Source: Pseudodesulfovibrio sp. zrk46 (lineage in GTDB: Bacteria; Desulfobacterota; Desulfovibrionia; Desulfovibrionales; Desulfovibrionaceae). From it: a stretch of DNA of 64,000 nucleotides. This document shows positions 1 through 64,000 of the stretch, piece by piece. The notes under the pieces are model-generated. The model was not told where the DNA came from. It did no database searches and worked only from the letters and a program-made list of their open reading frames with translations. Where the stretch lies: positions 310,001 through 374,000 of the forward strand of contig NZ_CP051216.1 in NCBI RefSeq assembly GCF_012516435.1. The letters run 5' to 3'. Made by a program: the position numbers and the translations under genes. Each line of letters opens with the position of its first letter. Within the stretch, counting starts at the first letter, position 1.

Positions 1-617
1 TGAAACATTGGGCGCTCTTTTCTGCGCCCCTTTTTCTCATGCTCGGCTGCCTCTGGCTCGGATTTGACTCAGAGGTCGACGTGGCAACATATTTCAAGGC
101 GCACAGCCAAGCACACCCGATGCTGGCAAGCGTTCTTAAAGTCATAACCGACTGGAGCAATCCCGTTTTCTATGTCCTTTACGGAGCCATGCTTATTCAG
201 GCCCTCCGCAAAGGCGACTTTGAGACCCGCCGGTATGTGCTCATCCTGCTGGCAGTGCAGGTAATCGTGGCCGTATTGTGCGTCCACTTCATCAAACGCA
301 CCGTGGGGCGTCCGCGTCCTTCACAGCTCCAGTACCGATGGGATCCGATCACCCACCGCGGCACATTCCACTCGCTGCCGTCCGGGCACACCACCGAGTT
401 CGTGGGCTGGACCCTGCCCCTTGCCCTGCGCAAACACACCACCGCAATCACCATGTTGCTGGGCATCCTAGTAGGGCTGCTCGGTTTCTCTCGAATTTAC
501 CTTGGATGGCATCATCCCACCGACGTATTCTTCGGCTGGATGCTCGGCAGCTTCACGGCCCTGGCCACCACGGTCATCGCCGATTCCACTCTTTTCCGCA
601 AAAAAGCCAACGCATAA
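1..617 (+). CDS. PAP2-family membrane phosphatase (5' end cut by the window edge)
   Basis: Membrane phosphatidic-acid-phosphatase type 2 family enzyme, likely removing phosphate from a lipid or isoprenoid phosphate on the periplasmic face. The three family motifs are present: KRTVGRPRP, then PSGHT, then SRIYLGWHHPTD, separated by hydrophobic segments. The window opens with TG-AAA-CAT-TGG, so if the missing preceding base is A the true start ATG straddles the edge. That gives about 205 residues, a normal length, and a better N-terminal hydrophobic segment than the first internal ATG at 39. It lies 9 bp ahead of an ArnT-like glycosyltransferase, so the two probably act together in lipid A or lipid-carrier modification. 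The substrate cannot be told from sequence. Confidence 0.9.
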   Translation, partial: KHWALFSAPLFLMLGCLWLGFDSEVDVATYFKAHSQAHPMLASVLKVITDWSNPVFYVLYGAMLIQALRKGDFETRRYVLILLAVQVIVAVLCVHFIKRTVGRPRPSQLQYRWDPITHRGTFHSLPSGHTTEFVGWTLPLALRKHTTAITMLLGILVGLLGFSRIYLGWHHPTDVFFGWMLGSFTALATTVIADSTLFRKKANA

Positions 618-626
618 AGGCCCGTC

Positions 627-2255
627 ATGAAACAGACCGCACAGCGCATCTGGTATTTCCTTGAAGATCACCCCTGGCTGACCATGATTTTCGGCGTCTT
701 CGCCCAGACATGGTTCACCCTGTCCAACCGCGCCCTCTGGTTTTCCGACGAAGTGCGCTACGCCAACGCATACCAGAACCTCGTGCAGCATGGTAAATGG
801 ATGGTCCTCGCTCTGAACGGCCAACCGTATCCGGATAAGCCGCCCATCTATTTCTGGTTCCTCTGGCTGCTGGATGTGCTGACTCCGGCGGACATGCCCA
901 CGGTCTTTTTCCTCGGCGCAGCGCTGTCCGGACTGTTCTTACTGATGGCGAGCTACAAGCTGGCCCGCACACTCGGTTTTGACCGCACTGTCAGCCTGGG
1001 TGGCGTTCTGGTGCTGCTCTCCTCTTTCCTGCTGGCAGGCCTGTTCCATTACTCCCGCATGGACCTCATGTTCGCAGCACTCATCGTGCTCAGTCACGCC
1101 TGTTTTTTCAAAGCGTTCAGCATGGAGAACCAAGGTAAATACCCACTCTACGGTTTTCTGCTGGCAGGTGTCGCCACATTGGTAAAAGGCCCGCTCGGCT
1201 TCATTTTTCCCCTGCTGACCTGTGCGGTATTCCTGCTGTGGAAAGGCGAAATCCGCCGCTTCTTCACCAAGCAAATGGGACTTGGCTTCCTTGCCATGAT
1301 CGGCATACTCCTACTGTGGATCGGCGGCGTCATGCTGGCAGAAGGCCCGTCCTTCCTCATTGACACCGTATTGGGCAAGCACGTGATTCAGCGCGCCACC
1401 AAGACCTTCCATCATCGTGAGCCATTCCACTACTATCTTGTGGCATTCCCGCTGGCATGGCTGCCGTGGACACTCTTCGCTTTCGTCGCACCTGTGAAAA
1501 AGGCGTTCTCGCTGGAACACTGGGGCGGTCTGTGGGCTTCCCGCCGCGAGGCCGGACCACGAGCCTTCCTCTGGATAATGTTCGCGGCCACCTTCATTTT
1601 CCTGTCGTCCCTGAGCGGCAAGGTGCTCATCTATATCCTGCCCATGTTCCCGCCGCTGGCCTTCCTCATGGTTGATGCCATGACAACGCTGGACCAAGCC
1701 CGCACCAAGCGATTCTGGACCATTGTGGCCGGACTCTGGTGCGTACTCGGCGGCGCCCTGCTCGTGGTGGGCGACCTGCTGCCCTTTGATGTTCCGCTTC
1801 GCGGCCTCGGCATCGCGGCGGCTGTCATGATCGGCAGCGGCGGACTGATCTTTCTCTCCCGCACCGCGGGCTTCCGCGCCTCGATCCTGGCATCCGTGCT
1901 GGCCGTCACCGCATGGCTCTACCCCGTGGGGCTCATGGTGGCTCCTTCCATGGACAACGCCATGTCGCCAAAGCGTCAGGCTCTCATCATCGGAGAACTG
2001 GCCGACGATGGTTTCACTCCCATGGCATACCGCGTCTATTCCGGCATTTTCACCTACTACGCGAACCACAATCAGCTGGAAACTTCGGAGTGGGATGAAC
2101 TGAACGCACTGTTCAACTCCACGGACAAGCCCGTCCTGTCCATCCGAGACAAGCACTGGAATTCATGGGAAAAGAATGGTCGTCCTGACGACGTGCGCAT
2201 CATCGATCGCCAGACCATCGCAGGCATGGTCTATTATCTTGTGGTCAGGAAATAA
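627..2255 (+). CDS. ArnT-like GT-C family glycosyltransferase
   Basis: A 542-residue polytopic protein of the PMT/ArnT class, which transfers a sugar from a polyprenyl-phosphate carrier in the periplasm, often onto lipid A. An acidic SDEVRYA motif sits in the first periplasmic loop (about residue 40), followed by PDKPPIYFWFL, typical of this group, and then about a dozen hydrophobic helices. The C-terminal region (about 440-542) is soluble. The start is close behind the PAP2 gene, implying one transcript. Whether the sugar is aminoarabinose is unknown, because no arn sugar-synthesis genes are in the window. Confidence 0.85.
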   Translation: MKQTAQRIWYFLEDHPWLTMIFGVFAQTWFTLSNRALWFSDEVRYANAYQNLVQHGKWMVLALNGQPYPDKPPIYFWFLWLLDVLTPADMPTVFFLGAALSGLFLLMASYKLARTLGFDRTVSLGGVLVLLSSFLLAGLFHYSRMDLMFAALIVLSHACFFKAFSMENQGKYPLYGFLLAGVATLVKGPLGFIFPLLTCAVFLLWKGEIRRFFTKQMGLGFLAMIGILLLWIGGVMLAEGPSFLIDTVLGKHVIQRATKTFHHREPFHYYLVAFPLAWLPWTLFAFVAPVKKAFSLEHWGGLWASRREAGPRAFLWIMFAATFIFLSSLSGKVLIYILPMFPPLAFLMVDAMTTLDQARTKRFWTIVAGLWCVLGGALLVVGDLLPFDVPLRGLGIAAAVMIGSGGLIFLSRTAGFRASILASVLAVTAWLYPVGLMVAPSMDNAMSPKRQALIIGELADDGFTPMAYRVYSGIFTYYANHNQLETSEWDELNALFNSTDKPVLSIRDKHWNSWEKNGRPDDVRIIDRQTIAGMVYYLVVRK

Positions 2256-2325
2256 CACCCACCAGCAGAACTGATTATTTACGGTTAGACAAAGTCTAGA
2301 CCTTACTTTATACTGCGGAGTACTT

Positions 2326-2988
2326 ATGTGTGAAAAACTCCGCCATACCATCGTGTCCTGTGCACTGTTGCTGATCGCGGCAATGTCCGTGACAGGTTGC
2401 GCCGTGTATCCCGCGGTACAGGTCGCCGGTGGAGCCATGACCGGTTACGACGCCGTGCAGTTGGCGGATGAGTATCTGCCCCGCAATTCTGTTAACGGTG
2501 GGTCTCTCTGCGCCAACATGGACAAGGCACTCCAACGTCGGTTGCGAGAACGCCTGCACATGAACGGCATCAAAATGGTCTCAGCCCATGTCGTTGCCCG
2601 CACCGCCTATCTCATTGGTCAGTTCCCGACCCGCAAGGATGCCGACAAGTCCATCGAGGTGGCCCAGACCATTAACGGCCTCAAGTCCATTCACTGCAAG
2701 TTTTTCCCGCTCGGCACGCCCCGTGAGAATCGCGATGACACCCAGCTTCTCGCCAAGCTCACCAAGCAACTGGGCAGTTCCACTCGTTTGACCAACGCCG
2801 ACCTGCGCGTCGAGGTCATTCGCGGCAATGCGATTCTCATTGGTTCCGCAGCAGATTGGGAACAGAAGACCGCAGCCGTGGCCATCGCCCACGAAGTAGG
2901 CGGTATCAAGGGCGTAGTGGATTACATCTACGTGCCCCAAAAGCCCGAGACCGACACGCCTGAGGGCGAAAAAGTCGCTTCCAAGTAA
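2326..2988 (+). CDS. BON-domain lipoprotein
   Basis: A 220-residue exported lipoprotein. The N-terminus has a hydrophobic stretch ending in a lipobox, SVTGC, with the modified cysteine near residue 25. The rest carries two BON-like repeats (about 80-125 and 150-205), as in OsmY and DolP, which bind phospholipid membranes. GGAG lies five bases before the ATG. The preceding gap of 70 bp probably holds its own promoter. A role in envelope integrity is inferred from the family. Confidence 0.8.
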   Translation: MCEKLRHTIVSCALLLIAAMSVTGCAVYPAVQVAGGAMTGYDAVQLADEYLPRNSVNGGSLCANMDKALQRRLRERLHMNGIKMVSAHVVARTAYLIGQFPTRKDADKSIEVAQTINGLKSIHCKFFPLGTPRENRDDTQLLAKLTKQLGSSTRLTNADLRVEVIRGNAILIGSAADWEQKTAAVAIAHEVGGIKGVVDYIYVPQKPETDTPEGEKVASK

Positions 2989-3253
2989 AATCAGATTTTG
3001 AGGTCGGCCTTCGGCCTCTATTTTTCAGGTGATTTCGCCTCCGGCGGCCAAAGGGCTGTACCCTTTGGAATCCCTTTCTGCACCTTATGGCGCATCTTTA
3101 TATAGGAAAATTCCCCAGAGCATACATGCTTCGGGGAATTTACATACCTAACTTTGCGACGAAGTCGCAGATGGGATTCCAAAGGCCCTCGGCCTTTGGC
3201 GGGTGCAGGGCAGTGCCCTGCTAGTTTATTCTTAATCGCGTCGAAGACGCATC
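2989..3253. repeat. Composite intergenic hairpin repeat, copy a
   Basis: No gene is seen here. It holds a short G+C-rich hairpin at 3000-3018 followed by a T run (possible terminator of the BON gene). The conserved start GCCTCCGGCGG at about 3036 is followed by a CCAAAGGG/CCCTTTGG stem. An AAATTCCCC/GGGGAATTT stem lies at 3108-3141. On the opposite strand comes an ordered hairpin set: TGCGAC/GTCGCA (3154-3169), CCAAAGGCC/GGCCTTTGG (3179-3199) and GCAGGGC/GCCCTGC (3205-3221). The same order recurs near 39.5 kb and, interrupted, near 48.3 kb, with compensating base changes. Confidence 0.75.
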
Positions 3254-4387
3254 CTAAACTGCTTTCAAATCATCCAGAATAATCTTGGCAGCCCTGTCTG
3301 CTGCGCCGGGCTCGCCGACCATGTTTCGCAGCGCGACCAGATCCTTTTTGGCGGCTTCGTAATCAGAGTCATTGTCGAGCCACTTACGGGCGGCTGCGGC
3401 CAACGTGTCGGGGTTGGCGTCCTCTTGGATATGCTCGGGATACACCTCGCGACCCATGATCAGATTGGGCAGGGAGATGAAATCGACGTTGACCAGCAAC
3501 TTGGCGACAATCATGGAAATGAAGGAGACCTTATAGGCCACCAATACGGGCGTGCCGATGAGCGCGGTTTCGAGAGCAACGGTGCCGGAAGCAGCCATGA
3601 TCATGCGACAGGACTTGAACATCTCGTAACGATTGTCGGGCTCGACACACTCGACCGGGATGTCTTCAGGCCAGAGGTCCATGAGATCCCCCTTGTCGCG
3701 ACCGGGCGCGCAGACCATGACATAGGACAGGTCAGGATGATCCTGTTTGAGCTTCCGGGCGGTCTCGGCAAAGATGGGAAGCAGCGTGGAAATTTCCTTG
3801 GTACGACTCCCGGGCAACAAGCCGATACGGTTGTTGTCCACGGGCACCTGATCAAGGGTGTCGAATGGCAACACATCCATGAGAGGGTTGCCCACATAGT
3901 CCACGTCCACTCCGAACTTCTCGTAGAACGCCTTCTCAAAAGGCAGGATGCAGATGACGCGACGAACATGCTCGCGCAAGAAATGCACACGACCGGAACG
4001 CCATGCCCAGATTTGGGGGCTGATGTAGTAATAGACCGGGATGCCGAGCTTCTTGGCCATCTTGGCGATGCGGAAGTTGAACTCCGGGCAATCCACCAGA
4101 ATGATGGCGCGAGGCCGGACCTCGGTCAAGCGCTTCTTGATCTGGCTCAGGAGCTTGAGGATACGCGGCAGGCCGCCGAGAATCTCGGTGATTCCCACCA
4201 GCGAGATGAGCTTCATGTCGTAAAGCACATCCATGCCTTCTTCGACCATGGCCGGACCGCCCATGCCGGTAAAGCTGACGGTAGGATCGACTTCCTTGAG
4301 GGCCTTCATCAGCTCTGCGCCGTGCAGATCGCCGGACGCTTCACCAACGCTGAACCAGATGGGAGAATTTGGATTGCCTGTGTGCAT
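3254..4387 (-). CDS. lpxB: Lipid-A-disaccharide synthase LpxB
   Basis: Glycosyltransferase joining UDP-diacylglucosamine and lipid X to form the lipid A disaccharide, at the inner face of the cytoplasmic membrane. At 377 residues it is full length for the family. It shows the N-terminal GEASGDLHGAELM motif, YYISPQIWAWR, LPGSRTKEI, and the C-terminal nucleotide-binding stretch AASGTVALETALIGTP. It is divergent from a Gfo/Idh oxidoreductase across a 137 bp gap that should hold both promoters. No clear Shine-Dalgarno sequence precedes the ATG. The other lpx genes are not in the window. Confidence 0.96.
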   Translation of the reverse strand: MHTGNPNSPIWFSVGEASGDLHGAELMKALKEVDPTVSFTGMGGPAMVEEGMDVLYDMKLISLVGITEILGGLPRILKLLSQIKKRLTEVRPRAIILVDCPEFNFRIAKMAKKLGIPVYYYISPQIWAWRSGRVHFLREHVRRVICILPFEKAFYEKFGVDVDYVGNPLMDVLPFDTLDQVPVDNNRIGLLPGSRTKEISTLLPIFAETARKLKQDHPDLSYVMVCAPGRDKGDLMDLWPEDIPVECVEPDNRYEMFKSCRMIMAASGTVALETALIGTPVLVAYKVSFISMIVAKLLVNVDFISLPNLIMGREVYPEHIQEDANPDTLAAAARKWLDNDSDYEAAKKDLVALRNMVGEPGAADRAAKIILDDLKAV

Positions 4388-4524
4388 AGCGACTTAGTAC
4401 CCCATGGAGACACCGCCCGCAAGGCTACCGGGGATTGTTTGTGCAACGTGCTTGCAAACAGGCGTGTGAGGGCGTAGTAAACGGGCCCATCAGAACTTGA
4501 ACTGACAATAACGAGGATAGATAT

Positions 4525-5457
4525 ATGTTGAAAGTTGGTGTCGTCGGTCTAGGCTGGATGGGTCGTGTCCATCTGCGCAACTACACCGAGATGAATGTTG
4601 AAGTGGTAGGCGTCGTGGACGTTGACCCCAAGGCCCGCGAAGAAGTTGCCGCCCAGTTCGGCGTCAATACTTATGCCACTCTGGAAGAACTGCTCGAGAA
4701 CGATCTGGATGCCATCTCTGTGTGCGTGCCCACCAGCCTGCACCATGAGACCGGCCTTAAGATCATCGAGAAGAAGATCAACCTGATCATCGAAAAGCCC
4801 CTGGCAACCACCTCCATTGAAGGTGAAGAGCTGGTCAAGAAAGCCGCCGACATGGGCGTGACCCTGATGGTCGGCCATGTAGAGCGCTTCAACCCCGCTG
4901 TTCAGCGCGTCAAGGAACTCATGGGCGATGCCGAAGACGTCATCTCCATCCAGATCGAACGTGTTGGCCCGTACCCACCGCGTATTCAGGACGTCGGCGT
5001 CATCAAGGACCTCGGTTCCCACGACATCGACCTGATCCGCTTCCTTACCGGCTCGGAGTTCAAGTCCGTGTACGCGGTCTCCTCCACCTCCATCGGCAAG
5101 CATGAGGACTCTGCCCTCATCACCGCCGAGATGGAAAACGGCGTACTCGCCAACATCACCACCAACTGGGTCACCCCGTACAAGGGCCGCAAGATCAACG
5201 TCGCCTGTGAGTCAAAGTACATCCAGGCCAACCTGATCACCCAGGAAGTGAAAGAGTACTCTGCCTTCTCCACCTACGACAAATCCTACTCCGTGCGCGA
5301 GTGGCCCCTCATGTTCCGCGAACCCGTCAAAGAAGAGCTCAACCAGTTCCTCGACGCCCTGCGCAACAACACCACTCCGCCCATCACCGGCGAAGATGGC
5401 CTCGAGGTCCTCAAGACCTTTGACCGCATCTTCGACTGCGCCAGCCCCGAAGACTAG
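4525..5457 (+). CDS. Gfo/Idh/MocA-family oxidoreductase
   Basis: A 310-residue NAD(P)-dependent sugar oxidoreductase. It has a Rossmann motif GLGWMGRVH at the start, the catalytic EKP near residue 92, and a C-terminal alpha/beta domain. Members of this family beside lpx genes can oxidise UDP-N-acetylglucosamine at C3 (GnnA type), giving a 2,3-diamino sugar for lipid A. Divergence from lpxB makes that plausible here, but no GnnB aminotransferase is seen, so the substrate is open. Confidence 0.85.
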   Translation: MLKVGVVGLGWMGRVHLRNYTEMNVEVVGVVDVDPKAREEVAAQFGVNTYATLEELLENDLDAISVCVPTSLHHETGLKIIEKKINLIIEKPLATTSIEGEELVKKAADMGVTLMVGHVERFNPAVQRVKELMGDAEDVISIQIERVGPYPPRIQDVGVIKDLGSHDIDLIRFLTGSEFKSVYAVSSTSIGKHEDSALITAEMENGVLANITTNWVTPYKGRKINVACESKYIQANLITQEVKEYSAFSTYDKSYSVREWPLMFREPVKEELNQFLDALRNNTTPPITGEDGLEVLKTFDRIFDCASPED

Positions 5458-5478
5458 GCTGCGCGGATAACGCAATAG

Positions 5479-5513
5479 AAAAGCCCCCGAGTGGATTCAC
5501 TTGGGGGCTTTTT
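5479..5513 (+). terminator. Rho-independent terminator after the Gfo/Idh gene
   Basis: Stem AAAAGCCCCC/GGGGGCTTTTT with an inner AGTG/CACT pair and a T tract, 22 bp after the stop. The A and T flanks let it also work for the convergent methyltransferase gene. Confidence 0.85.
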
Positions 5514-5535
5514 GCTGCCGTTAGAAATGTTTCAA

Positions 5536-6099
5536 TCAGGAATTACGAAATAGTTGTAAGTAGAAATGCTCGGCGACATCCACTGTTTTCACTGGTGACA
5601 ACAGCAGCGCCTGTTGCAATTCTTCAGGCGAAAAACGTTGAGACACAGGCGGGCCAAACGGCGTATCGTGCTTGGCAATCTCGACGACAGCCAGCGTCCC
5701 CCCGGGCCGCAGGACACGTTGCAATTCCTTGGCGATAACCGGAAGTGTATCGCGCCGCTGGGCGTGGAGAACCGTGGAAAGATATACGAGGTCAGCGGTG
5801 TCATCGGGCAGAACGCAGCCTCCGGCGACGTCGGAAACCATGGGGCGGAGGTTAGGCTCGTCACACTCGGCCTGCAATTCAGTAATGTACTGCGGGTTCA
5901 CGTCCAACGCATAGACCATTCCCTCGAGCCCCACTTCCTGCGCGAAGAGTCGCGCCATGTAGCCCGTGCCGCATCCGATATCCACCGCAGTCTGCCCCGG
6001 CACGAGCCCAAGCTCTTTCAAGATCAGATCGTTATTCAACTTACCTTCGGTGAAGCGTTTCGGACGGGAAGGCGCATCAGAAGTGTGGTGCAATGACAT
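5536..6099 (-). CDS. Class I SAM-dependent methyltransferase (UbiE-like)
   Basis: A 187-residue methyltransferase with the SAM-binding motif VDIGCGTGYMARLF near residue 40, the acidic motif ALDVNPQ, and LRPGGTLAVVEI after it. The start at 6099 is chosen because AGGAG lies seven bases upstream; the open frame runs further but overlaps mlaA and lacks family similarity. The UbiE-like fold suggests a small-molecule or quinone substrate, but no specificity residue can be read. It lies 43 bp behind mlaA on the same strand. Confidence 0.85.
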   Translation of the reverse strand: MSLHHTSDAPSRPKRFTEGKLNNDLILKELGLVPGQTAVDIGCGTGYMARLFAQEVGLEGMVYALDVNPQYITELQAECDEPNLRPMVSDVAGGCVLPDDTADLVYLSTVLHAQRRDTLPVIAKELQRVLRPGGTLAVVEIAKHDTPFGPPVSQRFSPEELQQALLLSPVKTVDVAEHFYLQLFRNS

Positions 6100-6142
6100 A
6101 TGACTCTCCTGGCGGTGTGGGGTTTCTTCTGCGGCTGTTTGC

Positions 6143-6937
6143 CTAATGCTTGATGTCGAGTTCCCGCTTCTTCGTATAGAGGAACCGCACCAGTTCGTAC
6201 TCGAACGGCGACCCCGTCTCATGGTAGCGGAAATCTGTGTGGGAACGGCGGTTCAAGGCGCGGATCGCCAGCGCGGTGTAGGCCAGCGTCTTGGTGTCTT
6301 TGATGCCGAGGAGCTTGTAGGTGTACTTCATCTGCAAGAGCAGCAAGAGGAAGTCGCCGCCGAAGCCAACGGTATCGCGCACGTTGGAAGGGCCGAGCAC
6401 GGGCATGACGAAGTATGGCCCATTGCCGACACCCCAGACGCCGAGGGTCTGGCCGAAATCCTCATCCTGACGCGGCAGACTCTCCTGCAGTGACGCCACA
6501 TCAAATAAGCCAAACACGCCAAAAATAGTGTTGATCGCAAAACGGGAAAACGTAATGCCGCTCTTTTCACCATTGCCCTGAAGCATGCAGTTGACCAGCC
6601 GAGGCACCTCGTTGGCGTTCTCAATAAAATTATTCACGCCAAAGCGAACAGGTGACGGCAGGACGGTCTCGTAGGCTCCGGTGACCGGGAGCATGAAATA
6701 CTGATCGAAACCGGCATTGAAGGAATACAGATTGCGGTTCATGGGTTCCCATGGATCGTAAATCTCCAGAAAATCGATGTCACTGACCTTGGATGCATCA
6801 GGGTACCGTTTCACCGGAGCCTTAAAGCCCACGGATTTCAGACTGAGCGCAGGGTCCTCCAGCTTGATGGTCTTGGCACCACACGCCCACAGCATGGAGA
6901 GCATGAGCACGAGGAGAAGCGGTTTGAGCATCCTCAT
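6143..6937 (-). CDS. mlaA: Outer-membrane lipid asymmetry lipoprotein MlaA (VacJ)
   Basis: A 264-residue lipoprotein that removes misplaced phospholipid from the outer leaflet of the outer membrane and hands it to the Mla pathway. The signal peptide ends in LWAC (Cys near residue 19). The family signature DPWEPMNRNLYSFN is near residue 61, with VRFGVNNFIEN, GQTLGVWG and PYFVMPVLGPS following. Its ATG overlaps the stop of the upstream hydrolase gene by 4 bp, so translation is coupled. No mlaBCDEF genes are in the window. Confidence 0.95.
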   Translation of the reverse strand: MRMLKPLLLVLMLSMLWACGAKTIKLEDPALSLKSVGFKAPVKRYPDASKVSDIDFLEIYDPWEPMNRNLYSFNAGFDQYFMLPVTGAYETVLPSPVRFGVNNFIENANEVPRLVNCMLQGNGEKSGITFSRFAINTIFGVFGLFDVASLQESLPRQDEDFGQTLGVWGVGNGPYFVMPVLGPSNVRDTVGFGGDFLLLLLQMKYTYKLLGIKDTKTLAYTALAIRALNRRSHTDFRYHETGSPFEYELVRFLYTKKRELDIKH

Positions 6938-8229
6938 TGTTCCACCGCCTCTGTTGTGCCTTCAGGACGCACCATGGAGAGCATTTGCTCCACGAACACC
7001 GGGTACATCATGTTGCCGCAGTGACCACCGGACGGATAGAGATGCGCCCGACTGCCGAACACGCCGTCGATAAAGTTGAGATCATGGTCATTGAGGATGA
7101 CGTCATCCTTGTTGCCGATGAGCACGATCTTGTCGGTCTCCACCAGATAGGAGCGGATGTCGTAGAGGCTGCACTGCCGCATCATGGTGTATCGATCCAG
7201 CCCGGGCTTGAGGTACTGGAGATATGGCAGAAGATATTCCTCAAGGTAATTCTCAAAGCTGATGTCAAAGGCTGCTTCGGCGTAAGGCAACAGCGGCGTA
7301 CCAGTCTTGAGCGGATAGGCCTCGGGTGGAACCACGTATTCCGCCTTGAGGCAGATGTCCGAGGCAAAGATCATGGACGAGGACGAGACACGGAAATCTA
7401 CACCGATCAGGGCACGCAAGTCGGTATTCTGCAACTCAACATGAGTGACCATCTCATAAAGGAAGTTGTCGTCCAGATCGGTGACGTCGGCCAACTCATA
7501 ATATACTGAGAACTTTTCGATGATGCGCTCAATCTCGTCATGTACGGATACATCGCCCAGATTTTCCGGAGTAAGCCATGAGTCGAGTCGTTTGACCGAG
7601 TGGTAGAGGCTCACCGGCGGATTGATCATGAGAGCTTTCTTGAAATTGAAGTCCCCCTGCTCGCTGTCCTTGTGGGCAAGAAAAGCCGCGTGCATGGCTC
7701 CCAGGCTGTAGCCGGTAACGTAGTAATCCGTGACCTCGATCTCGTCAGTCAGATCATCTTTTATCCACTGCATGACCCGGTACAGGTCGGCCACGTCAAA
7801 GGGGACGTATCCGGCAGCTCCGTGCTCGGACACGCTCACCAGAAAATTCATATGAGTGGGCGAAGACAATGCCACGACGTGAAAGCCTGCCTGATGAAAA
7901 ACCTGCGTAAGAAATCGCATCTTGGCGGAATCATGCTCTGCCCCGGTTCCCGCTACGATGAAAATGAGCGGAGCCGCATCCTTGTGCGTGGCCGTGGTGT
8001 AAAACATCTCCCGCTCATGCGAGAGCACTTCGGGCACGTCGCGGTCTTCCACCTTGATGGAACGCAACTTTGGCTCAACCGGCTTCTCCACCCGATACAT
8101 TTTGTCAGGCGGTGTGCCGTACACCGTAGCTTTATAGGGATCATTGTAAGGATAGCGATAGTCAGCCCCCGCCGCAGGCGCAGCAAGCAGCATAAAGAGG
8201 GTGATATAAAGGACTATCGTTCGTGACAT
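6934..8229 (-). CDS. Exported alpha/beta-hydrolase, coupled to mlaA
   Basis: A 431-residue protein with a cleavable signal peptide (basic start, then hydrophobic residues to LLAAPAAGA). It carries an alpha/beta-hydrolase core with the nucleophile elbow GYSLGA at about residue 175, after VVALSSPTH. The start at 8229 has GGAG eight bases upstream; an ATG six codons earlier has none. Coupling to mlaA suggests a periplasmic lipase or esterase acting on envelope lipid, though the substrate is inferred only from this neighbour. Confidence 0.75.
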   Translation of the reverse strand: MSRTIVLYITLFMLLAAPAAGADYRYPYNDPYKATVYGTPPDKMYRVEKPVEPKLRSIKVEDRDVPEVLSHEREMFYTTATHKDAAPLIFIVAGTGAEHDSAKMRFLTQVFHQAGFHVVALSSPTHMNFLVSVSEHGAAGYVPFDVADLYRVMQWIKDDLTDEIEVTDYYVTGYSLGAMHAAFLAHKDSEQGDFNFKKALMINPPVSLYHSVKRLDSWLTPENLGDVSVHDEIERIIEKFSVYYELADVTDLDDNFLYEMVTHVELQNTDLRALIGVDFRVSSSSMIFASDICLKAEYVVPPEAYPLKTGTPLLPYAEAAFDISFENYLEEYLLPYLQYLKPGLDRYTMMRQCSLYDIRSYLVETDKIVLIGNKDDVILNDHDLNFIDGVFGSRAHLYPSGGHCGNMMYPVFVEQMLSMVRPEGTTEAVEQ

Positions 8230-8411
8230 AAAGTAATCTCCAGGCAATTCTTACCGCAAAAAAGGCAAGTTGCAAAGGACATGCCCGAAAACACTTTACA
8301 ATATGCAAGAACGTCATGCCGAGGACATATGCCTGTAACGATCGGGAGGTAACGTTTCCGACCTCTAGAAATCACCTTTTCACTGACACCTCACATCCTG
8401 CCCTCATGACT

Positions 8412-8444
8412 AAGGGGAGCCCGTTTACCTCCCGGGCTCCCCTT
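8412..8444. terminator. Bidirectional hairpin terminator
   Basis: A perfect 12 bp stem, AAGGGGAGCCCG paired with CGGGCTCCCCTT, around a nine-base loop, placed 26 bp after the chemoreceptor stop. The T tract is weak on both sides. Confidence 0.65.
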
Positions 8445-8470
8445 GTCATTATTCATCAGTGTCAGATTAA

Positions 8471-10354
8471 TCAGGCTGGCAACTCCTGCAAGGACTCGCT
8501 ACGCACCACCACCGGGCGGGAAGCAGCCTGCTCTGCCGCGATGCGGAAGTAACTCATGGCCTGCTGCACTTCGGCCGCCTGCTGGGCCAGATTTTCAGAG
8601 GTGGAGGCCAACTCTTCCACTGCCGAGGCATCGGACTGAACCGACTGATCCAGATGGCCCATGGAGCTGGCCAGGTTGTCCACACCCGTGGATTGGTCGT
8701 TGTTAGAGGCACGTATTTCCTGCACCATATCAGCGGTCTTCTGAATTTCCGGGATCATGCGATCAAAGAGTTCGCCCGCCTGTTCTGCGATATCCACACA
8801 GTCAGTGGACAGGGAGCCGATCTCGCCCGCAGCCACGCCACTTCGCTCGGCCAGCTTTCGGACCTCGGCAGCAACCACTGCGAACCCCTTGCCAGCCTCA
8901 CCGGCACGGGCCGCCTCAATGGCAGCATTCAGTGCCAGCAGGTTGGTCTGTCGTGCGATCTCCTCGATGATGACGATTCGCTCGGCAATCATGTGCATGG
9001 ACTTCACGGCCTTATTGATGATGGTGCCGCCGTTTTCCGCATCTTCCGCATTGGAGTTGGCGATCTTTTCCGTCTCCTCCACCGCATGGCTGGTCTGCTT
9101 GATATTGGCCGACAACTGCTCAAGGCTGGCCGAAACTTCTTCGACCACCGCAGCCTGTTCGGTCACACTTTGTGACAGGCTCTCGGAGGAACTGCTTACC
9201 TCCTCACTACTGGAGGCTACGCTGTCCATGGACTCCTGAATGGTGCCGATGATTTCCCGCAACCGTATGGACATGTCACGGATAGCCTCAATGATCCGCC
9301 CGATTTCATCAGTGCGGCCATTATCGATATCGGATGACAGGTCACCCTCGGCAATATCAGTGGCGAAGCGCATACCCTTTGAAAGCGGGCCGGTCACCAT
9401 ACGAGTGAGGGAGACGGTAATGAACAAGGCCACGAAAATGGCAACACCTGCCGTGCCCATGGACCGCATGGAGCTGGCGTCAGCGGCGGTAACAACCATA
9501 GTCTCCTGAGAGGCCATTTCCTCATTGGCCTGCTTCACTACGCTTGCCACCAGCGGCTCGATCGTGTGGACTTCTTTGCGGAGGGCTGCAACGCCTTCCC
9601 TGATGCGTGCATCTTCATCCACCAAGGCATGGAAGTTCGCCTTGTACTGATCCAACAACTTGTCTGCGCTGACCAACTGTTCCTCAGAGATGGGCAGCTT
9701 GGACACCTTGTCCTTGATCAGAGCCACCCGCTTGTCCGCCTTGTCGATGTACTTGTCGAGGCCACGAAGCAGATAGTCCTTCTCATGCCGTCGCAGCATG
9801 AGCAGTTCCACCATCACGTCACGCGTGTCATAGGAGCTATGCGCCGAGTCCACTTCCTGAAGCAACGCTTCCAGATTTTGCACGGAAGTGCGGAACACGC
9901 CCTGAAGCCCCTTGTCATGAGACAAACCACGAGTCTGCCAGTTCTCTACCACACGAGTGAAAGCCGCATGGTAGCCACCGATGGACTTGGTTATCTCGTC
10001 CGCGGTCCGTACACCATCCTCATTCCCTGCCGCCTTCTCCAATTCGGCCAGTCGGGCCGCCTGCTTACGAACGTCCTCTACGAGGACGCCCACCTTTTCG
10101 GGATATTTCATGTCCTTCCGAGCGAGAAAATCCTTCTCGCTCCTGCGGCACTGCAACATGTCACTCTCAATGGCCAACGCCACTGACCGTTTGGCAGCGG
10201 TATTATTGATGAGAAAACCGTAGGCTCCCTGTGTTGAGTCGAGGGAGACAGCATAGCTGACAAGGGCCAGGACAAACACTACGGCCACAGTGGCGAATCC
10301 GAGTCCCAGCTTGGCTGCCATGGGCATGTTACCGAGCAGTCTGTTAATGGACAT
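8471..10354 (-). CDS. Methyl-accepting chemotaxis protein with an HBM sensor domain
   Basis: A 627-residue transmembrane chemoreceptor. TM1 is near residues 15-40 and TM2 near 305-325. The periplasmic part has two copies of a helical motif, [10 protein letters not shown] and [10 protein letters not shown], diagnostic of the helical bimodular (HBM) domain that binds organic acids in known members. A HAMP domain and a signalling domain with the hairpin [21 protein letters not shown] follow. The start at 10354 is set by AGGAGG five bases upstream. No che genes are nearby, so it is an orphan receptor. Confidence 0.92.
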
Positions 10355-10506
10355 ATATCCTCCTGTGTCGACTGGTGTGACAGTTGAGATTGTCACAAAA
10401 TTGTAACACTTGGTTTAAGCCATAACAGATTGTCGATTTTTTAAGCAATGGTTTGACAGATTATTTCAGACCGCAAAACGATATTTATAATACGCCGTGA
10501 CCACGT

Positions 10507-10539
10507 AAAAAGGGGCTGTCCGTTAAGACAGCCCCTTTT
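10507..10539. terminator. Hairpin terminator downstream of msrAB
   Basis: Stem AAAAGGGGCTGTC/GACAGCCCCTTTT with a six-base loop, reading as a terminator for the minus-strand msrAB gene, whose stop is 22 bp away. Confidence 0.85.
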
Positions 10540-10560
10540 GTGGGAAGGTAGTATTCAGGA

Positions 10561-11679
10561 TTACTTGAACAACTTCACAAACTCGCCATAGCCTTCGGCC
10601 TCAAGCTTCTCCTTGGGGACAAACCGGAGAGCGGCCGAGTTGATGCAATAGCGCAGACCTGTGGGTTGCGGCCCATCGTCAAAGACATGTCCCAGATGGG
10701 AATCCGCGTTCTTGCTGCGCACCTCAGTACGCACCATGAAGAGCTTGCGGTCCTGCTTTTCCACTATATTCTGTTCCACCAGCGGTCGGGTGAAGCTGGG
10801 CCAGCCAGTGCCGGACTTATACTTGTCCGTGGAGGAGAAGAGCGGCTCACCGGACACGACGTCCACGTAAATGCCCTCCTGCTTGTTGTCCCAATACTCG
10901 TTATTGAACGGGGGCTCCGTGCCTTCATGCTGGGTTACGTCATACTGCAACGGTGTCAGCGTAGCCTTGAGGGTGGCATCATCCGGCTTCACGAATGGGC
11001 CAGCATCCGATGCATCCGGGCGCGGATTAGGCTGAAACTCCGCCTCGTCACCCCAGGTGGACTTCACATACCGATCACGTCCGGAGAAGTACCGATAGGT
11101 CTTATATCTGGCAGGACTCTTCTTGTAGTAATCCTGATGATACTTTTCCGCCTCATAGAATGAAGTAAACTTGAGGATCGGCGTAACCACTGGCTTGCCG
11201 AGGCGTCCGGACTCTTCCAGCTTCTTCTTTGAGGCTTCGGCGACCATGCGCTGCTCCTCACTGTGGAAGAAGATGGCCGAGGTATACTGGAAACCACGGT
11301 CACCAAAGGAACCGCCCTCGTCCGTAGGATCAAAGTGCTTCCAGAAGTGGTCAAGCACTTCAGCATAGCTGATCACCTTGGGATCAAACCACACCTGTAC
11401 GGCTTCACGATGTCCCGTGCTGCCGCTGGATACATCTTCATATGTCGGGTTGACTTCCGCGCCGCCCGCATATCCGGAGACTGCGCGAGCCACGCCCGGC
11501 AGCTTTTCCATATCCGATTCCACGCACCAGAAGCAGCCTCCCGCAATGGTAGCGACTTCAAGATTGGCAGTATCGATCATAACGTTCTCCTTCTGCGTGG
11601 CGTGGCCGAGAAACGTGAACCCGGCCAACAGTACAGCCAGCCCGACAACGACCGGCCAAATAAACCGCTTCACGTTCAT
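10561..11679 (-). CDS. msrAB: Exported bifunctional methionine sulfoxide reductase MsrA-MsrB
   Basis: Repairs both stereoisomers of methionine sulfoxide in the cell envelope. It is 372 residues long. An N-terminal hydrophobic signal or anchor (residues 5-25) is followed by MsrA with its catalytic GGCFWCVE near residue 50, and then MsrB with SGTGWPSF and the catalytic [11 protein letters not shown] near residue 345. The usual two zinc-binding CxxC pairs of MsrB are absent (the first is replaced by [10 protein letters not shown]), so this is the zinc-free type. It stands alone between terminators. Confidence 0.95.
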
Positions 11680-11828
11680 GACGGACTCCTTACTTTATTT
11701 GATAATGGAATTCATTCCTATTTAATAAGAATACCCACCACTATGAGCCATGTCAAGAATGCGAGCGAGAGTGAGTGCTCAAGCTGCCGATATATGGGAA
11801 TTTATGTAAAGAATGAGACTGAGAGAGG

Positions 11829-12446
11829 TCAGACCCGGATATCAATACCCTTATAGGCAAAAGATCCGGCACCATAGATGATGCCGCCACCTGAGAACAG
11901 CGCCGAGGCTTCCATATTGGATTGATACCACCAGCCCATGGCTTCGCTGTCCAGCGTCTGGTCCATCTGTTCAGGAGTCAGCTTGCGTTCGGCCACGTCC
12001 ACGAGCTTTCCCAATTGCAGGACACTCTTGAACTCGTCGGCCACTTCCTGATTGGATGCAAAGTACTGATCGATACGCGCTTTGTCAGGATGGTCGTTGC
12101 TCGCCGTAACAAGACCTGTAGAGGGATCGTGCATCAGTCGAAACGACCGCTCCGTGTCCACGCCCAAGCCTCGCAAGTCATGGGTTGCCAACGCTTCCCA
12201 GTCCTTTTCCTGACTGTCGCGGTAATTGACGATATCACGAAACGACAAGCGCCCTTCCCCACTCTTGGGGACGTCAGCCAACAGCGCACGGACGCGCTCT
12301 CGCACCGTAGCTGCCGGTTCGGCAGCATCTGCCTGTTGTTTTTTTGACGTTTCCGGGCCGAGCGGGAAACCCACGTCTTCCGGCTGTTTTTTGGTCTGCC
12401 GAAACGTGTATCCATATCCTTTATGTTCAACAGGTTGCGTCGACAT
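11829..12446 (-). CDS. Conserved hypothetical protein, 205 residues
   Basis: Not recognised. The start at 12446 is preferred because GGAGG precedes it by five bases. The protein is hydrophilic and charged, with no signal peptide. It has a central segment (about 55-130) rich in acidic residues and an aromatic, glycine-rich C-terminus (MGWWYQSN, then FSGGGIIYGAGSFAYKG). The codon use looks native. The gene stands alone between msrAB and the ComFB-like gene. Confidence 0.65.
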   Translation of the reverse strand: MSTQPVEHKGYGYTFRQTKKQPEDVGFPLGPETSKKQQADAAEPAATVRERVRALLADVPKSGEGRLSFRDIVNYRDSQEKDWEALATHDLRGLGVDTERSFRLMHDPSTGLVTASNDHPDKARIDQYFASNQEVADEFKSVLQLGKLVDVAERKLTPEQMDQTLDSEAMGWWYQSNMEASALFSGGGIIYGAGSFAYKGIDIRV

Positions 12447-12601
12447 AGGCACCTCCATGCCCTATCCGCCATCCTCATACGAACAGTGAGAGACTCTATA
12501 TTTATAGCACGAACTATACCACTTACGTTGCCTTCTTGCCCACATACAGGTTATAGTTACCCTGAACATCCCCCTATCCAACGGCAGCCGGAGGGAGCGC
12601 C

Positions 12602-12901
12602 ATGCCCAGTTCCATAAAGTTCGAAATCCGAGGCGTCGACGTCAGCAAGATCCGTAATCGCAACGAAAAGCGGGTCGTCCGCCTGATTCCTGAAATCCTC
12701 GACGAGTACTATGAGGACTATGTTTTCGAGTCTCTGGATATCGAAGATATCTACGCTCTCACCCTCAATCTGCTACCCGCCCGATACATCCAATACGGTA
12801 GCCTGGTAATTTCGGACCACCTCTCGGATTATGAAATAAAAAGTCGCATCCGCGATGCGGTAGAGCGTGTTCTGGAACATCCGACTCGAGCAAATAGATA
12901 G
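12602..12901 (+). CDS. ComFB-like protein
   Basis: A 99-residue protein resembling the late-competence ComFB family. It has a helical N-terminus (NEKRVVRLIPEILDEYYEDY), an acidic segment, then ALTLNLLPARYIQYG, the pattern ALNxLPxxYV that marks the family. Some ComFB proteins have been reported to bind cyclic dinucleotides; whether this one does is unknown. GGAGG lies upstream of the ATG. The CxxC cysteines found in Bacillus ComFB are absent. It is followed by its own terminator. Confidence 0.7.
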   Translation: MPSSIKFEIRGVDVSKIRNRNEKRVVRLIPEILDEYYEDYVFESLDIEDIYALTLNLLPARYIQYGSLVISDHLSDYEIKSRIRDAVERVLEHPTRANR

Positions 12902-12914
12902 CCACCAAATTTGA

Positions 12915-12948
12915 GGCCCGCCCAATGAATTTTGGACGGGTCTTTTTT
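12915..12948 (+). terminator. Terminator after the ComFB-like gene
   Basis: Stem GCCCGCCCAA/TTGGACGGGT followed by six T residues, 14 bp after the stop. Confidence 0.85.
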
Positions 12949-12965
12949 CAGTGAACCCGCTGCAC

Positions 12966-13006
12966 AAAAAAAAGGCCAGGCATGCGTTACACATGCCCGG
13001 CCTTTT
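12966..13006 (-). terminator. Terminator of the RND efflux operon
   Basis: On the minus strand, AAAAGGCCGGGCATG pairs with CATGCCTGGCC and is followed by eight T residues, 20 bp after the RND permease stop. Confidence 0.88.
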
Positions 13007-13026
13007 ATATTTGATGAGTACCGACT

Positions 13027-16000
13027 CTACTCGGCAGTCTTGCCCTTTTCCATGCCGATGACGAACATCAGCAGTGCGGGGATGACGAACACCGTGAAGA
13101 CGGTGGAGAGCGCCAGACCGCCCAGCACGACCGCACCGAGGCCTCGGTAGAGCTCGGAGCCGGGGCCGGGGGCCACGGCCAGCGGAAGCATACCGAAGAC
13201 AGAGGTGGCAGCGGACATGTAGATGGGCCTGAGTCGTGTCCGGGTGGCGTCAAGGATCGCGTCCTTGTGCGCCATGCCACGCTCACGGATATTACCGAGT
13301 GACTGGTGCACGATAAGGATGGCGTTGTTAACAACGACACCGATCAGGATGACGAACCCGAGCATGGTCAGGATATCAAGCGGCTGCTGGGCAATGAATA
13401 TGTTCTCCAACTTGAGGCCCAGGAATCCTCCGGCACCGGCCAGCGGCACGGTGAAGAGAATGATGAGCGGATAGATGAAGTTGCCGAACAGCGCAGACAT
13501 GAGCAGATACGTGATGACAATGGCCAGCAGGAAGTTCCACTGGAGGGCATCTCGGGTCACGGACAGCTTGTCCGCCGCGCCGGAGAGACGCACGGTCAGA
13601 CCGTCGAGCAGCCCCATCTGGCGCACGCTCGGAATCATCTGATTCTGGATGGTCTCCATGGCCTGCTGCAACGGCATGTCGCCGGGAGGCGTCACCTGCA
13701 GCGTAATGGTGCGCTGACGCTCCAGATGGCGAATCTGGTTCATGGAGTTGGTGCGCTGAATGGACGCGAGGGAAGACACCGGAACAGCCCAACCGTTGGG
13801 AACCGCGATGAGGGAAGCATAGAGCTCCTCAGGCGTGGTCACGTCGTTGGGTGATCCCTTGAGGATCAGATCGATCTTCTTTTTGCCCTCTTCCTTGTAG
13901 TCACCGATATTACGGCCGTCGAGAATGACGTCGATGGCGGTGCCGAGGTCCTCGGTGGAGAGCCCTGCGGCACGGACACGGTCACGATCCGGCATGAAGC
14001 GAACCTCGGGATAGAGGAGCTCAAGGGACGGAACCGGACGCACCTGAGAGCCGGGAATCTGCTGCATGGACATACCAAACATGGTGCCGGCGGCGGCAAC
14101 GATCTTCTCCAGATTTTCACCGGAGATATCCACGTTGATCACGCGGCCCTCACCCAAGCCCTGCTCGAAGATCGACGCCTGAATGGAGATGCCGAACATA
14201 CCGGGGATGGAGTTGAGGATACGGTTGAAGAGCGGCGTCATCTCACCTGCGCGCTGCTCATCCTGAGAGATGGCACCGAACAGGTTGATGGTGGGCGCGG
14301 ACACGAAGAACATGTCTTCAATACCGGGGATGCCCCCCACTTCCTGACCAAAGTGCGGATCGGCCTGCTCGTAAACGAACTCACCGATACCCAGCCGCTC
14401 CTCATAGGAGAGACCCGGCGGCGGAATCAGGATGGAGATGACCAGATTGCGGTTACCCTGCGGCAGGTATTCCATCTTGGGGAAGAACGCCAGAACCATG
14501 AGTATGGAGGCCAAGGTCAAAGCGAGCACGGTCACGATACGACTGCTCGGTTTGGTAATTGCCTTGTCCAGCAACGCCATAATCCAGTCTGACGCTTTGC
14601 CGCCCAGATTGGTCAGGGGTACGAGAAGACGCTTGGCAATGGACAGCGTGGCCGGAGGCCGAGGGCTATCCAGAGGAGCCGTCGCCTTCATCCGGCTTTC
14701 AGCAACGGCATAGAGCTGCTTGGCCAGCATGGGGATAACCAGAACCGACACGAAGAGCGACAGGATGATGGCGCAGGTAACGGCGATGGCGATATCCTTG
14801 AACAGCTGACCGGCTTCCTGCTCCATGAAGACAACGGGCAGGAAGACCGCCACCGTGGTCAGAGTGGATGCCAGAACCGCACCCCACACTTCGCTGGCAC
14901 CGTCATAGGAGGCTTGCAGGGCGTTCTTGCCCATACGCCGATGTCGGTCGATGTTTTCGAGGACAACAATGGCGTTATCCACCAGCATACCGACCGCGAA
15001 CGAGATACCCGCCATAGATACAACGTTCAGTGTTCGGCCTGCGGCGGCGAATATGATGAACGATCCGACAATGGAGATGGGGATCGCCACAGCGACAATA
15101 ATGGTTGATGAAAAGGATTGCAGAAAGATGAACAGGACCACGATGGCAAGCACCGAGCCGATGATGATGTTCTTCTGCACCAGCTCGATGGCGCCCTCGA
15201 TGTAGGGGCGCTGGTCATAAACCCAGTCGAGCTGGATGTTATGTTCCTTGAGCTTGTTCTCGTTGAGCTCATCCACCACCTTGTGCACGGCGTTGGTCAT
15301 GTCGATGACGTTGGTGCCGGGCTCCGGCTTCACACCGATGGCCATGCCGGGGACAGCGTTGTGGAGCATGGCCACCGTAGGCTTCTGATGCCCACGCTGA
15401 ACCTTGGCCACATCACCCACCACAAAGCGGTGCGCACCGGAAGAAGACAGGACAATGGACTCAATCTCCTCGGGAGAAGAGAATTCGGCTGGGGTGCGGA
15501 TACGGTAATCGCGTCGGCCCACGCCCATGGAACCTGCGGAGATAGAGACGTTCTCTTTCTTGAGAATGGCCGCCATCTGCGGGAGGGTCATGTTGTAGGC
15601 GGCCAGCTTGACCGGGTCCACGATGATCTGCATCTCGTCCTCGCGGCCGCCACCGACAAAGAGGTCGGCCACGCCCTTGACGCGTTCCAGATACTGGCGA
15701 ACGTCGTTCTCAAAGTAGGTACGGTAGGTCTGCACCTCGCGGTCGTTACCCGGCATGGTCTTGAGGATCATCCAGATGACCGGAGAGGTGGACGCACCCG
15801 TTGCCGATACGATGGGACGGTCGGCGCGGTCCGGATAATCCGGTACTTCGTCGAGCTTGTTGGACACACGCAGCAGCGCGGTGTCGATATCCGTACCGAT
15901 CTCGAACTTCAGGGAAAGCTCGGCCAGCGAGTTATAGCATGAGGACTCCATCTCGACCAGGCCGGGGATACCCTTGAGCACCTTCTCCTGTTCTTCGATG

Positions 16001-16188
16001 ATGTCACGTTCAATTTCATACGGGGTCGCGCCCTGCCACGTGGTGGAGACGGTGATGACTGGCTCGGTGACGTTGGGCGATAGCTGGTACGGCAGCGTCG
16101 CCAGTGCGATGCCGCCGAACATGACGATGAGAATCACGCCCACCAGAACGGCGACCGGTTTCTCAATGGCGGTTTTGACGATATCCAT
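13027..16188 (-). CDS. RND efflux permease (HAE1/AcrB family)
   Basis: A 1053-residue inner-membrane proton antiporter that extrudes hydrophobic compounds with a periplasmic adaptor and an outer-membrane channel. It has the normal family length, two copies of the six-helix bundle, and large periplasmic loops after TM1 and TM7. In TM4 the motif GISFAVGMLVDNAIVVLENIDR carries the acidic proton-relay residue. Its start lies 10 bp behind the adaptor gene, forming a MarR-adaptor-permease operon. No TolC-like gene is present, so an outer-membrane partner must be encoded elsewhere. Confidence 0.95.
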   Translation of the reverse strand: MDIVKTAIEKPVAVLVGVILIVMFGGIALATLPYQLSPNVTEPVITVSTTWQGATPYEIERDIIEEQEKVLKGIPGLVEMESSCYNSLAELSLKFEIGTDIDTALLRVSNKLDEVPDYPDRADRPIVSATGASTSPVIWMILKTMPGNDREVQTYRTYFENDVRQYLERVKGVADLFVGGGREDEMQIIVDPVKLAAYNMTLPQMAAILKKENVSISAGSMGVGRRDYRIRTPAEFSSPEEIESIVLSSSGAHRFVVGDVAKVQRGHQKPTVAMLHNAVPGMAIGVKPEPGTNVIDMTNAVHKVVDELNENKLKEHNIQLDWVYDQRPYIEGAIELVQKNIIIGSVLAIVVLFIFLQSFSSTIIVAVAIPISIVGSFIIFAAAGRTLNVVSMAGISFAVGMLVDNAIVVLENIDRHRRMGKNALQASYDGASEVWGAVLASTLTTVAVFLPVVFMEQEAGQLFKDIAIAVTCAIILSLFVSVLVIPMLAKQLYAVAESRMKATAPLDSPRPPATLSIAKRLLVPLTNLGGKASDWIMALLDKAITKPSSRIVTVLALTLASILMVLAFFPKMEYLPQGNRNLVISILIPPPGLSYEERLGIGEFVYEQADPHFGQEVGGIPGIEDMFFVSAPTINLFGAISQDEQRAGEMTPLFNRILNSIPGMFGISIQASIFEQGLGEGRVINVDISGENLEKIVAAAGTMFGMSMQQIPGSQVRPVPSLELLYPEVRFMPDRDRVRAAGLSTEDLGTAIDVILDGRNIGDYKEEGKKKIDLILKGSPNDVTTPEELYASLIAVPNGWAVPVSSLASIQRTNSMNQIRHLERQRTITLQVTPPGDMPLQQAMETIQNQMIPSVRQMGLLDGLTVRLSGAADKLSVTRDALQWNFLLAIVITYLLMSALFGNFIYPLIILFTVPLAGAGGFLGLKLENIFIAQQPLDILTMLGFVILIGVVVNNAILIVHQSLGNIRERGMAHKDAILDATRTRLRPIYMSAATSVFGMLPLAVAPGPGSELYRGLGAVVLGGLALSTVFTVFVIPALLMFVIGMEKGKTAE

Positions 16189-16198
16189 AACCGCTCAC

Positions 16199-17269
16199 CT
16201 ATTCCTTGGCTTTCAGGGGCTGCGGGGCCACGGCCTGTCCGGGACGGAGGCGTTCGTTGCCCTTGACCACCACGTCCATGCCTTCCTTGAGCTTGGGAGA
16301 CTTCACGCCGGCAGTCAGGCCACGGTAGCCCACAACGTACACGGGCATGGGGACGGCCTTGCCGTCGATAACGGCCCAGACCACCTGATCGCCGCGCATG
16401 GAAATGACGGCATCACGAGGAACAAGCATGGTGGAACCGCCCAGACCGCGAGGCAGGAGAACACGGGCCTCCATGCCTTCAGCCAGGCCGCCGTTGTTCT
16501 CCACGCGAATCTTAACCGGGAAGGTACGGGTGGCGACATCTCCCTTGGGAACCACGGCAAAGACTTCGCCGGGAATCTCGTCACCAGCCAGGCTGATGCC
16601 GACCTTGAGGCCGGGCTTGACCACGCCAAAGGCTTCCTTGGGCGCGTTGACCACCACCTCGAACTCGTCGTCGCGGGCAGTGACTACGACAACGGAGCCT
16701 ACAGACATCCACTCACCACGGTTGGCCTTCATGTCGATGACCAACCCGTCGTAAGGAGCACGGATGGTCTTTTTGGCCAGCTCATCGCGGAGCTGTTCCA
16801 GCGTGGCAAGACGCGCCTGATACTGATACTGGAGCGCATCTGCGGTCAGACGTTTGGAGTCGAACTCGCCCTCGGCCACGGCCTTGCCCTTGAACAGAGT
16901 GGACACGCGGTTGTGTTCCAACTTGGCGTTTTCAAAGTCGGATTTGGCCTGCAGGGCCAGTGCACGGGCATTCTTGATGGACTTCTGCAACATGTCAGAG
17001 GAGAGGACCACCATGACGTCGCCCTTCTTGACCCGCTGACCGTCCTTGACCTTGATGTCAACAACCTTGCCGGTCACTTCAGAAGCCACGTTGGAGATTT
17101 CGGAGAAATAGACAGTGCCGATGAACTCGGACTGCGGAGCCATGTCGCCCGTGGTCACCTTGGAGACCACTACCGGGGACGGCGGACGTTCACCCGGTTT
17201 CTGGGCCATGGCTGGCGCGGCCACGAGCATGGCAAGGCATAGAGTAAAGAAAAATTTAATTTTAAGCAT
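16199..17269 (-). CDS. RND periplasmic adaptor (membrane fusion protein)
   Basis: A 356-residue adaptor linking the permease to the outer-membrane channel. The start at 17269 gives a clean signal peptide (MLKIKFFF to APAMAQ); the open frame begins ten codons earlier, directly abutting the MarR stop. After the signal come a lipoyl-like half (VTGKVVDIKVKDGQRVKKGD, about 65-85), an alpha hairpin (100-145), the second lipoyl half (TIRAPYDGLV), and beta-barrel and membrane-proximal domains. Confidence 0.93.
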   Translation of the reverse strand: MLKIKFFFTLCLAMLVAAPAMAQKPGERPPSPVVVSKVTTGDMAPQSEFIGTVYFSEISNVASEVTGKVVDIKVKDGQRVKKGDVMVVLSSDMLQKSIKNARALALQAKSDFENAKLEHNRVSTLFKGKAVAEGEFDSKRLTADALQYQYQARLATLEQLRDELAKKTIRAPYDGLVIDMKANRGEWMSVGSVVVVTARDDEFEVVVNAPKEAFGVVKPGLKVGISLAGDEIPGEVFAVVPKGDVATRTFPVKIRVENNGGLAEGMEARVLLPRGLGGSTMLVPRDAVISMRGDQVVWAVIDGKAVPMPVYVVGYRGLTAGVKSPKLKEGMDVVVKGNERLRPGQAVAPQPLKAKE

Positions 17270-17299
17270 GGGAAATCCAGTGTTTGCGATTGTTATCAT

Positions 17300-17788
17300 T
17301 TACGTCACGGCACGATCATCTTCGATGCCGAGAGGAATACAGTCGGGATCAAGGGTGGGCTCGATGATCTGCCACAACACCTTCTTGCATATTGCCAATT
17401 CCACCGGGTCAATATGCTTGACGGCCTCGTTATGTCGCTCCATGGCTTTGGCCATTGTCGACTCCAAAAGGTCACGTCCCTTATCAGTGATGTGCAGATA
17501 CTTTACGCGGCGATCCTGTTCGCTCTCAACGCGCCGTACCAGCTCCCGTTTTTCCAGAGCAGCCACAAGGCGGCTCACTCCGGTTTTTTCCTGTGACAAA
17601 TGCGAGCACAATTTTCCCTGCGTCATGCCGTCATGCTTGTAGATGGGAATCAACGCCCGCCACTGTTCCACCGTCACGTCCACCTTCATCTCCACAAAAA
17701 GTGAAGTCAGAATATTGGTCAACATGCGGGAGAGTTTCCAAGAGAGAAAGCCGAGGGCTTCCTTGGGGTTCAAATTATCAAGAATCAT
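17300..17788 (-). CDS. MarR-family transcriptional regulator of the efflux operon
   Basis: A 162-residue winged-helix regulator. The DNA-reading helix is near residues 55-75 (LCSHLSQEKTGVSRLVAALEKR) and the wing contains the conserved DRR motif (SEQDRRVKYLHIT). It is the first gene of the efflux operon, so it probably represses itself and the pump until a ligand binds. A paired TTGCAA site lies just upstream and is a good candidate operator. Confidence 0.9.
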   Translation of the reverse strand: MILDNLNPKEALGFLSWKLSRMLTNILTSLFVEMKVDVTVEQWRALIPIYKHDGMTQGKLCSHLSQEKTGVSRLVAALEKRELVRRVESEQDRRVKYLHITDKGRDLLESTMAKAMERHNEAVKHIDPVELAICKKVLWQIIEPTLDPDCIPLGIEDDRAVT

Positions 17789-17801
17789 AAAGAAGTTGTA
17801 G

Positions 17802-17824
17802 TTGCAACAATATATAATTGCAAC
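17802..17824. promoter_or_regulatory. Candidate MarR operator
   Basis: Two TTGCAAC motifs start 16 bp apart (17802 and 17818) around an AT-only centre, 14 bp before the marR start. TTGCAA is itself palindromic, so the pair forms a 22 bp dyad spaced about one and a half helical turns. MarR sites commonly contain TTGC/GCAA half-sites. It may also affect the divergent helicase gene. Confidence 0.5.
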
Positions 17825-17862
17825 CAGTTTTTCCGGACGCCCCGGCTTGCATAAATAAGGAG

Positions 17863-20800
17863 ATGGTTATACTGTCCCCAACCATGGAACGATTTACCGC
17901 AGACCTGCATATCCACTCCCGTTTTTCCAGGGCCACAAGCAAGAACCTGAACATCCGGAACCTGGCCGCCTGGGGCCGTCTCAAGGGTCTCCACGTCCTG
18001 GGTACAGGCGATTTCACCCACCCCGAATGGCTGGCGGAAATCGAAGAGCAACTCATCGACGAAGGAACCGGCCTCTTCCGCCTGCGCGATCCCAAGGGGC
18101 TCGAAAAGGAGATTCCCACCTTTGATGGCGAAATCCCCGGTCGCACCCGGTTCATGCTCCAGACGGAAATCAGTTCCATTTACAAGCGCGGCGGCAAGGT
18201 TCGCAAAGTCCACAATCTGGTCTTCATGCCGGACCTCGAATCCGTCCACAAATTCAACGAGCGCCTCGGCGAGGTGGGTAACCTCCTGTCCGACGGCCGC
18301 CCCATTCTGGGCCTCGACTGCCGCGACCTCATGGACATGGTGCTGGAAACCCACCCCATGGCCTTTCTGGTCCCCGCCCACATCTGGACGCCGTGGTTCT
18401 CCCTGTTTGGTTCCAAGTCCGGCTTCGACTCCATCAAGGAATGTTTCGGCGACTACTCTCAGGAAATCTTTGCCATGGAAACCGGGCTGTCGTCAGACCC
18501 GGAAATGAACTGGACATGGTCTGAACTCGACCGCATCAAGCTCATCTCCAACTCCGATGCCCACTCCGGCGAAAAGCTCGGGCGTGAGGCCAACCTGTTC
18601 CGGGGCGACATGTCTTACGAAGGCATTTACCGCGCCCTGCGCAGCGAAGGATTGGGACACAAATTTCTCGGCACCGTGGAGTTCTTCCCCGAAGAGGGCA
18701 AGTACCACATGGACGGCCACCGCAAGTGCGGCATCTCCATGGACCCACACGAGACCATGGCCCGTGGCGGCATCTGCCCGGTCTGTGGCAAGCCCGTCAC
18801 CGTAGGCGTATACAACCGCGTACTGGAACTGGCTGACCGCCGTGAACCGGAAAAACCGGCTGGCGCAGCCAACTTCGCTTCCCTCATCCCCCTCAAGGAG
18901 ATTTTGTCCGAGGTGGTGGGTGTGGGACCGAATTCCAAGAAGGTCAACACGCTCTACATGAAGCTCATCAAGGAATTCGGCAACGAGATGGATATCCTCC
19001 AGCGCGTACCCGCCGAAGACCTGGAACGCCAATCCTGTCATCTGGGCGAAGGCATCACCCGCATGCGCGAAGGCAACGTCATCCGCAAGGCAGGCTTTGA
19101 CGGTGAGTTCGGCGTCATCTCTGTCTTCAACGAGAAGGAACGTGCCCAGATCAAAAACGGGGCCACCCTCATCGACATCCCGGCCAAGAAAACCAGCACG
19201 GACGACACCGAAGACGAGGAGCCTGCCCCTGCCTGTGTGCCCTTCACCACTCCGAAGGACGAGGCAAAGCCCTTAACCTACAATCCGGCACAACAGGCCG
19301 CAATCGATGCTGGTCCCGGCGCCGTATTGGTACTGGCTGGACCGGGCACAGGCAAAACCCAGACCCTCATGGGGCGCGTCACCCGTCTCATCGACGAAGG
19401 CGTGAACCCCAAGCGTATCCTTGCCCTGACATTCACCCGCCGGGCCGCGCAGGAATTGCGTGACCGCATGAAGGGACTGCGCGGCGAAGACGCCCCGCTG
19501 CCTCAGGCCGGCACCCTGCACGCTCTCTGCTACGACTACTGGAAGCATGCCTACAACGACACCCCAATCGTCCTGGCCGAGCATGCTGCCAAGAAACTTT
19601 TCATCGATACCAATCCGCAGTTGGTACAGGACAAGCTCATGGAGAAGGCCTCGCAACAGGCCATCAACAAGCGGTACAACCACTACTGGACCAAGTACAA
19701 CCTGCTGCGCGAACAGTTGGCCGACCTGCCTGACGATCTGGCCGAGGCGCACATCAACTACGGCAACCAGAAGAACCACTGGGATCTGGTGGACTACACC
19801 GATCTGCTGGAATTCATGCTGGAGCAGTCCGGTGCGCCGACCTTCAAGATGCCCTACCTGCATGTGCTGGTGGACGAGGTACAGGATCTCACCCCGCTGC
19901 AACTGGCCGTTGTGCGCGGCATCGCAGGCGAATCCGGCGATGGTGTCTTCTGCATCGGCGACCCCAAGCAGTCCATTTACGGATTCCGTGGCGCAGTGGG
20001 TGACGTGGGCAACAAGCTCACGGACATCTGGGAAGAAATGGAAACGGTCACGCTGGGCGAGAACTATCGTTCCGGCCAGAAGATTCTGGACTGCTCCTCC
20101 ACCCTGTTCCCGGATGATCCCAAACTCAACGCCAACCGCGACATCGACGCCACCATCCATTTCTTTGAAGCTCCGGACGGCATCCGCGAAGCCTCTTGGA
20201 TCAGCGACAAGATCAAGGGACTCATCGGCACCACGTCCCACTCCATTTCCGATCAGGAAGGCCACGGCGATCTGGCCCTCGGCGACATCGCCGTGCTGGT
20301 TCGATTCAAGGCCCTCATTCCGTCCATTGAAAAGGCCCTCAAGCGCGCAGGTATTCCCTGCTCCACGCCCGAGCTGGACGGATTCTGGCAGGAACCGCGC
20401 ATCGCGGACATCCTGCGCACGGCCCAGCGCTTCCTCGGCATGACCATTGACGTGGATCCCGACGAAGAAGAGAACTTCATCGACGTGCCCGAACACATTC
20501 TGGCTCAAGGCCCCATCGGGCTATCCGTATATCTGGCCGAGACGCCGCCCTTTGACCAGTTCTTCTGGGACAGCCGCCAATTCCAGGACCTCAAGCGCGA
20601 ATTCAGTCGACGCGGCGGTTGGCAGGCCCTCATCAACTGGGTCAACCTCCAGACCGAACTGGAGCTGGTGCGCCGCTCTGCCGAGAAGGTACAGGTAATG
20701 ACGCTTCACGCCGCCAAGGGCTTGGAGTTCGACGCCGTATTCATGCCGGCCTGCGAGGAAGGCATCCTGCCTTTTGCGGGTATGGACTTGCTCACGGCAA

Positions 20801-21045
20801 AGGTCACCCTTACCCCGGGCCGGGGCGAACGCTTCGATGAAGAACGCCGCCTCATGTACGTGGGTATGACCCGCGCACGTCGCAACCTCTACATCAGCCG
20901 TGCAGACAGCAGACAGCTCTTTGGCAAGACGCTCAACCTGCCGCGCTCTCGATATTTAAGGGAGATTCCGGAAGAATATGTGACCCGTTCCACACTGGCC
21001 GCGAAAAAGGTCACCAAGGAAAAGCAGTTGGGACTGCTGGACTAG
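17863..21045 (+). CDS. Fusion of PHP-type phosphoesterase and UvrD/Rep helicase
   Basis: About 1060 residues. The N-terminal half is a PHP-superfamily domain: DLHIHSRFSRATS near the start, then GDFTHPEW, NSDAHSGEKLG, and a zinc-like C-x2-C pair (ICPVCGKP). The C-terminal half is a superfamily 1 helicase with Walker A AGPGTGKTQT, LTFTRRAAQELRDR, DEVQDLTP, GDPKQSIYGFRG, ENYRSG, MTLHAAKGLEFD and MYVGMTRAR. A charged linker at about 440-480 joins them. AAGGAG at 17857 directly abuts the ATG at 17863; the ATG at 17884, starting at MERFTADLHIHS, is an equal alternative. Likely role: DNA repair or processing. Confidence 0.9.
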   Translation: MVILSPTMERFTADLHIHSRFSRATSKNLNIRNLAAWGRLKGLHVLGTGDFTHPEWLAEIEEQLIDEGTGLFRLRDPKGLEKEIPTFDGEIPGRTRFMLQTEISSIYKRGGKVRKVHNLVFMPDLESVHKFNERLGEVGNLLSDGRPILGLDCRDLMDMVLETHPMAFLVPAHIWTPWFSLFGSKSGFDSIKECFGDYSQEIFAMETGLSSDPEMNWTWSELDRIKLISNSDAHSGEKLGREANLFRGDMSYEGIYRALRSEGLGHKFLGTVEFFPEEGKYHMDGHRKCGISMDPHETMARGGICPVCGKPVTVGVYNRVLELADRREPEKPAGAANFASLIPLKEILSEVVGVGPNSKKVNTLYMKLIKEFGNEMDILQRVPAEDLERQSCHLGEGITRMREGNVIRKAGFDGEFGVISVFNEKERAQIKNGATLIDIPAKKTSTDDTEDEEPAPACVPFTTPKDEAKPLTYNPAQQAAIDAGPGAVLVLAGPGTGKTQTLMGRVTRLIDEGVNPKRILALTFTRRAAQELRDRMKGLRGEDAPLPQAGTLHALCYDYWKHAYNDTPIVLAEHAAKKLFIDTNPQLVQDKLMEKASQQAINKRYNHYWTKYNLLREQLADLPDDLAEAHINYGNQKNHWDLVDYTDLLEFMLEQSGAPTFKMPYLHVLVDEVQDLTPLQLAVVRGIAGESGDGVFCIGDPKQSIYGFRGAVGDVGNKLTDIWEEMETVTLGENYRSGQKILDCSSTLFPDDPKLNANRDIDATIHFFEAPDGIREASWISDKIKGLIGTTSHSISDQEGHGDLALGDIAVLVRFKALIPSIEKALKRAGIPCSTPELDGFWQEPRIADILRTAQRFLGMTIDVDPDEEENFIDVPEHILAQGPIGLSVYLAETPPFDQFFWDSRQFQDLKREFSRRGGWQALINWVNLQTELELVRRSAEKVQVMTLHAAKGLEFDAVFMPACEEGILPFAGMDLLTAKVTLTPGRGERFDEERRLMYVGMTRARRNLYISRADSRQLFGKTLNLPRSRYLREIPEEYVTRSTLAAKKVTKEKQLGLLD

Positions 21046-21051
21046 GTTCGG

Positions 21052-21195
21052 TTACAGAATAAACCGGTACACACCACGCTCATACACCCGGCACAGACTG
21101 CGGGCAGCCACGATCGGCAGTCCCATCTTCCGCAGCCGGCAAAAGATATGCAGCGGGTTAAAAATATGTTGGCAAAAATCACGTAACACCTTCAT
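21052..21195 (-). CDS. Small basic protein, 47 residues
   Basis: A short frame between two plus-strand genes. The protein starts MKVLRDFCQHIFNPLHIFC and ends YERGVYRFIL, with seven Arg, two Lys and four Cys. GAGG lies about nine bases before the ATG. The frame fills almost the whole 179 bp gap. I recall short proteins of this pattern (NPLHIFCRLR followed by LCRVYER) in other Desulfovibrionaceae, but could not check. Function unknown; the mixture of aromatic and basic residues suggests membrane or nucleic-acid contact. Confidence 0.55.
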   Translation of the reverse strand: MKVLRDFCQHIFNPLHIFCRLRKMGLPIVAARSLCRVYERGVYRFIL

Positions 21196-21224
21196 GGTCG
21201 CATCCTCATTTCGGTTTCGACTAT

Positions 21225-22094
21225 GTGGAATTTACTGCAATCGCCATGCCCATATCGGATAATTCAACAATGGATACATCTTCCTTTTCCACGGACATTT
21301 CCTGTCCGGAAAAATCTGCGCAGCCGCGTCACCTTTCCGTCGCGGAAACAGAGACAAAGCATGGGGTCAAATTCCCCTTCTCCATAGCTGCGCCTTCCTT
21401 TGTGATTCCCGCCGGAGCCGCTGACAACAGCCGTTTTCTTGCGGACTATTTCCCCGAGATAGGCCTCCTGTTTTTCGAATCGGAAAGCTGTCTGGCTTAT
21501 TCGGATTTCGACCTGCCGCCCACACTTGCCACACTCCCGGTTTCGTGGCATGTCCACCTCCCCCTCGACCTGGAGTGGCATAACGGGCTGGATGAGGCGT
21601 GGCGGATTATCACCCATCTCATGGACAAGGCAGCCTATCTGTCTCCCAGGTCGTGGGTACTCCATCCGCCCACAGCACCGGACATGCTGGTGCCGCTGGC
21701 AGCCCGATTCCGCGAGGCGGGCGTGGACCCGGCAACCATTCTGCTGGAAAACGTGGACGAGACCGATCTGGTGGCCCTGTGGCCCGAAGCACGACAAGGC
21801 GGGTTTTCCACCTGTCTGGACCTGGGGCACATACTCGCCTATGATCAGCAGCCTGTTCTTGATCTGCCCGGTCTCTGGGACACGGTTCGCATGCTGCATG
21901 TCTATGCGGCCAAGCCGGGCAGCGGCAAGCACTTGGGGCTTACCCATCTTGATGACGAGGGACGAGCCCTGCTGCGCCACGTACTTGAACACTTCCGAGG
22001 CGACACCCTGACCCTCGAAGTTTTCAGCGAAGAAATTTTCCCGTCGCTCGACCTGCTTGCAGGTTGGATGAATGAATGGAGTAAAACAAAATGA
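21225..22094 (+). CDS. cbiR: Cobamide remodelling phosphodiesterase CbiR
   Basis: A TIM-barrel protein of about 289 residues resembling CbiR, which hydrolyses the nucleotide loop of cobamides so the lower base can be replaced. Family features seen: FPFSIAAPSFVIPAG followed by NSRFLADYF near residues 50-75, WHVHLPLDL near residue 107, then VLHPP, ILLENVD, CLDLGH and HVYAAKPG, which give the metal-binding His, Glu and Asp set. Its stop overlaps the cobU start by 4 bp, which supports a role in cobamide salvage. The start is uncertain: there is no strong Shine-Dalgarno, and ATGs at 21246 and 21270 are alternatives. Confidence 0.78.
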   Translation: MEFTAIAMPISDNSTMDTSSFSTDISCPEKSAQPRHLSVAETETKHGVKFPFSIAAPSFVIPAGAADNSRFLADYFPEIGLLFFESESCLAYSDFDLPPTLATLPVSWHVHLPLDLEWHNGLDEAWRIITHLMDKAAYLSPRSWVLHPPTAPDMLVPLAARFREAGVDPATILLENVDETDLVALWPEARQGGFSTCLDLGHILAYDQQPVLDLPGLWDTVRMLHVYAAKPGSGKHLGLTHLDDEGRALLRHVLEHFRGDTLTLEVFSEEIFPSLDLLAGWMNEWSKTK

Positions 22095-22600
22095 TCACTC
22101 TGGTTCTTGGTGGCAATAAATCCGGAAAATCCGACTTTGCGCTCGATTTGTTGGCCAAAGCGCCGACTCCGGGGCTGTTTATCGCCACTGGCAAGGCCAG
22201 AGATCTTGAATTTCGACAGCAAATCCAGCAACACCGCATTGAACGCGGGCCTGAGCTGGAGGTCATGGAGGTCTGCGAGGACTTGCCTCAAGCGCTCGGA
22301 AAGGCTAAATTGCACTTTCCGTCCGTGTTGGTGGATAGCCTTGACTACTGGCTCTTCTCCTGCCGCGAGGCGGGATGCGAGGACGCCAAGGTCAAGGAAT
22401 TACTCGACGTTCTTGCAGACTGGAATGACACGGAACTGGTATTGGTCTCATGCGAGGCCGGACTCGGCCCGTTACCCGGAGGGAGCGAGGTCAGAGCATT
22501 CATACGGAGTCTGGGCGCCCTTAACCGAGGCGTCGCCCAATCCGCTGATCAGGCTTTCCTGGTCGCTGCGGGGCTTCCGTTAACCCTGAAACAGGGATAG
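22091..22600 (+). CDS. cobU: Adenosylcobinamide kinase / guanylyltransferase
   Basis: Phosphorylates adenosylcobinamide and then adds GMP, the activation step before lower-base attachment. It is 169 residues, slightly short for the family. The P-loop GGNKSGKSDFA is at residues 7-17, the guanylylated-histidine region QHRIERG is near residue 52, and VLVDSLDYWL follows. It overlaps cbiR by 4 bp: CbiR opens scavenged cobamides and this enzyme re-activates the cobinamide product. Confidence 0.88.
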   Translation: MITLVLGGNKSGKSDFALDLLAKAPTPGLFIATGKARDLEFRQQIQQHRIERGPELEVMEVCEDLPQALGKAKLHFPSVLVDSLDYWLFSCREAGCEDAKVKELLDVLADWNDTELVLVSCEAGLGPLPGGSEVRAFIRSLGALNRGVAQSADQAFLVAAGLPLTLKQG

Positions 22601-22603
22601 TTT

Positions 22604-23599
22604 GTGGCACTATTCAGACAGCTGGACGAGCAGGTAGAGCAGTTGCTCAGCCTCTTCAGCAAAGACGAAAACTGGCTCATCGTTATCAACGCCGACCCCG
22701 ACGCGCTCGGATCGGCGCTCGCGCTCAAACGCATCATGACCCGCCGGGTCAACACTGTCGCCATAGCGCAGATAAACGAGATAAAACGGCCGGACAATCT
22801 GTCCATGATCCGCTACTGCCGTATTCCAACTCAAAAACTCATACCCAACCTCGCGGCCCAGTACGACAAATTCGCCCTCGTGGATTCCCAGCCGCACCAC
22901 AACCCTGAGTTCAAGAATTTCAAATTTTCCGTGGTCATCGACCACCACCCGATCATCCCGGACAACCCCGTCGAGGCCGATTTCATCGACATCCGCCCCA
23001 AGTACGGTTCGGTCTGCTCCATGATGACAGAGTATCTCTACAACATGCAGATTCGCCCGGCCAAGCTGTTGGCCACGGCCCTCATGTACGGCATTCGCTG
23101 CGATACCCGCACCTTCGAGCGCGAGTTCATCGACGCGGACATGGCCGCCTTCAAGTATCTTTCCAAGTTCGCCGACTCCAAGCTCATGAACCGCATCTCC
23201 CGCTCCGAGTTCCACCTCGACTGGATGCGCTACTTCTCCCGGGCTTTCTACAATCTGCGTCGCATCGGCCACGGCCTTTACGCCCATTGCGGTAATGTCG
23301 AAAATCCCGACATCCTCGTCATCGTCGCCGACTTCTTCACCCGCGTTCACAACGTCCCCTGGGTCGTGGTGTCCGGCACCGCCGACGACAAGCTCGTCTG
23401 CATTTTCCGCGGTGACGGTCTGCGCCGAGATATGGGAACCATGGCCCAAAAGCTCATGAACGGCCTCGGCTCCGCAGGCGGGCACAAGCAGGCTGCACGC
23501 GCCGAAGTCCCCCTCGCCGATCTCGATGGTGAAGACGCCGAAATCTTCATGCTGAAACGTCTCGGCAAGGGCAAGAAGAAGACTATTCGAAGAATTTAG
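22604..23599 (+). CDS. DHH-family phosphoesterase
   Basis: A 331-residue enzyme of the NrnA/RecJ-like group that cleaves short oligonucleotides or cyclic-dinucleotide products. Motifs: INADPDALGSALALKR near residue 30, VDSQPHHN near residue 90, and DHHPI near residue 105. A C-terminal DHHA1 domain ends with GLGSAGGHKQAARA, the glycine-rich substrate clamp. It starts with GTG three bases after the cobU stop, so it belongs to the same transcript though no metabolic link to cobamides is evident. Confidence 0.88.
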   Translation: MALFRQLDEQVEQLLSLFSKDENWLIVINADPDALGSALALKRIMTRRVNTVAIAQINEIKRPDNLSMIRYCRIPTQKLIPNLAAQYDKFALVDSQPHHNPEFKNFKFSVVIDHHPIIPDNPVEADFIDIRPKYGSVCSMMTEYLYNMQIRPAKLLATALMYGIRCDTRTFEREFIDADMAAFKYLSKFADSKLMNRISRSEFHLDWMRYFSRAFYNLRRIGHGLYAHCGNVENPDILVIVADFFTRVHNVPWVVVSGTADDKLVCIFRGDGLRRDMGTMAQKLMNGLGSAGGHKQAARAEVPLADLDGEDAEIFMLKRLGKGKKKTIRRI

Positions 23600-24203
23600 T
23601 AACCCGCTTCGCGGTTGCCTCCGGCGGCCAAGGGGGAAGGGGAGAGAAGGAAACCATTTGAAAATGGTTGTCCCTCTCTCCCCTTCCCCCTTGGAACCCC
23701 CATCCCCTCTCTCCCTTCCTAAACTTTTTGTCGCTCGCTTCGCTCGGGCTCTTCGTTGTCGGGCAACTTCAGCTCTTTTCCCCTGTTCGACTGACATTCA
23801 AAGACCTGCACCAGCCCTTGATTCAAGAGGTTTAGAAGCAGACCAAGCGGCAGGCAGCGTCTTGTTCGGTTTTGCACTGGAGCGCAGCGGAAGTACGCAA
23901 AAGCGAAAGCTGCCAGCTTGGATCAGATTCTTAGACCGTGATCACAAGGCGGGGAGCACACAAAGCCGAGTTTCTTTGGTTCTTTCTTGGGGCGGCTCAG
24001 CCAAGAAAGAACCCCGCCGGGAGGGCATGGAGGAGCGAAAGCGACGGCTCTTTTTGCCTTTCGCGCCATCAGCGCGCATCTTTCAAACAATCGCCGCCCG
24101 CTTCGGGCGGCTTTCCTTATCTATTCTGCCTTTCTCTTCATTGCCTTTTCCCCGCCACCCGCGTAAATTCACCTCTCTTCACAACATTAACACCACCGAG
24201 AAT
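23600..24203. repeat. Composite intergenic hairpin repeat, copy b
   Basis: No gene is seen in these 604 bp. In order: GCCTCCGGCGG leading into a 67 nt hairpin (23628-23694; 19 bp perfect outer stem plus an 8 bp inner stem); a GTCGCTCGCTTCGCTCGG module (to 23747); a 79 nt multi-stem hairpin (23843-23921, CCAAGC, GGCAGC and TTCGGTTTTGC arms); and a 13 bp hairpin (23978-24013) with loop GGCGGCTCAG. Related modules occur at about 28.1 and 31.8 kb. An open frame crosses it into polA but looks non-coding. Confidence 0.85.
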
Positions 24204-26912
24204 ATGTCCTTAAAAGAACGTCTCAACCTCTCCGAGGAACCCGTTTACCTGATTGATGGTACTGCTCTGCTCTACCGCGCCTTTTATGCGCGGGCCGATC
24301 TTTCCCGTTCCGACGGCTTCCCCACCAACGCGATCAACACTGTGCTTCGCGTGCTCATGAACCTGATCCGTGATGAAAAGCCCAAGCATGTGGCGTTTCT
24401 GATGGATGGCAAAGGGAAGACCTTCCGTAATGATTTGTATGATCAGTACAAGGCCAACCGCCCGCCCATGCCGGAGCCGCTGGCCGAGCAGATCGAGCCG
24501 GTTCGCAAGGGTGTGGAGCTGCTGGGCTTCAACCTCCTGATCTCGGACGGCGTTGAGGCGGATGACTGCATTTGCGCGCTGGCCAACAAGTACAAGGCGG
24601 ATCGCCCGGTGGTTATCATGGCCTCGGACAAGGACCTCAAGCAGTGCCTGGACACCAATGTGTTCATGGTCAGTCAGCACGGTCGCAAGGAGACCATCTA
24701 CACGCTGGACGGTTTCCGCGAGAAGGAAGGTATGGAGCCTGCTACATGGCCGGACTTTCAGGCCATCATCGGCGACTCGGCGGATAACATTCCCGGCATC
24801 CCTAAGGTTGGCCCGGTCACTGCGCGTAAAGTCTTTGCCGCTACCGGTCCCACGCTGGAGGATGTGCGCGACAATGTTGCCGAGCTGCCGGAGAAGCTGC
24901 GCGAGAAGGTGGAGCCGGAGCTGGAGAATATTTTCGTCTACCGCGAACTGACCCGCATGAAGACCGATTGCTGCGATGTGCCTGTCGATGACTTTGTGCT
25001 GCGCGACGTGGACGCGGCCGAGCTGATGGCGTTCCTTGATGAATACGAGCTGAACGGCCTCAAGCGCATGGTGCCGAAACCGGCTGGTGCGCCCAAGAAG
25101 GCGGCCCCGAGTGGTGCGCCGTCCCTGCTGGATGTGGCTGGCGATGCCCCGGCATCCGCTCCCAAGGCTGCGGCCAAGAAGAAGGCTCCGGCTGGTGATG
25201 GCATGTTGTCCCTGTTCGGCGATGCCCCGGCGACTCCCGAGGAGCCGAGCGAGCCGCTTCCGGTGGTGGATGCGGAGAGCGCGGGCGACCTGCCGGGTCT
25301 GGCTGGCGAGGACGTGGGACTGGTCTTTGAGGACGATGCATTTTTCATTGGTCTGGAAGGCAAGGAATACCGCTACAGCGGCGCGGTGGCCGATCTGGTC
25401 CGGGCGCTGGAACACGCGTCTGTCATTGCCACGCCGAGCGTACAGGAGCTGCTTCGTGCTGATGAGGCGTGGGCATACCTGCTGCCGTCCCAGTGGTTTG
25501 ACCTGAGCCTTGCCGCGTACCTGCTCGACCCCGAGGCGCGCAACTACACGTGGGCGCGGCTGCGCCAGTCCTTGTATCAGGATGGCCGCTCCGAGTTCTC
25601 GAACGTGGCCGCCGAGCTGCATCCTCATGCCAAGGCGCTGGCTGCGCTGGGCTATATGCAGGGCATCAAGGGACAGGTGGAGAGCGCCGAGCTGGAACCG
25701 CTGATGCGCGATCTGGAGCTGCCGCTGATCCCGGCGCTGGTGTCCATGGAAAAGGCGGGCATTTACATTGATCAGGCCGCGTTCAAGGATTTTCTGGATG
25801 ACGTATCCGAACAGCTAGCCGCGCTGACGCGCTCGATTATCGAGCACGCGGGCCATGAGTTCAACATCCGCTCCAGCCAGCAGTTGGCGGTGGTGCTGTT
25901 CGACGAACTGGATATCAAGGCCGGGTCCAAGACGGCCACAGGGCAACGCTCCACAGCGAATGCGGTGCTGGAGAAGATTCGCGGCAAGCATCCCATTGTG
26001 GAAGACATTCTGGAATACCGGATGCTGGAAAAACTGCGCTCCACCTATCTGGCCCCGCTGCCCAAGATGGCGGACGAGGCATCGCGCCTGCACACCCAGT
26101 TCAACCAGTTGAGCACGGCCACGGGTCGCCTCTCCAGCTCCAAGCCGAATTTGCAGAACATCCCGATTCGCGGCAAGTACGGCCCAAGAATGCGCGGCTG
26201 CTTCACGGCGGCGGAAGGGAATCTGCTGGCAGCAGCGGATTACTCGCAGATCGAACTGCGCGTGCTGGCCCACTTCTCCCAAGACCCTGCCCTGCTGGAT
26301 GCCTTCCGCAATGACGAGGACATCCACACCCGCACGGCGGCGCTGATCATGGACAAGACCGTGGAGGAAGTGCTGCCGGACGAACGCCGCAACGCCAAGA
26401 CCATCAACTTCGGCCTGATCTACGGCATGGGCGTGCAGAAACTGGCGCGCGAGCTGAAGATCAAACAAACCGAGGCCAAGGAATTCACCGAACGATACTT
26501 TGAAAAACTGGCGACCCTGAAGGCGTACTACGACGACATCGTAAAAGACGCCCAAAACAACGGCTTCGTGACCACACTGGCCGGACGCCGCCGCCTGCTG
26601 CCGGAGCTCCACTCCCGCAACAACATGCTCGCCAGCGAAGCCCGCCGTCAGGCCGTGAACACGGTCATTCAGGGCACGGCCGCCGACATCATCAAAATGG
26701 CCATGGTAGCCGCCTACGGCGACAAACAACTCAAGGACCTCGGCGCCAACCTGATCCTGCAGGTACACGATGAATTGATAGTCGAAGCCCCCGCCGAAAG
26801 CATCGAAGCCGCCGGAGCCCGCCTCGTAGAAATCATGCAGGGCGCAGCGAACTTGGATGTCCCATTAAAGGTAGATATGGGTGTAGGGAAAAGTTGGGCT
26901 GAGGCTCATTAG
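24204..26912 (+). CDS. polA: DNA polymerase I
   Basis: Repair and Okazaki-fragment polymerase, 902 residues. Residues 1-290 are the 5'-3' flap exonuclease (YLIDGTALLYRAFYA, EADDCICALA, ASDKDLKQC, GIPKVGPVTARK). An Ala/Pro/Lys-rich linker is at about 300-365. The region of the 3'-5' exonuclease (about 370-530) lacks the expected DxE catalytic motif, so proofreading is probably lost. The polymerase domain has DYSQIELRVLAHFS, RRNAKTINFGLIYGMG and QVHDELIVE. The start at 24204 matches the family; upstream codons belong to the repeat. Confidence 0.96.
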   Translation: MSLKERLNLSEEPVYLIDGTALLYRAFYARADLSRSDGFPTNAINTVLRVLMNLIRDEKPKHVAFLMDGKGKTFRNDLYDQYKANRPPMPEPLAEQIEPVRKGVELLGFNLLISDGVEADDCICALANKYKADRPVVIMASDKDLKQCLDTNVFMVSQHGRKETIYTLDGFREKEGMEPATWPDFQAIIGDSADNIPGIPKVGPVTARKVFAATGPTLEDVRDNVAELPEKLREKVEPELENIFVYRELTRMKTDCCDVPVDDFVLRDVDAAELMAFLDEYELNGLKRMVPKPAGAPKKAAPSGAPSLLDVAGDAPASAPKAAAKKKAPAGDGMLSLFGDAPATPEEPSEPLPVVDAESAGDLPGLAGEDVGLVFEDDAFFIGLEGKEYRYSGAVADLVRALEHASVIATPSVQELLRADEAWAYLLPSQWFDLSLAAYLLDPEARNYTWARLRQSLYQDGRSEFSNVAAELHPHAKALAALGYMQGIKGQVESAELEPLMRDLELPLIPALVSMEKAGIYIDQAAFKDFLDDVSEQLAALTRSIIEHAGHEFNIRSSQQLAVVLFDELDIKAGSKTATGQRSTANAVLEKIRGKHPIVEDILEYRMLEKLRSTYLAPLPKMADEASRLHTQFNQLSTATGRLSSSKPNLQNIPIRGKYGPRMRGCFTAAEGNLLAAADYSQIELRVLAHFSQDPALLDAFRNDEDIHTRTAALIMDKTVEEVLPDERRNAKTINFGLIYGMGVQKLARELKIKQTEAKEFTERYFEKLATLKAYYDDIVKDAQNNGFVTTLAGRRRLLPELHSRNNMLASEARRQAVNTVIQGTAADIIKMAMVAAYGDKQLKDLGANLILQVHDELIVEAPAESIEAAGARLVEIMQGAANLDVPLKVDMGVGKSWAEAH

Positions 26913-26939
26913 GCGAACGCATAAACACTTAATACGAAG

Positions 26940-26967
26940 AAGGGCCGCCCAAATGGGCGGCCCTTTT
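26940..26967 (+). terminator. Terminator after polA
   Basis: Perfect stem AAGGGCCGCCC/GGGCGGCCCTT with an AAAT loop and a short T run, 27 bp after the stop. Confidence 0.88.
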
Positions 26968-27094
26968 GAATTACAAACAAGTCTCTCAAGAGCTATCATG
27001 AACATAAACCACAACCATCCTGACTCATTGGCACAATGACGAAAACTTGATACAGGAAAACAAATTCCATCATAAGCCAACAATCGAGTTAGAA

Positions 27095-28069
27095 ATGATT
27101 ACCGCCTCTCCTTCGGATACGATTTCCTTTCATTTCGATGTCCCTAATAAAATGATTTCTGCAAATACCTTAGCTGGAATAGCAAAGGGACTTGAGCAAA
27201 TAACAGATACTGTTTTTGAAGAGACTTTAGAAGGAGCAAAAAAAACAGAAGTTTATCTTTGTATACCCCGAGAGGGATGCTTCGAAGCAATCTTTCAGGT
27301 TGTTGTCCCTGTGATAACCGGCGCATTTGTTTCCATTGCTTCGAAATCCTTTATCAACACTTTTTTGAAAGACATGATCGGGAAAGATCTTTCTGAATTG
27401 AGCGAATTTTCAGCAACAAAACTATCCGACTCTTTGAAAGAAAATCTTCTTATAAATTATGCTTGTACAGCTATAAGCGAATATCTCGATAGGCCATACT
27501 CTGAACTGCAATGCCGTAACAATGAAGATTACTTGAACAAAAGGCTAGTTGTCCTGAAAGCTAAAAACCTAATCTACGAACACATGGAAGAGGACAATCG
27601 TATTAAAGCTGTATCGTATAAAGGAGATGACTACATAGATAGGGAAGATTTCTCTAAATACATTGCTCCGTTGCCAGACAATGATGATGAACTATGCGAA
27701 CACAGCTTCTATCACGGAAAGATAAAAATAATTTCCCCTGTAAGCCTAAAAGAGAAAAGCCGACGGGGATGGACGTGTTTCTTCCTAAGTGATCTTCAAA
27801 ACAAGACTGAAAGAACATTTGAAATTGATGATGATAGATTTCGAAATTACGCAATCACACAAGATATCAAACTAGCGGCTGACGACATTGCAGAAGTGCA
27901 AATGATTAAAGACAACGAATTGACTCCTCAATGGCGTGTACTTCGTGTCCTTAAATTTGATGGGGAAAGCATATCTCCGCCGTTAACCAATGAAGAATTG
28001 AGCAAATTGAGCATCAAAACATTTTTTACAAAGAAACAACAACAAGCGAATTTACTGGACAACTGCTAG
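27095..28069 (+). CDS. AT-rich orphan protein, probable accessory gene
   Basis: Not recognised. About 324 residues from the ATG at 27095; a TTG at 27047 would add 16. An N-terminal domain (about 1-75) alternates strands and helices (ISFHFDVPNKMISANTLAGIA, later EVYLCIPREGCFEAIFQ). A hydrophobic segment VVVPVITGAFVSIASK (about 77-92) is followed by a helical section. The C-terminal domain (about 180-300) is strand-rich. The layout recalls small phage or mobile-element proteins with one membrane-seeking stretch, but that is only a resemblance. Its base composition and use of ATA, AAA and TTA codons differ sharply from both neighbours, pointing to transfer. Confidence 0.7.
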   Translation: MITASPSDTISFHFDVPNKMISANTLAGIAKGLEQITDTVFEETLEGAKKTEVYLCIPREGCFEAIFQVVVPVITGAFVSIASKSFINTFLKDMIGKDLSELSEFSATKLSDSLKENLLINYACTAISEYLDRPYSELQCRNNEDYLNKRLVVLKAKNLIYEHMEEDNRIKAVSYKGDDYIDREDFSKYIAPLPDNDDELCEHSFYHGKIKIISPVSLKEKSRRGWTCFFLSDLQNKTERTFEIDDDRFRNYAITQDIKLAADDIAEVQMIKDNELTPQWRVLRVLKFDGESISPPLTNEELSKLSIKTFFTKKQQQANLLDNC

Positions 28070-28075
28070 CTCAGC

Positions 28076-28527
28076 CTAGTGTCCAAGCGGCTTAGAAGCT
28101 GACCAAGCGGCAGGCAGCGTCTTGCTCGTTCTTGCACTGGAGCGAAGCGGAAGAACGCAAGAACGAGAGCTGCCAGCTTGGATCAGATTCTTGCCAGCGG
28201 ACACCGGGCGCCCGCGCTCGGAAAAGCCGCGTTTTTTTCGTTCTTTTTTGGGGCGGCTCAGCCAAAAAAGAACCGCCGTCCGCGCAGGACGCCTCCGGCA
28301 GGAATCCTTCCATAAAATCGCCGCCGAAAGGCGGCCTTCCTTCATCTCTTCCCTCATCTCTTCCTTCTTCCCCTCCCCCTCACCCGACCCCCAACCCAAC
28401 CTTATAATCCTATTTACCTTTCCCCCAACAACCCATATCAATACACTCATACACCATACTCGCTAAAATAACGCCTTCAACACCGACGCCGACCACGGCG
28501 TGATTTCGCAATATTACGGGAGATTCA
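28076..28527. repeat. Composite intergenic hairpin repeat, copy c
   Basis: No gene is seen. The region begins six bases after the orphan gene. A long hairpin (28099-28186) has arms CTGACCAAGC/GCTTGGATCAG, GGCAGC/GCTGCC and CTCGTTCTTGC/GCAAGAACGAG. A second hairpin (28240-28273) pairs GTTCTTTTTTGG with CCAAAAAAGAAC around the loop GGCGGCTCAG. Both match copy b in position and shape but differ by paired base changes. From about 28330 to 28470 the sequence is C+T-rich with no visible signal; a GGGAGA Shine-Dalgarno precedes the next gene. Confidence 0.85.
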
Positions 28528-29766
28528 ATGGAAATAATCGTCGACCATAGCGGTTGCTGTACTGAACTCGGCACGAGCATTTCCAAACTGGTCTCCCAAG
28601 GCTGCAAATCCATCATGCTGATGCAGGCGGAAGACATCATCCACAATATCCCCCGATATAAGGGTATGCTCGACAAGGCGTTGAGCGTTGCCTCCAAAAA
28701 CGGTGTCCAGATTTTCGGGGGCATCTTCCCGACCGTTTTCGCTGGAGAAACCTTCCTCGATAAGGGAAGTATCCTGGCTGGCATCGACTCCGAAGTGCAT
28801 GTCGTCACGCTGGAAAACATCACCGCCAACAACATCCTCCCCCAGATAGAGGAGGGAATTGCTCCCATCCAAAACCAATTGAAACAGGGCGACTTCAACA
28901 CGCTGTTCGTCTTTGGTGACGGGTTTGGCGAAATCAATCTGGAGCTGATGGACGGCCTGAACCACATCGTCCGGAAATACCCCATGAATGTTATCGGCGG
29001 CATGACGGGCCGGGGCAGACTGAAGGTCTCGCATTACAGTATTTTCTCGCCGGAGAAGCTCATCCAGAACGGCGCGGTGCTCGCCTTCACCCGGCTCAAG
29101 AGCAGCGTCGGCGTCAGACATGGCTGGACCCCGCTGAAAGGCGCGGAGCTGGAGATAACGAAAAACAACGGCTGCTTTGTCGAGCGCATCGACAACACGC
29201 GGGCCTTTGACCGGTATGTCCAGATCGTATCCGATTACGATGAGAAGAGCGGCACACTCCTGGCCACGGAGTACGCCAATCCGGACACCTTCTTCAACAT
29301 CGCCGTGAAATATCCGCTGGGCCTCATCAGAGAGGAGAACGGGAAGACGACCTACATTGACCGCACCCCGCTGGGTGTTGGCGCAGATAGATCGCTCCAG
29401 TTCTCCGTTGAAATTCCCGAAGGGACCAAGGCCTGCCTGATGGAACTGGAGGGAAAATCCGACGCGGAGAAATGCCAGTCACTGGCAAAGGCGTCCATTG
29501 CGGCCTATGACGAGGCCAAGAAGACCCTGCCGTCCGAGGTCAAGGACTCCAGAGTGATCATGATGGATTGCTTCGGCAGAAAAATGGCCGTGGAGCGCAT
29601 GCAGAGCGTCTACTCCCAGATTGAGCTGAAAGCCATCGCCGAAGATCAAAAGGCCATTCCCAATTCCCCCATTGGCGCCCTCTGCTTTGGGGAAATCTCC
29701 AGCATGGGCGACAGACACGTCGAGCTCCACAACAAGACGGCAGTCGTCGGCCTGGTGGAAGACTAG
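28528..29766 (+). CDS. FIST-domain sensory protein
   Basis: A 412-residue cytoplasmic protein with FIST N (about 10-210) and FIST C (about 225-395) domains, a module thought to bind small ligands such as amino acids and usually tied to signalling proteins. Supporting stretches: FGGIFPTVFAGE, TLFVFGDGFGE, VIGGMTGRG, and SPIGALCFGEISSMG near the end. No kinase, cyclase or MCP domain is attached, so any output partner must be encoded elsewhere. GGGAGA precedes the ATG. Confidence 0.85.
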   Translation: MEIIVDHSGCCTELGTSISKLVSQGCKSIMLMQAEDIIHNIPRYKGMLDKALSVASKNGVQIFGGIFPTVFAGETFLDKGSILAGIDSEVHVVTLENITANNILPQIEEGIAPIQNQLKQGDFNTLFVFGDGFGEINLELMDGLNHIVRKYPMNVIGGMTGRGRLKVSHYSIFSPEKLIQNGAVLAFTRLKSSVGVRHGWTPLKGAELEITKNNGCFVERIDNTRAFDRYVQIVSDYDEKSGTLLATEYANPDTFFNIAVKYPLGLIREENGKTTYIDRTPLGVGADRSLQFSVEIPEGTKACLMELEGKSDAEKCQSLAKASIAAYDEAKKTLPSEVKDSRVIMMDCFGRKMAVERMQSVYSQIELKAIAEDQKAIPNSPIGALCFGEISSMGDRHVELHNKTAVVGLVED

Positions 29767-29804
29767 AACCGCCTCTTTCTCTCCCAATTGTCATGCCAGC
29801 GTTG

Positions 29805-29832
29805 TTGACATATCCGCATAAGCGGATATGTT
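29805..29832 (+). promoter_or_regulatory. ars promoter with overlapping ArsR operator
   Basis: TTGACA (29805-29810) and TATGTT (29827-29832) are 16 bp apart. Between and over them lies a perfect inverted repeat, ACATATCCGC - ATAA - GCGGATATGT (29808-29831). Bound ArsR would block RNA polymerase. The predicted transcription start falls at or next to the arsR ATG at 29839, so the mRNA may be leaderless. Confidence 0.75.
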
Positions 29833-29838
29833 CATTCA

Positions 29839-30195
29839 ATGATTCAACTCGCTGAAAAACTCAAAGCCCTTTCCGACCCGACGCGGCTGCGCGTGCTGCG
29901 TCTGCTCGACCACGGAGAATTATGTGTGTGCGACCTGATGGAGGGGCTTGATCTGCCCCAGTCCAAAGTCTCGCGACACATGTCATTCCTGAAAAATGCG
30001 GGATGGGTGCAGAGCCAACGCAAGGGGAAGTGGGTATACTACTCTCTCGCCCACTCTGACGACAACATTCAGGCAGCGATGCAGCGGATATTGTGCGAGC
30101 TTCTTCCCGACCGGGACGAGGCCAAGGAAGATTATGCGCGACTGCTGGCGTTCCTGAAAACCAAGAAAGCCGACTCCTGCTCAACGGACGGTTAA
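29839..30195 (+). CDS. arsR: ArsR-family arsenic-responsive repressor
   Basis: A 118-residue winged-helix repressor of the operon it heads. The metalloid site ELCVCDLMEGL (CxC near residues 32-34) sits at the start of the DNA-binding region, followed by the recognition helix PQSKVSRHMSFLKNAGW and the wing RKGKWVYYSL. As(III) binding to these cysteines should release the promoter palindrome. No Shine-Dalgarno lies ahead of the ATG. Confidence 0.93.
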   Translation: MIQLAEKLKALSDPTRLRVLRLLDHGELCVCDLMEGLDLPQSKVSRHMSFLKNAGWVQSQRKGKWVYYSLAHSDDNIQAAMQRILCELLPDRDEAKEDYARLLAFLKTKKADSCSTDG

Positions 30196-30204
30196 GAGGT
30201 CACC

Positions 30205-31308
30205 ATGTCTGAATCGACCATGAAACGTTTGTCCTTTCTGGACCGCTATCTGACCCTGTGGATTTTCCTCGCCATGTTCGTGGGCGTGGGCACCGGCTAT
30301 CTGTACCCGGACGTGAAGAACGTCATCAACAGCTTTCAGGTGGGCACGACCAACATCCCCATCGCCATCGGCCTGATTCTGATGATGTATCCGCCGCTGG
30401 CCAAGGTGAAATACGAGCAGCTCGGACAGGTGTTTCGCAACTACAAGGTGCTGGTGTTGTCGCTGGTACAGAACTGGGTGATCGGCCCGGTGCTGATGTT
30501 CGGCCTGGCCATCACCATGCTCTCGGGCCAGCATGACTACATGGTCGGCCTGATCCTGATCGGGCTGGCGCGCTGTATCGCCATGGTCATCGTATGGAAC
30601 GATCTGGCCAAGGGCGATACCGAGTATTGCGCCGGGCTGGTGGCGTTCAACTCCATCTTTCAGGTGATCTTTTTCTCGGTGTACGCCTACATTTTCATCA
30701 CCGTGCTGCCCGGCTGGTTCGGCATGGAAGGCGTGGTGGTGGATATCTCCATGGGCCAGATCGCCGAGTCCGTATTCATCTATCTCGGCATCCCGTTCCT
30801 TGGCGGTATGCTGTCCCGTCTCATCGGCATCAAGCTCAAAGGCCGCGAGTGGTACGAGACCGTGTTCATTCCTAAGATCAGCCCGCTGACGCTCGTCTTC
30901 CTGCTGTTCACCATCCTCGTGATGTTCTCCCTGAAGGGCGACATGGTGGTGCAACTGCCCATGGACGTCATCCGCATCGCCATCCCGCTGACCATCTACT
31001 TCCTGATCATGTTCCTCGTCTCCTTCTACCTCTCCATGAAGGCCGACGCCACCTATGAGCAGGCCACGACGCTCAGCTTCACGGCCGCGTCCAACAACTT
31101 CGAGCTGGCCATCGCCGTTGCCATCGCCGTGTTCGGCATCGATTCCGGCGAGGCATTTGCCGCCGTAATCGGCCCGCTAGTCGAGGTGCCGGTGCTCATC
31201 GCGCTGGTCAACGTGGCGCTCAGGTTCAAGAAGAAGTACTTCCCATACGCCAAGGAGACCATCTCCGGCGTGTGTCACGTACAGTGCGAAACCTCTGTTC
31301 CCAAGTAA
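30205..31308 (+). CDS. acr3: Arsenite efflux transporter Acr3
   Basis: A 367-residue inner-membrane transporter with ten hydrophobic segments that exports arsenite. The conserved Cys in TM4 is present in [16 protein letters not shown], followed by [19 protein letters not shown]9-10 carry [18 protein letters not shown] and [13 protein letters not shown], the family signatures. It lies 9 bp after arsR, between the sensor and the arsenate reductase. Confidence 0.95.
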
Positions 31309-31317
31309 GGATCGACA

Positions 31318-31734
31318 ATGAATATTCTCTTTCTCTGCACCGGCAACTCCTGCCGAAGCCAAATGGCAGAAGGCTGGGCGCGCCATCTCAAGGCCGACCA
31401 ATTCAACGCCTATTCCGCGGGTATCGAGACGCACGGCATGAATGAGCGCGCCATTCAGGTAATGAAGGAGGCCGGTGTGGACATCACCGCCCACCATTCC
31501 AAGCTGCTCGACGATCTCGCAGACGTGGACTTCGACTACGTGGTCACGGTCTGCGGCCACGCACACGAGACCTGCCCCATGTTCCCCGGCAATGCCAAGG
31601 TGGTGCACGTCGGTTTCGACGACCCGCCGGGTTTGACCAAAGGCATGGAAGACGAAGACGAAATCCTCGACGTCTACCGCCGAGTCCGAGACGAAATTAA
31701 GCAATTTGTAGAAACGCTGCCTGAAGGCATTTAA
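31318..31734 (+). CDS. arsC: Arsenate reductase (thioredoxin-coupled type)
   Basis: Reduces arsenate to arsenite for export by Acr3. It is a 138-residue low-molecular-weight phosphatase-like protein with CTGNSCRSQMAEGW at residues 7-20 (nucleophile Cys7 in this enzyme class's variant P-loop) and the redox pair Cys79 and Cys86 in VTVCGHAHETCP. This Cys triad is the thioredoxin-dependent type. It follows acr3 by 9 bp and ends the operon. Confidence 0.95.
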   Translation: MNILFLCTGNSCRSQMAEGWARHLKADQFNAYSAGIETHGMNERAIQVMKEAGVDITAHHSKLLDDLADVDFDYVVTVCGHAHETCPMFPGNAKVVHVGFDDPPGLTKGMEDEDEILDVYRRVRDEIKQFVETLPEGI

Positions 31735-32240
31735 AGATGCCTCCGGCGGCTGGGGGAAGGGGAGAGGGAAACCCTTTGAGAAGGGTTGTCCCTCTCCCCT
31801 TCCCCCAGACCCCCATCCCCTCTCCCTTCCTAAACTTTTTATCGCTCGTTTCGCTCGAGGTTACGTGAGAATATATTGCGCACGGTTTCTCCCTACGCCA
31901 TTCCGAAGACGCTAAGTCTTTACAACAAAGAACTGCAGCAGCCCTTGAACACGCAGCCTAGAAACTGACCAAATCGATTCCGCCGAGCACCAACAAATTC
32001 GGCAGCGACGAACGTCGCGCAGCACAAATCAAGGCAATCTATTTGGATCAGATTCTCAGCAAGTGATCACGAGGCGGGGAGATACTTCTTGAGCCGAGTT
32101 TTTTTCGTCTATTTTTTGGGGCGGCTCAGCCAGCCTCAGCCGTTGCCGAGTCTTCGAGGCTTACGGATGAGGACAGCAGAGATAAAAATAGACCGCCCGC
32201 CGCGGAGGCGGCCATCCGGCAGGAATCATCCATCAATCGG
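31735..32240. repeat. Composite intergenic hairpin repeat, copy d (rearranged)
   Basis: No gene is seen. GCCTCCGGCGG is followed by a hairpin (31751-31809; 19 bp stem CTGGGGGAAGGGGAGAGGG with its complement, inner AACCCTT/AAGGGTT). A CTTCCTAAAC to CGCTCGAG module lies at 31827-31859. A worn relative of the copy b/c structure follows, recognisable by TTGGATCAGATTCT, GATCACGAGGCGGGGAG and TTTTTTGGGGCGGCTCAGCCA. At about 32132 the right arm of that last hairpin is replaced by the CGAGTCTTCGAG module (32138-32184). Confidence 0.8.
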
Positions 32241-32292
32241 AGCCGAAGGCGACCTCCCTACCTACCCAACATCTATACAAACCCAAAGCTAA

Positions 32293-32901
32293 ATGATATC
32301 CAACGCGCCCATGAGCTACATGAAAGAATTCACCGCAGCGTGTTCCCAGACCCGCAAACTCGATATCGGCGACATCACCCTCGCCGAAGACGGCATGGCC
32401 ATCGATCAGACCGTACTCAATGCGGTAGAAGCCACCGGGCATATTCCGTTCCCGCTCCGTGCGGAAAACGGCTTCAACGTCAACTTCGGCATGTTCCACA
32501 TGTTGGCGAAAAAATTTCACATCCCCGGCGCAACCATGACGCTGGGCAACGTGGCCGTGAACGGCGAAATGCGCTTCCCGGCGGAGTTGCCGCACTTCAA
32601 GAAGATGCTCAAAGAGCAGTCCGGTGAAGAGAACATGGGACAGTACCACCTGTGGACTACCCTGCCCGGCGGATACATCCTCGACCACGCCATCATGTCC
32701 GGCCTGCACAGGGACGGCATCGTGGAAGTGAACGAAGCGGTCCCGACCGAACGGTACCTGTACGGCAAGGCCGACGAGCTGCCGCACGGACTGACCTATC
32801 ACCCCATGATCGTGGGACTGGAGTTCTTCGTGGCGTCCGGCACCATCGATCAGGAAGCCCTCGAATACCTGATGGGCGAACGGTTTCCGAAGCAGTATTA
32901 G
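32293..32901 (+). CDS. Hypothetical protein, 202 residues
   Basis: Not recognised. It is soluble, with no signal peptide or membrane segment. Mixed alpha/beta character with the segments GHIPFPLRAENGFNVNFG, FHIPGATMTLGNVAVNG, YHLWTTLPGGYILDH and GLTYHPMIVGLEFFV. The start is unsure, as no Shine-Dalgarno precedes the ATG at 32293 or the one at 32311. Its base use matches the core genes, so it is probably an ordinary chromosomal gene though it follows a repeat block. Confidence 0.7.
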   Translation: MISNAPMSYMKEFTAACSQTRKLDIGDITLAEDGMAIDQTVLNAVEATGHIPFPLRAENGFNVNFGMFHMLAKKFHIPGATMTLGNVAVNGEMRFPAELPHFKKMLKEQSGEENMGQYHLWTTLPGGYILDHAIMSGLHRDGIVEVNEAVPTERYLYGKADELPHGLTYHPMIVGLEFFVASGTIDQEALEYLMGERFPKQY

Positions 32902-32923
32902 TCAACGCAGACGATGTAATATG

Positions 32924-32956
32924 AAAAGGCGACTCAGAAACGGGTCGCCTTTTTTT
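32924..32956. terminator. Terminator between convergent genes
   Basis: AAAAGGCGAC/GTCGCCTTTTTT stem with a T tract on the plus strand, 22 bp past the 202-residue hypothetical gene. Confidence 0.8.
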
Positions 32957-32975
32957 GTACTGTGAAGGATATCGA

Positions 32976-33773
32976 TCAGTCGTCGCCGGGACAGGAATCA
33001 GACGGCTCGTCTTCCTTTTCCTTCATGTGCCCGTATTCCACGAAGCCCGCGCTGAGAATACCGGCTGGCAGTGCGAACATGCCGATGCCGAGGAGCGCGA
33101 TGACCGACGCGAGGAAACGGCCCATGCCGGTGACGGGATAGGCGTCGCCGTAGCCCACCGTGGTCAGGGTGATGATGGCCCACCACATGGCGTGGGGTAT
33201 GGAGCCGAAGATGGCGGGTTGCGCCTCGTGCTCAAAATAGTACATGAGACTGGAAGCAATGATGAGCAGGATGGCTAGGCCGAAACCGGCCACGGCGAGC
33301 TGCTCCTTCTTGAGACGGACCACGGTGAAAAAGACTTGCACGGCATCGGAATAACGGCCGAGCTTCAGGACGCGGAGCAAACGCATGAGGCGGATGGCAC
33401 GCAGGAAGATGAGATCCACGGGCAGCAGGAAGGGGATGTAGAAAGGAATAATCGCCAAAAGGTCCACGATCATGAGCGGACTGAGAGCGTGGCGGATCCG
33501 CCCACCGAGGCCGCCACCATTGGACTGGCACTGGCTGCACACCCAGAGGCGGGCTGCGTATTCCACGGTGAAAATCGCTACGGAGAAGTATTCAAAGGAC
33601 CGGAACAGATGACGATAGGTCTGCGAAACGTCTTCCATGGTCTCGACGATTACGGCCAGGACGTTGAGCAAAATGAGGACCACGAGAAAAGCACGCACCC
33701 ACCTTGCCCGCGGGTCGCGGCCCTCCTGATCTTCCAGCAGCAGATACAGCGTATGCTTGAGCGATGTTTCCAT
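32976..33773 (-). CDS. Voltage-gated potassium channel family protein
   Basis: A 265-residue six-helix ion channel. The S4-like segment FLRAIRLMRLLRVLKLGRY (about 120-140) has the periodic arginines of a voltage sensor. The pore loop has the K+ selectivity filter TVGYGD near residue 205, before the last helix. No cyclic-nucleotide or RCK domain follows; the tail is acidic. It stands alone and is convergent with its neighbour. Confidence 0.9.
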   Translation of the reverse strand: METSLKHTLYLLLEDQEGRDPRARWVRAFLVVLILLNVLAVIVETMEDVSQTYRHLFRSFEYFSVAIFTVEYAARLWVCSQCQSNGGGLGGRIRHALSPLMIVDLLAIIPFYIPFLLPVDLIFLRAIRLMRLLRVLKLGRYSDAVQVFFTVVRLKKEQLAVAGFGLAILLIIASSLMYYFEHEAQPAIFGSIPHAMWWAIITLTTVGYGDAYPVTGMGRFLASVIALLGIGMFALPAGILSAGFVEYGHMKEKEDEPSDSCPGDD

Positions 33774-33914
33774 AAATCACCTTTTTCCGCTTATATTCAT
33801 TAAACGTTGTTTCGCCCCTCCCTGTCAATGCACGGGAAAATGCTTGCCAGACGCCGATCCTTTTGCAAAAAACCGCAGTCCGGTGTACATCAGACCTTAA
33901 CTAAACGGATAAAT

Positions 33915-34127
33915 ATGACGATGAACTTCTTGGAAAAGATAAAAAAAGAGGGCTACATCCGCTATCGCGGGGCTGTGGACTCCTCAGTTTACGAGTATTT
34001 CAACTGCGACTGCTCCTGGAAGGCCACCTGGTATATCAAAAAAGGCCACTACCAGTGCTGCGGTTGCAAGGAACGGTGCGAGACATCTGATCCGGACGGG
34101 TTTCAGCTGTTTCTCGACCTGGGATAG
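33915..34127 (+). CDS. Small cysteine-rich protein, 70 residues
   Basis: Not recognised. Starting at MTMNFLEKIKKEGYIRYRG, it has a cysteine cluster CDCSW and CCGCKERC that could form a zinc-ribbon-like or metal-binding knuckle. The long frame begins upstream at 33807, but that part lacks protein character and the ATG at 33915 is a better start. It precedes a secreted hypothetical by 15 bp, so the two may be co-transcribed. Confidence 0.6.
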   Translation: MTMNFLEKIKKEGYIRYRGAVDSSVYEYFNCDCSWKATWYIKKGHYQCCGCKERCETSDPDGFQLFLDLG

Positions 34128-34142
34128 ACACGGGATACAGAC

Positions 34143-34661
34143 ATGCGACACATTACGGGACTCCTTTTCGCGCTCCTCTTGACGCTCACCCTCGCCTTGC
34201 CCGCTCAGGCCACGGAGTTCATGGACATGGACATCTGCCTGGGCCGCAAGCTCATCGCCCGCATCCTGTGCAAGGATGAACTCGAGGTAAATTACGTGTC
34301 CCGCGTACACGAGAACGTCTATCTGTTCTCCGTGTTCTACGCCAACAAGGAAGCCCGCTTCTTCGTGGGTGTCTACAACGACATGATCCGCATTCAGGGC
34401 AAGGATTTCCAGACCACCACCCGCTCCATTCCATACCACTTCGACTCCGCGGCCAAGTGCTCCGTCGTGGACTATGCCGTGCCGGAATGTCTTAATACCG
34501 AGCGACTGGTCTGCTGCTCCGAGAAGACCATCGAAGAAGAATTGGATGAAAAGTTCTGGGATCGTCCCATCCCGGATCTGCTGGAAGAAGACCTGCAACG
34601 CGCCCTGCAGGGCGACAACGCCACCCAGCCCGAGGACACCACCGACGGCGCAGCCCAGTAG
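34143..34661 (+). CDS. Secreted hypothetical protein, 172 residues
   Basis: Not recognised. A strong signal peptide (MRHITGLLFALLLTLTLAL, then PAQA) suggests cleavage near residue 22. The mature part has several cysteines (ICLG, ILCKDE, AKCSVV, PECLN, VCCSEK), suitable for disulfides in the periplasm, and an acidic tail rich in Glu, Asp and Gln. It ends before a strong terminator. Confidence 0.7.
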   Translation: MRHITGLLFALLLTLTLALPAQATEFMDMDICLGRKLIARILCKDELEVNYVSRVHENVYLFSVFYANKEARFFVGVYNDMIRIQGKDFQTTTRSIPYHFDSAAKCSVVDYAVPECLNTERLVCCSEKTIEEELDEKFWDRPIPDLLEEDLQRALQGDNATQPEDTTDGAAQ

Positions 34662-34677
34662 TCTGCAAATACACATG

Positions 34678-34716
34678 AAAAAATCCCCCGTACACGATGT
34701 GTACGGGGGATTTTCG
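34678..34716. terminator. Bidirectional terminator
   Basis: Stem AAATCCCCCGTACAC/GTGTACGGGGGATTT with only a three-base loop; it serves the convergent genes on both sides. Confidence 0.88.
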
Positions 34717-34728
34717 TTTATCCGGGGA

Positions 34729-35040
34729 TTAGAGCTTTCTAAACCAGAGCAACAGGCCGATAAGCCCCAGCGTAGGATACATGGGCAGCCAGTCTTCGAA
34801 GTAGAGGCAATAGGCTCCCACGGCCACAAACAGGCACAGACAGGCAAAGGCTTCCAGCAACCGCCGCAGGGACATCATCCTGTCCTTGGGGAGCCCCTTA
34901 TGGGCAAAGCGGGTAAGCCGGGTCTGCTCCGGGGCCGACGGGGCCATGGCTTGACGGGACGACTGAAGCTTCTTGCCGCACTTGGCGCAAAAACGGCTTT
35001 CATCGTCATTTTTCCTGCCGCATCCAGTACATACGATCAT
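34729..35040 (-). CDS. Zinc-ribbon membrane protein
   Basis: A 103-residue protein starting with a double CxxC zinc ribbon, MIVCTGCGRKNDDESRFCAKCGKK, then a basic/Ser/Pro linker and a hydrophobic hairpin of two membrane segments (LLEAFACLCLFVAVGAYC and MYPTLGLIGLLLWF). The start at 35040 puts the ribbon at the N-terminus; the frame extends 12 codons upstream without a Shine-Dalgarno. Function unknown. Confidence 0.7.
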   Translation of the reverse strand: MIVCTGCGRKNDDESRFCAKCGKKLQSSRQAMAPSAPEQTRLTRFAHKGLPKDRMMSLRRLLEAFACLCLFVAVGAYCLYFEDWLPMYPTLGLIGLLLWFRKL

Positions 35041-35223
35041 GGAATTGGTTATTGCCTGTTTGCTTCGAGCGGTCAAGGAACATGCCGTGACAAAAAGGTA
35101 TCTAAATATAGCCGGAAGCCCCGGATGACCCTAATTACCCGACGATATTTACTTTGCAAAAATTCCTGAGTTGGAATACGGTTTTTGGCGGAATCAACAT
35201 AGCAAGGATAATCAGAATCGACC

Positions 35224-36759
35224 ATGAGCGGATCACAACCACAGCAACCCAAGCTCAGCACAGAGCAACGACTCACCGCCTACCAGAAGAAGCTGCGCGC
35301 CTTGAAAGACGGCGCAGCCCTACGCGAAGTGATGGAGCGCGAAGTCCTGCTGGAATTCATCAAGGTCAACCACGGTAATATCAACGAGTACCCGCTGCTT
35401 AAGGCGCAGCAACAGTCCGTGGTTAATATCCTGTGCGGTCGAGTCGGCCACCCCGGCTACGAATTCATCCACAAGCACATCGCAAATTTCATCGTCCTGC
35501 TCGCCCATTACGGCAAAGCCGTTCAGGTAAACGACGCGACACGGACCAAAGAGCTTGAAGCCGAGCTGGTCAACACCGAGTCCATGCTCATCAAGTGTGT
35601 TCAGGGCATCGTCTATGCCATGGCGCTCATCACGGACAATTTCGAAGAGATCGTCCTGCGCTACTTTGGCCAGCAGGCCCTCGGCGACTACAGCGCGCTG
35701 ATCGAAAAGCACCAGCTGAATGAAGAGTTCTGGAAGGCGTTCATCGAGCAGTTCGTAGCCTCTCAAGTTGAAGAGGCCCACAAGGAAATCCTTGAAGGTG
35801 AAAAATACACCGTCACCAAGGAAAAGAATTTTCTCGTCATCCGTTTCCTGTTCGACGACATCCTCGGCAAGCTCAACCCCACTACGCAGACCATTGAGAA
35901 GACACGCATCCAGAAGGCATACGTGGAAAGCCGCACCGATGAGGAAGGCATCCGTCGGGCCAAACTGATGCAGTCCATGCTGATCAAGGGCCTTGAGTCG
36001 CTGTCCAAAGTCAGCGATATCACTCAAACCGAATTTCTCCAGGCATCGCGCACCATCTGCGTAGACAGCGTGGCCAAGGACTTTGAGGCCCTGTACATGG
36101 AACGGGTCAAACAGGTCCAAGCCCGAAAGGAAGGCGCCAAGGACGAACGGGACAAGGAAACCATCGAACGAGAACAGCTAGAGTTCAACTTCATGCGCGA
36201 ACAGGTCGTGGCTGTCGGCGTAGGCGCTGCCATTGCCATCGGCAGGACCAGCGATCACTTCTATAAGGCCTTGACCGAATTCGTGCCTGAACAGATCGAA
36301 GGCATCCGTCATCTGGAAAAAGATTTCAGCATTCCTGTCCTCGAACGCATCCTCTACTTCCTGCTTGAGAACATCATGATCCATATCCTGCAGGAAACCG
36401 GACGCGAGTACGGCGGCAAGATTCAGGTCCGCAGCGGCCGCGCCAGACGTGTCCCTGAGGAGACCGTGGATAATCTGGCGGGTATGTCCAAGATCCGCAA
36501 GAAGCAGCTCTTCGCCAATGACGTGACCCGCGAAGGCACCCTCCTCTTCAAACCCAAGACCGCCAAGCAGATGAGTGCGGCAATGCAGATGCTCAGTCTG
36601 GAAGAGGAACTGCAGGTTGAGTTGAGCAAGCTCTGGAAGAAGGCGATTTTCCGCGTGGACATCATGGTTCTGCTCAATCTGGAGCTCTTTGCCCGCACCA
36701 CCACCAACCTCAAGGCCAAGCTGGCCGAGGTGCTGGAAAAATTCGCAGACAAAGAATAG
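35224..36759 (+). CDS. Large helical hypothetical protein, 511 residues
   Basis: Not recognised. Almost wholly alpha-helical by composition, cytoplasmic, no signal peptide. It has charged stretches at about 300-320 (KEGAKDERDKETIEREQLEF) that may form a coiled coil. Near residue 330 lies a small glycine/alanine-rich hydrophobic segment, VVAVGVGAAIAIG. The C-terminal part (430-511) is again helical. No enzymatic motif is visible. It is a single-gene unit with its own terminator and native codon use. Confidence 0.75.
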   Translation: MSGSQPQQPKLSTEQRLTAYQKKLRALKDGAALREVMEREVLLEFIKVNHGNINEYPLLKAQQQSVVNILCGRVGHPGYEFIHKHIANFIVLLAHYGKAVQVNDATRTKELEAELVNTESMLIKCVQGIVYAMALITDNFEEIVLRYFGQQALGDYSALIEKHQLNEEFWKAFIEQFVASQVEEAHKEILEGEKYTVTKEKNFLVIRFLFDDILGKLNPTTQTIEKTRIQKAYVESRTDEEGIRRAKLMQSMLIKGLESLSKVSDITQTEFLQASRTICVDSVAKDFEALYMERVKQVQARKEGAKDERDKETIEREQLEFNFMREQVVAVGVGAAIAIGRTSDHFYKALTEFVPEQIEGIRHLEKDFSIPVLERILYFLLENIMIHILQETGREYGGKIQVRSGRARRVPEETVDNLAGMSKIRKKQLFANDVTREGTLLFKPKTAKQMSAAMQMLSLEEELQVELSKLWKKAIFRVDIMVLLNLELFARTTTNLKAKLAEVLEKFADKE

Positions 36760-36781
36760 ACACCGCTTTTTTACAATGAAT

Positions 36782-36816
36782 AAGGCCCGCGCAGTGGATG
36801 CTGCCCGGGCCTTTTA
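36782..36816. terminator. Terminator between convergent genes
   Basis: AAGGCCCG/CGGGCCTT stem with inner CAG/CTG pairing, followed by T residues, 22 bp after the 511-residue gene and just before the convergent stop. Confidence 0.82.
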
Positions 36817-36818
36817 TT

Positions 36819-37190
36819 TTACGCTTCTTCTGCTTCAAAGACTTCTCTGGCGGCAAAGAGCCCGTTGAGTGCGGCAGGGAACCCAGCATACACAGCCATC
36901 TGCATGATGATCTCAACAATCTCTTCTTTGCTGAGCCCCACATTCAGCCCGGCTGCGATGTGCACCTTCAACTGTGGCGTCGCCGTACCCATGGCGGTCA
37001 GGGCGGCGATGGTGGCCACCTCGCGGGATCGGACATCCAGCCCGGGCCGTGAATAAATGTCACCAAACGGGAACTCGATCAAATACTCCGCGAAGTCCGG
37101 CGCGATATCCTTGAGGCTTTCCACCACGTTGGTCCCGGCCTGTCCGTCAATTTCATTCAGCTTTTCCAGCCCTCTCTCGTACCTCGTCAT
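36819..37190 (-). CDS. Carboxymuconolactone decarboxylase-family protein
   Basis: A 123-residue AhpD-like helical protein. It shows the family pattern RSREVATIAALTAMGTATPQLKVHIAAGLN followed by GLSKEEIVEIIMQMAVYAGFPAALNG. The CxxC of peroxidase-active AhpD proteins is missing, so a true AhpD role is unlikely. The start at 37190 has GGGAGA at good spacing and lies inside the 3' end of the merR gene (38 bp overlap), so the pair is translationally linked. Confidence 0.85.
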   Translation of the reverse strand: MTRYERGLEKLNEIDGQAGTNVVESLKDIAPDFAEYLIEFPFGDIYSRPGLDVRSREVATIAALTAMGTATPQLKVHIAAGLNVGLSKEEIVEIIMQMAVYAGFPAALNGLFAAREVFEAEEA

Positions 37191-37542
37191 ATTCTTTCTC
37201 CCATGTTTCATAGATGGCGATCTTTTTGTCCAAGGCCTTGAGATGACCCCGGAGCTGATCGATATTCCTTTTCAGGTCCTTCCGATGAGAGAAAAGCATG
37301 GCCTTGCGCTCGGACAACGTGGTGTCACCCTCGTAGCGCAACCGTGCGTATTGCTCGATCTGCTTGAGCGGCATGCCGGTTTCCTTGAGACGCACAATGA
37401 ACAGCAGCCACTCCACGTCCTTTTCGGTATACATCCGGCGTCCTCTGCCACGCTCAACATCCCGAATCAGGCCGATCTTTTCATAGTAACGCAAGGTATG
37501 CGCCGTCAGGCCTGTCCGCTTTGCAATTTCACTGATGGTCAT
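37153..37542 (-). CDS. MerR-family regulator (AdhR/NmlR-like context)
   Basis: A 129-residue regulator with the N-terminal winged helix MTISEIAKRTGLTAHTLRYYEKIGLI, RRMYTEKDVEWLLFI, then a dimerising coiled coil. The start at 37542 is set by GGAG six bases upstream. MerR proteins beside carboxymuconolactone-decarboxylase-like genes, as with AdhR in Bacillus, respond to reactive aldehydes. This protein has no cysteine after its start, so a metal- or thiol-sensing mode is unlikely. It probably autoregulates through the 19 bp-spaced promoter upstream. Confidence 0.88.
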   Translation of the reverse strand: MTISEIAKRTGLTAHTLRYYEKIGLIRDVERGRGRRMYTEKDVEWLLFIVRLKETGMPLKQIEQYARLRYEGDTTLSERKAMLFSHRKDLKRNIDQLRGHLKALDKKIAIYETWEKEYDEVRERAGKAE

Positions 37543-37564
37543 GTTTTTCTCCACACATGAGATG

Positions 37565-37595
37565 AGTGTACGAGTTAGAGTAAACTCTAAGTCAA
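37565..37595 (-). promoter_or_regulatory. MerR-type promoter with a 19 bp spacer
   Basis: On the minus strand, TTGACT and TACACT are 19 bp apart, the overlong spacing that MerR activators correct by twisting DNA. The spacer holds the dyad AGAGT-TT-ACTCT. It lies 23 bp before the merR start. Confidence 0.75.
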
Positions 37596-37646
37596 GCAAC
37601 AATCACATAAAACGCTTATTTCCGTCAAAGTCCTTGTCACGCAACG

Positions 37647-37682
37647 GAAAAGCCCCTGCATCCAGAAGGACACAGGGGCTTC
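37647..37682 (-). terminator. Terminator of purU
   Basis: Stem AAGCCCCTG/CAGGGGCTT, 21 bp past the purU stop, with T residues on the minus strand. Confidence 0.8.
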
Positions 37683-37702
37683 AAATTCAAAGTAATGCGC
37701 GA

Positions 37703-38584
37703 TTAACGACGGAAGACGATGGTCTTGTTGCCGTCCACGATGACGCGGTCCTCAAGGTGCCACTTCACGGCGCGGGCGAGCACATGGCGCTCGATGTCGC
37801 CGCCAAGGCGTTTGAGATCGTCCACATCATGGGAGTGGGTCACGCGGATGACGTCCTGCTCGATGATCGGCCCTTCGTCCAGTTCTTCGGTGACGTAGTG
37901 AGCCGTGGCACCGATGAGTTTCACGCCGCGCTCATGCGCACGACGGTACGGGTCGGCGCCGATGAAGGCGGGCAGGAAGGAGTGGTGAATATTGATGATA
38001 CGGCTGGAGTACCGCTTCACAAAGTCCGGAGTCAAAATCTGCATGTAGCGGGCCAGTACGATGATATCCATCTGGCCGTTAATGAGCTCCATGATCTTGT
38101 CTTCGGCAGCCACTTTACCGCGCAGACTGCGCTCAACCGGAACGTGGTGAAACGGCACGCCAAAGTGCTCTACAGCACCGCGCAGATCGGGGTGGTTACT
38201 GATGACCATGGAGATATCGGCTTCCAAATCGCCACGCTTCCACCGCCAGAGCAGCTCCATGATGGCGTGGTCCACTTTTGAACAAAGGATGACCATGCGC
38301 TTGGGAATCCAGACCGGATTCAGGCTCCAGTCCATGATGAACTGGCTGGCGACTTCCGCCTCGAACTCTTCACGCAATTTGTCCAAGCCATCGAGATCAA
38401 GGCCGGGCAAATAAAATTCGTTGCGCATGAAGAACCGGCCCCCTTCGGGATCGGTGGAGTGCTGGTCGGAATGGATGATATTGGCGTTCTTGCCGTGCAG
38501 GAAGCCGCTGACAGCGGCCACGATGCCGGGCTGGTCCGGACAAGTGATGAGCAGCCGGACAGTGCTTTCCTTAGATTCAGTCAT
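37703..38584 (-). CDS. purU: Formyltetrahydrofolate deformylase
   Basis: Hydrolyses 10-formyltetrahydrofolate to formate and tetrahydrofolate, balancing one-carbon units. It is 293 residues: an N-terminal ACT domain (LLITCPDQPGIVAAVSGFL) and a C-terminal formyltransferase-like domain with NIHHSFLPAFIGADPYRRA near residue 230 and GATAHYVTEELDEGPIIEQ, including the catalytic Asn, His and Asp. It is a single gene with its own terminator. Confidence 0.96.
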   Translation of the reverse strand: MTESKESTVRLLITCPDQPGIVAAVSGFLHGKNANIIHSDQHSTDPEGGRFFMRNEFYLPGLDLDGLDKLREEFEAEVASQFIMDWSLNPVWIPKRMVILCSKVDHAIMELLWRWKRGDLEADISMVISNHPDLRGAVEHFGVPFHHVPVERSLRGKVAAEDKIMELINGQMDIIVLARYMQILTPDFVKRYSSRIINIHHSFLPAFIGADPYRRAHERGVKLIGATAHYVTEELDEGPIIEQDVIRVTHSHDVDDLKRLGGDIERHVLARAVKWHLEDRVIVDGNKTIVFRR

Positions 38585-38723
38585 GATTCTGTGTGGGTTG
38601 AGTTATGTGATGACGCTCCGCCCGTAATCGGGGACAAAGCCAAGACAGAGGCTGTTACCGCAAAACGCAACCGAATAAAAGTCTTTTGATGTGATGTTCC
38701 CCGGCCGCAGCCCTGTGCAGCCA

Positions 38724-38750
38724 TTGCCTCACCCCTTTTTTTACTATAAT
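38724..38750 (+). promoter_or_regulatory. Candidate gmhA promoter
   Basis: TTGCCT and TATAAT are separated by 15 bp, ending 44 bp before the gmhA start. The -10 is perfect; the spacer is slightly short. Confidence 0.5.
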
Positions 38751-38794
38751 GTCGAGCCTCACAAAAACGCATTCATCCCTGAGGGAGGATATAT

Positions 38795-39415
38795 ATGTCT
38801 GAAGCCGCACTGAGAAAAGTGATGGACCACGCCCAGGCTGGTCTGGCAGCGCGCAAGGCCTTTTTCGAGACCAAGAGCGAACTCGTAGTGGATATTTCCC
38901 GCGCCATGGCCGTATGTCTGGCCAGCGGCGGCAAAATCATGTTCTGTGGCAACGGTGGCAGCGCCGCCGATTCCCAGCATCTGGCAGCAGAATTCACCAA
39001 CCGTTTCAAGCTGGAGCGTCCGCCCCTTCCGGGTCTGGCACTCACCACGGATACCTCTGCCCTGACCGCCATTGGCAACGACTACAGTTTTGATGAGGTC
39101 TTCTCCAAGCAGCTCCAGGCGCTGGGTCGTCCTGGCGACATTCTGGTTGGTCTGTCCACCTCAGGCACCAGCTCCAACGTGATCCGCGCCATGCGTGAAG
39201 CCAAGCGCAACGACATCATCACCGTTGGTCTGGCTGGTCAGAGCGGCGGCGAAATGTCTGCCGTTTCCGATTTCCTCGTCACCGTGCCTTCGGGTGACAC
39301 CCCGGTGATTCAGGAGATTCACATTGCCGCAGGACACATGCTCTGCCATCTCGTAGATCATTTCCTGTTTGAAGCCGTATCTGAATTGACGCCTTATTTG
39401 CCTCAGGACGACTAG
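38795..39415 (+). CDS. gmhA: Phosphoheptose isomerase
   Basis: Converts sedoheptulose 7-phosphate to D-glycero-manno-heptose 7-phosphate for the LPS inner core. It is a 206-residue SIS-domain protein: FCGNGGSAADSQHLAAEFTNRF near residue 50, TDTSALTAIGND, VGLSTSGTSSNVIRA, and the C-terminal QEIHIAAGHMLCHLVD with the catalytic Glu and His. GGGAGGATATAT before the ATG is a strong Shine-Dalgarno. Confidence 0.94.
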   Translation: MSEAALRKVMDHAQAGLAARKAFFETKSELVVDISRAMAVCLASGGKIMFCGNGGSAADSQHLAAEFTNRFKLERPPLPGLALTTDTSALTAIGNDYSFDEVFSKQLQALGRPGDILVGLSTSGTSSNVIRAMREAKRNDIITVGLAGQSGGEMSAVSDFLVTVPSGDTPVIQEIHIAAGHMLCHLVDHFLFEAVSELTPYLPQDD

Positions 39416-39726
39416 AGGCGGAAGATGAGGTCGCTTCGCGACTGAATAAGCATATACAAGCAGGGCTGCCAGCCCTGCACCCGGCCAAAGGCCGAGGGCC
39501 TTTGGAATCCCGTTTGCGCCTTCGGCGCAGAGTTGAGTAATAAAAAAGCCCCGGTAGCATGTTTGCTACCAGGGCTTTTTTATTGAAAAATTATTTGCCG
39601 ATGGCGAGAATGGATTCTCAAGGCCCTCGGCCTTACTTGAGCCGTTGGCGAGTCTTCGAGCCTTACGGATTGAGCCGCCGGAGGCGAAATCACCCGACAT
39701 CGCCGCCCAGCGGCATCCCATCCTTC
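39416..39726. repeat. Composite intergenic hairpin repeat, copy e
   Basis: No gene is seen. Ordered hairpins: GTCGC/GCGAC (about 39430-39442), GCAGGGCT/AGCCCTGC (39460-39478), CCAAAGGCC/GGCCTTTGG (39485-39505), TGCGCC/GGCGCA (39516-39530). A true terminator follows (39543-39581). Next come another AAGGCC/GGCCTT stem (about 39619-39634), the CGAGTCTTCGAG module (39640-39670) and an inverted GCCGCCGGAGGC. The order matches copy a read on its other strand. Confidence 0.8.
39543..39581. terminator. Strong hairpin terminator inside copy e
   Basis: AAAAAGCCC and GGTAGCA pair with TGCTACC and GGGCTTTTTT around TGTT, with A and T tracts on both sides, so it can serve both gmhA and the convergent gene. 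Confidence 0.88.
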
Positions 39727-40104
39727 TTAAATTTTCTCCCGCCGTATGCGGATGGTCAATCCCTTGCTTCGCAGGTGCCTGGCGAGTTTCTCGGCTCGCT
39801 TGAGTGTGGGAACCGTGCTGATAACAAGCTGGGCCATGGCAGTGTCATCCCAAACCCAGATGTTTTCAGGGAGCACGAGTCCGGCCATACGCACTTCGTA
39901 GAGCAGACGCTCACGCGCTTCTTCGCGTTGCTTTTCGGAGTCCTCGTCGAGTTCTTCTCCGCAAGCCAATACCCACCAGCCCATGGGGCGTACCTCGGGG
40001 TCCGGCTCTTCGCCGAAACTCCGTGCCACGTCCCGCGCCAGTTCCTGTCGGATCACGGCGGTCATGCGCAGTATGGATTGTTCCACTTCCCGTATATCGT
40101 GCAT
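39727..40104 (-). CDS. Hypothetical protein, 125 residues
   Basis: Not recognised. It is cytoplasmic and highly charged, with a helical start (VEQSILRMTAVIRQELARDVARSFG), a central aromatic patch (MGWWVLACGEEL), and a basic C-terminus (RAEKLARHLRSKGLTIRIRREKI). No motif points to a function. The codon use is native. Confidence 0.65.
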   Translation of the reverse strand: MHDIREVEQSILRMTAVIRQELARDVARSFGEEPDPEVRPMGWWVLACGEELDEDSEKQREEARERLLYEVRMAGLVLPENIWVWDDTAMAQLVISTVPTLKRAEKLARHLRSKGLTIRIRREKI

Positions 40105-40261
40105 TCTTGTTTTCCGTCTTTTTCGAGACTACCGCCTGATGCGGTCAGTTTCCCGTCCACTGACTATACGCCAGTCCTCATCGGGGAGGCAAGGGATTAG
40201 CCTACTTCGCAAAGAAAAGCACCCCCTTGCAGTGACATTTTTTCCATTGTATTTAACTGTC

Positions 40262-40672
40262 ATGGTCTACTTCGCCAACAAACGCCGCAGCCCGGCTCAA
40301 TCAGTTCTCCGAAAGGTAATCGGTGCGACCGCCATTGCGGCCATCATCCTTCTTCTGTGGCAGGTTCCATACGATATTCTGCGTGAAGAACGCCTGCGTC
40401 TGTTCGGCGAAACCAGAACAACAGGCATCGTGCTGGAATCCGGTACGGCTGCCGACAATGGTGAGCGTCTGTTCCTCATCAAATACAAATATATCGACAA
40501 CGACGGCTTCGCGCGAACCGCTCTGGCTCCCCTGCCGAAACAGCTTTGGGAACAACGTCAGCCGGGGCAGCGAATTGAAGTCTTCTACGTCAACGGCAAA
40601 GCCGACCTGTCCCGGGTGGCTGGAGAACAGGAACCAGCATTCCAGTTGTGGCTGCGCGACGTACTGAACTAG
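40262..40672 (+). CDS. DUF3592-like membrane protein
   Basis: A 136-residue protein with one N-terminal membrane helix (VIGATAIAAIILLLWQVPY) and a soluble domain resembling DUF3592: TTGIVLESG, LFLIKYKYIDNDG, and QRIEVFYVNGKADLSRV. The start is uncertain; there is no Shine-Dalgarno for the ATG at 40262, and a GTG at 40232 is in frame. Function unknown. Confidence 0.65.
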   Translation: MVYFANKRRSPAQSVLRKVIGATAIAAIILLLWQVPYDILREERLRLFGETRTTGIVLESGTAADNGERLFLIKYKYIDNDGFARTALAPLPKQLWEQRQPGQRIEVFYVNGKADLSRVAGEQEPAFQLWLRDVLN

Positions 40673-40769
40673 CCACCACTTTCCCGCATCTTTCAGCCTG
40701 CTTCCCGCATTTCTGACCTCGCTTCAATGGAAACGAGCGATTCGCATTATGTCCATTATTTTAATGCAA

Positions 40770-41570
40770 TCAGCTCCGCTCGCCCGGCAGGAGAAATGAC
40801 AGGAAAAAGCAGACCGCGGCCACCGCGATGATGGATGCACCGGAGGTTATGTTGGTCAGGTATGACACGAACAATCCCACCACGGTAAAGAAGGCGCTGA
40901 GAAGCGTGGAAAGGATCATCATGGCATCCAGCGAACGGGTGCGACGCTCGGCAATAAACGGCGGGATGGTGAGCAGCGCAATGACGAGGATAAGTCCCAC
41001 CACACGGATGATCATGACGACGCTCAGACCGACCATGGAGATGAGCAGGAAATAAAGGAAATCCACTGGCACGCCACGGCTGCGGGCGAACTCCTCATCA
41101 AAAGACATGACCAGAAAACCGCGATAGAAAGCCACCACAGCCAGAAAAACGACGCAGGCCAGCCCGGCCATTATCCAGATATCGCTCCGCGGCACGGCCA
41201 GAATGGAGCCGAACAGGTAGCTCATGAGGTCAACGTTATACCCCGGCGTCAGATCGAGCAGGATGATACCCAGCGCCATGCCCGCCGCCCAGATCACACC
41301 GATGACCGTATCGGCCCGCTCCCGGGCGTGGAGTGTAACCTTGGCCATGACCAGTGCCGCCAGCAGAGTGAAGGCAGTGGTTACGGGCAGCACGGGCAAC
41401 CCGAGAAAGAACGCCAGCCCTACGCCACCATAAGAGGCATGGGCGATGCCGCCGGAGATGAACACGATGCGGTTGACCACCACCAAGGTGCCGATCATGC
41501 CGCAGATGATACTGGCGAGCAGACCGGCCATGAGCGCGTTCTGCATGAAGTCGAACTGAAGGATATCCAT
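40770..41570 (-). CDS. znuB: Metal ABC transporter permease (ZnuB-like)
   Basis: A 266-residue inner-membrane permease of the zinc/manganese/iron ABC-3 family with about eight helices. Signatures: RIVFISGGIAHASYGGVGLAFFLG near residue 35 (coupling region) and SFDEEFARSRGVP near residue 155. Its ATG shares one base with the znuC stop (TAATG), so translation is coupled. No substrate-binding protein is adjacent. Confidence 0.9.
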   Translation of the reverse strand: MDILQFDFMQNALMAGLLASIICGMIGTLVVVNRIVFISGGIAHASYGGVGLAFFLGLPVLPVTTAFTLLAALVMAKVTLHARERADTVIGVIWAAGMALGIILLDLTPGYNVDLMSYLFGSILAVPRSDIWIMAGLACVVFLAVVAFYRGFLVMSFDEEFARSRGVPVDFLYFLLISMVGLSVVMIIRVVGLILVIALLTIPPFIAERRTRSLDAMMILSTLLSAFFTVVGLFVSYLTNITSGASIIAVAAVCFFLSFLLPGERS

Positions 41571-42385
41571 TATTCGTCATCCTCCTTTCCGGCCTCATCA
41601 GGGTGCGGATGCATGGGAAAAACACGATGCGGCAGATCGCCGTGGGTGACAAGATCCACCGGACAGCAATGCTCGTCATCGCCGTAGCTCAGGTTATACA
41701 TATCGCGAGTGATCTCAGGTGCAGCGTGAAAATGCAGGTCTCGATTAACGCAGGCTACGGACTTCACGCCCGAAGCCAGCGCAGAAATATCATGGCTGAC
41801 CATGAGCACGGTCATGTCCTTATTCAACTCCACCAGCAGTGAGAACAGAGAGTTGCGGCTGGCGGAATCCACGCTGGCCGTGGGCTCGTCCAACAGCAGG
41901 AGCTCCGGGTCACTGACCAATGCCCGCGCAATGAACACGCGCTGCTTCTGACCGCCGGACAGGCCGGAGAGGCTGCGGTCCGCATACTGGAGCATATCCA
42001 CGCGCTCCAGCGCCTTGCGCGCCTTGTCCAATTCCTGACTGGTACGGGCCAAGCCCGCGCTACCGCCCAATCCGGGACGGACTGACCCCATATGAACGGC
42101 TTCCAGCACAGACACGGGGAACGAGGTGGAAACATGCGTGTGTTGCGGCAAATATCCGATCCGGCCACCCGTATGCCCTGCAGGTTCACCCAATACAAGG
42201 ACAGTACCGCTGGTGGGCTTGATCAAGCCGAGTATGAGCTTGAGCAAGGTGGACTTGCCGCCCCCGTTGGGGCCGAGCACGGCAAGATAATCCCCGTGCT
42301 CCACTGTCAGGGAGACATTCTCGAGGATGGAGAGATCACCGTAGGAAAAACTGACGTCCTTAACTTCTATGACCGGGTTAACCAA
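41570..42385 (-). CDS. znuC: Metal ABC transporter ATPase (ZnuC-like)
   Basis: A 271-residue ATPase powering the coupled permease. Walker A GPNGGGKSTLLKL, signature LSGGQKQRVFIARAL, Walker B ELLLLDEPTA, and the switch His in VLMVSHDISAL. The start is read as TTG at 42385, six bases after AAGGAG; the ATG nine codons upstream would put the Shine-Dalgarno inside the gene. The tail is rich in His, Asp and Cys (HCCPVDLVTHG, MHPHPDE), a possible metal-sensing end. Confidence 0.9.
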   Translation of the reverse strand: MVNPVIEVKDVSFSYGDLSILENVSLTVEHGDYLAVLGPNGGGKSTLLKLILGLIKPTSGTVLVLGEPAGHTGGRIGYLPQHTHVSTSFPVSVLEAVHMGSVRPGLGGSAGLARTSQELDKARKALERVDMLQYADRSLSGLSGGQKQRVFIARALVSDPELLLLDEPTASVDSASRNSLFSLLVELNKDMTVLMVSHDISALASGVKSVACVNRDLHFHAAPEITRDMYNLSYGDDEHCCPVDLVTHGDLPHRVFPMHPHPDEAGKEDDE

Positions 42386-42413
42386 GCATGACTCCTTAAC
42401 ATTTTTAAACAAA

Positions 42414-42436
42414 TGTGACTGATAGGCATTATCACA
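42414..42436. promoter_or_regulatory. Inverted repeat upstream of znuCB
   Basis: TGTGA and TCACA are separated by 13 bp, 29 bp before the znuC start. The spacing does not fit a Crp site (6 bp). It could bind a metal regulator, but the match to known Zur or Fur boxes is poor. Confidence 0.25.
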
Positions 42437-42445
42437 CCGACTTCA

Positions 42446-43480
42446 TCATGCCAACCATGCAATTACCCACATACCCCAAATAAGCGTCATAGTCCCGGCC
42501 AGAAGATAATTATCAGTGCGTTTTGCCGGAAGGCCCAGGCGCGTGGTGAGGAGTCCAGCCACGCAGCCCACTGCCAAGCCACACAGAAAACCGAACAGAT
42601 GTGCTCCCAAATCCGTCTCTTTGCCGGTCCCGAGCATGGCCAGCAATCCAAGCCCCGCGCCGACCGGCACCAAAGCCGAGCCGATGAAACGATATACACG
42701 CCGTCCCAGACTGCCGGTTCCGAATCCATGCACGCCGCCAGCTACGCCGAACGGTGCAATGGCGGCCAGGATACCTGCCGCCGCAAAAGAGGCTGTAGAA
42801 AACCCAATGGAATTATGTGGTGCGGCCAAGGCGAGCGCATTGATCAGATTGCCAATGCCCCCGCTCAGAATAACGAGCAGCCAGGCGAGACCGCTTCCCA
42901 GCCGCCTCGCGACCAGCCAGACGAACACGCCACCAATCAGAGCGTTACCCATCACATGCGCGCCATCGCCATGCAGGGTCAGGGCCGTGAACACTCGCCA
43001 CCACTCGCCGGACATGATACGTGCGGCCTCTGAACTACCGTGTTCCACCCATAGGGAAGGATACATTTTCAGGGCGGGGTAGGCCCGGTTATAGAGCCAG
43101 TAAAACAGAACCATGGCCGTCATGATCAGGACCGTGGGCTCCATATCTCCCACCGGGCGTAGGTCGGGAAGCACTGTCTTCCAAATATCGGGCGCATTTT
43201 CGGCAAGGTAGAGACGAATCTCTTCCACGGCACGATCCACGAACCACGGTTGCACCTGCACAGTATGGCCGCCGCCGTCCTCTTTGGAACGGGTGCGCGT
43301 CCTGTGCGGAATATTCCGCGCGGACAGCACCAGCGACCATGTCCGGGCCTTGGACAGGTCCAGAGTCGCAGCCTCATCCTCTGTTACCAGCGGAGCAAGG
43401 TCGATCCATTCAGGCCGAAAGGTTCGCCGCAGAAATCCGGCGCTCGTTTCTTCTCCATGCATGGCGGCATGATAAAGCAA
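42446..43480 (-). CDS. Rhomboid-family intramembrane serine protease
   Basis: A 344-residue membrane protease. A soluble N-terminal domain (1-110) precedes a rhomboid core: the HGDGAHVMGNAL loop near residue 175 (H-x-x-x-x-H-x-x-x-N), the region IGFSTASFAAAG where a GxS motif supplies the nucleophile, and the catalytic His in DLGAHLFGFLCG near residue 300. The motif is GFST rather than GxSG, so activity should be tested. The start may be 43462 rather than 43480; neither has a clear Shine-Dalgarno. Confidence 0.88.
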   Translation of the reverse strand: MLYHAAMHGEETSAGFLRRTFRPEWIDLAPLVTEDEAATLDLSKARTWSLVLSARNIPHRTRTRSKEDGGGHTVQVQPWFVDRAVEEIRLYLAENAPDIWKTVLPDLRPVGDMEPTVLIMTAMVLFYWLYNRAYPALKMYPSLWVEHGSSEAARIMSGEWWRVFTALTLHGDGAHVMGNALIGGVFVWLVARRLGSGLAWLLVILSGGIGNLINALALAAPHNSIGFSTASFAAAGILAAIAPFGVAGGVHGFGTGSLGRRVYRFIGSALVPVGAGLGLLAMLGTGKETDLGAHLFGFLCGLAVGCVAGLLTTRLGLPAKRTDNYLLAGTMTLIWGMWVIAWLA

Positions 43481-43559
43481 AATCAGACCGTGGAAAACCA
43501 GTTTCCAACTTGCAGACAGTCAGCACACAGCCTATGAAATGAAAAACCATGGAGACATC

Positions 43560-44651
43560 ATGTTCGCACGCCTTCTTCTCAGTCTATTGATATTGCTTCT
43601 GACCGCCATCCCCAGCATGGCGGCCGACCTCGACACCATGATCGGCCAGATGCTCCTGGCAGGCTTTCGTGGATACACCGTGGACGCCAAGAGCCCCATC
43701 ATCCGTGACATCCGCGACTACCATCTCGGCGGCGTCATTCTCTTCGACTATGATGTGGAACTGGGCAAACCGGAACGCAATATCAAGAGCCCCGAACAGG
43801 TGAGCAAACTGACCGAAGACTTGGACGCAGCCGCTTCCCTGCCGCTCTTCATTTCAGTGGATCAGGAAGGCGGCCGGGTGCAACGGCTCAAGCCCGCATA
43901 CGGCTTCCCGTCCACTCCCTCTGCACAGGAGCTGGGCGCTGGCGAGGATGAACGCGTACTTCTGGCTGGCCGGTCCGTGGGCCGCACCCTGCAGGACGCC
44001 GGATTCAACGTCGACTTCGCCCCTGTGGCTGACGTCAATGTCGATCCTGACAGCCCGGCCATCGGCAAAATTGGCCGCAGTTTTTCCGCCGATCCCAACC
44101 GCGTTGCCCTATGTGACCGCCTCTTCCTGCACGGCTTGGCCGAGAACTATGTCATCGGTTGCCTCAAACATTTCCCCGGTCATGGCAGCGCAGGGGCAGA
44201 TAGCCACCTCGGCATGGTAGACGTTACCCAGACCTGGTCGGAAGCAGAGCTCATCCCTTACCGGAAACTCATCGGCAACGGCACGGCAAAGATGATCATG
44301 ACCGCCCATATTTTCAATGCGAAGCTCGATCCCAAGTACCCCGCCACCCTCTCTCACAAAGTGATCACCGGCATCCTGCGCGACCAGCTCGGCTACAACG
44401 GCGTGGTCGTCACCGACGACATGAACATGCGTGCCATCACCGATCATTACGGTCAGGAGGAAGCCATCCGACTGGCTATCGAAGCCGGAGCCGACATCCT
44501 GCTCTTCGGCAACAACCTCCGGTTCGATCCGGACATCGTTCCCAAGGCGCACGGCATCATCAAACAGTTGGTAAAAGATGGAAAGGTGAGTGAGGCGAGG
44601 ATAGCACAATCCTATGCGCGGATCATGCGGTTGAAGGATGGGATGGACTAG
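43560..44651 (+). CDS. Exported GH3 beta-N-acetylhexosaminidase-like enzyme
   Basis: A 363-residue glycoside hydrolase family 3 enzyme acting on N-acetylglucosamine-containing glycans such as peptidoglycan fragments. It has a signal peptide (MFARLLLSLLILLL to PSMAA), then DQEGGRVQRL, NVDFAPVADVN, the family motif CLKHFPGHGSAGADSH, and VVTDDMNMRAI with the nucleophile Asp. Cytoplasmic NagZ has no signal, so this is a periplasmic relative. The start at 43560 has GGAG eight bases upstream. Confidence 0.93.
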   Translation: MFARLLLSLLILLLTAIPSMAADLDTMIGQMLLAGFRGYTVDAKSPIIRDIRDYHLGGVILFDYDVELGKPERNIKSPEQVSKLTEDLDAAASLPLFISVDQEGGRVQRLKPAYGFPSTPSAQELGAGEDERVLLAGRSVGRTLQDAGFNVDFAPVADVNVDPDSPAIGKIGRSFSADPNRVALCDRLFLHGLAENYVIGCLKHFPGHGSAGADSHLGMVDVTQTWSEAELIPYRKLIGNGTAKMIMTAHIFNAKLDPKYPATLSHKVITGILRDQLGYNGVVVTDDMNMRAITDHYGQEEAIRLAIEAGADILLFGNNLRFDPDIVPKAHGIIKQLVKDGKVSEARIAQSYARIMRLKDGMD

Positions 44652-44654
44652 TCC

Positions 44655-44868
44655 GGCAAGCGCCCACCCGTAACAAAGGACGCGAATCCCGGCTGCAAAT
44701 ACTGTTGCTTCGGAGCTGAAAGCATACGGCACCACGAGCAATCGGGTGCCGTTATGACTCTCAGTATTGTCGCGAATAACCTTGTAGGCCTGCGCCGTAT
44801 CCGGCGTGCCCACAGAGAAAATACGATTCCTGCCGAAAGGATTATCAGTGCGGCAAGAATCGATTCAT
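44655..44868 (-). pseudogene. Probable decayed start of an outer-membrane or surface-antigen gene
   Basis: Behind the META gene, ATGAATCGATTC (44868) starts a frame that stops after seven codons. A hydrophobic signal-like run, LAALIILSAGIVF, continues in a second frame. AQAYKVIRDNTESHNGT, then RLLVVPYAFSSEA, is in a third. The phrase LVVPYAF is reminiscent of the N-terminus of BamA-type surface antigens. Two frame changes and loss of everything past the GH3 stop suggest decay. Confidence 0.35.
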
Positions 44869-44874
44869 CGCATA

Positions 44875-45339
44875 TTATTCCATTTCATGCGGGGCAAAAA
44901 CAGAGGCTTCGCCCTCTTCTGGCACCAACCGGAGCAAACCGTTCTCGAATTCAACGGCCTGCGGCTGGCCCAAAGACTGGAAAAACCGCATCTCCTGATC
45001 ACCCACGGCCGGACCACACATCATCATGGTCGAGGCAATGGGGCCGAAAGACAATTTCCCGCCCTGCATCTTGTAAGTACCTCTATAAGAATTACATCCG
45101 CCCCTGCCGGAGACTATCCCGTCCCCAGTGAAGACCATGGAGCTGTGGCTCATGTCGATGACAGGCTTGCCGTGAATGTACTCGGCAACCCAGACTGGTC
45201 CGGCCAGACGAGTAATAATCTCCTTATCGGAAAGGACAGGCTTGGAAGGCACGGCCTCCTGCTTGTGGGCGGCACATCCGACCAGAGCGGCCAACAGCAA
45301 TGCCGCCATGACTAAACGCGGTATTGAAGCCAATTGCAT
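44875..45339 (-). CDS. META-domain lipoprotein 1
   Basis: A 154-residue lipoprotein (lipobox LVGC, Cys near residue 22). The META domain has VSGRGGCNSYRGTYKMQGGKLSFGPIASTMMMC, the paired-Cys core as in HslJ, a heat-inducible protein. AGGAGG precedes the ATG at five-base spacing. It lies 9 bp behind the second META gene, so the pair is a tandem operon, probably by duplication. Confidence 0.9.
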   Translation of the reverse strand: MQLASIPRLVMAALLLAALVGCAAHKQEAVPSKPVLSDKEIITRLAGPVWVAEYIHGKPVIDMSHSSMVFTGDGIVSGRGGCNSYRGTYKMQGGKLSFGPIASTMMMCGPAVGDQEMRFFQSLGQPQAVEFENGLLRLVPEEGEASVFAPHEME

Positions 45340-45348
45340 GACGTCCTC

Positions 45349-45813
45349 CTACCAGAACAATCCACCGCTACCAGAGGTAAAAAGCATGGGATCCGGCTTG
45401 TCATCGGTATAGAGTTCCAACTCACTGCCATCAACCTTGAGCTTGGTGATAAGGGAGAGGAAGGAGAAGTAGGTGTACTCAAGTTCACCCAATGCACCGG
45501 GACACGCCTTTTTCGTAGTGGCCATGGGACCAAAGGTCACTGATTCACCATCAAGGTTATAAGTACCTGTGTAATTGTTACAGCTACCAGTACCGCGAAC
45601 AGTACCATCTTCCAGAAACTCGATGGTGGGGACAACATCTCCGGAAACCTCGCGGCTGAACAGCTGCTGACACTTCCAGACCTTGCCCATCAGCTCTTTG
45701 CGGACAACATTGGTATCAACAGGTGCGACCTCTTTGGAGCCGCAGCCGGCAGAAAGAAGAAGTCCGGCCAGCATCAGGCCGACCAACAAAACAGAATATA
45801 CGCGTGCAAACAT
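45349..45813 (-). CDS. META-domain lipoprotein 2
   Basis: A 154-residue paralogue of the next gene. The lipobox is LLSAGC, and the core is GTGSCNNYTGTYNLDGESVTFGPMATTKKAC. The start at 45813 is chosen because AAGGAG lies six bases upstream; the frame extends further without a Shine-Dalgarno. The conserved Cys pair implies a disulfide in the periplasm. Function in the envelope is unknown. Confidence 0.88.
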   Translation of the reverse strand: MFARVYSVLLVGLMLAGLLLSAGCGSKEVAPVDTNVVRKELMGKVWKCQQLFSREVSGDVVPTIEFLEDGTVRGTGSCNNYTGTYNLDGESVTFGPMATTKKACPGALGELEYTYFSFLSLITKLKVDGSELELYTDDKPDPMLFTSGSGGLFW

Positions 45814-46020
45814 GGATATCTCCTTGATTTTCATTAACAGCTCAGTTTCTAGCAGCTTGCCGCAGCCATTGGCAAGAAAGCATGGTTTTACGTGCGAGAT
45901 AGAGGGGTTGATAAAGCCAAACAAGGCTAGACGCCCTGAATCTCCCCCTTTTCATGGCAAAAAACTGTTCCAATGCAGCCACAACAACCGAGAAAACAAT
46001 CAAAACTCAATCAATAAATT

Positions 46021-46755
46021 TTAAAATTCTCCCAACCCTGTTACCAATTCAGGCAAAATATCTCCGGCTTTTCCATGCAGGGCAAAGTCCATAAACCCGG
46101 TATTCGGCGTAGGTTCGATATTAATCTCAACGGTTATTGCACCGTGATCCTTGGCGAGTTGATAGAATGATGCAGCAGGCTGAACAAGACTTGAAGTCCC
46201 AATAGACAGAAACACGTCCGCTTTGTTGATCTGATCAATGGAGACCTTGAGCACTCCGGGGATCAGAGGTTCACCAAACCACACGACGCCGGGACGCAGC
46301 AGATGACCACACACCGGACACTCCGGAAGCGGCGGTAATTCGCTGAAGTCTTCACGCGCATGGGTACAGGTTGTGCACTTCAACTGCCACAAGGAACCAT
46401 GCATTTCGATAAGTTTCCGACTACCTGCGCGAGCATGCAGGCCATCAACATTCTGGGTGATGAGCAGGAAATTTGAAATCTGTTTCTCCATCTCTACCAA
46501 CGCGTAATGAGCAGGGTTGGGCTGACAATCGCCCACCAATTCGCGCCGCCAATTGTAGAACTCCCACACCAACTCAGGATGGGCTTCAAACGCATCCGGC
46601 CGCGCAAGATCCTCTGCCCGATAGTTTTTCCAGAGCCCATCCACACCACGAAATGTAGGCACACCACTCTCAGCAGAAACGCCTGCTCCGGTTAAAACAA
46701 CGACTCTCTTGCTGCCATCAAGCAGCGCTTTCACCATTTCAATATCGGCCTGCAT
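46021..46755 (-). CDS. cobB: Sir2-type NAD-dependent protein deacylase
   Basis: A 244-residue sirtuin that removes acyl groups from lysines using NAD. GAGVSAESGVPTFRG near residue 25, TQNVDGLHARAG near residue 105, and the zinc pairs CTTC and CPVC. The Tyr and Arg in EFYNWRREL match the YxxR pair that accepts succinyl-lysine in class III enzymes, so desuccinylation is possible. It stands alone. Confidence 0.93.
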   Translation of the reverse strand: MQADIEMVKALLDGSKRVVVLTGAGVSAESGVPTFRGVDGLWKNYRAEDLARPDAFEAHPELVWEFYNWRRELVGDCQPNPAHYALVEMEKQISNFLLITQNVDGLHARAGSRKLIEMHGSLWQLKCTTCTHAREDFSELPPLPECPVCGHLLRPGVVWFGEPLIPGVLKVSIDQINKADVFLSIGTSSLVQPAASFYQLAKDHGAITVEINIEPTPNTGFMDFALHGKAGDILPELVTGLGEF

Positions 46756-46964
46756 ATCAATCCTTTATGAACCTGACCGCCTTTAAACAAGACAAAACGA
46801 TCTGTTTTATTTCAATTCTGAATTCGAATAAATCTAAAAACGCACCAATCCAGGTACACATTTTTCATTTTTTTGATGACGAAAAAACGCATTTTTTAAC
46901 CAACCGTCCACCCCGCACACACCCCTCAACCTTGCAATCTTGTCAAAATCGCGGCATAGTCCGC

Positions 46965-46980
46965 TTCCGCTTAAGCGGAA
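46965..46980. promoter_or_regulatory. 16 bp perfect palindrome upstream of icd
   Basis: TTCCGCTTAAGCGGAA, a perfect palindrome 43 bp before the icd start. No clear promoter elements could be fitted around it. It is a candidate operator for icd. Confidence 0.4.
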
Positions 46981-47023
46981 CCTATGAGAGACAACCGATA
47001 TTTCGCCCCGTAAGGAGGACATT

Positions 47024-48166
47024 TTGGCAGAGAGAACCGTATACTACATTGAAGGCGACGGCATTGGTCCCGAAGTTTGGAAAGCTGGCCGCCCCGTACT
47101 CAACGCTGCCGTGGAAAAAGCCTACGGCGACGCCAAGAAACTCAACTGGGTCGAGCTGCTGGCCGGTGAAAAGGGCTACGCCGAAACCGGCGAACACCTG
47201 CCCAAGGCCACCATGGAAGCTCTGGCCGGCGCTGATCTGGCCATGAAAGGCCCCCTCAATACGCCTGTTGGCGAAGGCTTTCGCAGCCTGAACGTCACCC
47301 TGCGTCAGGTCTTCGATCTCTACGCATGCATCCGTCCCATCAAGTATTTCAAGGGAATTGAATCTCCCGTCAAGCGCCCCGACCTCGTGGACATGACTGT
47401 TTTCCGCGAGAACACCGAGGACGTCTATGCCGGTATCGAATACCAGTCCGGCAGCCCGGAAGCCAAGAAATTAATCGAATTTCTGGTGGACGAGCTCGGC
47501 GCCAAGGTCGACGAAACCGCTGGTGTCGGCATCAAGCCTATCACCCCGGCCGGTTCCAAGCGCCTCGTCAAGAAGGCCATCGACTTTGCCATCGCGCAGG
47601 GCAAGCCTTCTGTCACCCTGGTCCACAAGGGCAACATCATGAAGACCACCGAGGGCGGCTTCCGCGCTTGGGGTTACGAGCTGGCCGAGCAGGAATACGC
47701 CGGTCAGGTTGTGCGTGAAGGCGACGAAGGCGAAGGCGTGATCATCAAGGATCGCATCGCTGACGCTATGTTCCAGAACGTACTCATGTACCCTGAACAG
47801 TACTCTGTCATCGCCACCACCAACCTCAACGGCGATTACATTTCCGATGCCCTCGCCGCACAGGTCGGCGGTCTTGGTCTCGCTCCCGGCGTGAACATGG
47901 GTGACAACCTCGCCTTCTTCGAGCCCACCCACGGCACCGCTCCCACCATCGCAGGCAAGGACATGGCCAACCCCGGTTCCCTGATCCTTTCCGGCGCCAT
48001 GATGCTCGAGCACATCGGCTGGCACGAAGCTGCTGCCCTCATCCACGCCTCTGTGGAGAAGGCCCTCGAAGACAAGAAAGTCACCGTGGACCTCGCTGCC
48101 CAGATCAGCGGCTCCACTCAGGTCGGCTGTCAGGAGTTCGGCGAAATCCTGCTGAACAACCTCTAA
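47024..48166 (+). CDS. icd: Isocitrate dehydrogenase
   Basis: Oxidative decarboxylation of isocitrate to 2-oxoglutarate, mainly for glutamate synthesis in sulfate reducers with an incomplete TCA cycle. It is 380 residues: YYIEGDGIGPEVW at the start, the phosphorylatable Ser in EGFRSLNVTLRQ, MTVFRENTEDVYAGIE, LVHKGNIMK, and EPTHGTAPTIAGKDMANPGS. It starts with TTG, five bases after AAGGAGG. Cofactor choice (NAD or NADP) cannot be fixed from sequence reading. Confidence 0.95.
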   Translation: MAERTVYYIEGDGIGPEVWKAGRPVLNAAVEKAYGDAKKLNWVELLAGEKGYAETGEHLPKATMEALAGADLAMKGPLNTPVGEGFRSLNVTLRQVFDLYACIRPIKYFKGIESPVKRPDLVDMTVFRENTEDVYAGIEYQSGSPEAKKLIEFLVDELGAKVDETAGVGIKPITPAGSKRLVKKAIDFAIAQGKPSVTLVHKGNIMKTTEGGFRAWGYELAEQEYAGQVVREGDEGEGVIIKDRIADAMFQNVLMYPEQYSVIATTNLNGDYISDALAAQVGGLGLAPGVNMGDNLAFFEPTHGTAPTIAGKDMANPGSLILSGAMMLEHIGWHEAAALIHASVEKALEDKKVTVDLAAQISGSTQVGCQEFGEILLNNL

Positions 48167-48189
48167 GCTGATCAAGATTGCCATCAATC

Positions 48190-48221
48190 AAGGCCAGTCG
48201 CACCGCGGCTGGCCTTTTTTA
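48190..48221 (+). terminator. Terminator after icd
   Basis: AAGGCCAG/CTGGCCTT stem followed by a T tract, 23 bp past the stop. Confidence 0.88.
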
Positions 48222-48224
48222 TTT

Positions 48225-48655
48225 GAAGAGCAGAAGAAGAGGAAGCCGCCCATTCGGACGGATTAGGAACTCACTAGCAGGGCTGCCTGCCCTATCTCTG
48301 CTGTCGTCATCTCTAAAACTCGAAGACTCGCTAAGAGCTGTCAGCGCACCCGGCTCAAGGCCGAGGGCCTTAAGAATCCCATCTGCGGCTTTCGCCGCAA
48401 AAGTAATCATATAAAATAAAGCATTTTCGAGCTTCCACACCTCCGAGCGAAGCGAGCAACAAATGGTTTAGGAGATTCTTGCTTTAGCCGTTACCGAGTC
48501 TTCGAGGGTTACGGATAAAGACAGCAGCGATAGACGCCCGCCCGGCGAGGGCCCACCGGAGACATCCGCTCCTTCCCTACTTATAAACTCCAGAAAGTGG
48601 CTGATTGAGTAATCAAATCACATTTCGCCTTGCCATAATTTGTCCCATCTACTAA
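48225..48655. repeat. Composite intergenic repeat, copy f, with long inverted repeats
   Basis: No gene is seen. An imperfect inverted repeat of 51-52 bp (48289-48339 and 48486-48537) has CTCGAAGACTCG inside each arm, with the arms matching at roughly three quarters of positions. Between them lie the copy a/e set, CACCCGG then AAGGCC/GGCCTT and TGCGGC/GCCGCA, and the module CCGAGCGAAGCGAGC to GATTCTT (48443-48480), identical to copy g but for one base. From about 48560 to 48655 nothing is evident. Confidence 0.8.
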
Positions 48656-49219
48656 ATGTCGACTATGCCTGAATCAGATAAGAAAATTCTCATCCTCGGC
48701 GTCGGCAACATTCTTTTTACTGATGAAGGATTTGGTGTTCGAGTTGTCGAGGAACTGGACCAGAAATATTTGTTTTCCCCGAACGTTGAACTGCTTGACG
48801 GCGGCACCCTTGGCCTGAGGCTGATGGGTCCCATCATGGAGTGCGACTACCTGATCATCGTGGACATCGTCCTCAATGAGGGAAAACCCGGCGACGTGTT
48901 CCGCCTGCTCGGTGAGAATCTGAGCAAGGCCTGTGCGTTCACCAACTCCATGCACCAAACAGACCTGCTGGACACCCTTTCGCGGTGCAGCCTCATCGGC
49001 GATGTGCCTGATGATGTCATCCTGTATGGTGTGGAACCCGTGAACTATCACGACATGTCATCTGCCCTTTCTCCCGAACTCGAAGCCAAGATGCCCGAGG
49101 TCATGGAGATGGTGCTCAACGAAGTGGAGAAGGCCGGCGGGACTTACACTCTTCGTACCGAAACGAACCCCGCAACGGAGAAGATCTATGTGCCTCGCGA
49201 TACCAGCCGAAATTCTTGA
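48656..49219 (+). CDS. Hydrogenase maturation protease
   Basis: A 187-residue endopeptidase of the HybD/HycI type that trims the C-terminus of the [NiFe] hydrogenase large subunit after nickel is inserted. GVGNILFTDEGFGVRVVEEL carries the Ni-sensing Glu, LDGGTLGLRLMG the middle Asp motif, and SMHQTDLLD the conserved His. Its natural target is likely the hynA product encoded 4 kb away. A second ATG at 48665 is possible. Confidence 0.92.
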   Translation: MSTMPESDKKILILGVGNILFTDEGFGVRVVEELDQKYLFSPNVELLDGGTLGLRLMGPIMECDYLIIVDIVLNEGKPGDVFRLLGENLSKACAFTNSMHQTDLLDTLSRCSLIGDVPDDVILYGVEPVNYHDMSSALSPELEAKMPEVMEMVLNEVEKAGGTYTLRTETNPATEKIYVPRDTSRNS

Positions 49220-49445
49220 GATTGAAGACGGTTTCGCCACCTGCAAGGTGGGTGAAGGCGACACCACCGTCCAGGCAAACATCATGCTTCTGGACGAAGA
49301 AGTCACTCTCGGCGACTACATCATTATCCACGCAGGTTTTGCCCTGCGCAGACTCGACCCCAAGGAAGCACAGGAGACATTACAAATCCTGCGTGACATG
49401 GTCGAACTGCTTGGTGGTGAGAACTACCAGCACGAGATGCTGTAG
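49188..49445 (+). CDS. hypC: Hydrogenase assembly chaperone HypC
   Basis: An 85-residue chaperone that delivers the Fe(CN)2CO group to the large subunit. It starts MCLAIPAEI, with the essential Cys2, and continues with the small beta-barrel pattern VQANIMLLDEEVTLGDYIIIHAGFALRRLD. It overlaps the protease gene by 32 bp in another frame, so translation is coupled. Confidence 0.95.
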   Translation: MCLAIPAEILEIEDGFATCKVGEGDTTVQANIMLLDEEVTLGDYIIIHAGFALRRLDPKEAQETLQILRDMVELLGGENYQHEML

Positions 49446-49467
49446 CGTCCGACAGACAAGAAACGAC

Positions 49468-49503
49468 AAAAGGCCCGGAGTACAATTGTGCTCCGGGCCT
49501 TTT
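49468..49503. terminator. Bidirectional terminator after hypC
   Basis: AAAAGGCCCGGAG/CTCCGGGCCTTTT stem, between convergent hypC and the SMR gene. Confidence 0.88.
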
Positions 49504-49515
49504 GCCGTATTGATA

Positions 49516-49845
49516 CTAGTGAGTGACGGTCTTCGAGAATACGTTAATGACGGCCACACCTGCCACAATAAGCCCCATGCCGATCATGGCCGGGACATCG
49601 GGTATCTGCTTATAGACAAAGATACCTGCCACTGAAATCAGGACAATACCCAGGCCAGCCCAGATCGCATAGGCCACCCCCATGGGAATCGTGCGCAACA
49701 CGAGGCTCAGGAAATAAAACGCCAATCCGTATCCAATTACCACAATGGCACTGGGGACCGCCTTGGTAAAGCCGTCACACGCTTGAAGAGCCGTTGTGCC
49801 AATGACCTCTGCCACAATTGCCAGAATGAGGTACAAATATCCCAT
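49516..49845 (-). CDS. Small multidrug resistance (SMR) transporter
   Basis: A 109-residue, four-helix EmrE-type antiporter for cationic compounds such as guanidinium or quaternary amines. The essential Glu is in LAIVAEVIGTTAL, with YGLAFYFLSLVLRTIPMGVAYAIWAGLG following. It follows the 209-residue gene by 6 bp, so the two are co-transcribed. Initiation could also be at GTG 49848. Confidence 0.93.
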   Translation of the reverse strand: MGYLYLILAIVAEVIGTTALQACDGFTKAVPSAIVVIGYGLAFYFLSLVLRTIPMGVAYAIWAGLGIVLISVAGIFVYKQIPDVPAMIGMGLIVAGVAVINVFSKTVTH

Positions 49846-49851
49846 CACACC

Positions 49852-50481
49852 CTACTTCTTGTACTTTCCTCGATACTGAATATCGTTGCGGAAATTCTCA
49901 AGGAATTGGTTCATGAGCGCCCTGTCCGCGTCGGTCAATTCGCCCTTGAAATATTTCGTGTCGTCAAAACTCGCCATGTAATAAAACTTGGTCCACGCTG
50001 TGTCAGTAGAGATCTTGCCAAAACAGGCTGTCAGCTTGGGTTTGTTCAACACAAACCCTTTAACCGTGATGAAATCGGTCCAGAAATTCTTGCCACGGGG
50101 CTCGGTGATATAGAAAACGTACTGATAACTCTCGCCACCAATATCCATTCTGCCGTTAGCAAAGCTGGGCATCCCTCTGAACAAATGGGCAGTGGTGAAA
50201 TTCGCCAACTCCTGAGACACAGTGGAATGCTCAACAATGAACATCTTTTCCAGGCCGGGACCATCAGGAATAGGTGTCAGCCACATATATGCGTGAGACT
50301 TGAGACGCCCTTGGAGCACATCGGTCTCACCGAGATAACGCAAGGACTTGTCGATCTTCAGCGTAATGTTAGGACGGGTTTCGGAGTAGTAATATCCGTT
50401 GCGAAAGCCGCGTTCGAACTTAAGGAAACCCATCATGAACAGGATGGAGACCAACAGACACATCACAAGTAATTTCTTCAT
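49852..50481 (-). CDS. Exported hypothetical protein, 209 residues
   Basis: Not recognised. A short N-terminal signal or anchor (MKKLLVMCLLVSILFMMGFL) is followed by a soluble domain rich in aromatic residues (NGYYYSETRPNITL, YVFYITEPRGKNFW, TKFYYMASFDDTKYF). GGAG lies six bases before the second of two adjacent ATGs, which is the start used. It shares a transcript with the SMR pump. Confidence 0.7.
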   Translation of the reverse strand: MKKLLVMCLLVSILFMMGFLKFERGFRNGYYYSETRPNITLKIDKSLRYLGETDVLQGRLKSHAYMWLTPIPDGPGLEKMFIVEHSTVSQELANFTTAHLFRGMPSFANGRMDIGGESYQYVFYITEPRGKNFWTDFITVKGFVLNKPKLTACFGKISTDTAWTKFYYMASFDDTKYFKGELTDADRALMNQFLENFRNDIQYRGKYKK

Positions 50482-50546
50482 CATACGCTCCTATATTGGC
50501 AATGAATACCAGTTAAGCGATGATGTCAACGAGTGAAAAGAAATTC

Positions 50547-51044
50547 TTAAGATGCGCGGGCTTTCTTTCCGGGCAGGAAGGATGAGCGGAGGAAACTAGG
50601 GCTTAAAAAGGCAAAGGGATTACGCACGACCAGATCGGGCATGATGTGATACCAACGATAACCGAGCTTGGAAAAATACTGGCGAGCAGTGTCACCATGG
50701 CCGGTTTCATCGGCCGCAAAAATGGCTGCATCACGCTGGCAGCGGGAACGGGCAAGCGGACGAAGGATTCGCTCGCGGTAGCCAAACCGTACGAACATGG
50801 CCTTGATGCGCTTGTACTCCCTATGACGGGACACGGCATCAGCCAGAGCAAACAACGCCACTACCAGCCAACCGCCACCCCAACAACCGAGCACTACGGC
50901 TTGGGGCAGGTCGCCGCCAGTCCAATGCACCAACCCGGCCCCCTTGAGGCCAAGCGCAATCAACAGCGAACCAAGACCGGTCATGAATGGCCACGGCGCT
51001 GCTTTGATGTAACGAAGAGTTCTGCTGGTTCTGCCTACGAACAT
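50547..51044 (-). CDS. Membrane hypothetical protein, 165 residues
   Basis: Not recognised. Two N-terminal membrane segments (PFMTGLGSLLIALGLKGAG and VVLGCWGGGWLVVALFALAD) precede a basic cytoplasmic part with IKAMFVRFGYRERILRPLARSRCQRDAAIFAAD and KLGYRWYHIMPDL. The start at 51044 has GAGAGG upstream; the frame begins 12 codons earlier at a TTG. Its C-terminal phrases read as a conserved family I cannot name. Confidence 0.65.
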   Translation of the reverse strand: MFVGRTSRTLRYIKAAPWPFMTGLGSLLIALGLKGAGLVHWTGGDLPQAVVLGCWGGGWLVVALFALADAVSRHREYKRIKAMFVRFGYRERILRPLARSRCQRDAAIFAADETGHGDTARQYFSKLGYRWYHIMPDLVVRNPFAFLSPSFLRSSFLPGKKARAS

Positions 51045-51089
51045 GCCCCTCTCGATAGCCGAGGATTTCCGTTGGGTCAAATGGCTCGT

Positions 51090-51719
51090 CTAACTGTTAT
51101 CCGGCAATGCCAAAGCAAGCCCCAGAGAGACAAAGACACTTCCCGCCACAGACTTCAACCGCCTCTCGATATTGGGATTACTTTTCAGCCGATTCCCAAT
51201 GGCACCGGAAAAACAGGCCAAGGCCACAAAAACCGGATAGCTGACGAGCATGAAAATGAATCCGAGGACGCACATCTGCATGGCGACATGTCCCTTGGAG
51301 GCGTCCACGAACTGAGGAAGGAATGCCAGAAAGAACAGCGCAACTTTGGGGTTGAGCACATTGCACAGCACAGTTTGCTTGAGAATAGTCATTGGACGGA
51401 GGCAATCTCCTTTGCCAGCCACCATGGTCTCGCCACGATGACGCCACGTCTGAATTCCCAAATATATCAGATAAGCGGCACCCGCATATTTGATGCCCTG
51501 ATAGGCCAAAGCAGACGTACGCAGGATGGCGGACAAACCAAATGCTGCAAAAGCAGTATGAAAGATGATGCCGAAATTGAACCCAAATGCCGCATACAAG
51601 GCAGCCTTGCGCCCCTGGGTAATCCCACGGGTCAAGGTATACACGATGTCTGGACCTGGCGTAATGGCCAGCAAAAAGGATGCAGAAATGAACAGCAGCA
51701 ACTGGGTAGTATCAATCAT
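51090..51719 (-). CDS. LysE/RhtB-family amino-acid exporter
   Basis: A 209-residue inner-membrane exporter with six hydrophobic segments. The family signature near the N-terminus, FLLAITPGPDIVYTLTRGITQGRKAALYAAFGF, is intact. VLNPKVALFFLAFLPQFVD follows at mid-length. AAGGAG precedes the ATG. The substrate is probably an amino acid or homoserine lactone-like compound, unspecified. Confidence 0.93.
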   Translation of the reverse strand: MIDTTQLLLFISASFLLAITPGPDIVYTLTRGITQGRKAALYAAFGFNFGIIFHTAFAAFGLSAILRTSALAYQGIKYAGAAYLIYLGIQTWRHRGETMVAGKGDCLRPMTILKQTVLCNVLNPKVALFFLAFLPQFVDASKGHVAMQMCVLGFIFMLVSYPVFVALACFSGAIGNRLKSNPNIERRLKSVAGSVFVSLGLALALPDNS

Positions 51720-51953
51720 CAGACTCTCTCCTTATGGGAGGCTGTTTTATTCCCCTCGCAATTCGGGGTCAAGAGTCTGAGTTATATCTTAATAAAACTC
51801 GCCCATCACTGGCGACAAGTTGTATCAATTCCCCTACCCAATAACGATGAAAACATGCCGTTTCTCCCGACCAATGTACGAGAATGAGGATTATTCATCG
51901 CTCAAACACATCGAACTTTCAAACGAATCCAAGAACGCATTAACTCCCATAAA

Positions 51954-52856
51954 CTAGGGAAAAACTCGCTTCCAAGAGTCTAATTCAGGAGAAATGAACC
52001 CACACTCTCGATACGCACTACGAAATGCCCCGCGCGATTTGAGTATGGCAATGCCCCGTTGCAACGCTTCAAAGATGTCTTTTCCCCTTGGATGCAGTCT
52101 GGAAACCATGAAATGACGGGTTCCACGCAAACCAACAGTAATACCGGGGACAATGCCCAGTCCTTCCGGCATGCTTTTCCGAATGTTTGTATATTCGTAC
52201 ATGCCGAAATCCACCCGTCCTTCTTGCAACATTTTCAATTGAAGCGAGTATTGTGAGACGCTAAAAATCTCGACAATACCCATTTCATGCAGGGTCTTTT
52301 GATCTATGCGCCAACGATGCCCAGTCACAGCAGAGAGCTTTTGCAGATCGGTTTTGGACTTGGCTTGCATAAGATATTTAGAATTATTTAATCGCCCAAC
52401 GACGACTTTGAGGAATTCCCCATCCCCGATAATCTCATCGCTTTGGAACACCCTGTCATCAAAATCACTTTTCCACGTCTCAAATCCAAGTACTGGACTT
52501 AGCCCCATCTTAACATCTTCTATTGCTCGTGCCGGATTTGGAACAGCATAATATTGAAGCTTTACATCGAGCCCCCCAAGAGCCAAAGCCTGCTGCAACA
52601 AAACCATATCCACAACAATTCGGTTGGAATAGAGAGAAGAAAAATTTGTAATGCCCAATGGATTGGCCCCTTTTTCAGCCAAAAACGACTGATAGAGAGG
52701 ATAGTTTGCCTTCATTACTGGGACAGAAAAAGTCAGCAATTGGGGTGAATCCTTGCCCTCTTCAATGGATATTTGAGCCGCAACAGATAATTGAGCGGAC
52801 ACCAAAGACAGGGCAATCACCATACAAAATATACTGAGAGCAGAACGACGTTTCAT
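51954..52856 (-). CDS. Periplasmic solute-binding protein (family 3-like)
   Basis: A 300-residue exported protein with a signal peptide ending near SVAAQ. The mature part has the two-lobe outline of extracellular solute-binding or sensor proteins: LTFSVPVMKANYPLY, GLGIVPGITVGLRGTRHFMVS, and HPRGKDIFEALQRGIAILKSRGAFRSAY near the end. No ABC permease or ATPase is next to it, so it may be an orphan sensor. It is somewhat AT-richer than its neighbours. AAGGTG precedes the ATG. Confidence 0.75.
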   Translation of the reverse strand: MKRRSALSIFCMVIALSLVSAQLSVAAQISIEEGKDSPQLLTFSVPVMKANYPLYQSFLAEKGANPLGITNFSSLYSNRIVVDMVLLQQALALGGLDVKLQYYAVPNPARAIEDVKMGLSPVLGFETWKSDFDDRVFQSDEIIGDGEFLKVVVGRLNNSKYLMQAKSKTDLQKLSAVTGHRWRIDQKTLHEMGIVEIFSVSQYSLQLKMLQEGRVDFGMYEYTNIRKSMPEGLGIVPGITVGLRGTRHFMVSRLHPRGKDIFEALQRGIAILKSRGAFRSAYRECGFISPELDSWKRVFP

Positions 52857-52952
52857 TTCTTCACCTTAATTAGGCAATCAAGACAGGAGATATTATAAAT
52901 ACGGTTAAGTGCATCCAGCGTTTCAGATTTGACTATATCAACTCAAATTCAC

Positions 52953-52987
52953 AAAAAAAGGAGCCCGGCAAAAGCCGGGCTCCTTTA
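52953..52987 (-). terminator. Terminator of the hynBA operon
   Basis: AAAAGGAGCCCGGC/GCCGGGCTCCTTT stem with an AAAA loop; on the minus strand it ends in a run of T, 22 bp after hynA. Confidence 0.9.
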
Positions 52988-53008
52988 TTATTGCGTTCTG
53001 GTCCTGGA

Positions 53009-54730
53009 CTACAGGATCTTGAACTTCTTGACGTTACCGGTCTTGTTGTCGATGACGTGCACGCCACAAGCGATGCAGGGGTCATAGGAGTGAACGGTAC
53101 GCAGGATTTCAACCGGACGTTCCGGATCGGCGATCGGGGTGTTGTCCAGCAGAGCTTCTTCAGTGGGACCGGGCAGGTCGTTGTCACAACGGGGGCCCAG
53201 GTTCCAGGTGGAAGGCACGACGAGCTGGAAGTTCTCGATCTTGGAATCCTTGATGTTGATCCAGTGGCTCAGGCCGCCGCGAGGAGCGTTGACGAAGCCA
53301 ACACCCTGTGCCTCTGCGGGCATGTCCCAATCCTTGCAGATGTCCATTTTGCCCTTGGCAACGTTCTCTTTGAGATCGTTGACCCAGTCAGCGGTCTTGA
53401 GAGCGGTGATGAGACATTCAACGCCGCGAGCACCGGTACGACCGAGGGTGGAGAACAGTGCATCCGGACCGACTTCGAGTTTACCGAGGACGAAGTCAAC
53501 GTACTTCTTGAACTCGGGCTGACCCTTTGCGTAGTTGACCAGGCAGGTAGCCAGAGGGCCGACCTCGATGGACTTGCCGTCGTAACGGGGAGCCTTCATC
53601 CAGGAGTACTTGGTCTTGTCGTCCAGGCTGGTGTACATGGGATCCGTCACACCTGCGTAGGGGTGCTTCGGAGAGCTGTCTTTGTACCAGGAGTGCTTCA
53701 CATGCTCTTCGATCTTGGAGGGATCGAATTCCATCGGGTTGCTCAGGTCGCGATTCAGGATCACGCCGGGCTTCACGTAACGGGAATTCAGATCGGTCTC
53801 GCCACCCTGTGCCGGGTATTCGCCGAAGGACATGAAGTTGGTGGTACCACCGATGTTTGCCCAATCCTTGTAGTAGGAAGCAACGGCAATCAGATCGGGG
53901 ATGTAACAGTCAAGAATGAAGTCCATGATGTCAGAGTAGAGACCAAGGAAGTCATTGATGTACTTGTCGGTGAGGCCTTCGTAACAGGTTACGCCGCCCA
54001 TGACGGTGAACTGGGTGTGCGGGTTTTTAGCACCCCAAACAGCCATGGCGCGGGCAGCCTTAACCTGCAGGTGCAGGGCGGCCAAGTAGTGGTTGGTAGC
54101 CAGCAGGTTTACTTCGGGCGGAAGGACGTAAGCCGGGTGGCCGCCGAGGAAGTAAGCGTTGGTGAAGATACCGAGACGACCGGAATCGACGATACCCTTT
54201 ACGGTGTCTTTGGTCTTCTGGAGTTCTTCTTTGCTGGTAACGATTTTGGGATCGGGGCGCACGGTCTTGGCGACGGCAGCGGCGATCTCAGCAGTTTTGT
54301 TAACGTCGGCATTCAGGCAACCTGCGACATCGACGAAGTCGAGAGCGTGCAGATGATAGAAGTGGACGATGTGATCATGCATGAACTGCGCAGCCAGCAC
54401 CAGGTTACGGATGATGGTGGCGTTGTGGGGCAGTTCTGCGTCAACGCCGACAGCATTGTCGACGGCGCGGATAGAAGCGAGTGCGTGCACGTAGGTGCAG
54501 ACACCGCAGGAACGCTGGGTAAAGTGCTGGGCGTCGCGGGGATCACGGCCTTTCAGGATGATCTCCAGACCGCGGAACAGCTGGGAGCTGCTGCGAACGT
54601 CGACGATCTTACCGTCTTCGACCACAGCTTCCACACGAAGGTGACCTTCGATTCTGGTTACCGGATCAACGATAACGTCGTGTTTTCCGTGAGCGGCACC
54701 CGCGGCACCGGATTTAGCGCAACCGGACAT
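53009..54730 (-). CDS. hynA: Periplasmic [NiFe] hydrogenase large subunit
   Basis: Catalytic subunit for H2 oxidation in the periplasm, 573 residues. The Ni-Fe site cysteines are Cys75 and Cys78 (RSCGVC) and Cys552 and Cys555 (DPCIACGVH); the last pair contains Cys and not selenocysteine. Fifteen residues follow His558 and should be removed by the maturation protease. The N-terminal RIEGH motif is present. AAGGAGG precedes the ATG. It has no signal of its own and travels with the small subunit. Confidence 0.98.
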   Translation of the reverse strand: MSGCAKSGAAGAAHGKHDVIVDPVTRIEGHLRVEAVVEDGKIVDVRSSSQLFRGLEIILKGRDPRDAQHFTQRSCGVCTYVHALASIRAVDNAVGVDAELPHNATIIRNLVLAAQFMHDHIVHFYHLHALDFVDVAGCLNADVNKTAEIAAAVAKTVRPDPKIVTSKEELQKTKDTVKGIVDSGRLGIFTNAYFLGGHPAYVLPPEVNLLATNHYLAALHLQVKAARAMAVWGAKNPHTQFTVMGGVTCYEGLTDKYINDFLGLYSDIMDFILDCYIPDLIAVASYYKDWANIGGTTNFMSFGEYPAQGGETDLNSRYVKPGVILNRDLSNPMEFDPSKIEEHVKHSWYKDSSPKHPYAGVTDPMYTSLDDKTKYSWMKAPRYDGKSIEVGPLATCLVNYAKGQPEFKKYVDFVLGKLEVGPDALFSTLGRTGARGVECLITALKTADWVNDLKENVAKGKMDICKDWDMPAEAQGVGFVNAPRGGLSHWINIKDSKIENFQLVVPSTWNLGPRCDNDLPGPTEEALLDNTPIADPERPVEILRTVHSYDPCIACGVHVIDNKTGNVKKFKIL

Positions 54731-54798
54731 ATTATATCCTCCTTGAGAATGTATTCAGATTTGCGTCTGCTTAACTGAAGCTTGTGTACAACCTACGA

Positions 54799-55785
54799 CT
54801 AGAAGTCGGTGAGGTCAGCGTACATGTAAGCTTCGCCATCCCAGTCAGCGCCATCCCAGAAATCAGGCTGGGAACAGCCGATGCAGGGGTGACCAGCCTG
54901 GACGGGCCAGTTGTACTGGTTGAATTTCACGGTCGGACAGTTGTTGAAAGTCTCGGGACCGCGGCAACCCAGTTTACGCAGACACCAGCCCTTGCGAGCT
55001 TCTTCGGAACCAAAGGATTCAGCGAACTGATCCATGTCGAAGAATTCCTGGCGGGGGCAGTTGTCGTGGACGGATTCGCCGTAGAAAGCGACCGGACGAC
55101 CTACATCGTCGAGATCCGGGACACCCTTGGTCAGGAAATGCACGATAGTGCCGACCAGGGAGAACGGATTGGGAGGACAACCGGGAACGTTGATGATGGG
55201 CTTACCGGGGTACAGCTCGCCAATACCCTTCGTACCAGTCGGGTTCGGCTTGGCTTTCTGCACACCACCGTATGCGGCACAGGTGCCGTAGGTGATGGTA
55301 GCGGTAGCTTTTTCAACGACCTTGGTAGTATTTTCCAGCATGGTGTGACCACCGACCTTGCCGTGGCCACCGGGCTCTTTTGCAGTACCGGCGACAGCGG
55401 TGGGGACGCCACCTTCGATGACAGCAACAAAGTTACCACCAGCAACGGTATCCCACAGAGCTTTTTCAGCGGCGTGACCGGCAGCAGCCATGATGGTTTC
55501 ATGGTAGTTGAGAGAAATGTAGTCCAGAATGAGAGCATCGATGTAGGGCTCGACGGTTCTCAGGATGGACTCGGAACAACCAGTACATTCCGCGTTATGC
55601 AGCCAGACCACGTCGGGTCGATTGTCAGCTGTGAGGGCTTCGGCGACTTTCGGTGCGAAAGCCGGACCCATGCCCATCACTGCGGCCACGGTTCCGCAGA
55701 ACTTCATGAAATCACGACGAGTGACGCCGCGTTTTTCCAGCCGTTCCACGGCTCCGTCCCTGCCATGACCTACGGAAAATTTCAT
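54799..55785 (-). CDS. hynB: Periplasmic [NiFe] hydrogenase small subunit
   Basis: Electron-transfer subunit with iron-sulfur clusters, 328 residues. A Tat signal ([10 protein letters not shown], then a hydrophobic run to about residue 50) exports the folded heterodimer. The proximal cluster site starts with [10 protein letters not shown]; further cluster ligands lie in [18 protein letters not shown], and the C-terminal [13 protein letters not shown]. No membrane anchor follows, so it is the soluble periplasmic type that passes electrons to cytochrome c3. It is first in the operon, 68 bp ahead of hynA. Confidence 0.98.
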
Positions 55786-55852
55786 AGAACACCTCCGTAA
55801 TAAAATGAGTCTGTTATGAAGTAGAGAACACCGTTATTCCCAATCATAACCG

Positions 55853-55941
55853 TCGGGCACATGCCCGAACTCGGACCTAACCATTTTCAGTGTCACGTTC
55901 ACCATAAAGGTGACACTGTCAGTATATCTTTTCCGAGTTCG
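55853..55941. promoter_or_regulatory. Nested inverted repeats upstream of hynBA
   Basis: Two perfect 9 bp inverted repeats are nested: outer CGAACTCGG (55866-55874) with CCGAGTTCG (55933-55941), inner CAGTGTCAC (55888-55896) with GTGACACTG (55910-55918). The gaps between outer and inner arms are 13 and 14 bp. A further dyad TCGGGCA-CA-TGCCCGA (55853-55868) touches the outer arm. They sit 68-156 bp before the hynB start. They may be stacked operator sites for a dimeric regulator. Confidence 0.55.
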
Positions 55942-56119
55942 TGCTATAACCCCCCGGAAAAATTAATTAACAACCTCGTAACTCGCTTTACAAACAAAAT
56001 CAATAGGGAACTAAAAAAAACTTTCAAACGTATCGGCACGCTACATGCAATTGAGAATCACATCCGGCAAGAAATGCCGATTGAATGAACAATCAATTTT
56101 TGTGACCAAAGAGTTAATA
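55942..56119. other. Intergenic stretch without a recognised feature
   Basis: AT-rich spacer between the hyn control region and the cysteine-cluster gene. An open frame runs through from 56045, but there is no Shine-Dalgarno and its codons look unselected. Confidence 0.5.
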
Positions 56120-56935
56120 ATGCCCGGCCATTGCCGAAAAACACCAACATTACTCACAATGACACGAAATCCGACAACTCCATACGTCTTAGCAATTTGC
56201 GAAAATTCGCACATTCGACTGGATTTACCGCTGCCCAAAGCGGAAATCTCGGCCTTTGAATTGCTCCCTGCCGTGTTCGAATTGACGGATAAAATGGTCA
56301 TGGCTTCCTGCGACGATGTGTTAGCTATGAACCACCCTGTTCGGTGCGGCGCCGGATGCGGTTCATGCTGCAAGCAACTCGTCCCGATCAGCGAGTATGA
56401 GGCGGTCCATCTGGCGGATGTCGTCCGTTCCATGGAGCCGTCCAAACGCAGCCGCGTCGTCTCCCGTTTCACCAAGGCCGTCATCCAGCTCGAACAATCA
56501 GGACTGCTGGAGGATCTTACTCACGTATATGGAAATGAAGTAACAGACACGGCAAAAGTGTTGGATGTGAAGAAACGATATTGGGAGCTTTCCATCCCCT
56601 GTCCTTTCCTCGAAGACGAATCCTGCTCCATCCACCCGGATCGTCCGGTGGCGTGTCGCCAGTATCTGGTAACCTCTGCTCCTTCCAAGTGTCAGGACAT
56701 ATATTCCGATAGAGAAGCTCATGAGGTGGTTCTCCACTCCATGGATATCGGAGGCGCACTGGCTTCTTTTTCCGGTGAAGGCATCCAGCCCTCACGAGTC
56801 ATGCCGCACGTTTTGAGCCTGCTGGCCGAGCGAGGAATTCGCTCCCGCCCTGCTGTAATGATGCCGGCAGAGCGCATGATGGGCCGCTTCCTTGATCTCA
56901 TCGCGGAAGGATTTACCCGCCACAACAAAAGTTGA
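56120..56935 (+). CDS. YkgJ-family cysteine cluster protein
   Basis: A 271-residue protein with the zinc- or iron-binding cysteine cluster of the YkgJ/Fe-S-oxidoreductase-like family: CGAGCGSCCKQL near residue 80, then CPFLEDESCSIHPDRPVACRQYLV near residue 160. The start is uncertain: 56120 (MPGHCRKT) has AGAG upstream, and 56159 is an alternative. It is divergent from hynBA. Cellular role unknown. Confidence 0.8.
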   Translation: MPGHCRKTPTLLTMTRNPTTPYVLAICENSHIRLDLPLPKAEISAFELLPAVFELTDKMVMASCDDVLAMNHPVRCGAGCGSCCKQLVPISEYEAVHLADVVRSMEPSKRSRVVSRFTKAVIQLEQSGLLEDLTHVYGNEVTDTAKVLDVKKRYWELSIPCPFLEDESCSIHPDRPVACRQYLVTSAPSKCQDIYSDREAHEVVLHSMDIGGALASFSGEGIQPSRVMPHVLSLLAERGIRSRPAVMMPAERMMGRFLDLIAEGFTRHNKS

Positions 56936-56996
56936 CTTCATTTCTCAGCCATAGCACCTTTGGTATGGACAAAAACATCCAGCCAAGGAGCTGCCA

Positions 56997-57302
56997 ATGA
57001 GCGTCATCATCGACCTGACCATATTCCCCATGGATAAGCAGGGCCCGAGTCTCAGCCCGTATGTCGCCCGCATAATCAATGTCATCAAAGATTCCGGTCT
57101 GAACTACCAGCTCGGCCCCATGGGCACGGCCATTGAAGGCGAATGGGACGAAGTGATGGAAGTAGTGGATGCCTGCTACAAGAAATTGGAACCGGATTGC
57201 GACCGCATCTATCTGGCCATGAAGGCAGACTGCCGCAAAGACAGGACAAACGGCATGTCAGGCAAAGTGGAAAGCGTACAGAGCAAACTTAATTCCATTT
57301 AA
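56997..57302 (+). CDS. Thiamine-binding protein (MTH1187/YkoF-like family)
   Basis: A 101-residue ferredoxin-fold protein of the UPF0045 (PF01910) family that binds thiamine or related ligands. It begins MSVIIDLTIFPMDKQGPSLSPYVARI and has YQLGPMGTAIEGEWDEVMEVVDACYKKL, the ligand-site stretch of the family. It is a single small gene with an AAGGAG-type site upstream. No TPP riboswitch was seen. Confidence 0.88.
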   Translation: MSVIIDLTIFPMDKQGPSLSPYVARIINVIKDSGLNYQLGPMGTAIEGEWDEVMEVVDACYKKLEPDCDRIYLAMKADCRKDRTNGMSGKVESVQSKLNSI

Positions 57303-57370
57303 CTTGAAACCTCGCCCGATTATGGTATCTAGATCATAACAAGCAATACCATTTACTCAAGAGAGGCAGC

Positions 57371-58021
57371 GTGACCATCGTCCAGCAGCAAATTCAGATG
57401 AAGCAGGTTTCCCGCGGGAATTACCTGATGCGCAACGTTCTCAAGCACAACGTTGTCTTCAATGAAGGGACCAAGGGCGATGCCGCGTACATCCTCACCG
57501 AGGGCAAGATAGAAATCTCCGGTATCATCGAGGGGCACAAGAAGGTCTTTGCCATCCTCAAACCCATTTCCATTTTCGGAGAGATGGCGCTCTTTCTGGA
57601 CGAAGGGATGCGCACAGCCACAGCTATCGCGCTGGAAGACTCCAAAGTCATCGTCGTGACCAAGGACGACCTTCAGGAGTTCATGCGCGAGTCTCCCAAG
57701 GTCATCGCTTCCATCATTACCGTTCTGGTCAGTCGACTGAAGTCCACCACAAAGAAGGCCATGAGAGTTCCCTCTACGGGAATGGGTGTTGTACGCACAT
57801 TGGACCTGTTCGCGTCGAACGGAGTTATGTCCATCAAGTACGACAATCTGATCAAATCACTGGCCGATACCTTTGTCACCACCACGGACAAGATTGAAGG
57901 CTATATTCACGGGTTAGCCGAACAAGGCTTGCTGGCTGTCGGACGCGATCAGAATGACACTCGCATTGTCAAATTACGCGAACGGAACATCCTGCACGAA
58001 GTAATGAAAAAGAAGGACTAG
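57371..58021 (+). CDS. Crp/Fnr-like cyclic-nucleotide-binding regulator
   Basis: A 216-residue protein. Residues 25-115 form a cNMP-binding beta-barrel (FNEGTKGDAAYILTEGKIEISG, IFGEMALFLDEGMRTATAIA, with the phosphate-cassette pattern GEMA..R.ATA). The C-terminus (150-216) is a weak winged helix (ADTFVTTTDKIEGYIHGLAEQGLL) without a clear canonical recognition helix. It starts with GTG after GAGAGG. The target genes are unknown. Confidence 0.82.
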   Translation: MTIVQQQIQMKQVSRGNYLMRNVLKHNVVFNEGTKGDAAYILTEGKIEISGIIEGHKKVFAILKPISIFGEMALFLDEGMRTATAIALEDSKVIVVTKDDLQEFMRESPKVIASIITVLVSRLKSTTKKAMRVPSTGMGVVRTLDLFASNGVMSIKYDNLIKSLADTFVTTTDKIEGYIHGLAEQGLLAVGRDQNDTRIVKLRERNILHEVMKKKD

Positions 58022-58023
58022 AC

Positions 58024-58770
58024 CTAGTCCAAAGCCACCAGCTCCAGTTCTCCCCACGCGGCCAGCTTGTCGTCATACTGGGCAAACACCCCTTCAAGGC
58101 CATATTCCGTCAACTGTTGTGCCACCTTGAGCACCTTGTCGATATCCGCTTCGGATCGAAGCAGGTTGCACAGCGCTGTAGCCGCTGCATCGGCGAACCG
58201 TGCATCTTTTGCACGAACAGCAACAAGGTCACCGTTCCCGAGACTCAGAGAATGCCCAATGACACCGCTTGAAGCACAGACCGCCACCGGAAAGGCGTCC
58301 GCTTCAACCTTCAGCCCTACCATGGCGCCAGAATCAGGTTCGGCCAGCAAAGCCACAACGCGTTCGCGAGTCGAGTGCATGTAAGTGTCGCCCCCGTTCT
58401 CCACAAGGAGATTGGGGCTCTCGGAAACGAACCTATCCCCAACAGCCTGCGCAACCGCACCAGCCACAGCGGCCATGGGGCCAACGCCAACAGCATCTAC
58501 CGCCGCGATCATTGCCCTGATAATAGGTGGTGCTTCGTCCGGCATGGGCAGTGGCGCGAGGCTATCGGCAAACTCAGGATGGAACATGATCCAGTTTTTG
58601 ATTTCGCCACGAACCTGCGAGACATACGACGCAATTTCATGGCGCAGATCTTTTTCAGCGACAATCAACAGGTCTGTCTGTTCCACAGCAACCTGAAACC
58701 GAATTTCGCCCTCCTGCGGGCGTACGCTGTCCCGATACGACCGCTCTGCCGAAAGATGGGGCTTTTTCAT
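58024..58770 (-). CDS. UPF0280-family protein
   Basis: A 248-residue protein of the UPF0280 family, related to ApbE-type flavin transferases. It shows MIAAVDAVGVGPMAAVAGAVAQAVG near residue 90, VENGGDTYM near residue 125, and VCASSGVIGHSLSLGNGDLVAV, a typical family stretch. The start at 58770 has GGAGAG seven bases upstream; a GTG five codons earlier is less likely. An unusual set of GAACA repeats lies upstream. Confidence 0.85.
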   Translation of the reverse strand: MKKPHLSAERSYRDSVRPQEGEIRFQVAVEQTDLLIVAEKDLRHEIASYVSQVRGEIKNWIMFHPEFADSLAPLPMPDEAPPIIRAMIAAVDAVGVGPMAAVAGAVAQAVGDRFVSESPNLLVENGGDTYMHSTRERVVALLAEPDSGAMVGLKVEADAFPVAVCASSGVIGHSLSLGNGDLVAVRAKDARFADAAATALCNLLRSEADIDKVLKVAQQLTEYGLEGVFAQYDDKLAAWGELELVALD

Positions 58771-58790
58771 CAACACACTCTCCACAACAA

Positions 58791-58864
58791 TGTTCCTAAT
58801 TTGGAACAGGTTACGAACATACTTGGGAACATATTAGGAACACGAAACGAACAAGTTTTCCACA
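58791..58864. promoter_or_regulatory. Five phased GAACA repeats with an inverted partner
   Basis: GAACA occurs at 58804, 58815, 58827, 58838 and 58849, spaced 11, 12, 11 and 11 bp, so all face the same side of the helix. A reverse copy TGTTC is at 58791. TGTTCCTAAT (58791-58800) is repeated inverted as ATTAGGAACA (58833-58842). TTTTCCACA, a DnaA-box variant, ends the block. It lies 21-94 bp before the UPF0280 start. Confidence 0.55.
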
Positions 58865-58899
58865 GTTGGAATTGAAGGCAAGAACAGCTTTCGACGAAT

Positions 58900-59142
58900 G
58901 AAGAATGAACGAGCTGGACTGCCTGCCCTATCACTGCTGTCGTCATCTCTAAAGCTCGCTCAACCCCGAGCGAAGCGAGCGACAAATGGTTTAGGAGATT
59001 CTTAAGAACCCTTTTCCCAAAGGGTTCTTAAGCCGTCGGGCTTCAGCCGCTAGCGAGTCTTCGAGCTTTACGGATGTAGACAGCAGCGATAGACGCCCCA
59101 CCAGCGAGGTGCTCCCGCTGGCAAGCGCCGCCGGAGGCACTT
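58900..59142. repeat. Composite intergenic repeat, copy g, with long inverted repeats
   Basis: No gene is seen. Arms at 58925-58960 and 59052-59095 are imperfect inverted repeats related to copy f; the left arm lacks eight bases (GAAGACTC) present in the right. Inside lie the CCGAGCGAAGCGAGC module (58966-59003, one base different from copy f) and a 13 bp hairpin TTAAGAACCCTTT/AAAGGGTTCTTAA ending near 59031. CCAGCG/CGCTGG (59100-59120) and an inverted GCCGCCGGAGGC follow. Confidence 0.8.
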
Positions 59143-59796
59143 CTAGAATCCCATGTCCTCGTTGATCAAAACGACCTTGATGCGCCCCTGAGGGAACGAC
59201 TTCTCGGTGATCGACCAACAGTTGCAAATGCGCTGGGGGGAATTGCAATCCATACAGTAACCGGTCTTGACGCAAGGGGTCTTCATGTCGAGCCGCATGG
59301 TGTTGACGGGGGCCACGTAATCCTTGATACGCGCCATGGCGGAATCGAGATCGGCCACGAGCTTGTTGCGGGACACGAAAATCACGACATTCTTGGGACC
59401 GAACTGAATGGCGGCCGTGCGGTTGCCGATCATATCGAGATTGACGAGACAACCGTCTTCGGTGACGGCGTTAGTGCCGCAGAAGAAACAATCGACCAGC
59501 AGAGCCTGACGACGGCGCTCCATCTTGTCCTCGTTGGACAGCGATTTGTCCCAGGTGTCGAGCACTTCATAATCACCACAGTCGCGGAGATGTTCGTAAA
59601 GACCGGTGCCGGAGAAAGTAAGAGAACCGCCCCAGGATACGGAGGAGGGCTTGATTTCGGGAAGAATGTCATTCAGGACGACGTCCTTGGCAGCTTCGGC
59701 ATTGTCCGCCATGTAGACGTCAAAACCGTTTTTTTCGAGCTTTACGACCAGTTCCTTGAGATTAAGTTCCCAAAAGTTATTGATGGGGTTGTCCAT
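59143..59796 (-). CDS. LUD-domain protein (LutC-like)
   Basis: A 217-residue protein of the LUD/DUF162 family, relatives of the lactate-utilisation protein LutC. Family stretches: VSWGGSLTFSGTGLYEHLRD near residue 55, FCGTNAVTEDGCLVNLDMIGNRTAAIQFGP near residue 105, and a Cys-rich end (GYCMDCNSPQRICNCW). The start at 59796 has GGAGG upstream; the frame continues 39 codons further without support. No lutA/B genes are nearby. Confidence 0.88.
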   Translation of the reverse strand: MDNPINNFWELNLKELVVKLEKNGFDVYMADNAEAAKDVVLNDILPEIKPSSVSWGGSLTFSGTGLYEHLRDCGDYEVLDTWDKSLSNEDKMERRRQALLVDCFFCGTNAVTEDGCLVNLDMIGNRTAAIQFGPKNVVIFVSRNKLVADLDSAMARIKDYVAPVNTMRLDMKTPCVKTGYCMDCNSPQRICNCWSITEKSFPQGRIKVVLINEDMGF

Positions 59797-59963
59797 TGCT
59801 CCTCCGTCTTCTATATAATGATATTGGTTACGTCGGTTCTGTAAAAATATGAGCGATAATAAAAAAAAGGCTCGCCTTCCGACACGAAAACTTGTAGCAA
59901 AATTCCCGACCACGCGGAAGACGCATTTATAGGCGCTTCTGCAAAATCACCATGAATTTGGCC

Positions 59964-59992
59964 TTGACGAGCGCGATGGACCCGGTTATATG
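59964..59992 (+). promoter_or_regulatory. Promoter of the rpmH cluster
   Basis: TTGACG (59964-59969) and TATATG (59987-59992) with a 17 bp spacer, 54 bp before rpmH. This is the best sigma-70-like promoter in the window. Confidence 0.75.
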
Positions 59993-60045
59993 CTTCCGTT
60001 CACCGCAGCTTTTGAAGCGAAATTTTACTCTCAGGAGATATTGAT

Positions 60046-60180
60046 ATGAAACGTACTTATCAGCCCAGCAAATGCCGTCGTAAAAGAACCCACGGTTTCC
60101 TGGTGCGTTCCCGCACCAAAAACGGTCGCGCCGTCATCCGTCGTCGTCGCGCCAAAGGGCGTAAGAGATTAGCCGTTTAG
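60046..60180 (+). CDS. rpmH: Ribosomal protein L34
   Basis: A 44-residue, highly basic large-subunit protein. The conserved signature [18 protein letters not shown] and the end [13 protein letters not shown] are complete. AGGAG lies upstream of the ATG. It heads the rpmH-rnpA-yidD-yidC-khpB cluster. Confidence 0.98.
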
Positions 60181-60539
60181 CTTGGAACAAGGAGCGTCGG
60201 CTGCTCAAAAGCCCCGAGTTCACGGCGTGTTACGAACGGGGCAGGAAATATTTCACCAGAAGTTTCATCCTGTTCGTCTTACGACGTAGTGAAGACCAGG
60301 GCGTGTATCGCCTTGGTCTTACCGTGAGCAAGAAGATGGGCAATGCAGTGGCGCGCAACCGGATCAAAAGGGTGCTGCGCGAGTACTTTAGGCTGCATCA
60401 AGACCACTTTGAACTGCCTCTGGATATTGTCGTTATTCCCAAGCGGAATCTACAGGCCCAGCAGCTAACACTCGCCCTCGCCAAAGCAGAGATCACACCG
60501 CTTCTTACCCGTATTGCGGGAGAAGCGGCTGTCTCGTAA
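60168..60539 (+). CDS. rnpA: Ribonuclease P protein component
   Basis: Protein cofactor of RNase P, which trims the 5' ends of tRNAs. The conserved N-terminal part ([20 protein letters not shown]) and the RNR motif ([15 protein letters not shown]) are both present, about 123 residues in total. No ATG, GTG or TTG is in frame between the upstream stop (60162) and the GTG at 60303, which is too far in. The likely start is ATT at 60168, overlapping rpmH by 13 bp; CTG at 60201 is an alternative. Confidence 0.92.
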
Positions 60540-60549
60540 GCGAGGATAA

Positions 60550-60828
60550 ATGATGCGCAGAATTCCTCTGGCGCTCATTTGGGTATACCAAAAACTCATC
60601 TCTCCCTTGCTGCCCCCGGCATGCAGGTTCGTACCGTCGTGCTCTGAGTACGCGAAAGAAGCTGTCATCCGCCACGGGGCCTTCAAGGGCTCCCTTCTCG
60701 CGTCCTGGCGTCTCCTTCGTTGCCAACCTTTATGCCGCGGGGGATATGACCCCGTTCCGGCCGTTTGGCCCGACCCTCAATTAATAGCGAGAATCATTCC
60801 ATGGACAAGCAGGAGAAACTCCGCCTAG
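60550..60828 (+). CDS. yidD: Membrane protein insertion efficiency factor YidD
   Basis: A 92-residue inner-membrane-associated protein that aids YidC. The family pattern is LIWVYQKLISPLLPPACRFVPSCSEYAKEAVIRHG, then RLLRCQPLCRGGYDPVP. The C-terminal 25 residues run past the usual end and overlap the yidC start by 28 bp. GAGG precedes two adjacent ATGs. Confidence 0.93.
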   Translation: MMRRIPLALIWVYQKLISPLLPPACRFVPSCSEYAKEAVIRHGAFKGSLLASWRLLRCQPLCRGGYDPVPAVWPDPQLIARIIPWTSRRNSA

Positions 60829-62462
60829 TCATTGCTATGGTACTTAGTGCCATCGTCATTTTCGGATGGCAGTACCTCAACGCCCCCTCAGCCGAAGAAC
60901 AGGCCGAGATGGCTCGTAAGGCAGCCGAGGCCGAAAAGAAAGCAGCCGCGCTCACCCAGCAGGCTGAACAAGTCGCTGACGCGCCGGCCACACCGGCTCC
61001 GGACTTCAAGCCCACCGAGGGCACTCCCGTCACTGTTGACACCCCGCTCTACACTGCTGTTTTCAATTCCCAGGGCGGCGTCCTCGAGAAGTTCATTCTC
61101 AAGGACTACAAAGATACCATCGCAGCTGATTCTCCCAATGTTGACCTGATCGGGTCCAAGGCCTTCACCAAAGGTCCTCTGGGTATTATCCTGACCAAGG
61201 GCAACAAAGAGTTCCACACCTGGACCCGCGGCAAGTGGGCCTTCTCCGGTTCCGACATCGTCGTCGCCGAGCAGGATGGCACCAAGACCCTGACCTTCAC
61301 CGGCCAGGCTGGCGGTTTCCAGATCGAACGCGTCCTGACTTTCCACCACGACTCCTACCTCATCGAAGAGGCCACCACCGTCACCAACCTGACCGGTACC
61401 GGCGTCGAGGGTTCCATGTCCTTCACCGCTGCAGCCAAATCCATGTCTGCAGAGGATGATCGCTACAACCCCACCAAAGTGGCTTACCTCAACACTGAGG
61501 GCCGCGAGGAAATGGACGACCGTGACGACCTTAAAGAAACCGGGCTGTCCGCCACCAACGGTTTGATGTGGGGCGCCATCGAGTCCAACTACTTCATCTT
61601 CGCCATTGTCCCGGACAACGACGAAGCCACCCTGTCCGCAGGCGTGCAGGATGACATCTTCCGCATGGCTGTGAACCAGGAAGCCACCTTCATGCCCAAC
61701 GTGGCCAAGACCCTGAAGGCTTCCTACTTCGTTGGTCCCACCGACCGCGAAATGCTGAACAAAATGCCCAACCAGCTTGGCGACGCCGTTAACTTCGGTT
61801 GGTTCGACTTCCTGGCCAAGCCCATGCTGGTCGGTCTGAACTTCTTCTACGACTATGTCGGCAACTACGGTATCGCCATCATCCTGCTGACCATCGTCAT
61901 CAAGCTGATCTTCTGGCCTCTGTCCCAGAAGAGCTACGGTTCCATGGAGCAGATGAAGAAACTGCAGCCCATGGTCGCCAAGCTTCGTGACAAGTACGGT
62001 GATGACAAGCAGCGCCTGAACCAGGAAACCATGGCTCTGTACAAGACCTACAAGGTCAACCCCATGGGCGGTTGTCTGCCGATGGTCGTACAGATTCCGG
62101 TCTTCTTCGGTCTCTACAAGGCCCTTCTTGGTGCAGTCGAGCTGCGACACGCTCCTTTTATCGCGCATGTCCCGTTCACCGACCTGCCCTGGCTGGCTGA
62201 CTTGTCCGCCAAGGACCCGTACTACATTACACCGATCATCATGGGTGCATCCATGTTCCTGCAGCAGAAGATGACCCCGAGCGCGGGTGATCCCACGCAG
62301 CAGAAGGTCATGATGTTCATGCCTCTGATCTTCACCTTCATGTTCCTGCAGTTCCCCTCCGGTCTGGTTATCTACTGGCTGCTCAACAACATCCTGTCCA
62401 TTGGTCAGCAGTTGATGATCGCTCGTAGCACCAAGGCCAAGGCCGCTGCCAAGGAAGCGTAA
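60801..62462 (+). CDS. yidC: Membrane protein insertase YidC
   Basis: Inserts proteins into the inner membrane, alone or with SecYEG. It is 553 residues: TM1 (LVIAMVLSAIVIFGWQYL), an Ala/Glu/Lys-rich linker (35-65), a large periplasmic beta domain to about residue 330, then the core. This comprises FFYDYVGNYGIAIILLTIVIKLIFWPL with the conserved positively charged groove residue (Lys or Arg), the coiled-coil region EQMKKLQPMVAKLRDKYG, and the last helices (QFPSGLVIYWLLNNILSIGQQ). The start at 60801 is chosen at MDKQEKLRL; the frame opens at 60765. Confidence 0.97.
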   Translation: MDKQEKLRLVIAMVLSAIVIFGWQYLNAPSAEEQAEMARKAAEAEKKAAALTQQAEQVADAPATPAPDFKPTEGTPVTVDTPLYTAVFNSQGGVLEKFILKDYKDTIAADSPNVDLIGSKAFTKGPLGIILTKGNKEFHTWTRGKWAFSGSDIVVAEQDGTKTLTFTGQAGGFQIERVLTFHHDSYLIEEATTVTNLTGTGVEGSMSFTAAAKSMSAEDDRYNPTKVAYLNTEGREEMDDRDDLKETGLSATNGLMWGAIESNYFIFAIVPDNDEATLSAGVQDDIFRMAVNQEATFMPNVAKTLKASYFVGPTDREMLNKMPNQLGDAVNFGWFDFLAKPMLVGLNFFYDYVGNYGIAIILLTIVIKLIFWPLSQKSYGSMEQMKKLQPMVAKLRDKYGDDKQRLNQETMALYKTYKVNPMGGCLPMVVQIPVFFGLYKALLGAVELRHAPFIAHVPFTDLPWLADLSAKDPYYITPIIMGASMFLQQKMTPSAGDPTQQKVMMFMPLIFTFMFLQFPSGLVIYWLLNNILSIGQQLMIARSTKAKAAAKEA

Positions 62463-62543
62463 TCTACAATTACCGACGGCTCCGCAGCCAATACAAAGCC
62501 ACCGGGGGGCTACATTTTACCCCGGCAAGACAAGGAAAACCAA

Positions 62544-63665
62544 ATGAGTGACTTCAAAGAATTCCAGGGAAAAGACCTGGACGAAGCCATCGAAAGCGCA
62601 TGTGATTACTTCAATCTCAAGCGCGACCGGCTGGAAATCGAGATCCTATCCGGCGGATCTTCCGGCATCTTCGGTATCATGGGAGTGAAAAAGGCCAAAG
62701 TTAAGGCCCGCGCCCGTGCCCAGGTAAACGCCACTGACATTCTTAACGGTGACGAAAAGGCCAAGGCAGAAACCAAGAAGCCCCGTGAGAAGAAGGCCAA
62801 GGCTGAGCCCAAGAAAGAGCGCAAGCCCAAGCCTGCACCCAAAGCAGAAGCCCCGGAACCCGGTAACGCCATCGAGCCCGGCAACGCAGCTGCTCCTGAA
62901 GTGGACTACGACCGCCTGGACGAAGAGGTGAACGGCAATGTCATGGAACCCGAGGTCAACCTCGAAACCATCGACAATGAGATCAATGGCAACGTTGATT
63001 CCGCACCTGTGGAACAGAAGAAGGGCAAGAGACAGAACAAGCCTCGCGACCGGAAGCCTCGCAACAACCGCGAAGAGCGTCCGCGCCCCGAGCGCAAGGA
63101 GCGTAAGCCCCGTGAACGCCGCCCGCAGCGTCAGGAACAGCCCCGTGAGGAGCGTCCCCGTGCCAACATGGACGACTTCGATCACGATCTGCTCAAGGCA
63201 TCCACTATGGAAGTCATGACCCAGTTGCTCAAGCCCATCGTCGGCGACACCAGCATTGAGGTCACCATCGAGTCCGACCGCGTCAAGGTCTTCATCGATG
63301 ACGAGGAAAACAGCGGCCTGATCATTGGTCGCGAGGGCCAGACCCTCTCCTCTCTCCAGTACCTGGTGAATCGTCTGGTTTCCCGCAAGATGGAAGCTTC
63401 CATCCGCATTCAGGTGGACACCGGCGATTACCGTGAGCGTCAGGACGACAAACTCCGTCAGATCGCTGAGCATCTGGCTGACAAGGCTTCCGATCTGGGT
63501 CGCACCCAGTCCACCAAGCCCCTGTCTTCCTACCATCGTCGCGTGGTACACTTGGCACTGCAGGAGAACGAAGAGGTATTCACCCGCTCCAAGGGCGACG
63601 GTCCCATGAAGCGCGTGCTCATCGTTCCCAAGAGCCGCAAGAACGACAATCGTCCGCGCCGCTAG
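62544..63665 (+). CDS. khpB: RNA-binding protein KhpB (Jag)
   Basis: A 373-residue RNA-binding protein that often pairs with KhpA and affects envelope growth. The Jag-N domain (EFQGKDLDEAIESACDYF, then GSSGIFGIMGVKKAKV) is at 5-55. A long Lys/Glu/Pro/Arg-rich insert fills about 60-215, ending in a basic block of ERKPRERRPQ type. KH (GLIIGREGQTLSSLQYLVNRL) is near residue 255 and R3H (SYHRRVVHLALQENEEVFTRS) near 330. The insert is unusually long for the family. Confidence 0.95.
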   Translation: MSDFKEFQGKDLDEAIESACDYFNLKRDRLEIEILSGGSSGIFGIMGVKKAKVKARARAQVNATDILNGDEKAKAETKKPREKKAKAEPKKERKPKPAPKAEAPEPGNAIEPGNAAAPEVDYDRLDEEVNGNVMEPEVNLETIDNEINGNVDSAPVEQKKGKRQNKPRDRKPRNNREERPRPERKERKPRERRPQRQEQPREERPRANMDDFDHDLLKASTMEVMTQLLKPIVGDTSIEVTIESDRVKVFIDDEENSGLIIGREGQTLSSLQYLVNRLVSRKMEASIRIQVDTGDYRERQDDKLRQIAEHLADKASDLGRTQSTKPLSSYHRRVVHLALQENEEVFTRSKGDGPMKRVLIVPKSRKNDNRPRR

Positions 63666-63680
63666 TTACGAAACAAACAA

Positions 63681-63716
63681 AAAAGGCCCGCTCCGTTTGG
63701 AGCGGGCCTTTTTTTG
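63681..63716 (+). terminator. Terminator after khpB
   Basis: AAAAGGCCCGCTCC/GGAGCGGGCCTTTT with a GTTT loop and a T tract, 15 bp past the stop. It ends the cluster before any mnmE gene. Confidence 0.92.
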
Positions 63717-63738
63717 TTTGTATTATTCTAGCGGACCC

Positions 63739-63858
63739 GGCTTCGTATAGCGGCACATCTGCTGCGTTGGAAGGCGCGAGCCAATCCTCACCGTAGCTAG
63801 GCTACGCCTCCGGGTGGCTCGTGCCTTCCGCCTTGCAGCTGCACCACTTTACGAAGCC
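63739..63858. repeat. 120 bp long hairpin repeat
   Basis: A large imperfect inverted repeat. Outer arms are GGCTTCGTA/TACGAAGCC, middle arms GGAAGGCGCGAGCCA/TGGCTCGTGCCTTCC (one G:T position), and tip CGTAGC/GCTACG. It resembles intergenic elements I recall from other sulfate reducers. It contains no frame and no T tract. Confidence 0.75.
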
Positions 63859-63889
63859 TAACGTGGTTGGGGAGAAGAGGGAGCATGCT

Positions 63890-64000
63890 CAGAGGAAAAA
63901 CTGATGACTCTTTTTTGGCTACGGGCGCACCCAAAAACCTTACGGAGTTTAAGCAAAGTATTGTGTCGATAGTTTCGAGCGAAGCGAGCTATGGGATTCC
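63890..64000. repeat. Partial composite repeat at the right edge
   Basis: CTTACGGAGTTTAAG, TTTCGAGCGAAGCGAGC and GGGATTCC match modules of the other copies. The element is cut by the window end, so its full structure is not visible. No gene is seen between khpB and the edge. Confidence 0.55.

Follow-up and report, generated by a model that had tools for sequence, protein, structure and literature searches.

The folded element described here, three copies of which lie in the 64-kb window (the whole stretch of 64,000 nucleotides of Pseudodesulfovibrio sp. zrk46 that was analysed), has a real and strongly selected fold and is a repeat that moves or has recently moved. At several sites it forms the edge of inserted cargo genes, for whose movement it may serve as the handle. 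The reading that we prefer, with a probability of roughly 40%, is that the element is the folded end of short, non-autonomous mobile gene cassettes that are moved by an enzyme encoded elsewhere. The element is larger and more widely spread than the original prediction, an intergenic repeat with two hairpins and a fixed loop, had described.

The folded core of the first copy (copy A; 23816..24013, + strand) comprises an outer stem P1 (23816-23823/23940-23949), a conserved helix P2 (23834-23842/23923-23931) with one broken pair (AGAAGCAGA), a variable P3 domain (23843-23922), a pseudoknot S1 (23964-23968/23993-23997), a pyrimidine segment L1 that is the putative third strand (23971-23977), and a hairpin S2 (23978-23990/24001-24013) with the loop GGCGGCTCAG. 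S2 is hairpin 2 of the original prediction; the arms of hairpin 1 lie at 23865-23875 and 23897-23907, with one G.G mismatch. Copy B (28094..28273, +) has its P2 at 28094-28102/28183-28191, beginning 24 nt past the end of the cargo gene g2, its S1 from 28225 and its S2 at 28240-28251/28262-28273; its hairpin 1 is CTCGTTCTTGC/GCAAGAACGAG and its hairpin 2 is GTTCTTTTTTGG/CCAAAAAAGAAC. In copy C (31960..32193, +), with P2 at 31960-31968/32048-32056, S2 is formed by 32107-32119 and by 32130-32132 together with 32184-32193, the 3' arm being split by a 51-nt insertion (32133-32183). Both hairpins were thus confirmed at their predicted positions in the copies at 23.8 and 28.1 kb. The number of three copies also held, but the core of the third lies at 31.95-32.19 kb rather than at 31.8 kb, and the stretches 23.63-23.75 and 31.74-31.86 kb, which had been assigned to the same element, instead form a second, separate repeat (alpha). 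The loop string of hairpin 2 occurs three times in the window versus 0.2 expected, and the zrk46 genome (4.08 Mb) contains TTGGATCAGATTCT 27 times as an exact match and the hairpin-2 core 28 times with at most three mismatches. A terminator-like hairpin 3' of copy A (24093..24111, +) may originally have terminated the DHH gene.

In the 97 distinct elements that were parsed, a sample of the existing copies drawn from fetched loci of the genus, the order from 5' to 3' is P1, P2, P3 with a central domain, a spacer, a loop-pairing segment, a pyrimidine run and the last hairpin. P1 varies in sequence across many copies, P2 has the best conserved sequence (AGAAGCUGA with UCAG-A-UUCU), and P3 goes with a central domain of 25-117 nt. 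The segment before the last hairpin (for example, AGCCGC) can pair with the hairpin loop (GCGGCU), which yields an H-type pseudoknot, and the pyrimidine run 5' of the hairpin (UUUCUUU or UUUUUU) matches the purine strand of the hairpin in parallel orientation.

The evidence for the fold comes from a comparison of each element's own two arms with arms swapped between elements, in 5000 permutations that are not tree-aware. In the genus set, no permutation reached the cognate score for P1 (8.63 versus 6.43 swapped, n = 77), P3 (7.98 versus 5.18, n = 48), the pseudoknot S1 (7.18 versus 6.07, n = 63) or the hairpin S2 (13.96 versus 7.91, n = 34), so that the paired changes noticed in the original prediction exceed chance. 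Within the zrk46 genome alone, P1 (n = 22) and P3 (n = 10) were still significant (0/5000 each), and the pseudoknot pairing was not (360/5000, n = 13). In 9 of 97 rows, CCGA/UCGG replaces CUGA/UCAG in P2, and one-sided intermediates do not occur. Among 19 sequences of several phyla, the pseudoknot comprised 5.05 bp versus 2.77 bp for swapped arms (0/10000 permutations), with stems as unlike as UCUUGAU/AUCAAGA and CAAAGCAA/UUGCUUUG, and pairing was retained across more than ten different sequences; in L181 it is limited to 3 bp. Because MAFFT failed to register the pseudoknot in the diverse set (alignments A2 and A3), a script was used to count pairings, and a set of ten in-register sequences (A4) served for a second count, in which an independent tool gave a covariation score of 0.235 versus 0.101 after shuffling (0/500); slid controls reached at most 0.110, all below the true register. 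Selection for a folded single strand, as had been proposed, is well supported by these covariation tests, none of which takes the tree into account, and the fold is conserved more than the sequence.

The putative third strand shows a corresponding pattern. An inner C in the pyrimidine run and an AAGAAA pattern in the purine strand of the hairpin occur together in 45 of the 97 elements and are both lacking in 52, with no mixed case, an agreement that rests on 14 and 25 distinct combinations, respectively. This is the pattern that would be expected from a triple helix with U.A-U and C.G-C triples. The match may partly reflect slippage, because the pyrimidine run and the 5' arm of the hairpin look alike.

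When RNA energies are used, 76 of 94 cores fold more stably on the element strand than on the opposite one; DNA energies give 84 of 94. As both energy sets agree, the + strand of the window is probably the folded one. Judged from the sequences, the folded molecule could be RNA or single-stranded DNA. A strand test that weighed G.U pairs against A.C mismatches found no asymmetry (20:18), and this missing excess of G.U pairs speaks against a pure RNA signature. The motif GCGNAGC, which we take to be an unusually stable DNA mini-hairpin, is present in 29 of 94 central domains versus 3.7 in shuffles.

These observations bear on the alternative that the elements are amplified, transcribed, structured non-coding RNAs (or 3' UTR RNAs), in which the triple helix would protect the RNA or form a binding site and the cargo would be incidental. 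The combination of pseudoknot and triple helix is a geometry typical of RNA, and the strand preference with RNA energies, the terminator-like hairpin after copy A and a conserved strip upstream of P1 are all in line with such a role. However, the strand preference is equally strong with DNA energies, G.U pairs are not in excess, and a sigma-70-like promoter was not found in the region of copy A, with one weak match in L005 (TTGAGA/CAAAAT, 9/12). Furthermore, the ORF on the 5' side points in or away in 19 versus 14 of 33 cases (rough ORF calls), and a fixed 3' UTR element was rejected because of this mixed orientation. Transcribed RNAs are an explanation to be taken seriously, if an unlikely one, and the distribution of the insertions described next also argues against them.

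The copies of the element are insertions, which are present at some sites and absent from the same sites in relatives. The DHH gene adjoins polA in 30 of 32 other genomes of the genus that were examined, with a gap of 13-338 nt that contains element motifs in 0 of 30 cases, and it is this absence from syntenic gaps that an amplified RNA would not lead one to expect; in the window, the gap is about 600 nt. Downstream of polA (24204..26912, +; DNA_pol_A, E = 1e-144) follow the cargo ORF g2 (27047..28069, +; 340 aa), with 37.6% GC in a window of 55% GC, a PADLOC match to PDC-S42 (E = 8e-10) and no Pfam match, and then element B. A second insert between elements B and C carries a FIST-domain gene, an ArsR-type regulator, an SBF/ACR3-type transporter and an arsC-type phosphatase (28528..31734, +); its GC content of 56-58% is not AT-rich, and it is followed by an alpha repeat, element C and a gene for a 202-aa protein (32293..32901, +). 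In contrast, this last gene directly follows polA in the insert-free genomes G024 and G013 (on the other strand in G015).

The 3' end of polA is an insertion hotspot for cargo plus element in the genus. AT-rich ORFs (34-41% GC) lie directly 3' of polA and are closed by an element in the same orientation in 7 of 20 fetched genomes (G007, G008, G009, G014, G018, G022 and G033); G006 possibly has a partial insert that was missed by the pattern, and G016 has a decayed remnant. The cargo, which was compared at the polA site, varies between the genomes, save for a reversed homologue of g2 in G008 (42% identity) and a two-gene pair in G007 and G018 (40 and 45% identity). The left edge at this site is the 3' end of the gene alone, with no second element.

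PADLOC models of the PDC series, which represent phage-defence candidates and not proven systems, match six of eight cargo proteins tested at the polA site, a set that leaves out the G018 pair (PDC-S42 in g2 and G009, as well as M30A, M36A, M19A and M19B). At other sites, one of ten AT-rich neighbours had a PADLOC match, and another is a Mrr-type nuclease according to Pfam. Of the genes on the 3' side, 0 of 10 matched. For a cargo set picked post hoc by low GC, this amounts to 7/18 versus 0/10 genes on the 3' side (one-sided p = 0.027), to 7/18 versus 1/13 when polA, DHH and the 202-aa gene are added as controls (one-sided p = 0.058), and to 6/8 versus 1/13 for the polA site alone with the same controls (p = 0.003). 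It should be noted that PADLOC matches are not specific, because two ordinary genes of the window, polA and the one for the ArsR-type regulator, are likewise hit via shared domains; the DRT model RTasPolA matches the ordinary polA (24204-26912) with E = 2e-39.

Over the zrk46 copies, the 5' side of the element is not AT-richer (19/34, p = 0.11), and most copies are without cargo, while in other genomes the 5' side is AT-richer in 56 of 61 cases, partly owing to intergenic DNA. At 738.6 kb (-) and 740.6 kb (+) of zrk46, a pair of elements flanks two AT-rich genes, each element pointing away from them. Among the other families of the phylum, adjacent modules at most 5.5 kb apart are oriented outward in 13 cases, in tandem in nine and inward in one, among the matches listed. 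A type IIG restriction enzyme, an HSDR_N protein with an IS256-type transposase, a Mom protein and a HigB toxin were found between outward modules, and a caspase-type protein between tandem modules; of the 10 proteins tested that lie between modules or close to them in these families, 8 had no PADLOC match.

The many copies without cargo fit the idea of selfish dispersed repeats that occupy safe sites behind genes, where cargo is exchanged through ordinary homologous recombination, with the element as a passenger. Intergenic 3' ends of genes are indeed safe sites, near-identical copies supply the homology, and homologous exchange between repeats could yield a similar picture. Against a mere passenger stand the polA site, where the element is always found at the far end of the cargo and in the same direction (in the window and in all seven genomes), and the 13 outward pairs versus one inward pair among the matches listed. 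Such a passenger role is improbable in our view.

If the element is instead the end of mobile cassettes, the following sequence of events can be envisaged. One strand can fold as P1-P2-P3 followed by the H-type pseudoknot, and the pyrimidine run would lie on the purine strand of the hairpin as a triple helix. An enzyme encoded in trans would recognize this fold, probably on single strands during replication, and would place the unit between a stop codon and its terminator. The cargo would travel between the 3' end of a gene and an element, or between two elements. In accordance with such a scheme, some left edges lie directly behind stop codons and some units have one or two AT-rich genes 5' of the element. 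A much more specific claim is that of a hitherto undescribed mobile-cassette system with partly phage-defence-like genes, a triple-helix-pseudoknot end and insertion behind stop codons by a shape-reading enzyme. Its sites would have relatives in Desulfobacterota, Proteobacteria, Fusobacteriota and perhaps on Bacteroides plasmids, and it would amount to an integron-like trade in accessory genes without an integron integrase; taken as a whole, this claim is rather doubtful.

By analogy, the working of the element would resemble that of an integron cassette with its attC site, but outside that family. The gene cassettes of integrons share further likenesses with the element, for example, tandem units in one orientation. 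Integron cassettes are described as short gene units with an attC site that is conserved in fold, folds as a single strand and is acted on by an integrase in trans (PMC11641012). The element is likewise the end of a short gene unit, conserved in fold and not in sequence, and folded in one strand, and a fold-conserved, strand-specific site at the end of a cassette gene was found for the cargo-bearing copies only. Unlike attC arrays, however, the copies are dispersed, and they have a length of about 200 nt and a pseudoknot. Paired core sites R'' (RYYYAAC) and R' (GTTRRRY) were found in 0 of 117 elements on either strand, compared with one case in shuffled copies, which rules out identity with attC or CALIN, the latter needing no integrase. 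An integron integrase exceeded the TIGR02249 cut-off in 0 of 36 genomes of the genus; weak matches in all 36 of them and in 14 of 14 control genomes are probably other tyrosine recombinases such as Xer.

Neither a moving enzyme nor a target-site duplication or an excised form came to light. A Y1 transposase is encoded in 17, a reverse transcriptase in 10 and TnpB in 2 (one over the cut-off) of the 36 genomes of the genus, and these enzymes and the integron integrase were ruled out as drivers because their presence does not track the element. No Y1 transposase was found in G001, G004, G009, G014, G031 and G033, despite at least 15-16 element matches in each, and no reverse transcriptase in these six genomes and G018, despite at least 14-16 matches in each. 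The fixed loop had been suggested as a site for a protein or transposase. It is not simply a free protein-binding loop, because it can pair upstream of the hairpin. The guess of a transposase was right in direction, since the copies are insertions and some of them border inserted genes, although no transposase was found.

This pattern weighs on two further explanations. The first is a REP/RAYT- or IS200/IS605-type repeat moved by a Y1 transposase, or a guide-RNA remnant of TnpB elements, to which the hairpins with one folded strand, the excess of GCGNAGC and a lagging-strand bias in zrk46 (genome G000) would be suited; in view of the missing Y1 genes in six element-rich genomes and the rarity of TnpB, it is very improbable. 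REP/BIME sequences and their RAYTs are described as many intergenic palindromic copies in alternating pairs with possible single-strand processing (PMC2817692, PMC3733652, PMC6006769), and the element resembles them in all these respects. It differs in that its core, judged on length and fold, is no tagged palindrome of 20-40 bp but extends over about 200 nt with P1-P3 and a complex pseudoknot, in that Y1 does not track it, and in the cargo present at some copies. The second explanation is a retroelement, for example, an ORF-less group II intron or a retron. Group IIC introns sit near terminators, as the units do, and a large folded strand would also be at home in such an element. Reverse transcriptases, however, are lacking in the seven genomes named above, and Rfam gave no group II intron match, which leaves a retroelement with very little chance of being the answer.

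The lagging-strand bias was derived from the GC skew of 20 sampled stretches per genome, which placed the origin near 1.3 Mb in zrk46, 2.57 Mb in G009 and 0.86 Mb in G031. The origin-proximal half holds all 24 counted unpaired copies of zrk46 and, among the matches listed, 13/14 in G009 and 13/15 in G031. Copies on the lagging-strand side outnumber the others 19:5 in zrk46 (p = 0.007) and, among the matches listed, 11:3 in G009 (p = 0.057) and 8:7 in G031, so that the orientation bias is clear only in zrk46. The count leaves out 10 copies in divergent pairs and unverified hits with one or two mismatches; for this reason, a putative pair in the far half at 3.775 Mb (3775193-/3775465+), an exception to the rule, is missing from the 24/24. 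Two of the 24 copies are truncated or decayed (L016 and L027). The sampled GC content of zrk46 is mostly 54-57% in the origin-proximal half (47% in one stretch at 2.0 Mb) and 46-53% in the far half.

As had been stated at the outset, no named family fits. The covariance models of Rfam 15 gave only matches below the gathering score over the elements, mostly of miRNA type, so that every Rfam 15 family is ruled out as an identity; a true FMN riboswitch lies close to the element in L006. No paper was found with sequence strings, and no description of the element was found in the literature that the search reached, which had subscription journals and preprints outside its range. Major-groove triple-helix pseudoknots are formed by SAM-II riboswitches and telomerase RNA. 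The SAM-V riboswitch is described as an H-type pseudoknot in which a loop of pyrimidines runs along a strand of purines (PMC6061858). The element has the same layout, with a predicted triple helix, but is the 3' end of a dispersed repeat, whereas those are parts of single regulatory RNAs. Bacterial MITEs and ERIC- and RU-type repeats are described as non-autonomous, intergenic, multi-copy and foldable (PMC2267715, PMC2759123, PMC2229807), and so is the element. In contrast to MITEs, it has compensatory changes in most stems and a 3' module of similar form in other phyla. Three units of G033, in which terminal inverted repeats and target-site duplications were not seen by eye, have a T-run at the left, and two of them an A-run at the right. 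Two copies in G033 lie within a common 808-bp unit with 98.8% identity and different flanks.

A covariance model of the 3' half (R1), run over the genome and the Desulfovibrionaceae, had matches in 29 of 36 Pseudodesulfovibrio genomes, with at least 16 in 14 genomes and a single weak match in three; among the 247 genomes of the family, the 43 other genera gave no match. Thirteen of 17 named loci are Pseudodesulfovibrio MAGs and the other four are due to chance; L061, L065, L066 and L071 of the collection scan were rejected as chance matches. A model built on the cross-phylum pseudoknot module (R2) found modules of similar form in 26 of 395 genomes of the phylum (20 of 246 genera), and a pattern search in 4 of 297 genomes of the phylum; at E = 1e-4, R2 did not recover the copies of the window. 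G001, a member of the genus, holds copies of intermediate form. With BLAST, further matches were obtained on plasmids of Ilyobacter, Caballeronia, Pseudoalteromonas, Variovorax, Paraburkholderia and Bacteroides-type species, and the pattern search added two IMG/VR contigs. The pseudoknot is readable in the Ilyobacter, Caballeronia and Variovorax matches and in the IMG/VR contigs; it was not read in Pseudoalteromonas and Paraburkholderia, and it is unconvincing in the Bacteroides match (46 nt, E = 0.002). One human-gut record of the phage collection matches weakly. On the Ilyobacter polytropus plasmid (L178, L182-L188), near-identical intergenic copies share a stretch of about 115 nt upstream of the pseudoknot hairpin, and these copies are a recent amplification outside Desulfobacterota.

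If the element is truly a cassette end, R1 and R2 would offer a search handle for small insertions, which carry no recombinase and may therefore escape recombinase-based finders. It would also help to explain the arrival of single accessory or defence-like genes downstream of a housekeeping gene like polA. A repeat whose pseudoknot, perhaps along with a triple helix, is kept through near-complete turnover of the sequence would be a natural experiment on the recognition of nucleic-acid shape. Even if it were only an orphan RNA, it would be a structured family absent from Rfam 15, with tens of copies per genome and a similarly built module in other phyla.

The left edge of the insertions is visible in part. 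The motif GCCTCCG is found in 16 of 33 zrk46 copies, and the upstream stop codon can be measured in 9 of these 16, with a distance of 3-4 nt in seven and of 17 and 44 nt in two. Read by eye, 16 of the 33 copies face a structured repeat (alpha in five, beta in eight, gamma in three), 10 stand back to back with another copy and 7 do neither. The first alpha repeat of the window (23616..23746, no strand assigned) comprises GCCTCCGGCGG (23617-23627), a hairpin (23628-23651/23671-23694), a third pyrimidine strand (23697-23719) and a CGCTCGCTTCGCTCG end; it is perhaps the left edge of the copy A insertion. The second (31738..31857, no strand assigned) has its edge motif 4 nt past the stop codon of the arsC-type gene. 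Both (23628-23719 and 31745-31840) consist of a hairpin with a purine and a pyrimidine arm and then a pyrimidine strand with a parallel match to the purine arm, and, as the two copies change length in all three strands together, alpha is perhaps a second triple-helix-like module.

The beta repeat upstream of the element (L009, L010, L012, L013, L018, L020 and L024) is an extended, almost perfect hairpin (GCGATAAAAGCCG...CGGCTTTTATCGC), the two arms of which vary jointly between copies. The gamma repeat (upstream of the element in L006, L023 and L042, and at 63800-63813, -, in the window), has a length of about 210 nt and a core resembling GGAGGCGTAGCCYAGCTACGGTGAGGAC. From its sequence, it looks like another structured family, and at the three loci no Rfam family corresponds to it. 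The five back-to-back pairs of zrk46 (657.0-657.4, 665.2-665.5, 977.8-978.1, 1688.1-1688.4 and 1708.0-1708.3 kb) each combine an element of type III with one of type I, the latter carrying a GCGC variant of the pseudoknot. Tandem copies with a spacing of about 300-365 bp occur in G021 (MAG6) and G031 (L075, L063 and L134), and in G001 the 5' half of one copy (L146) has been replaced by what reads as a fragment of an IS3-type transposase gene.
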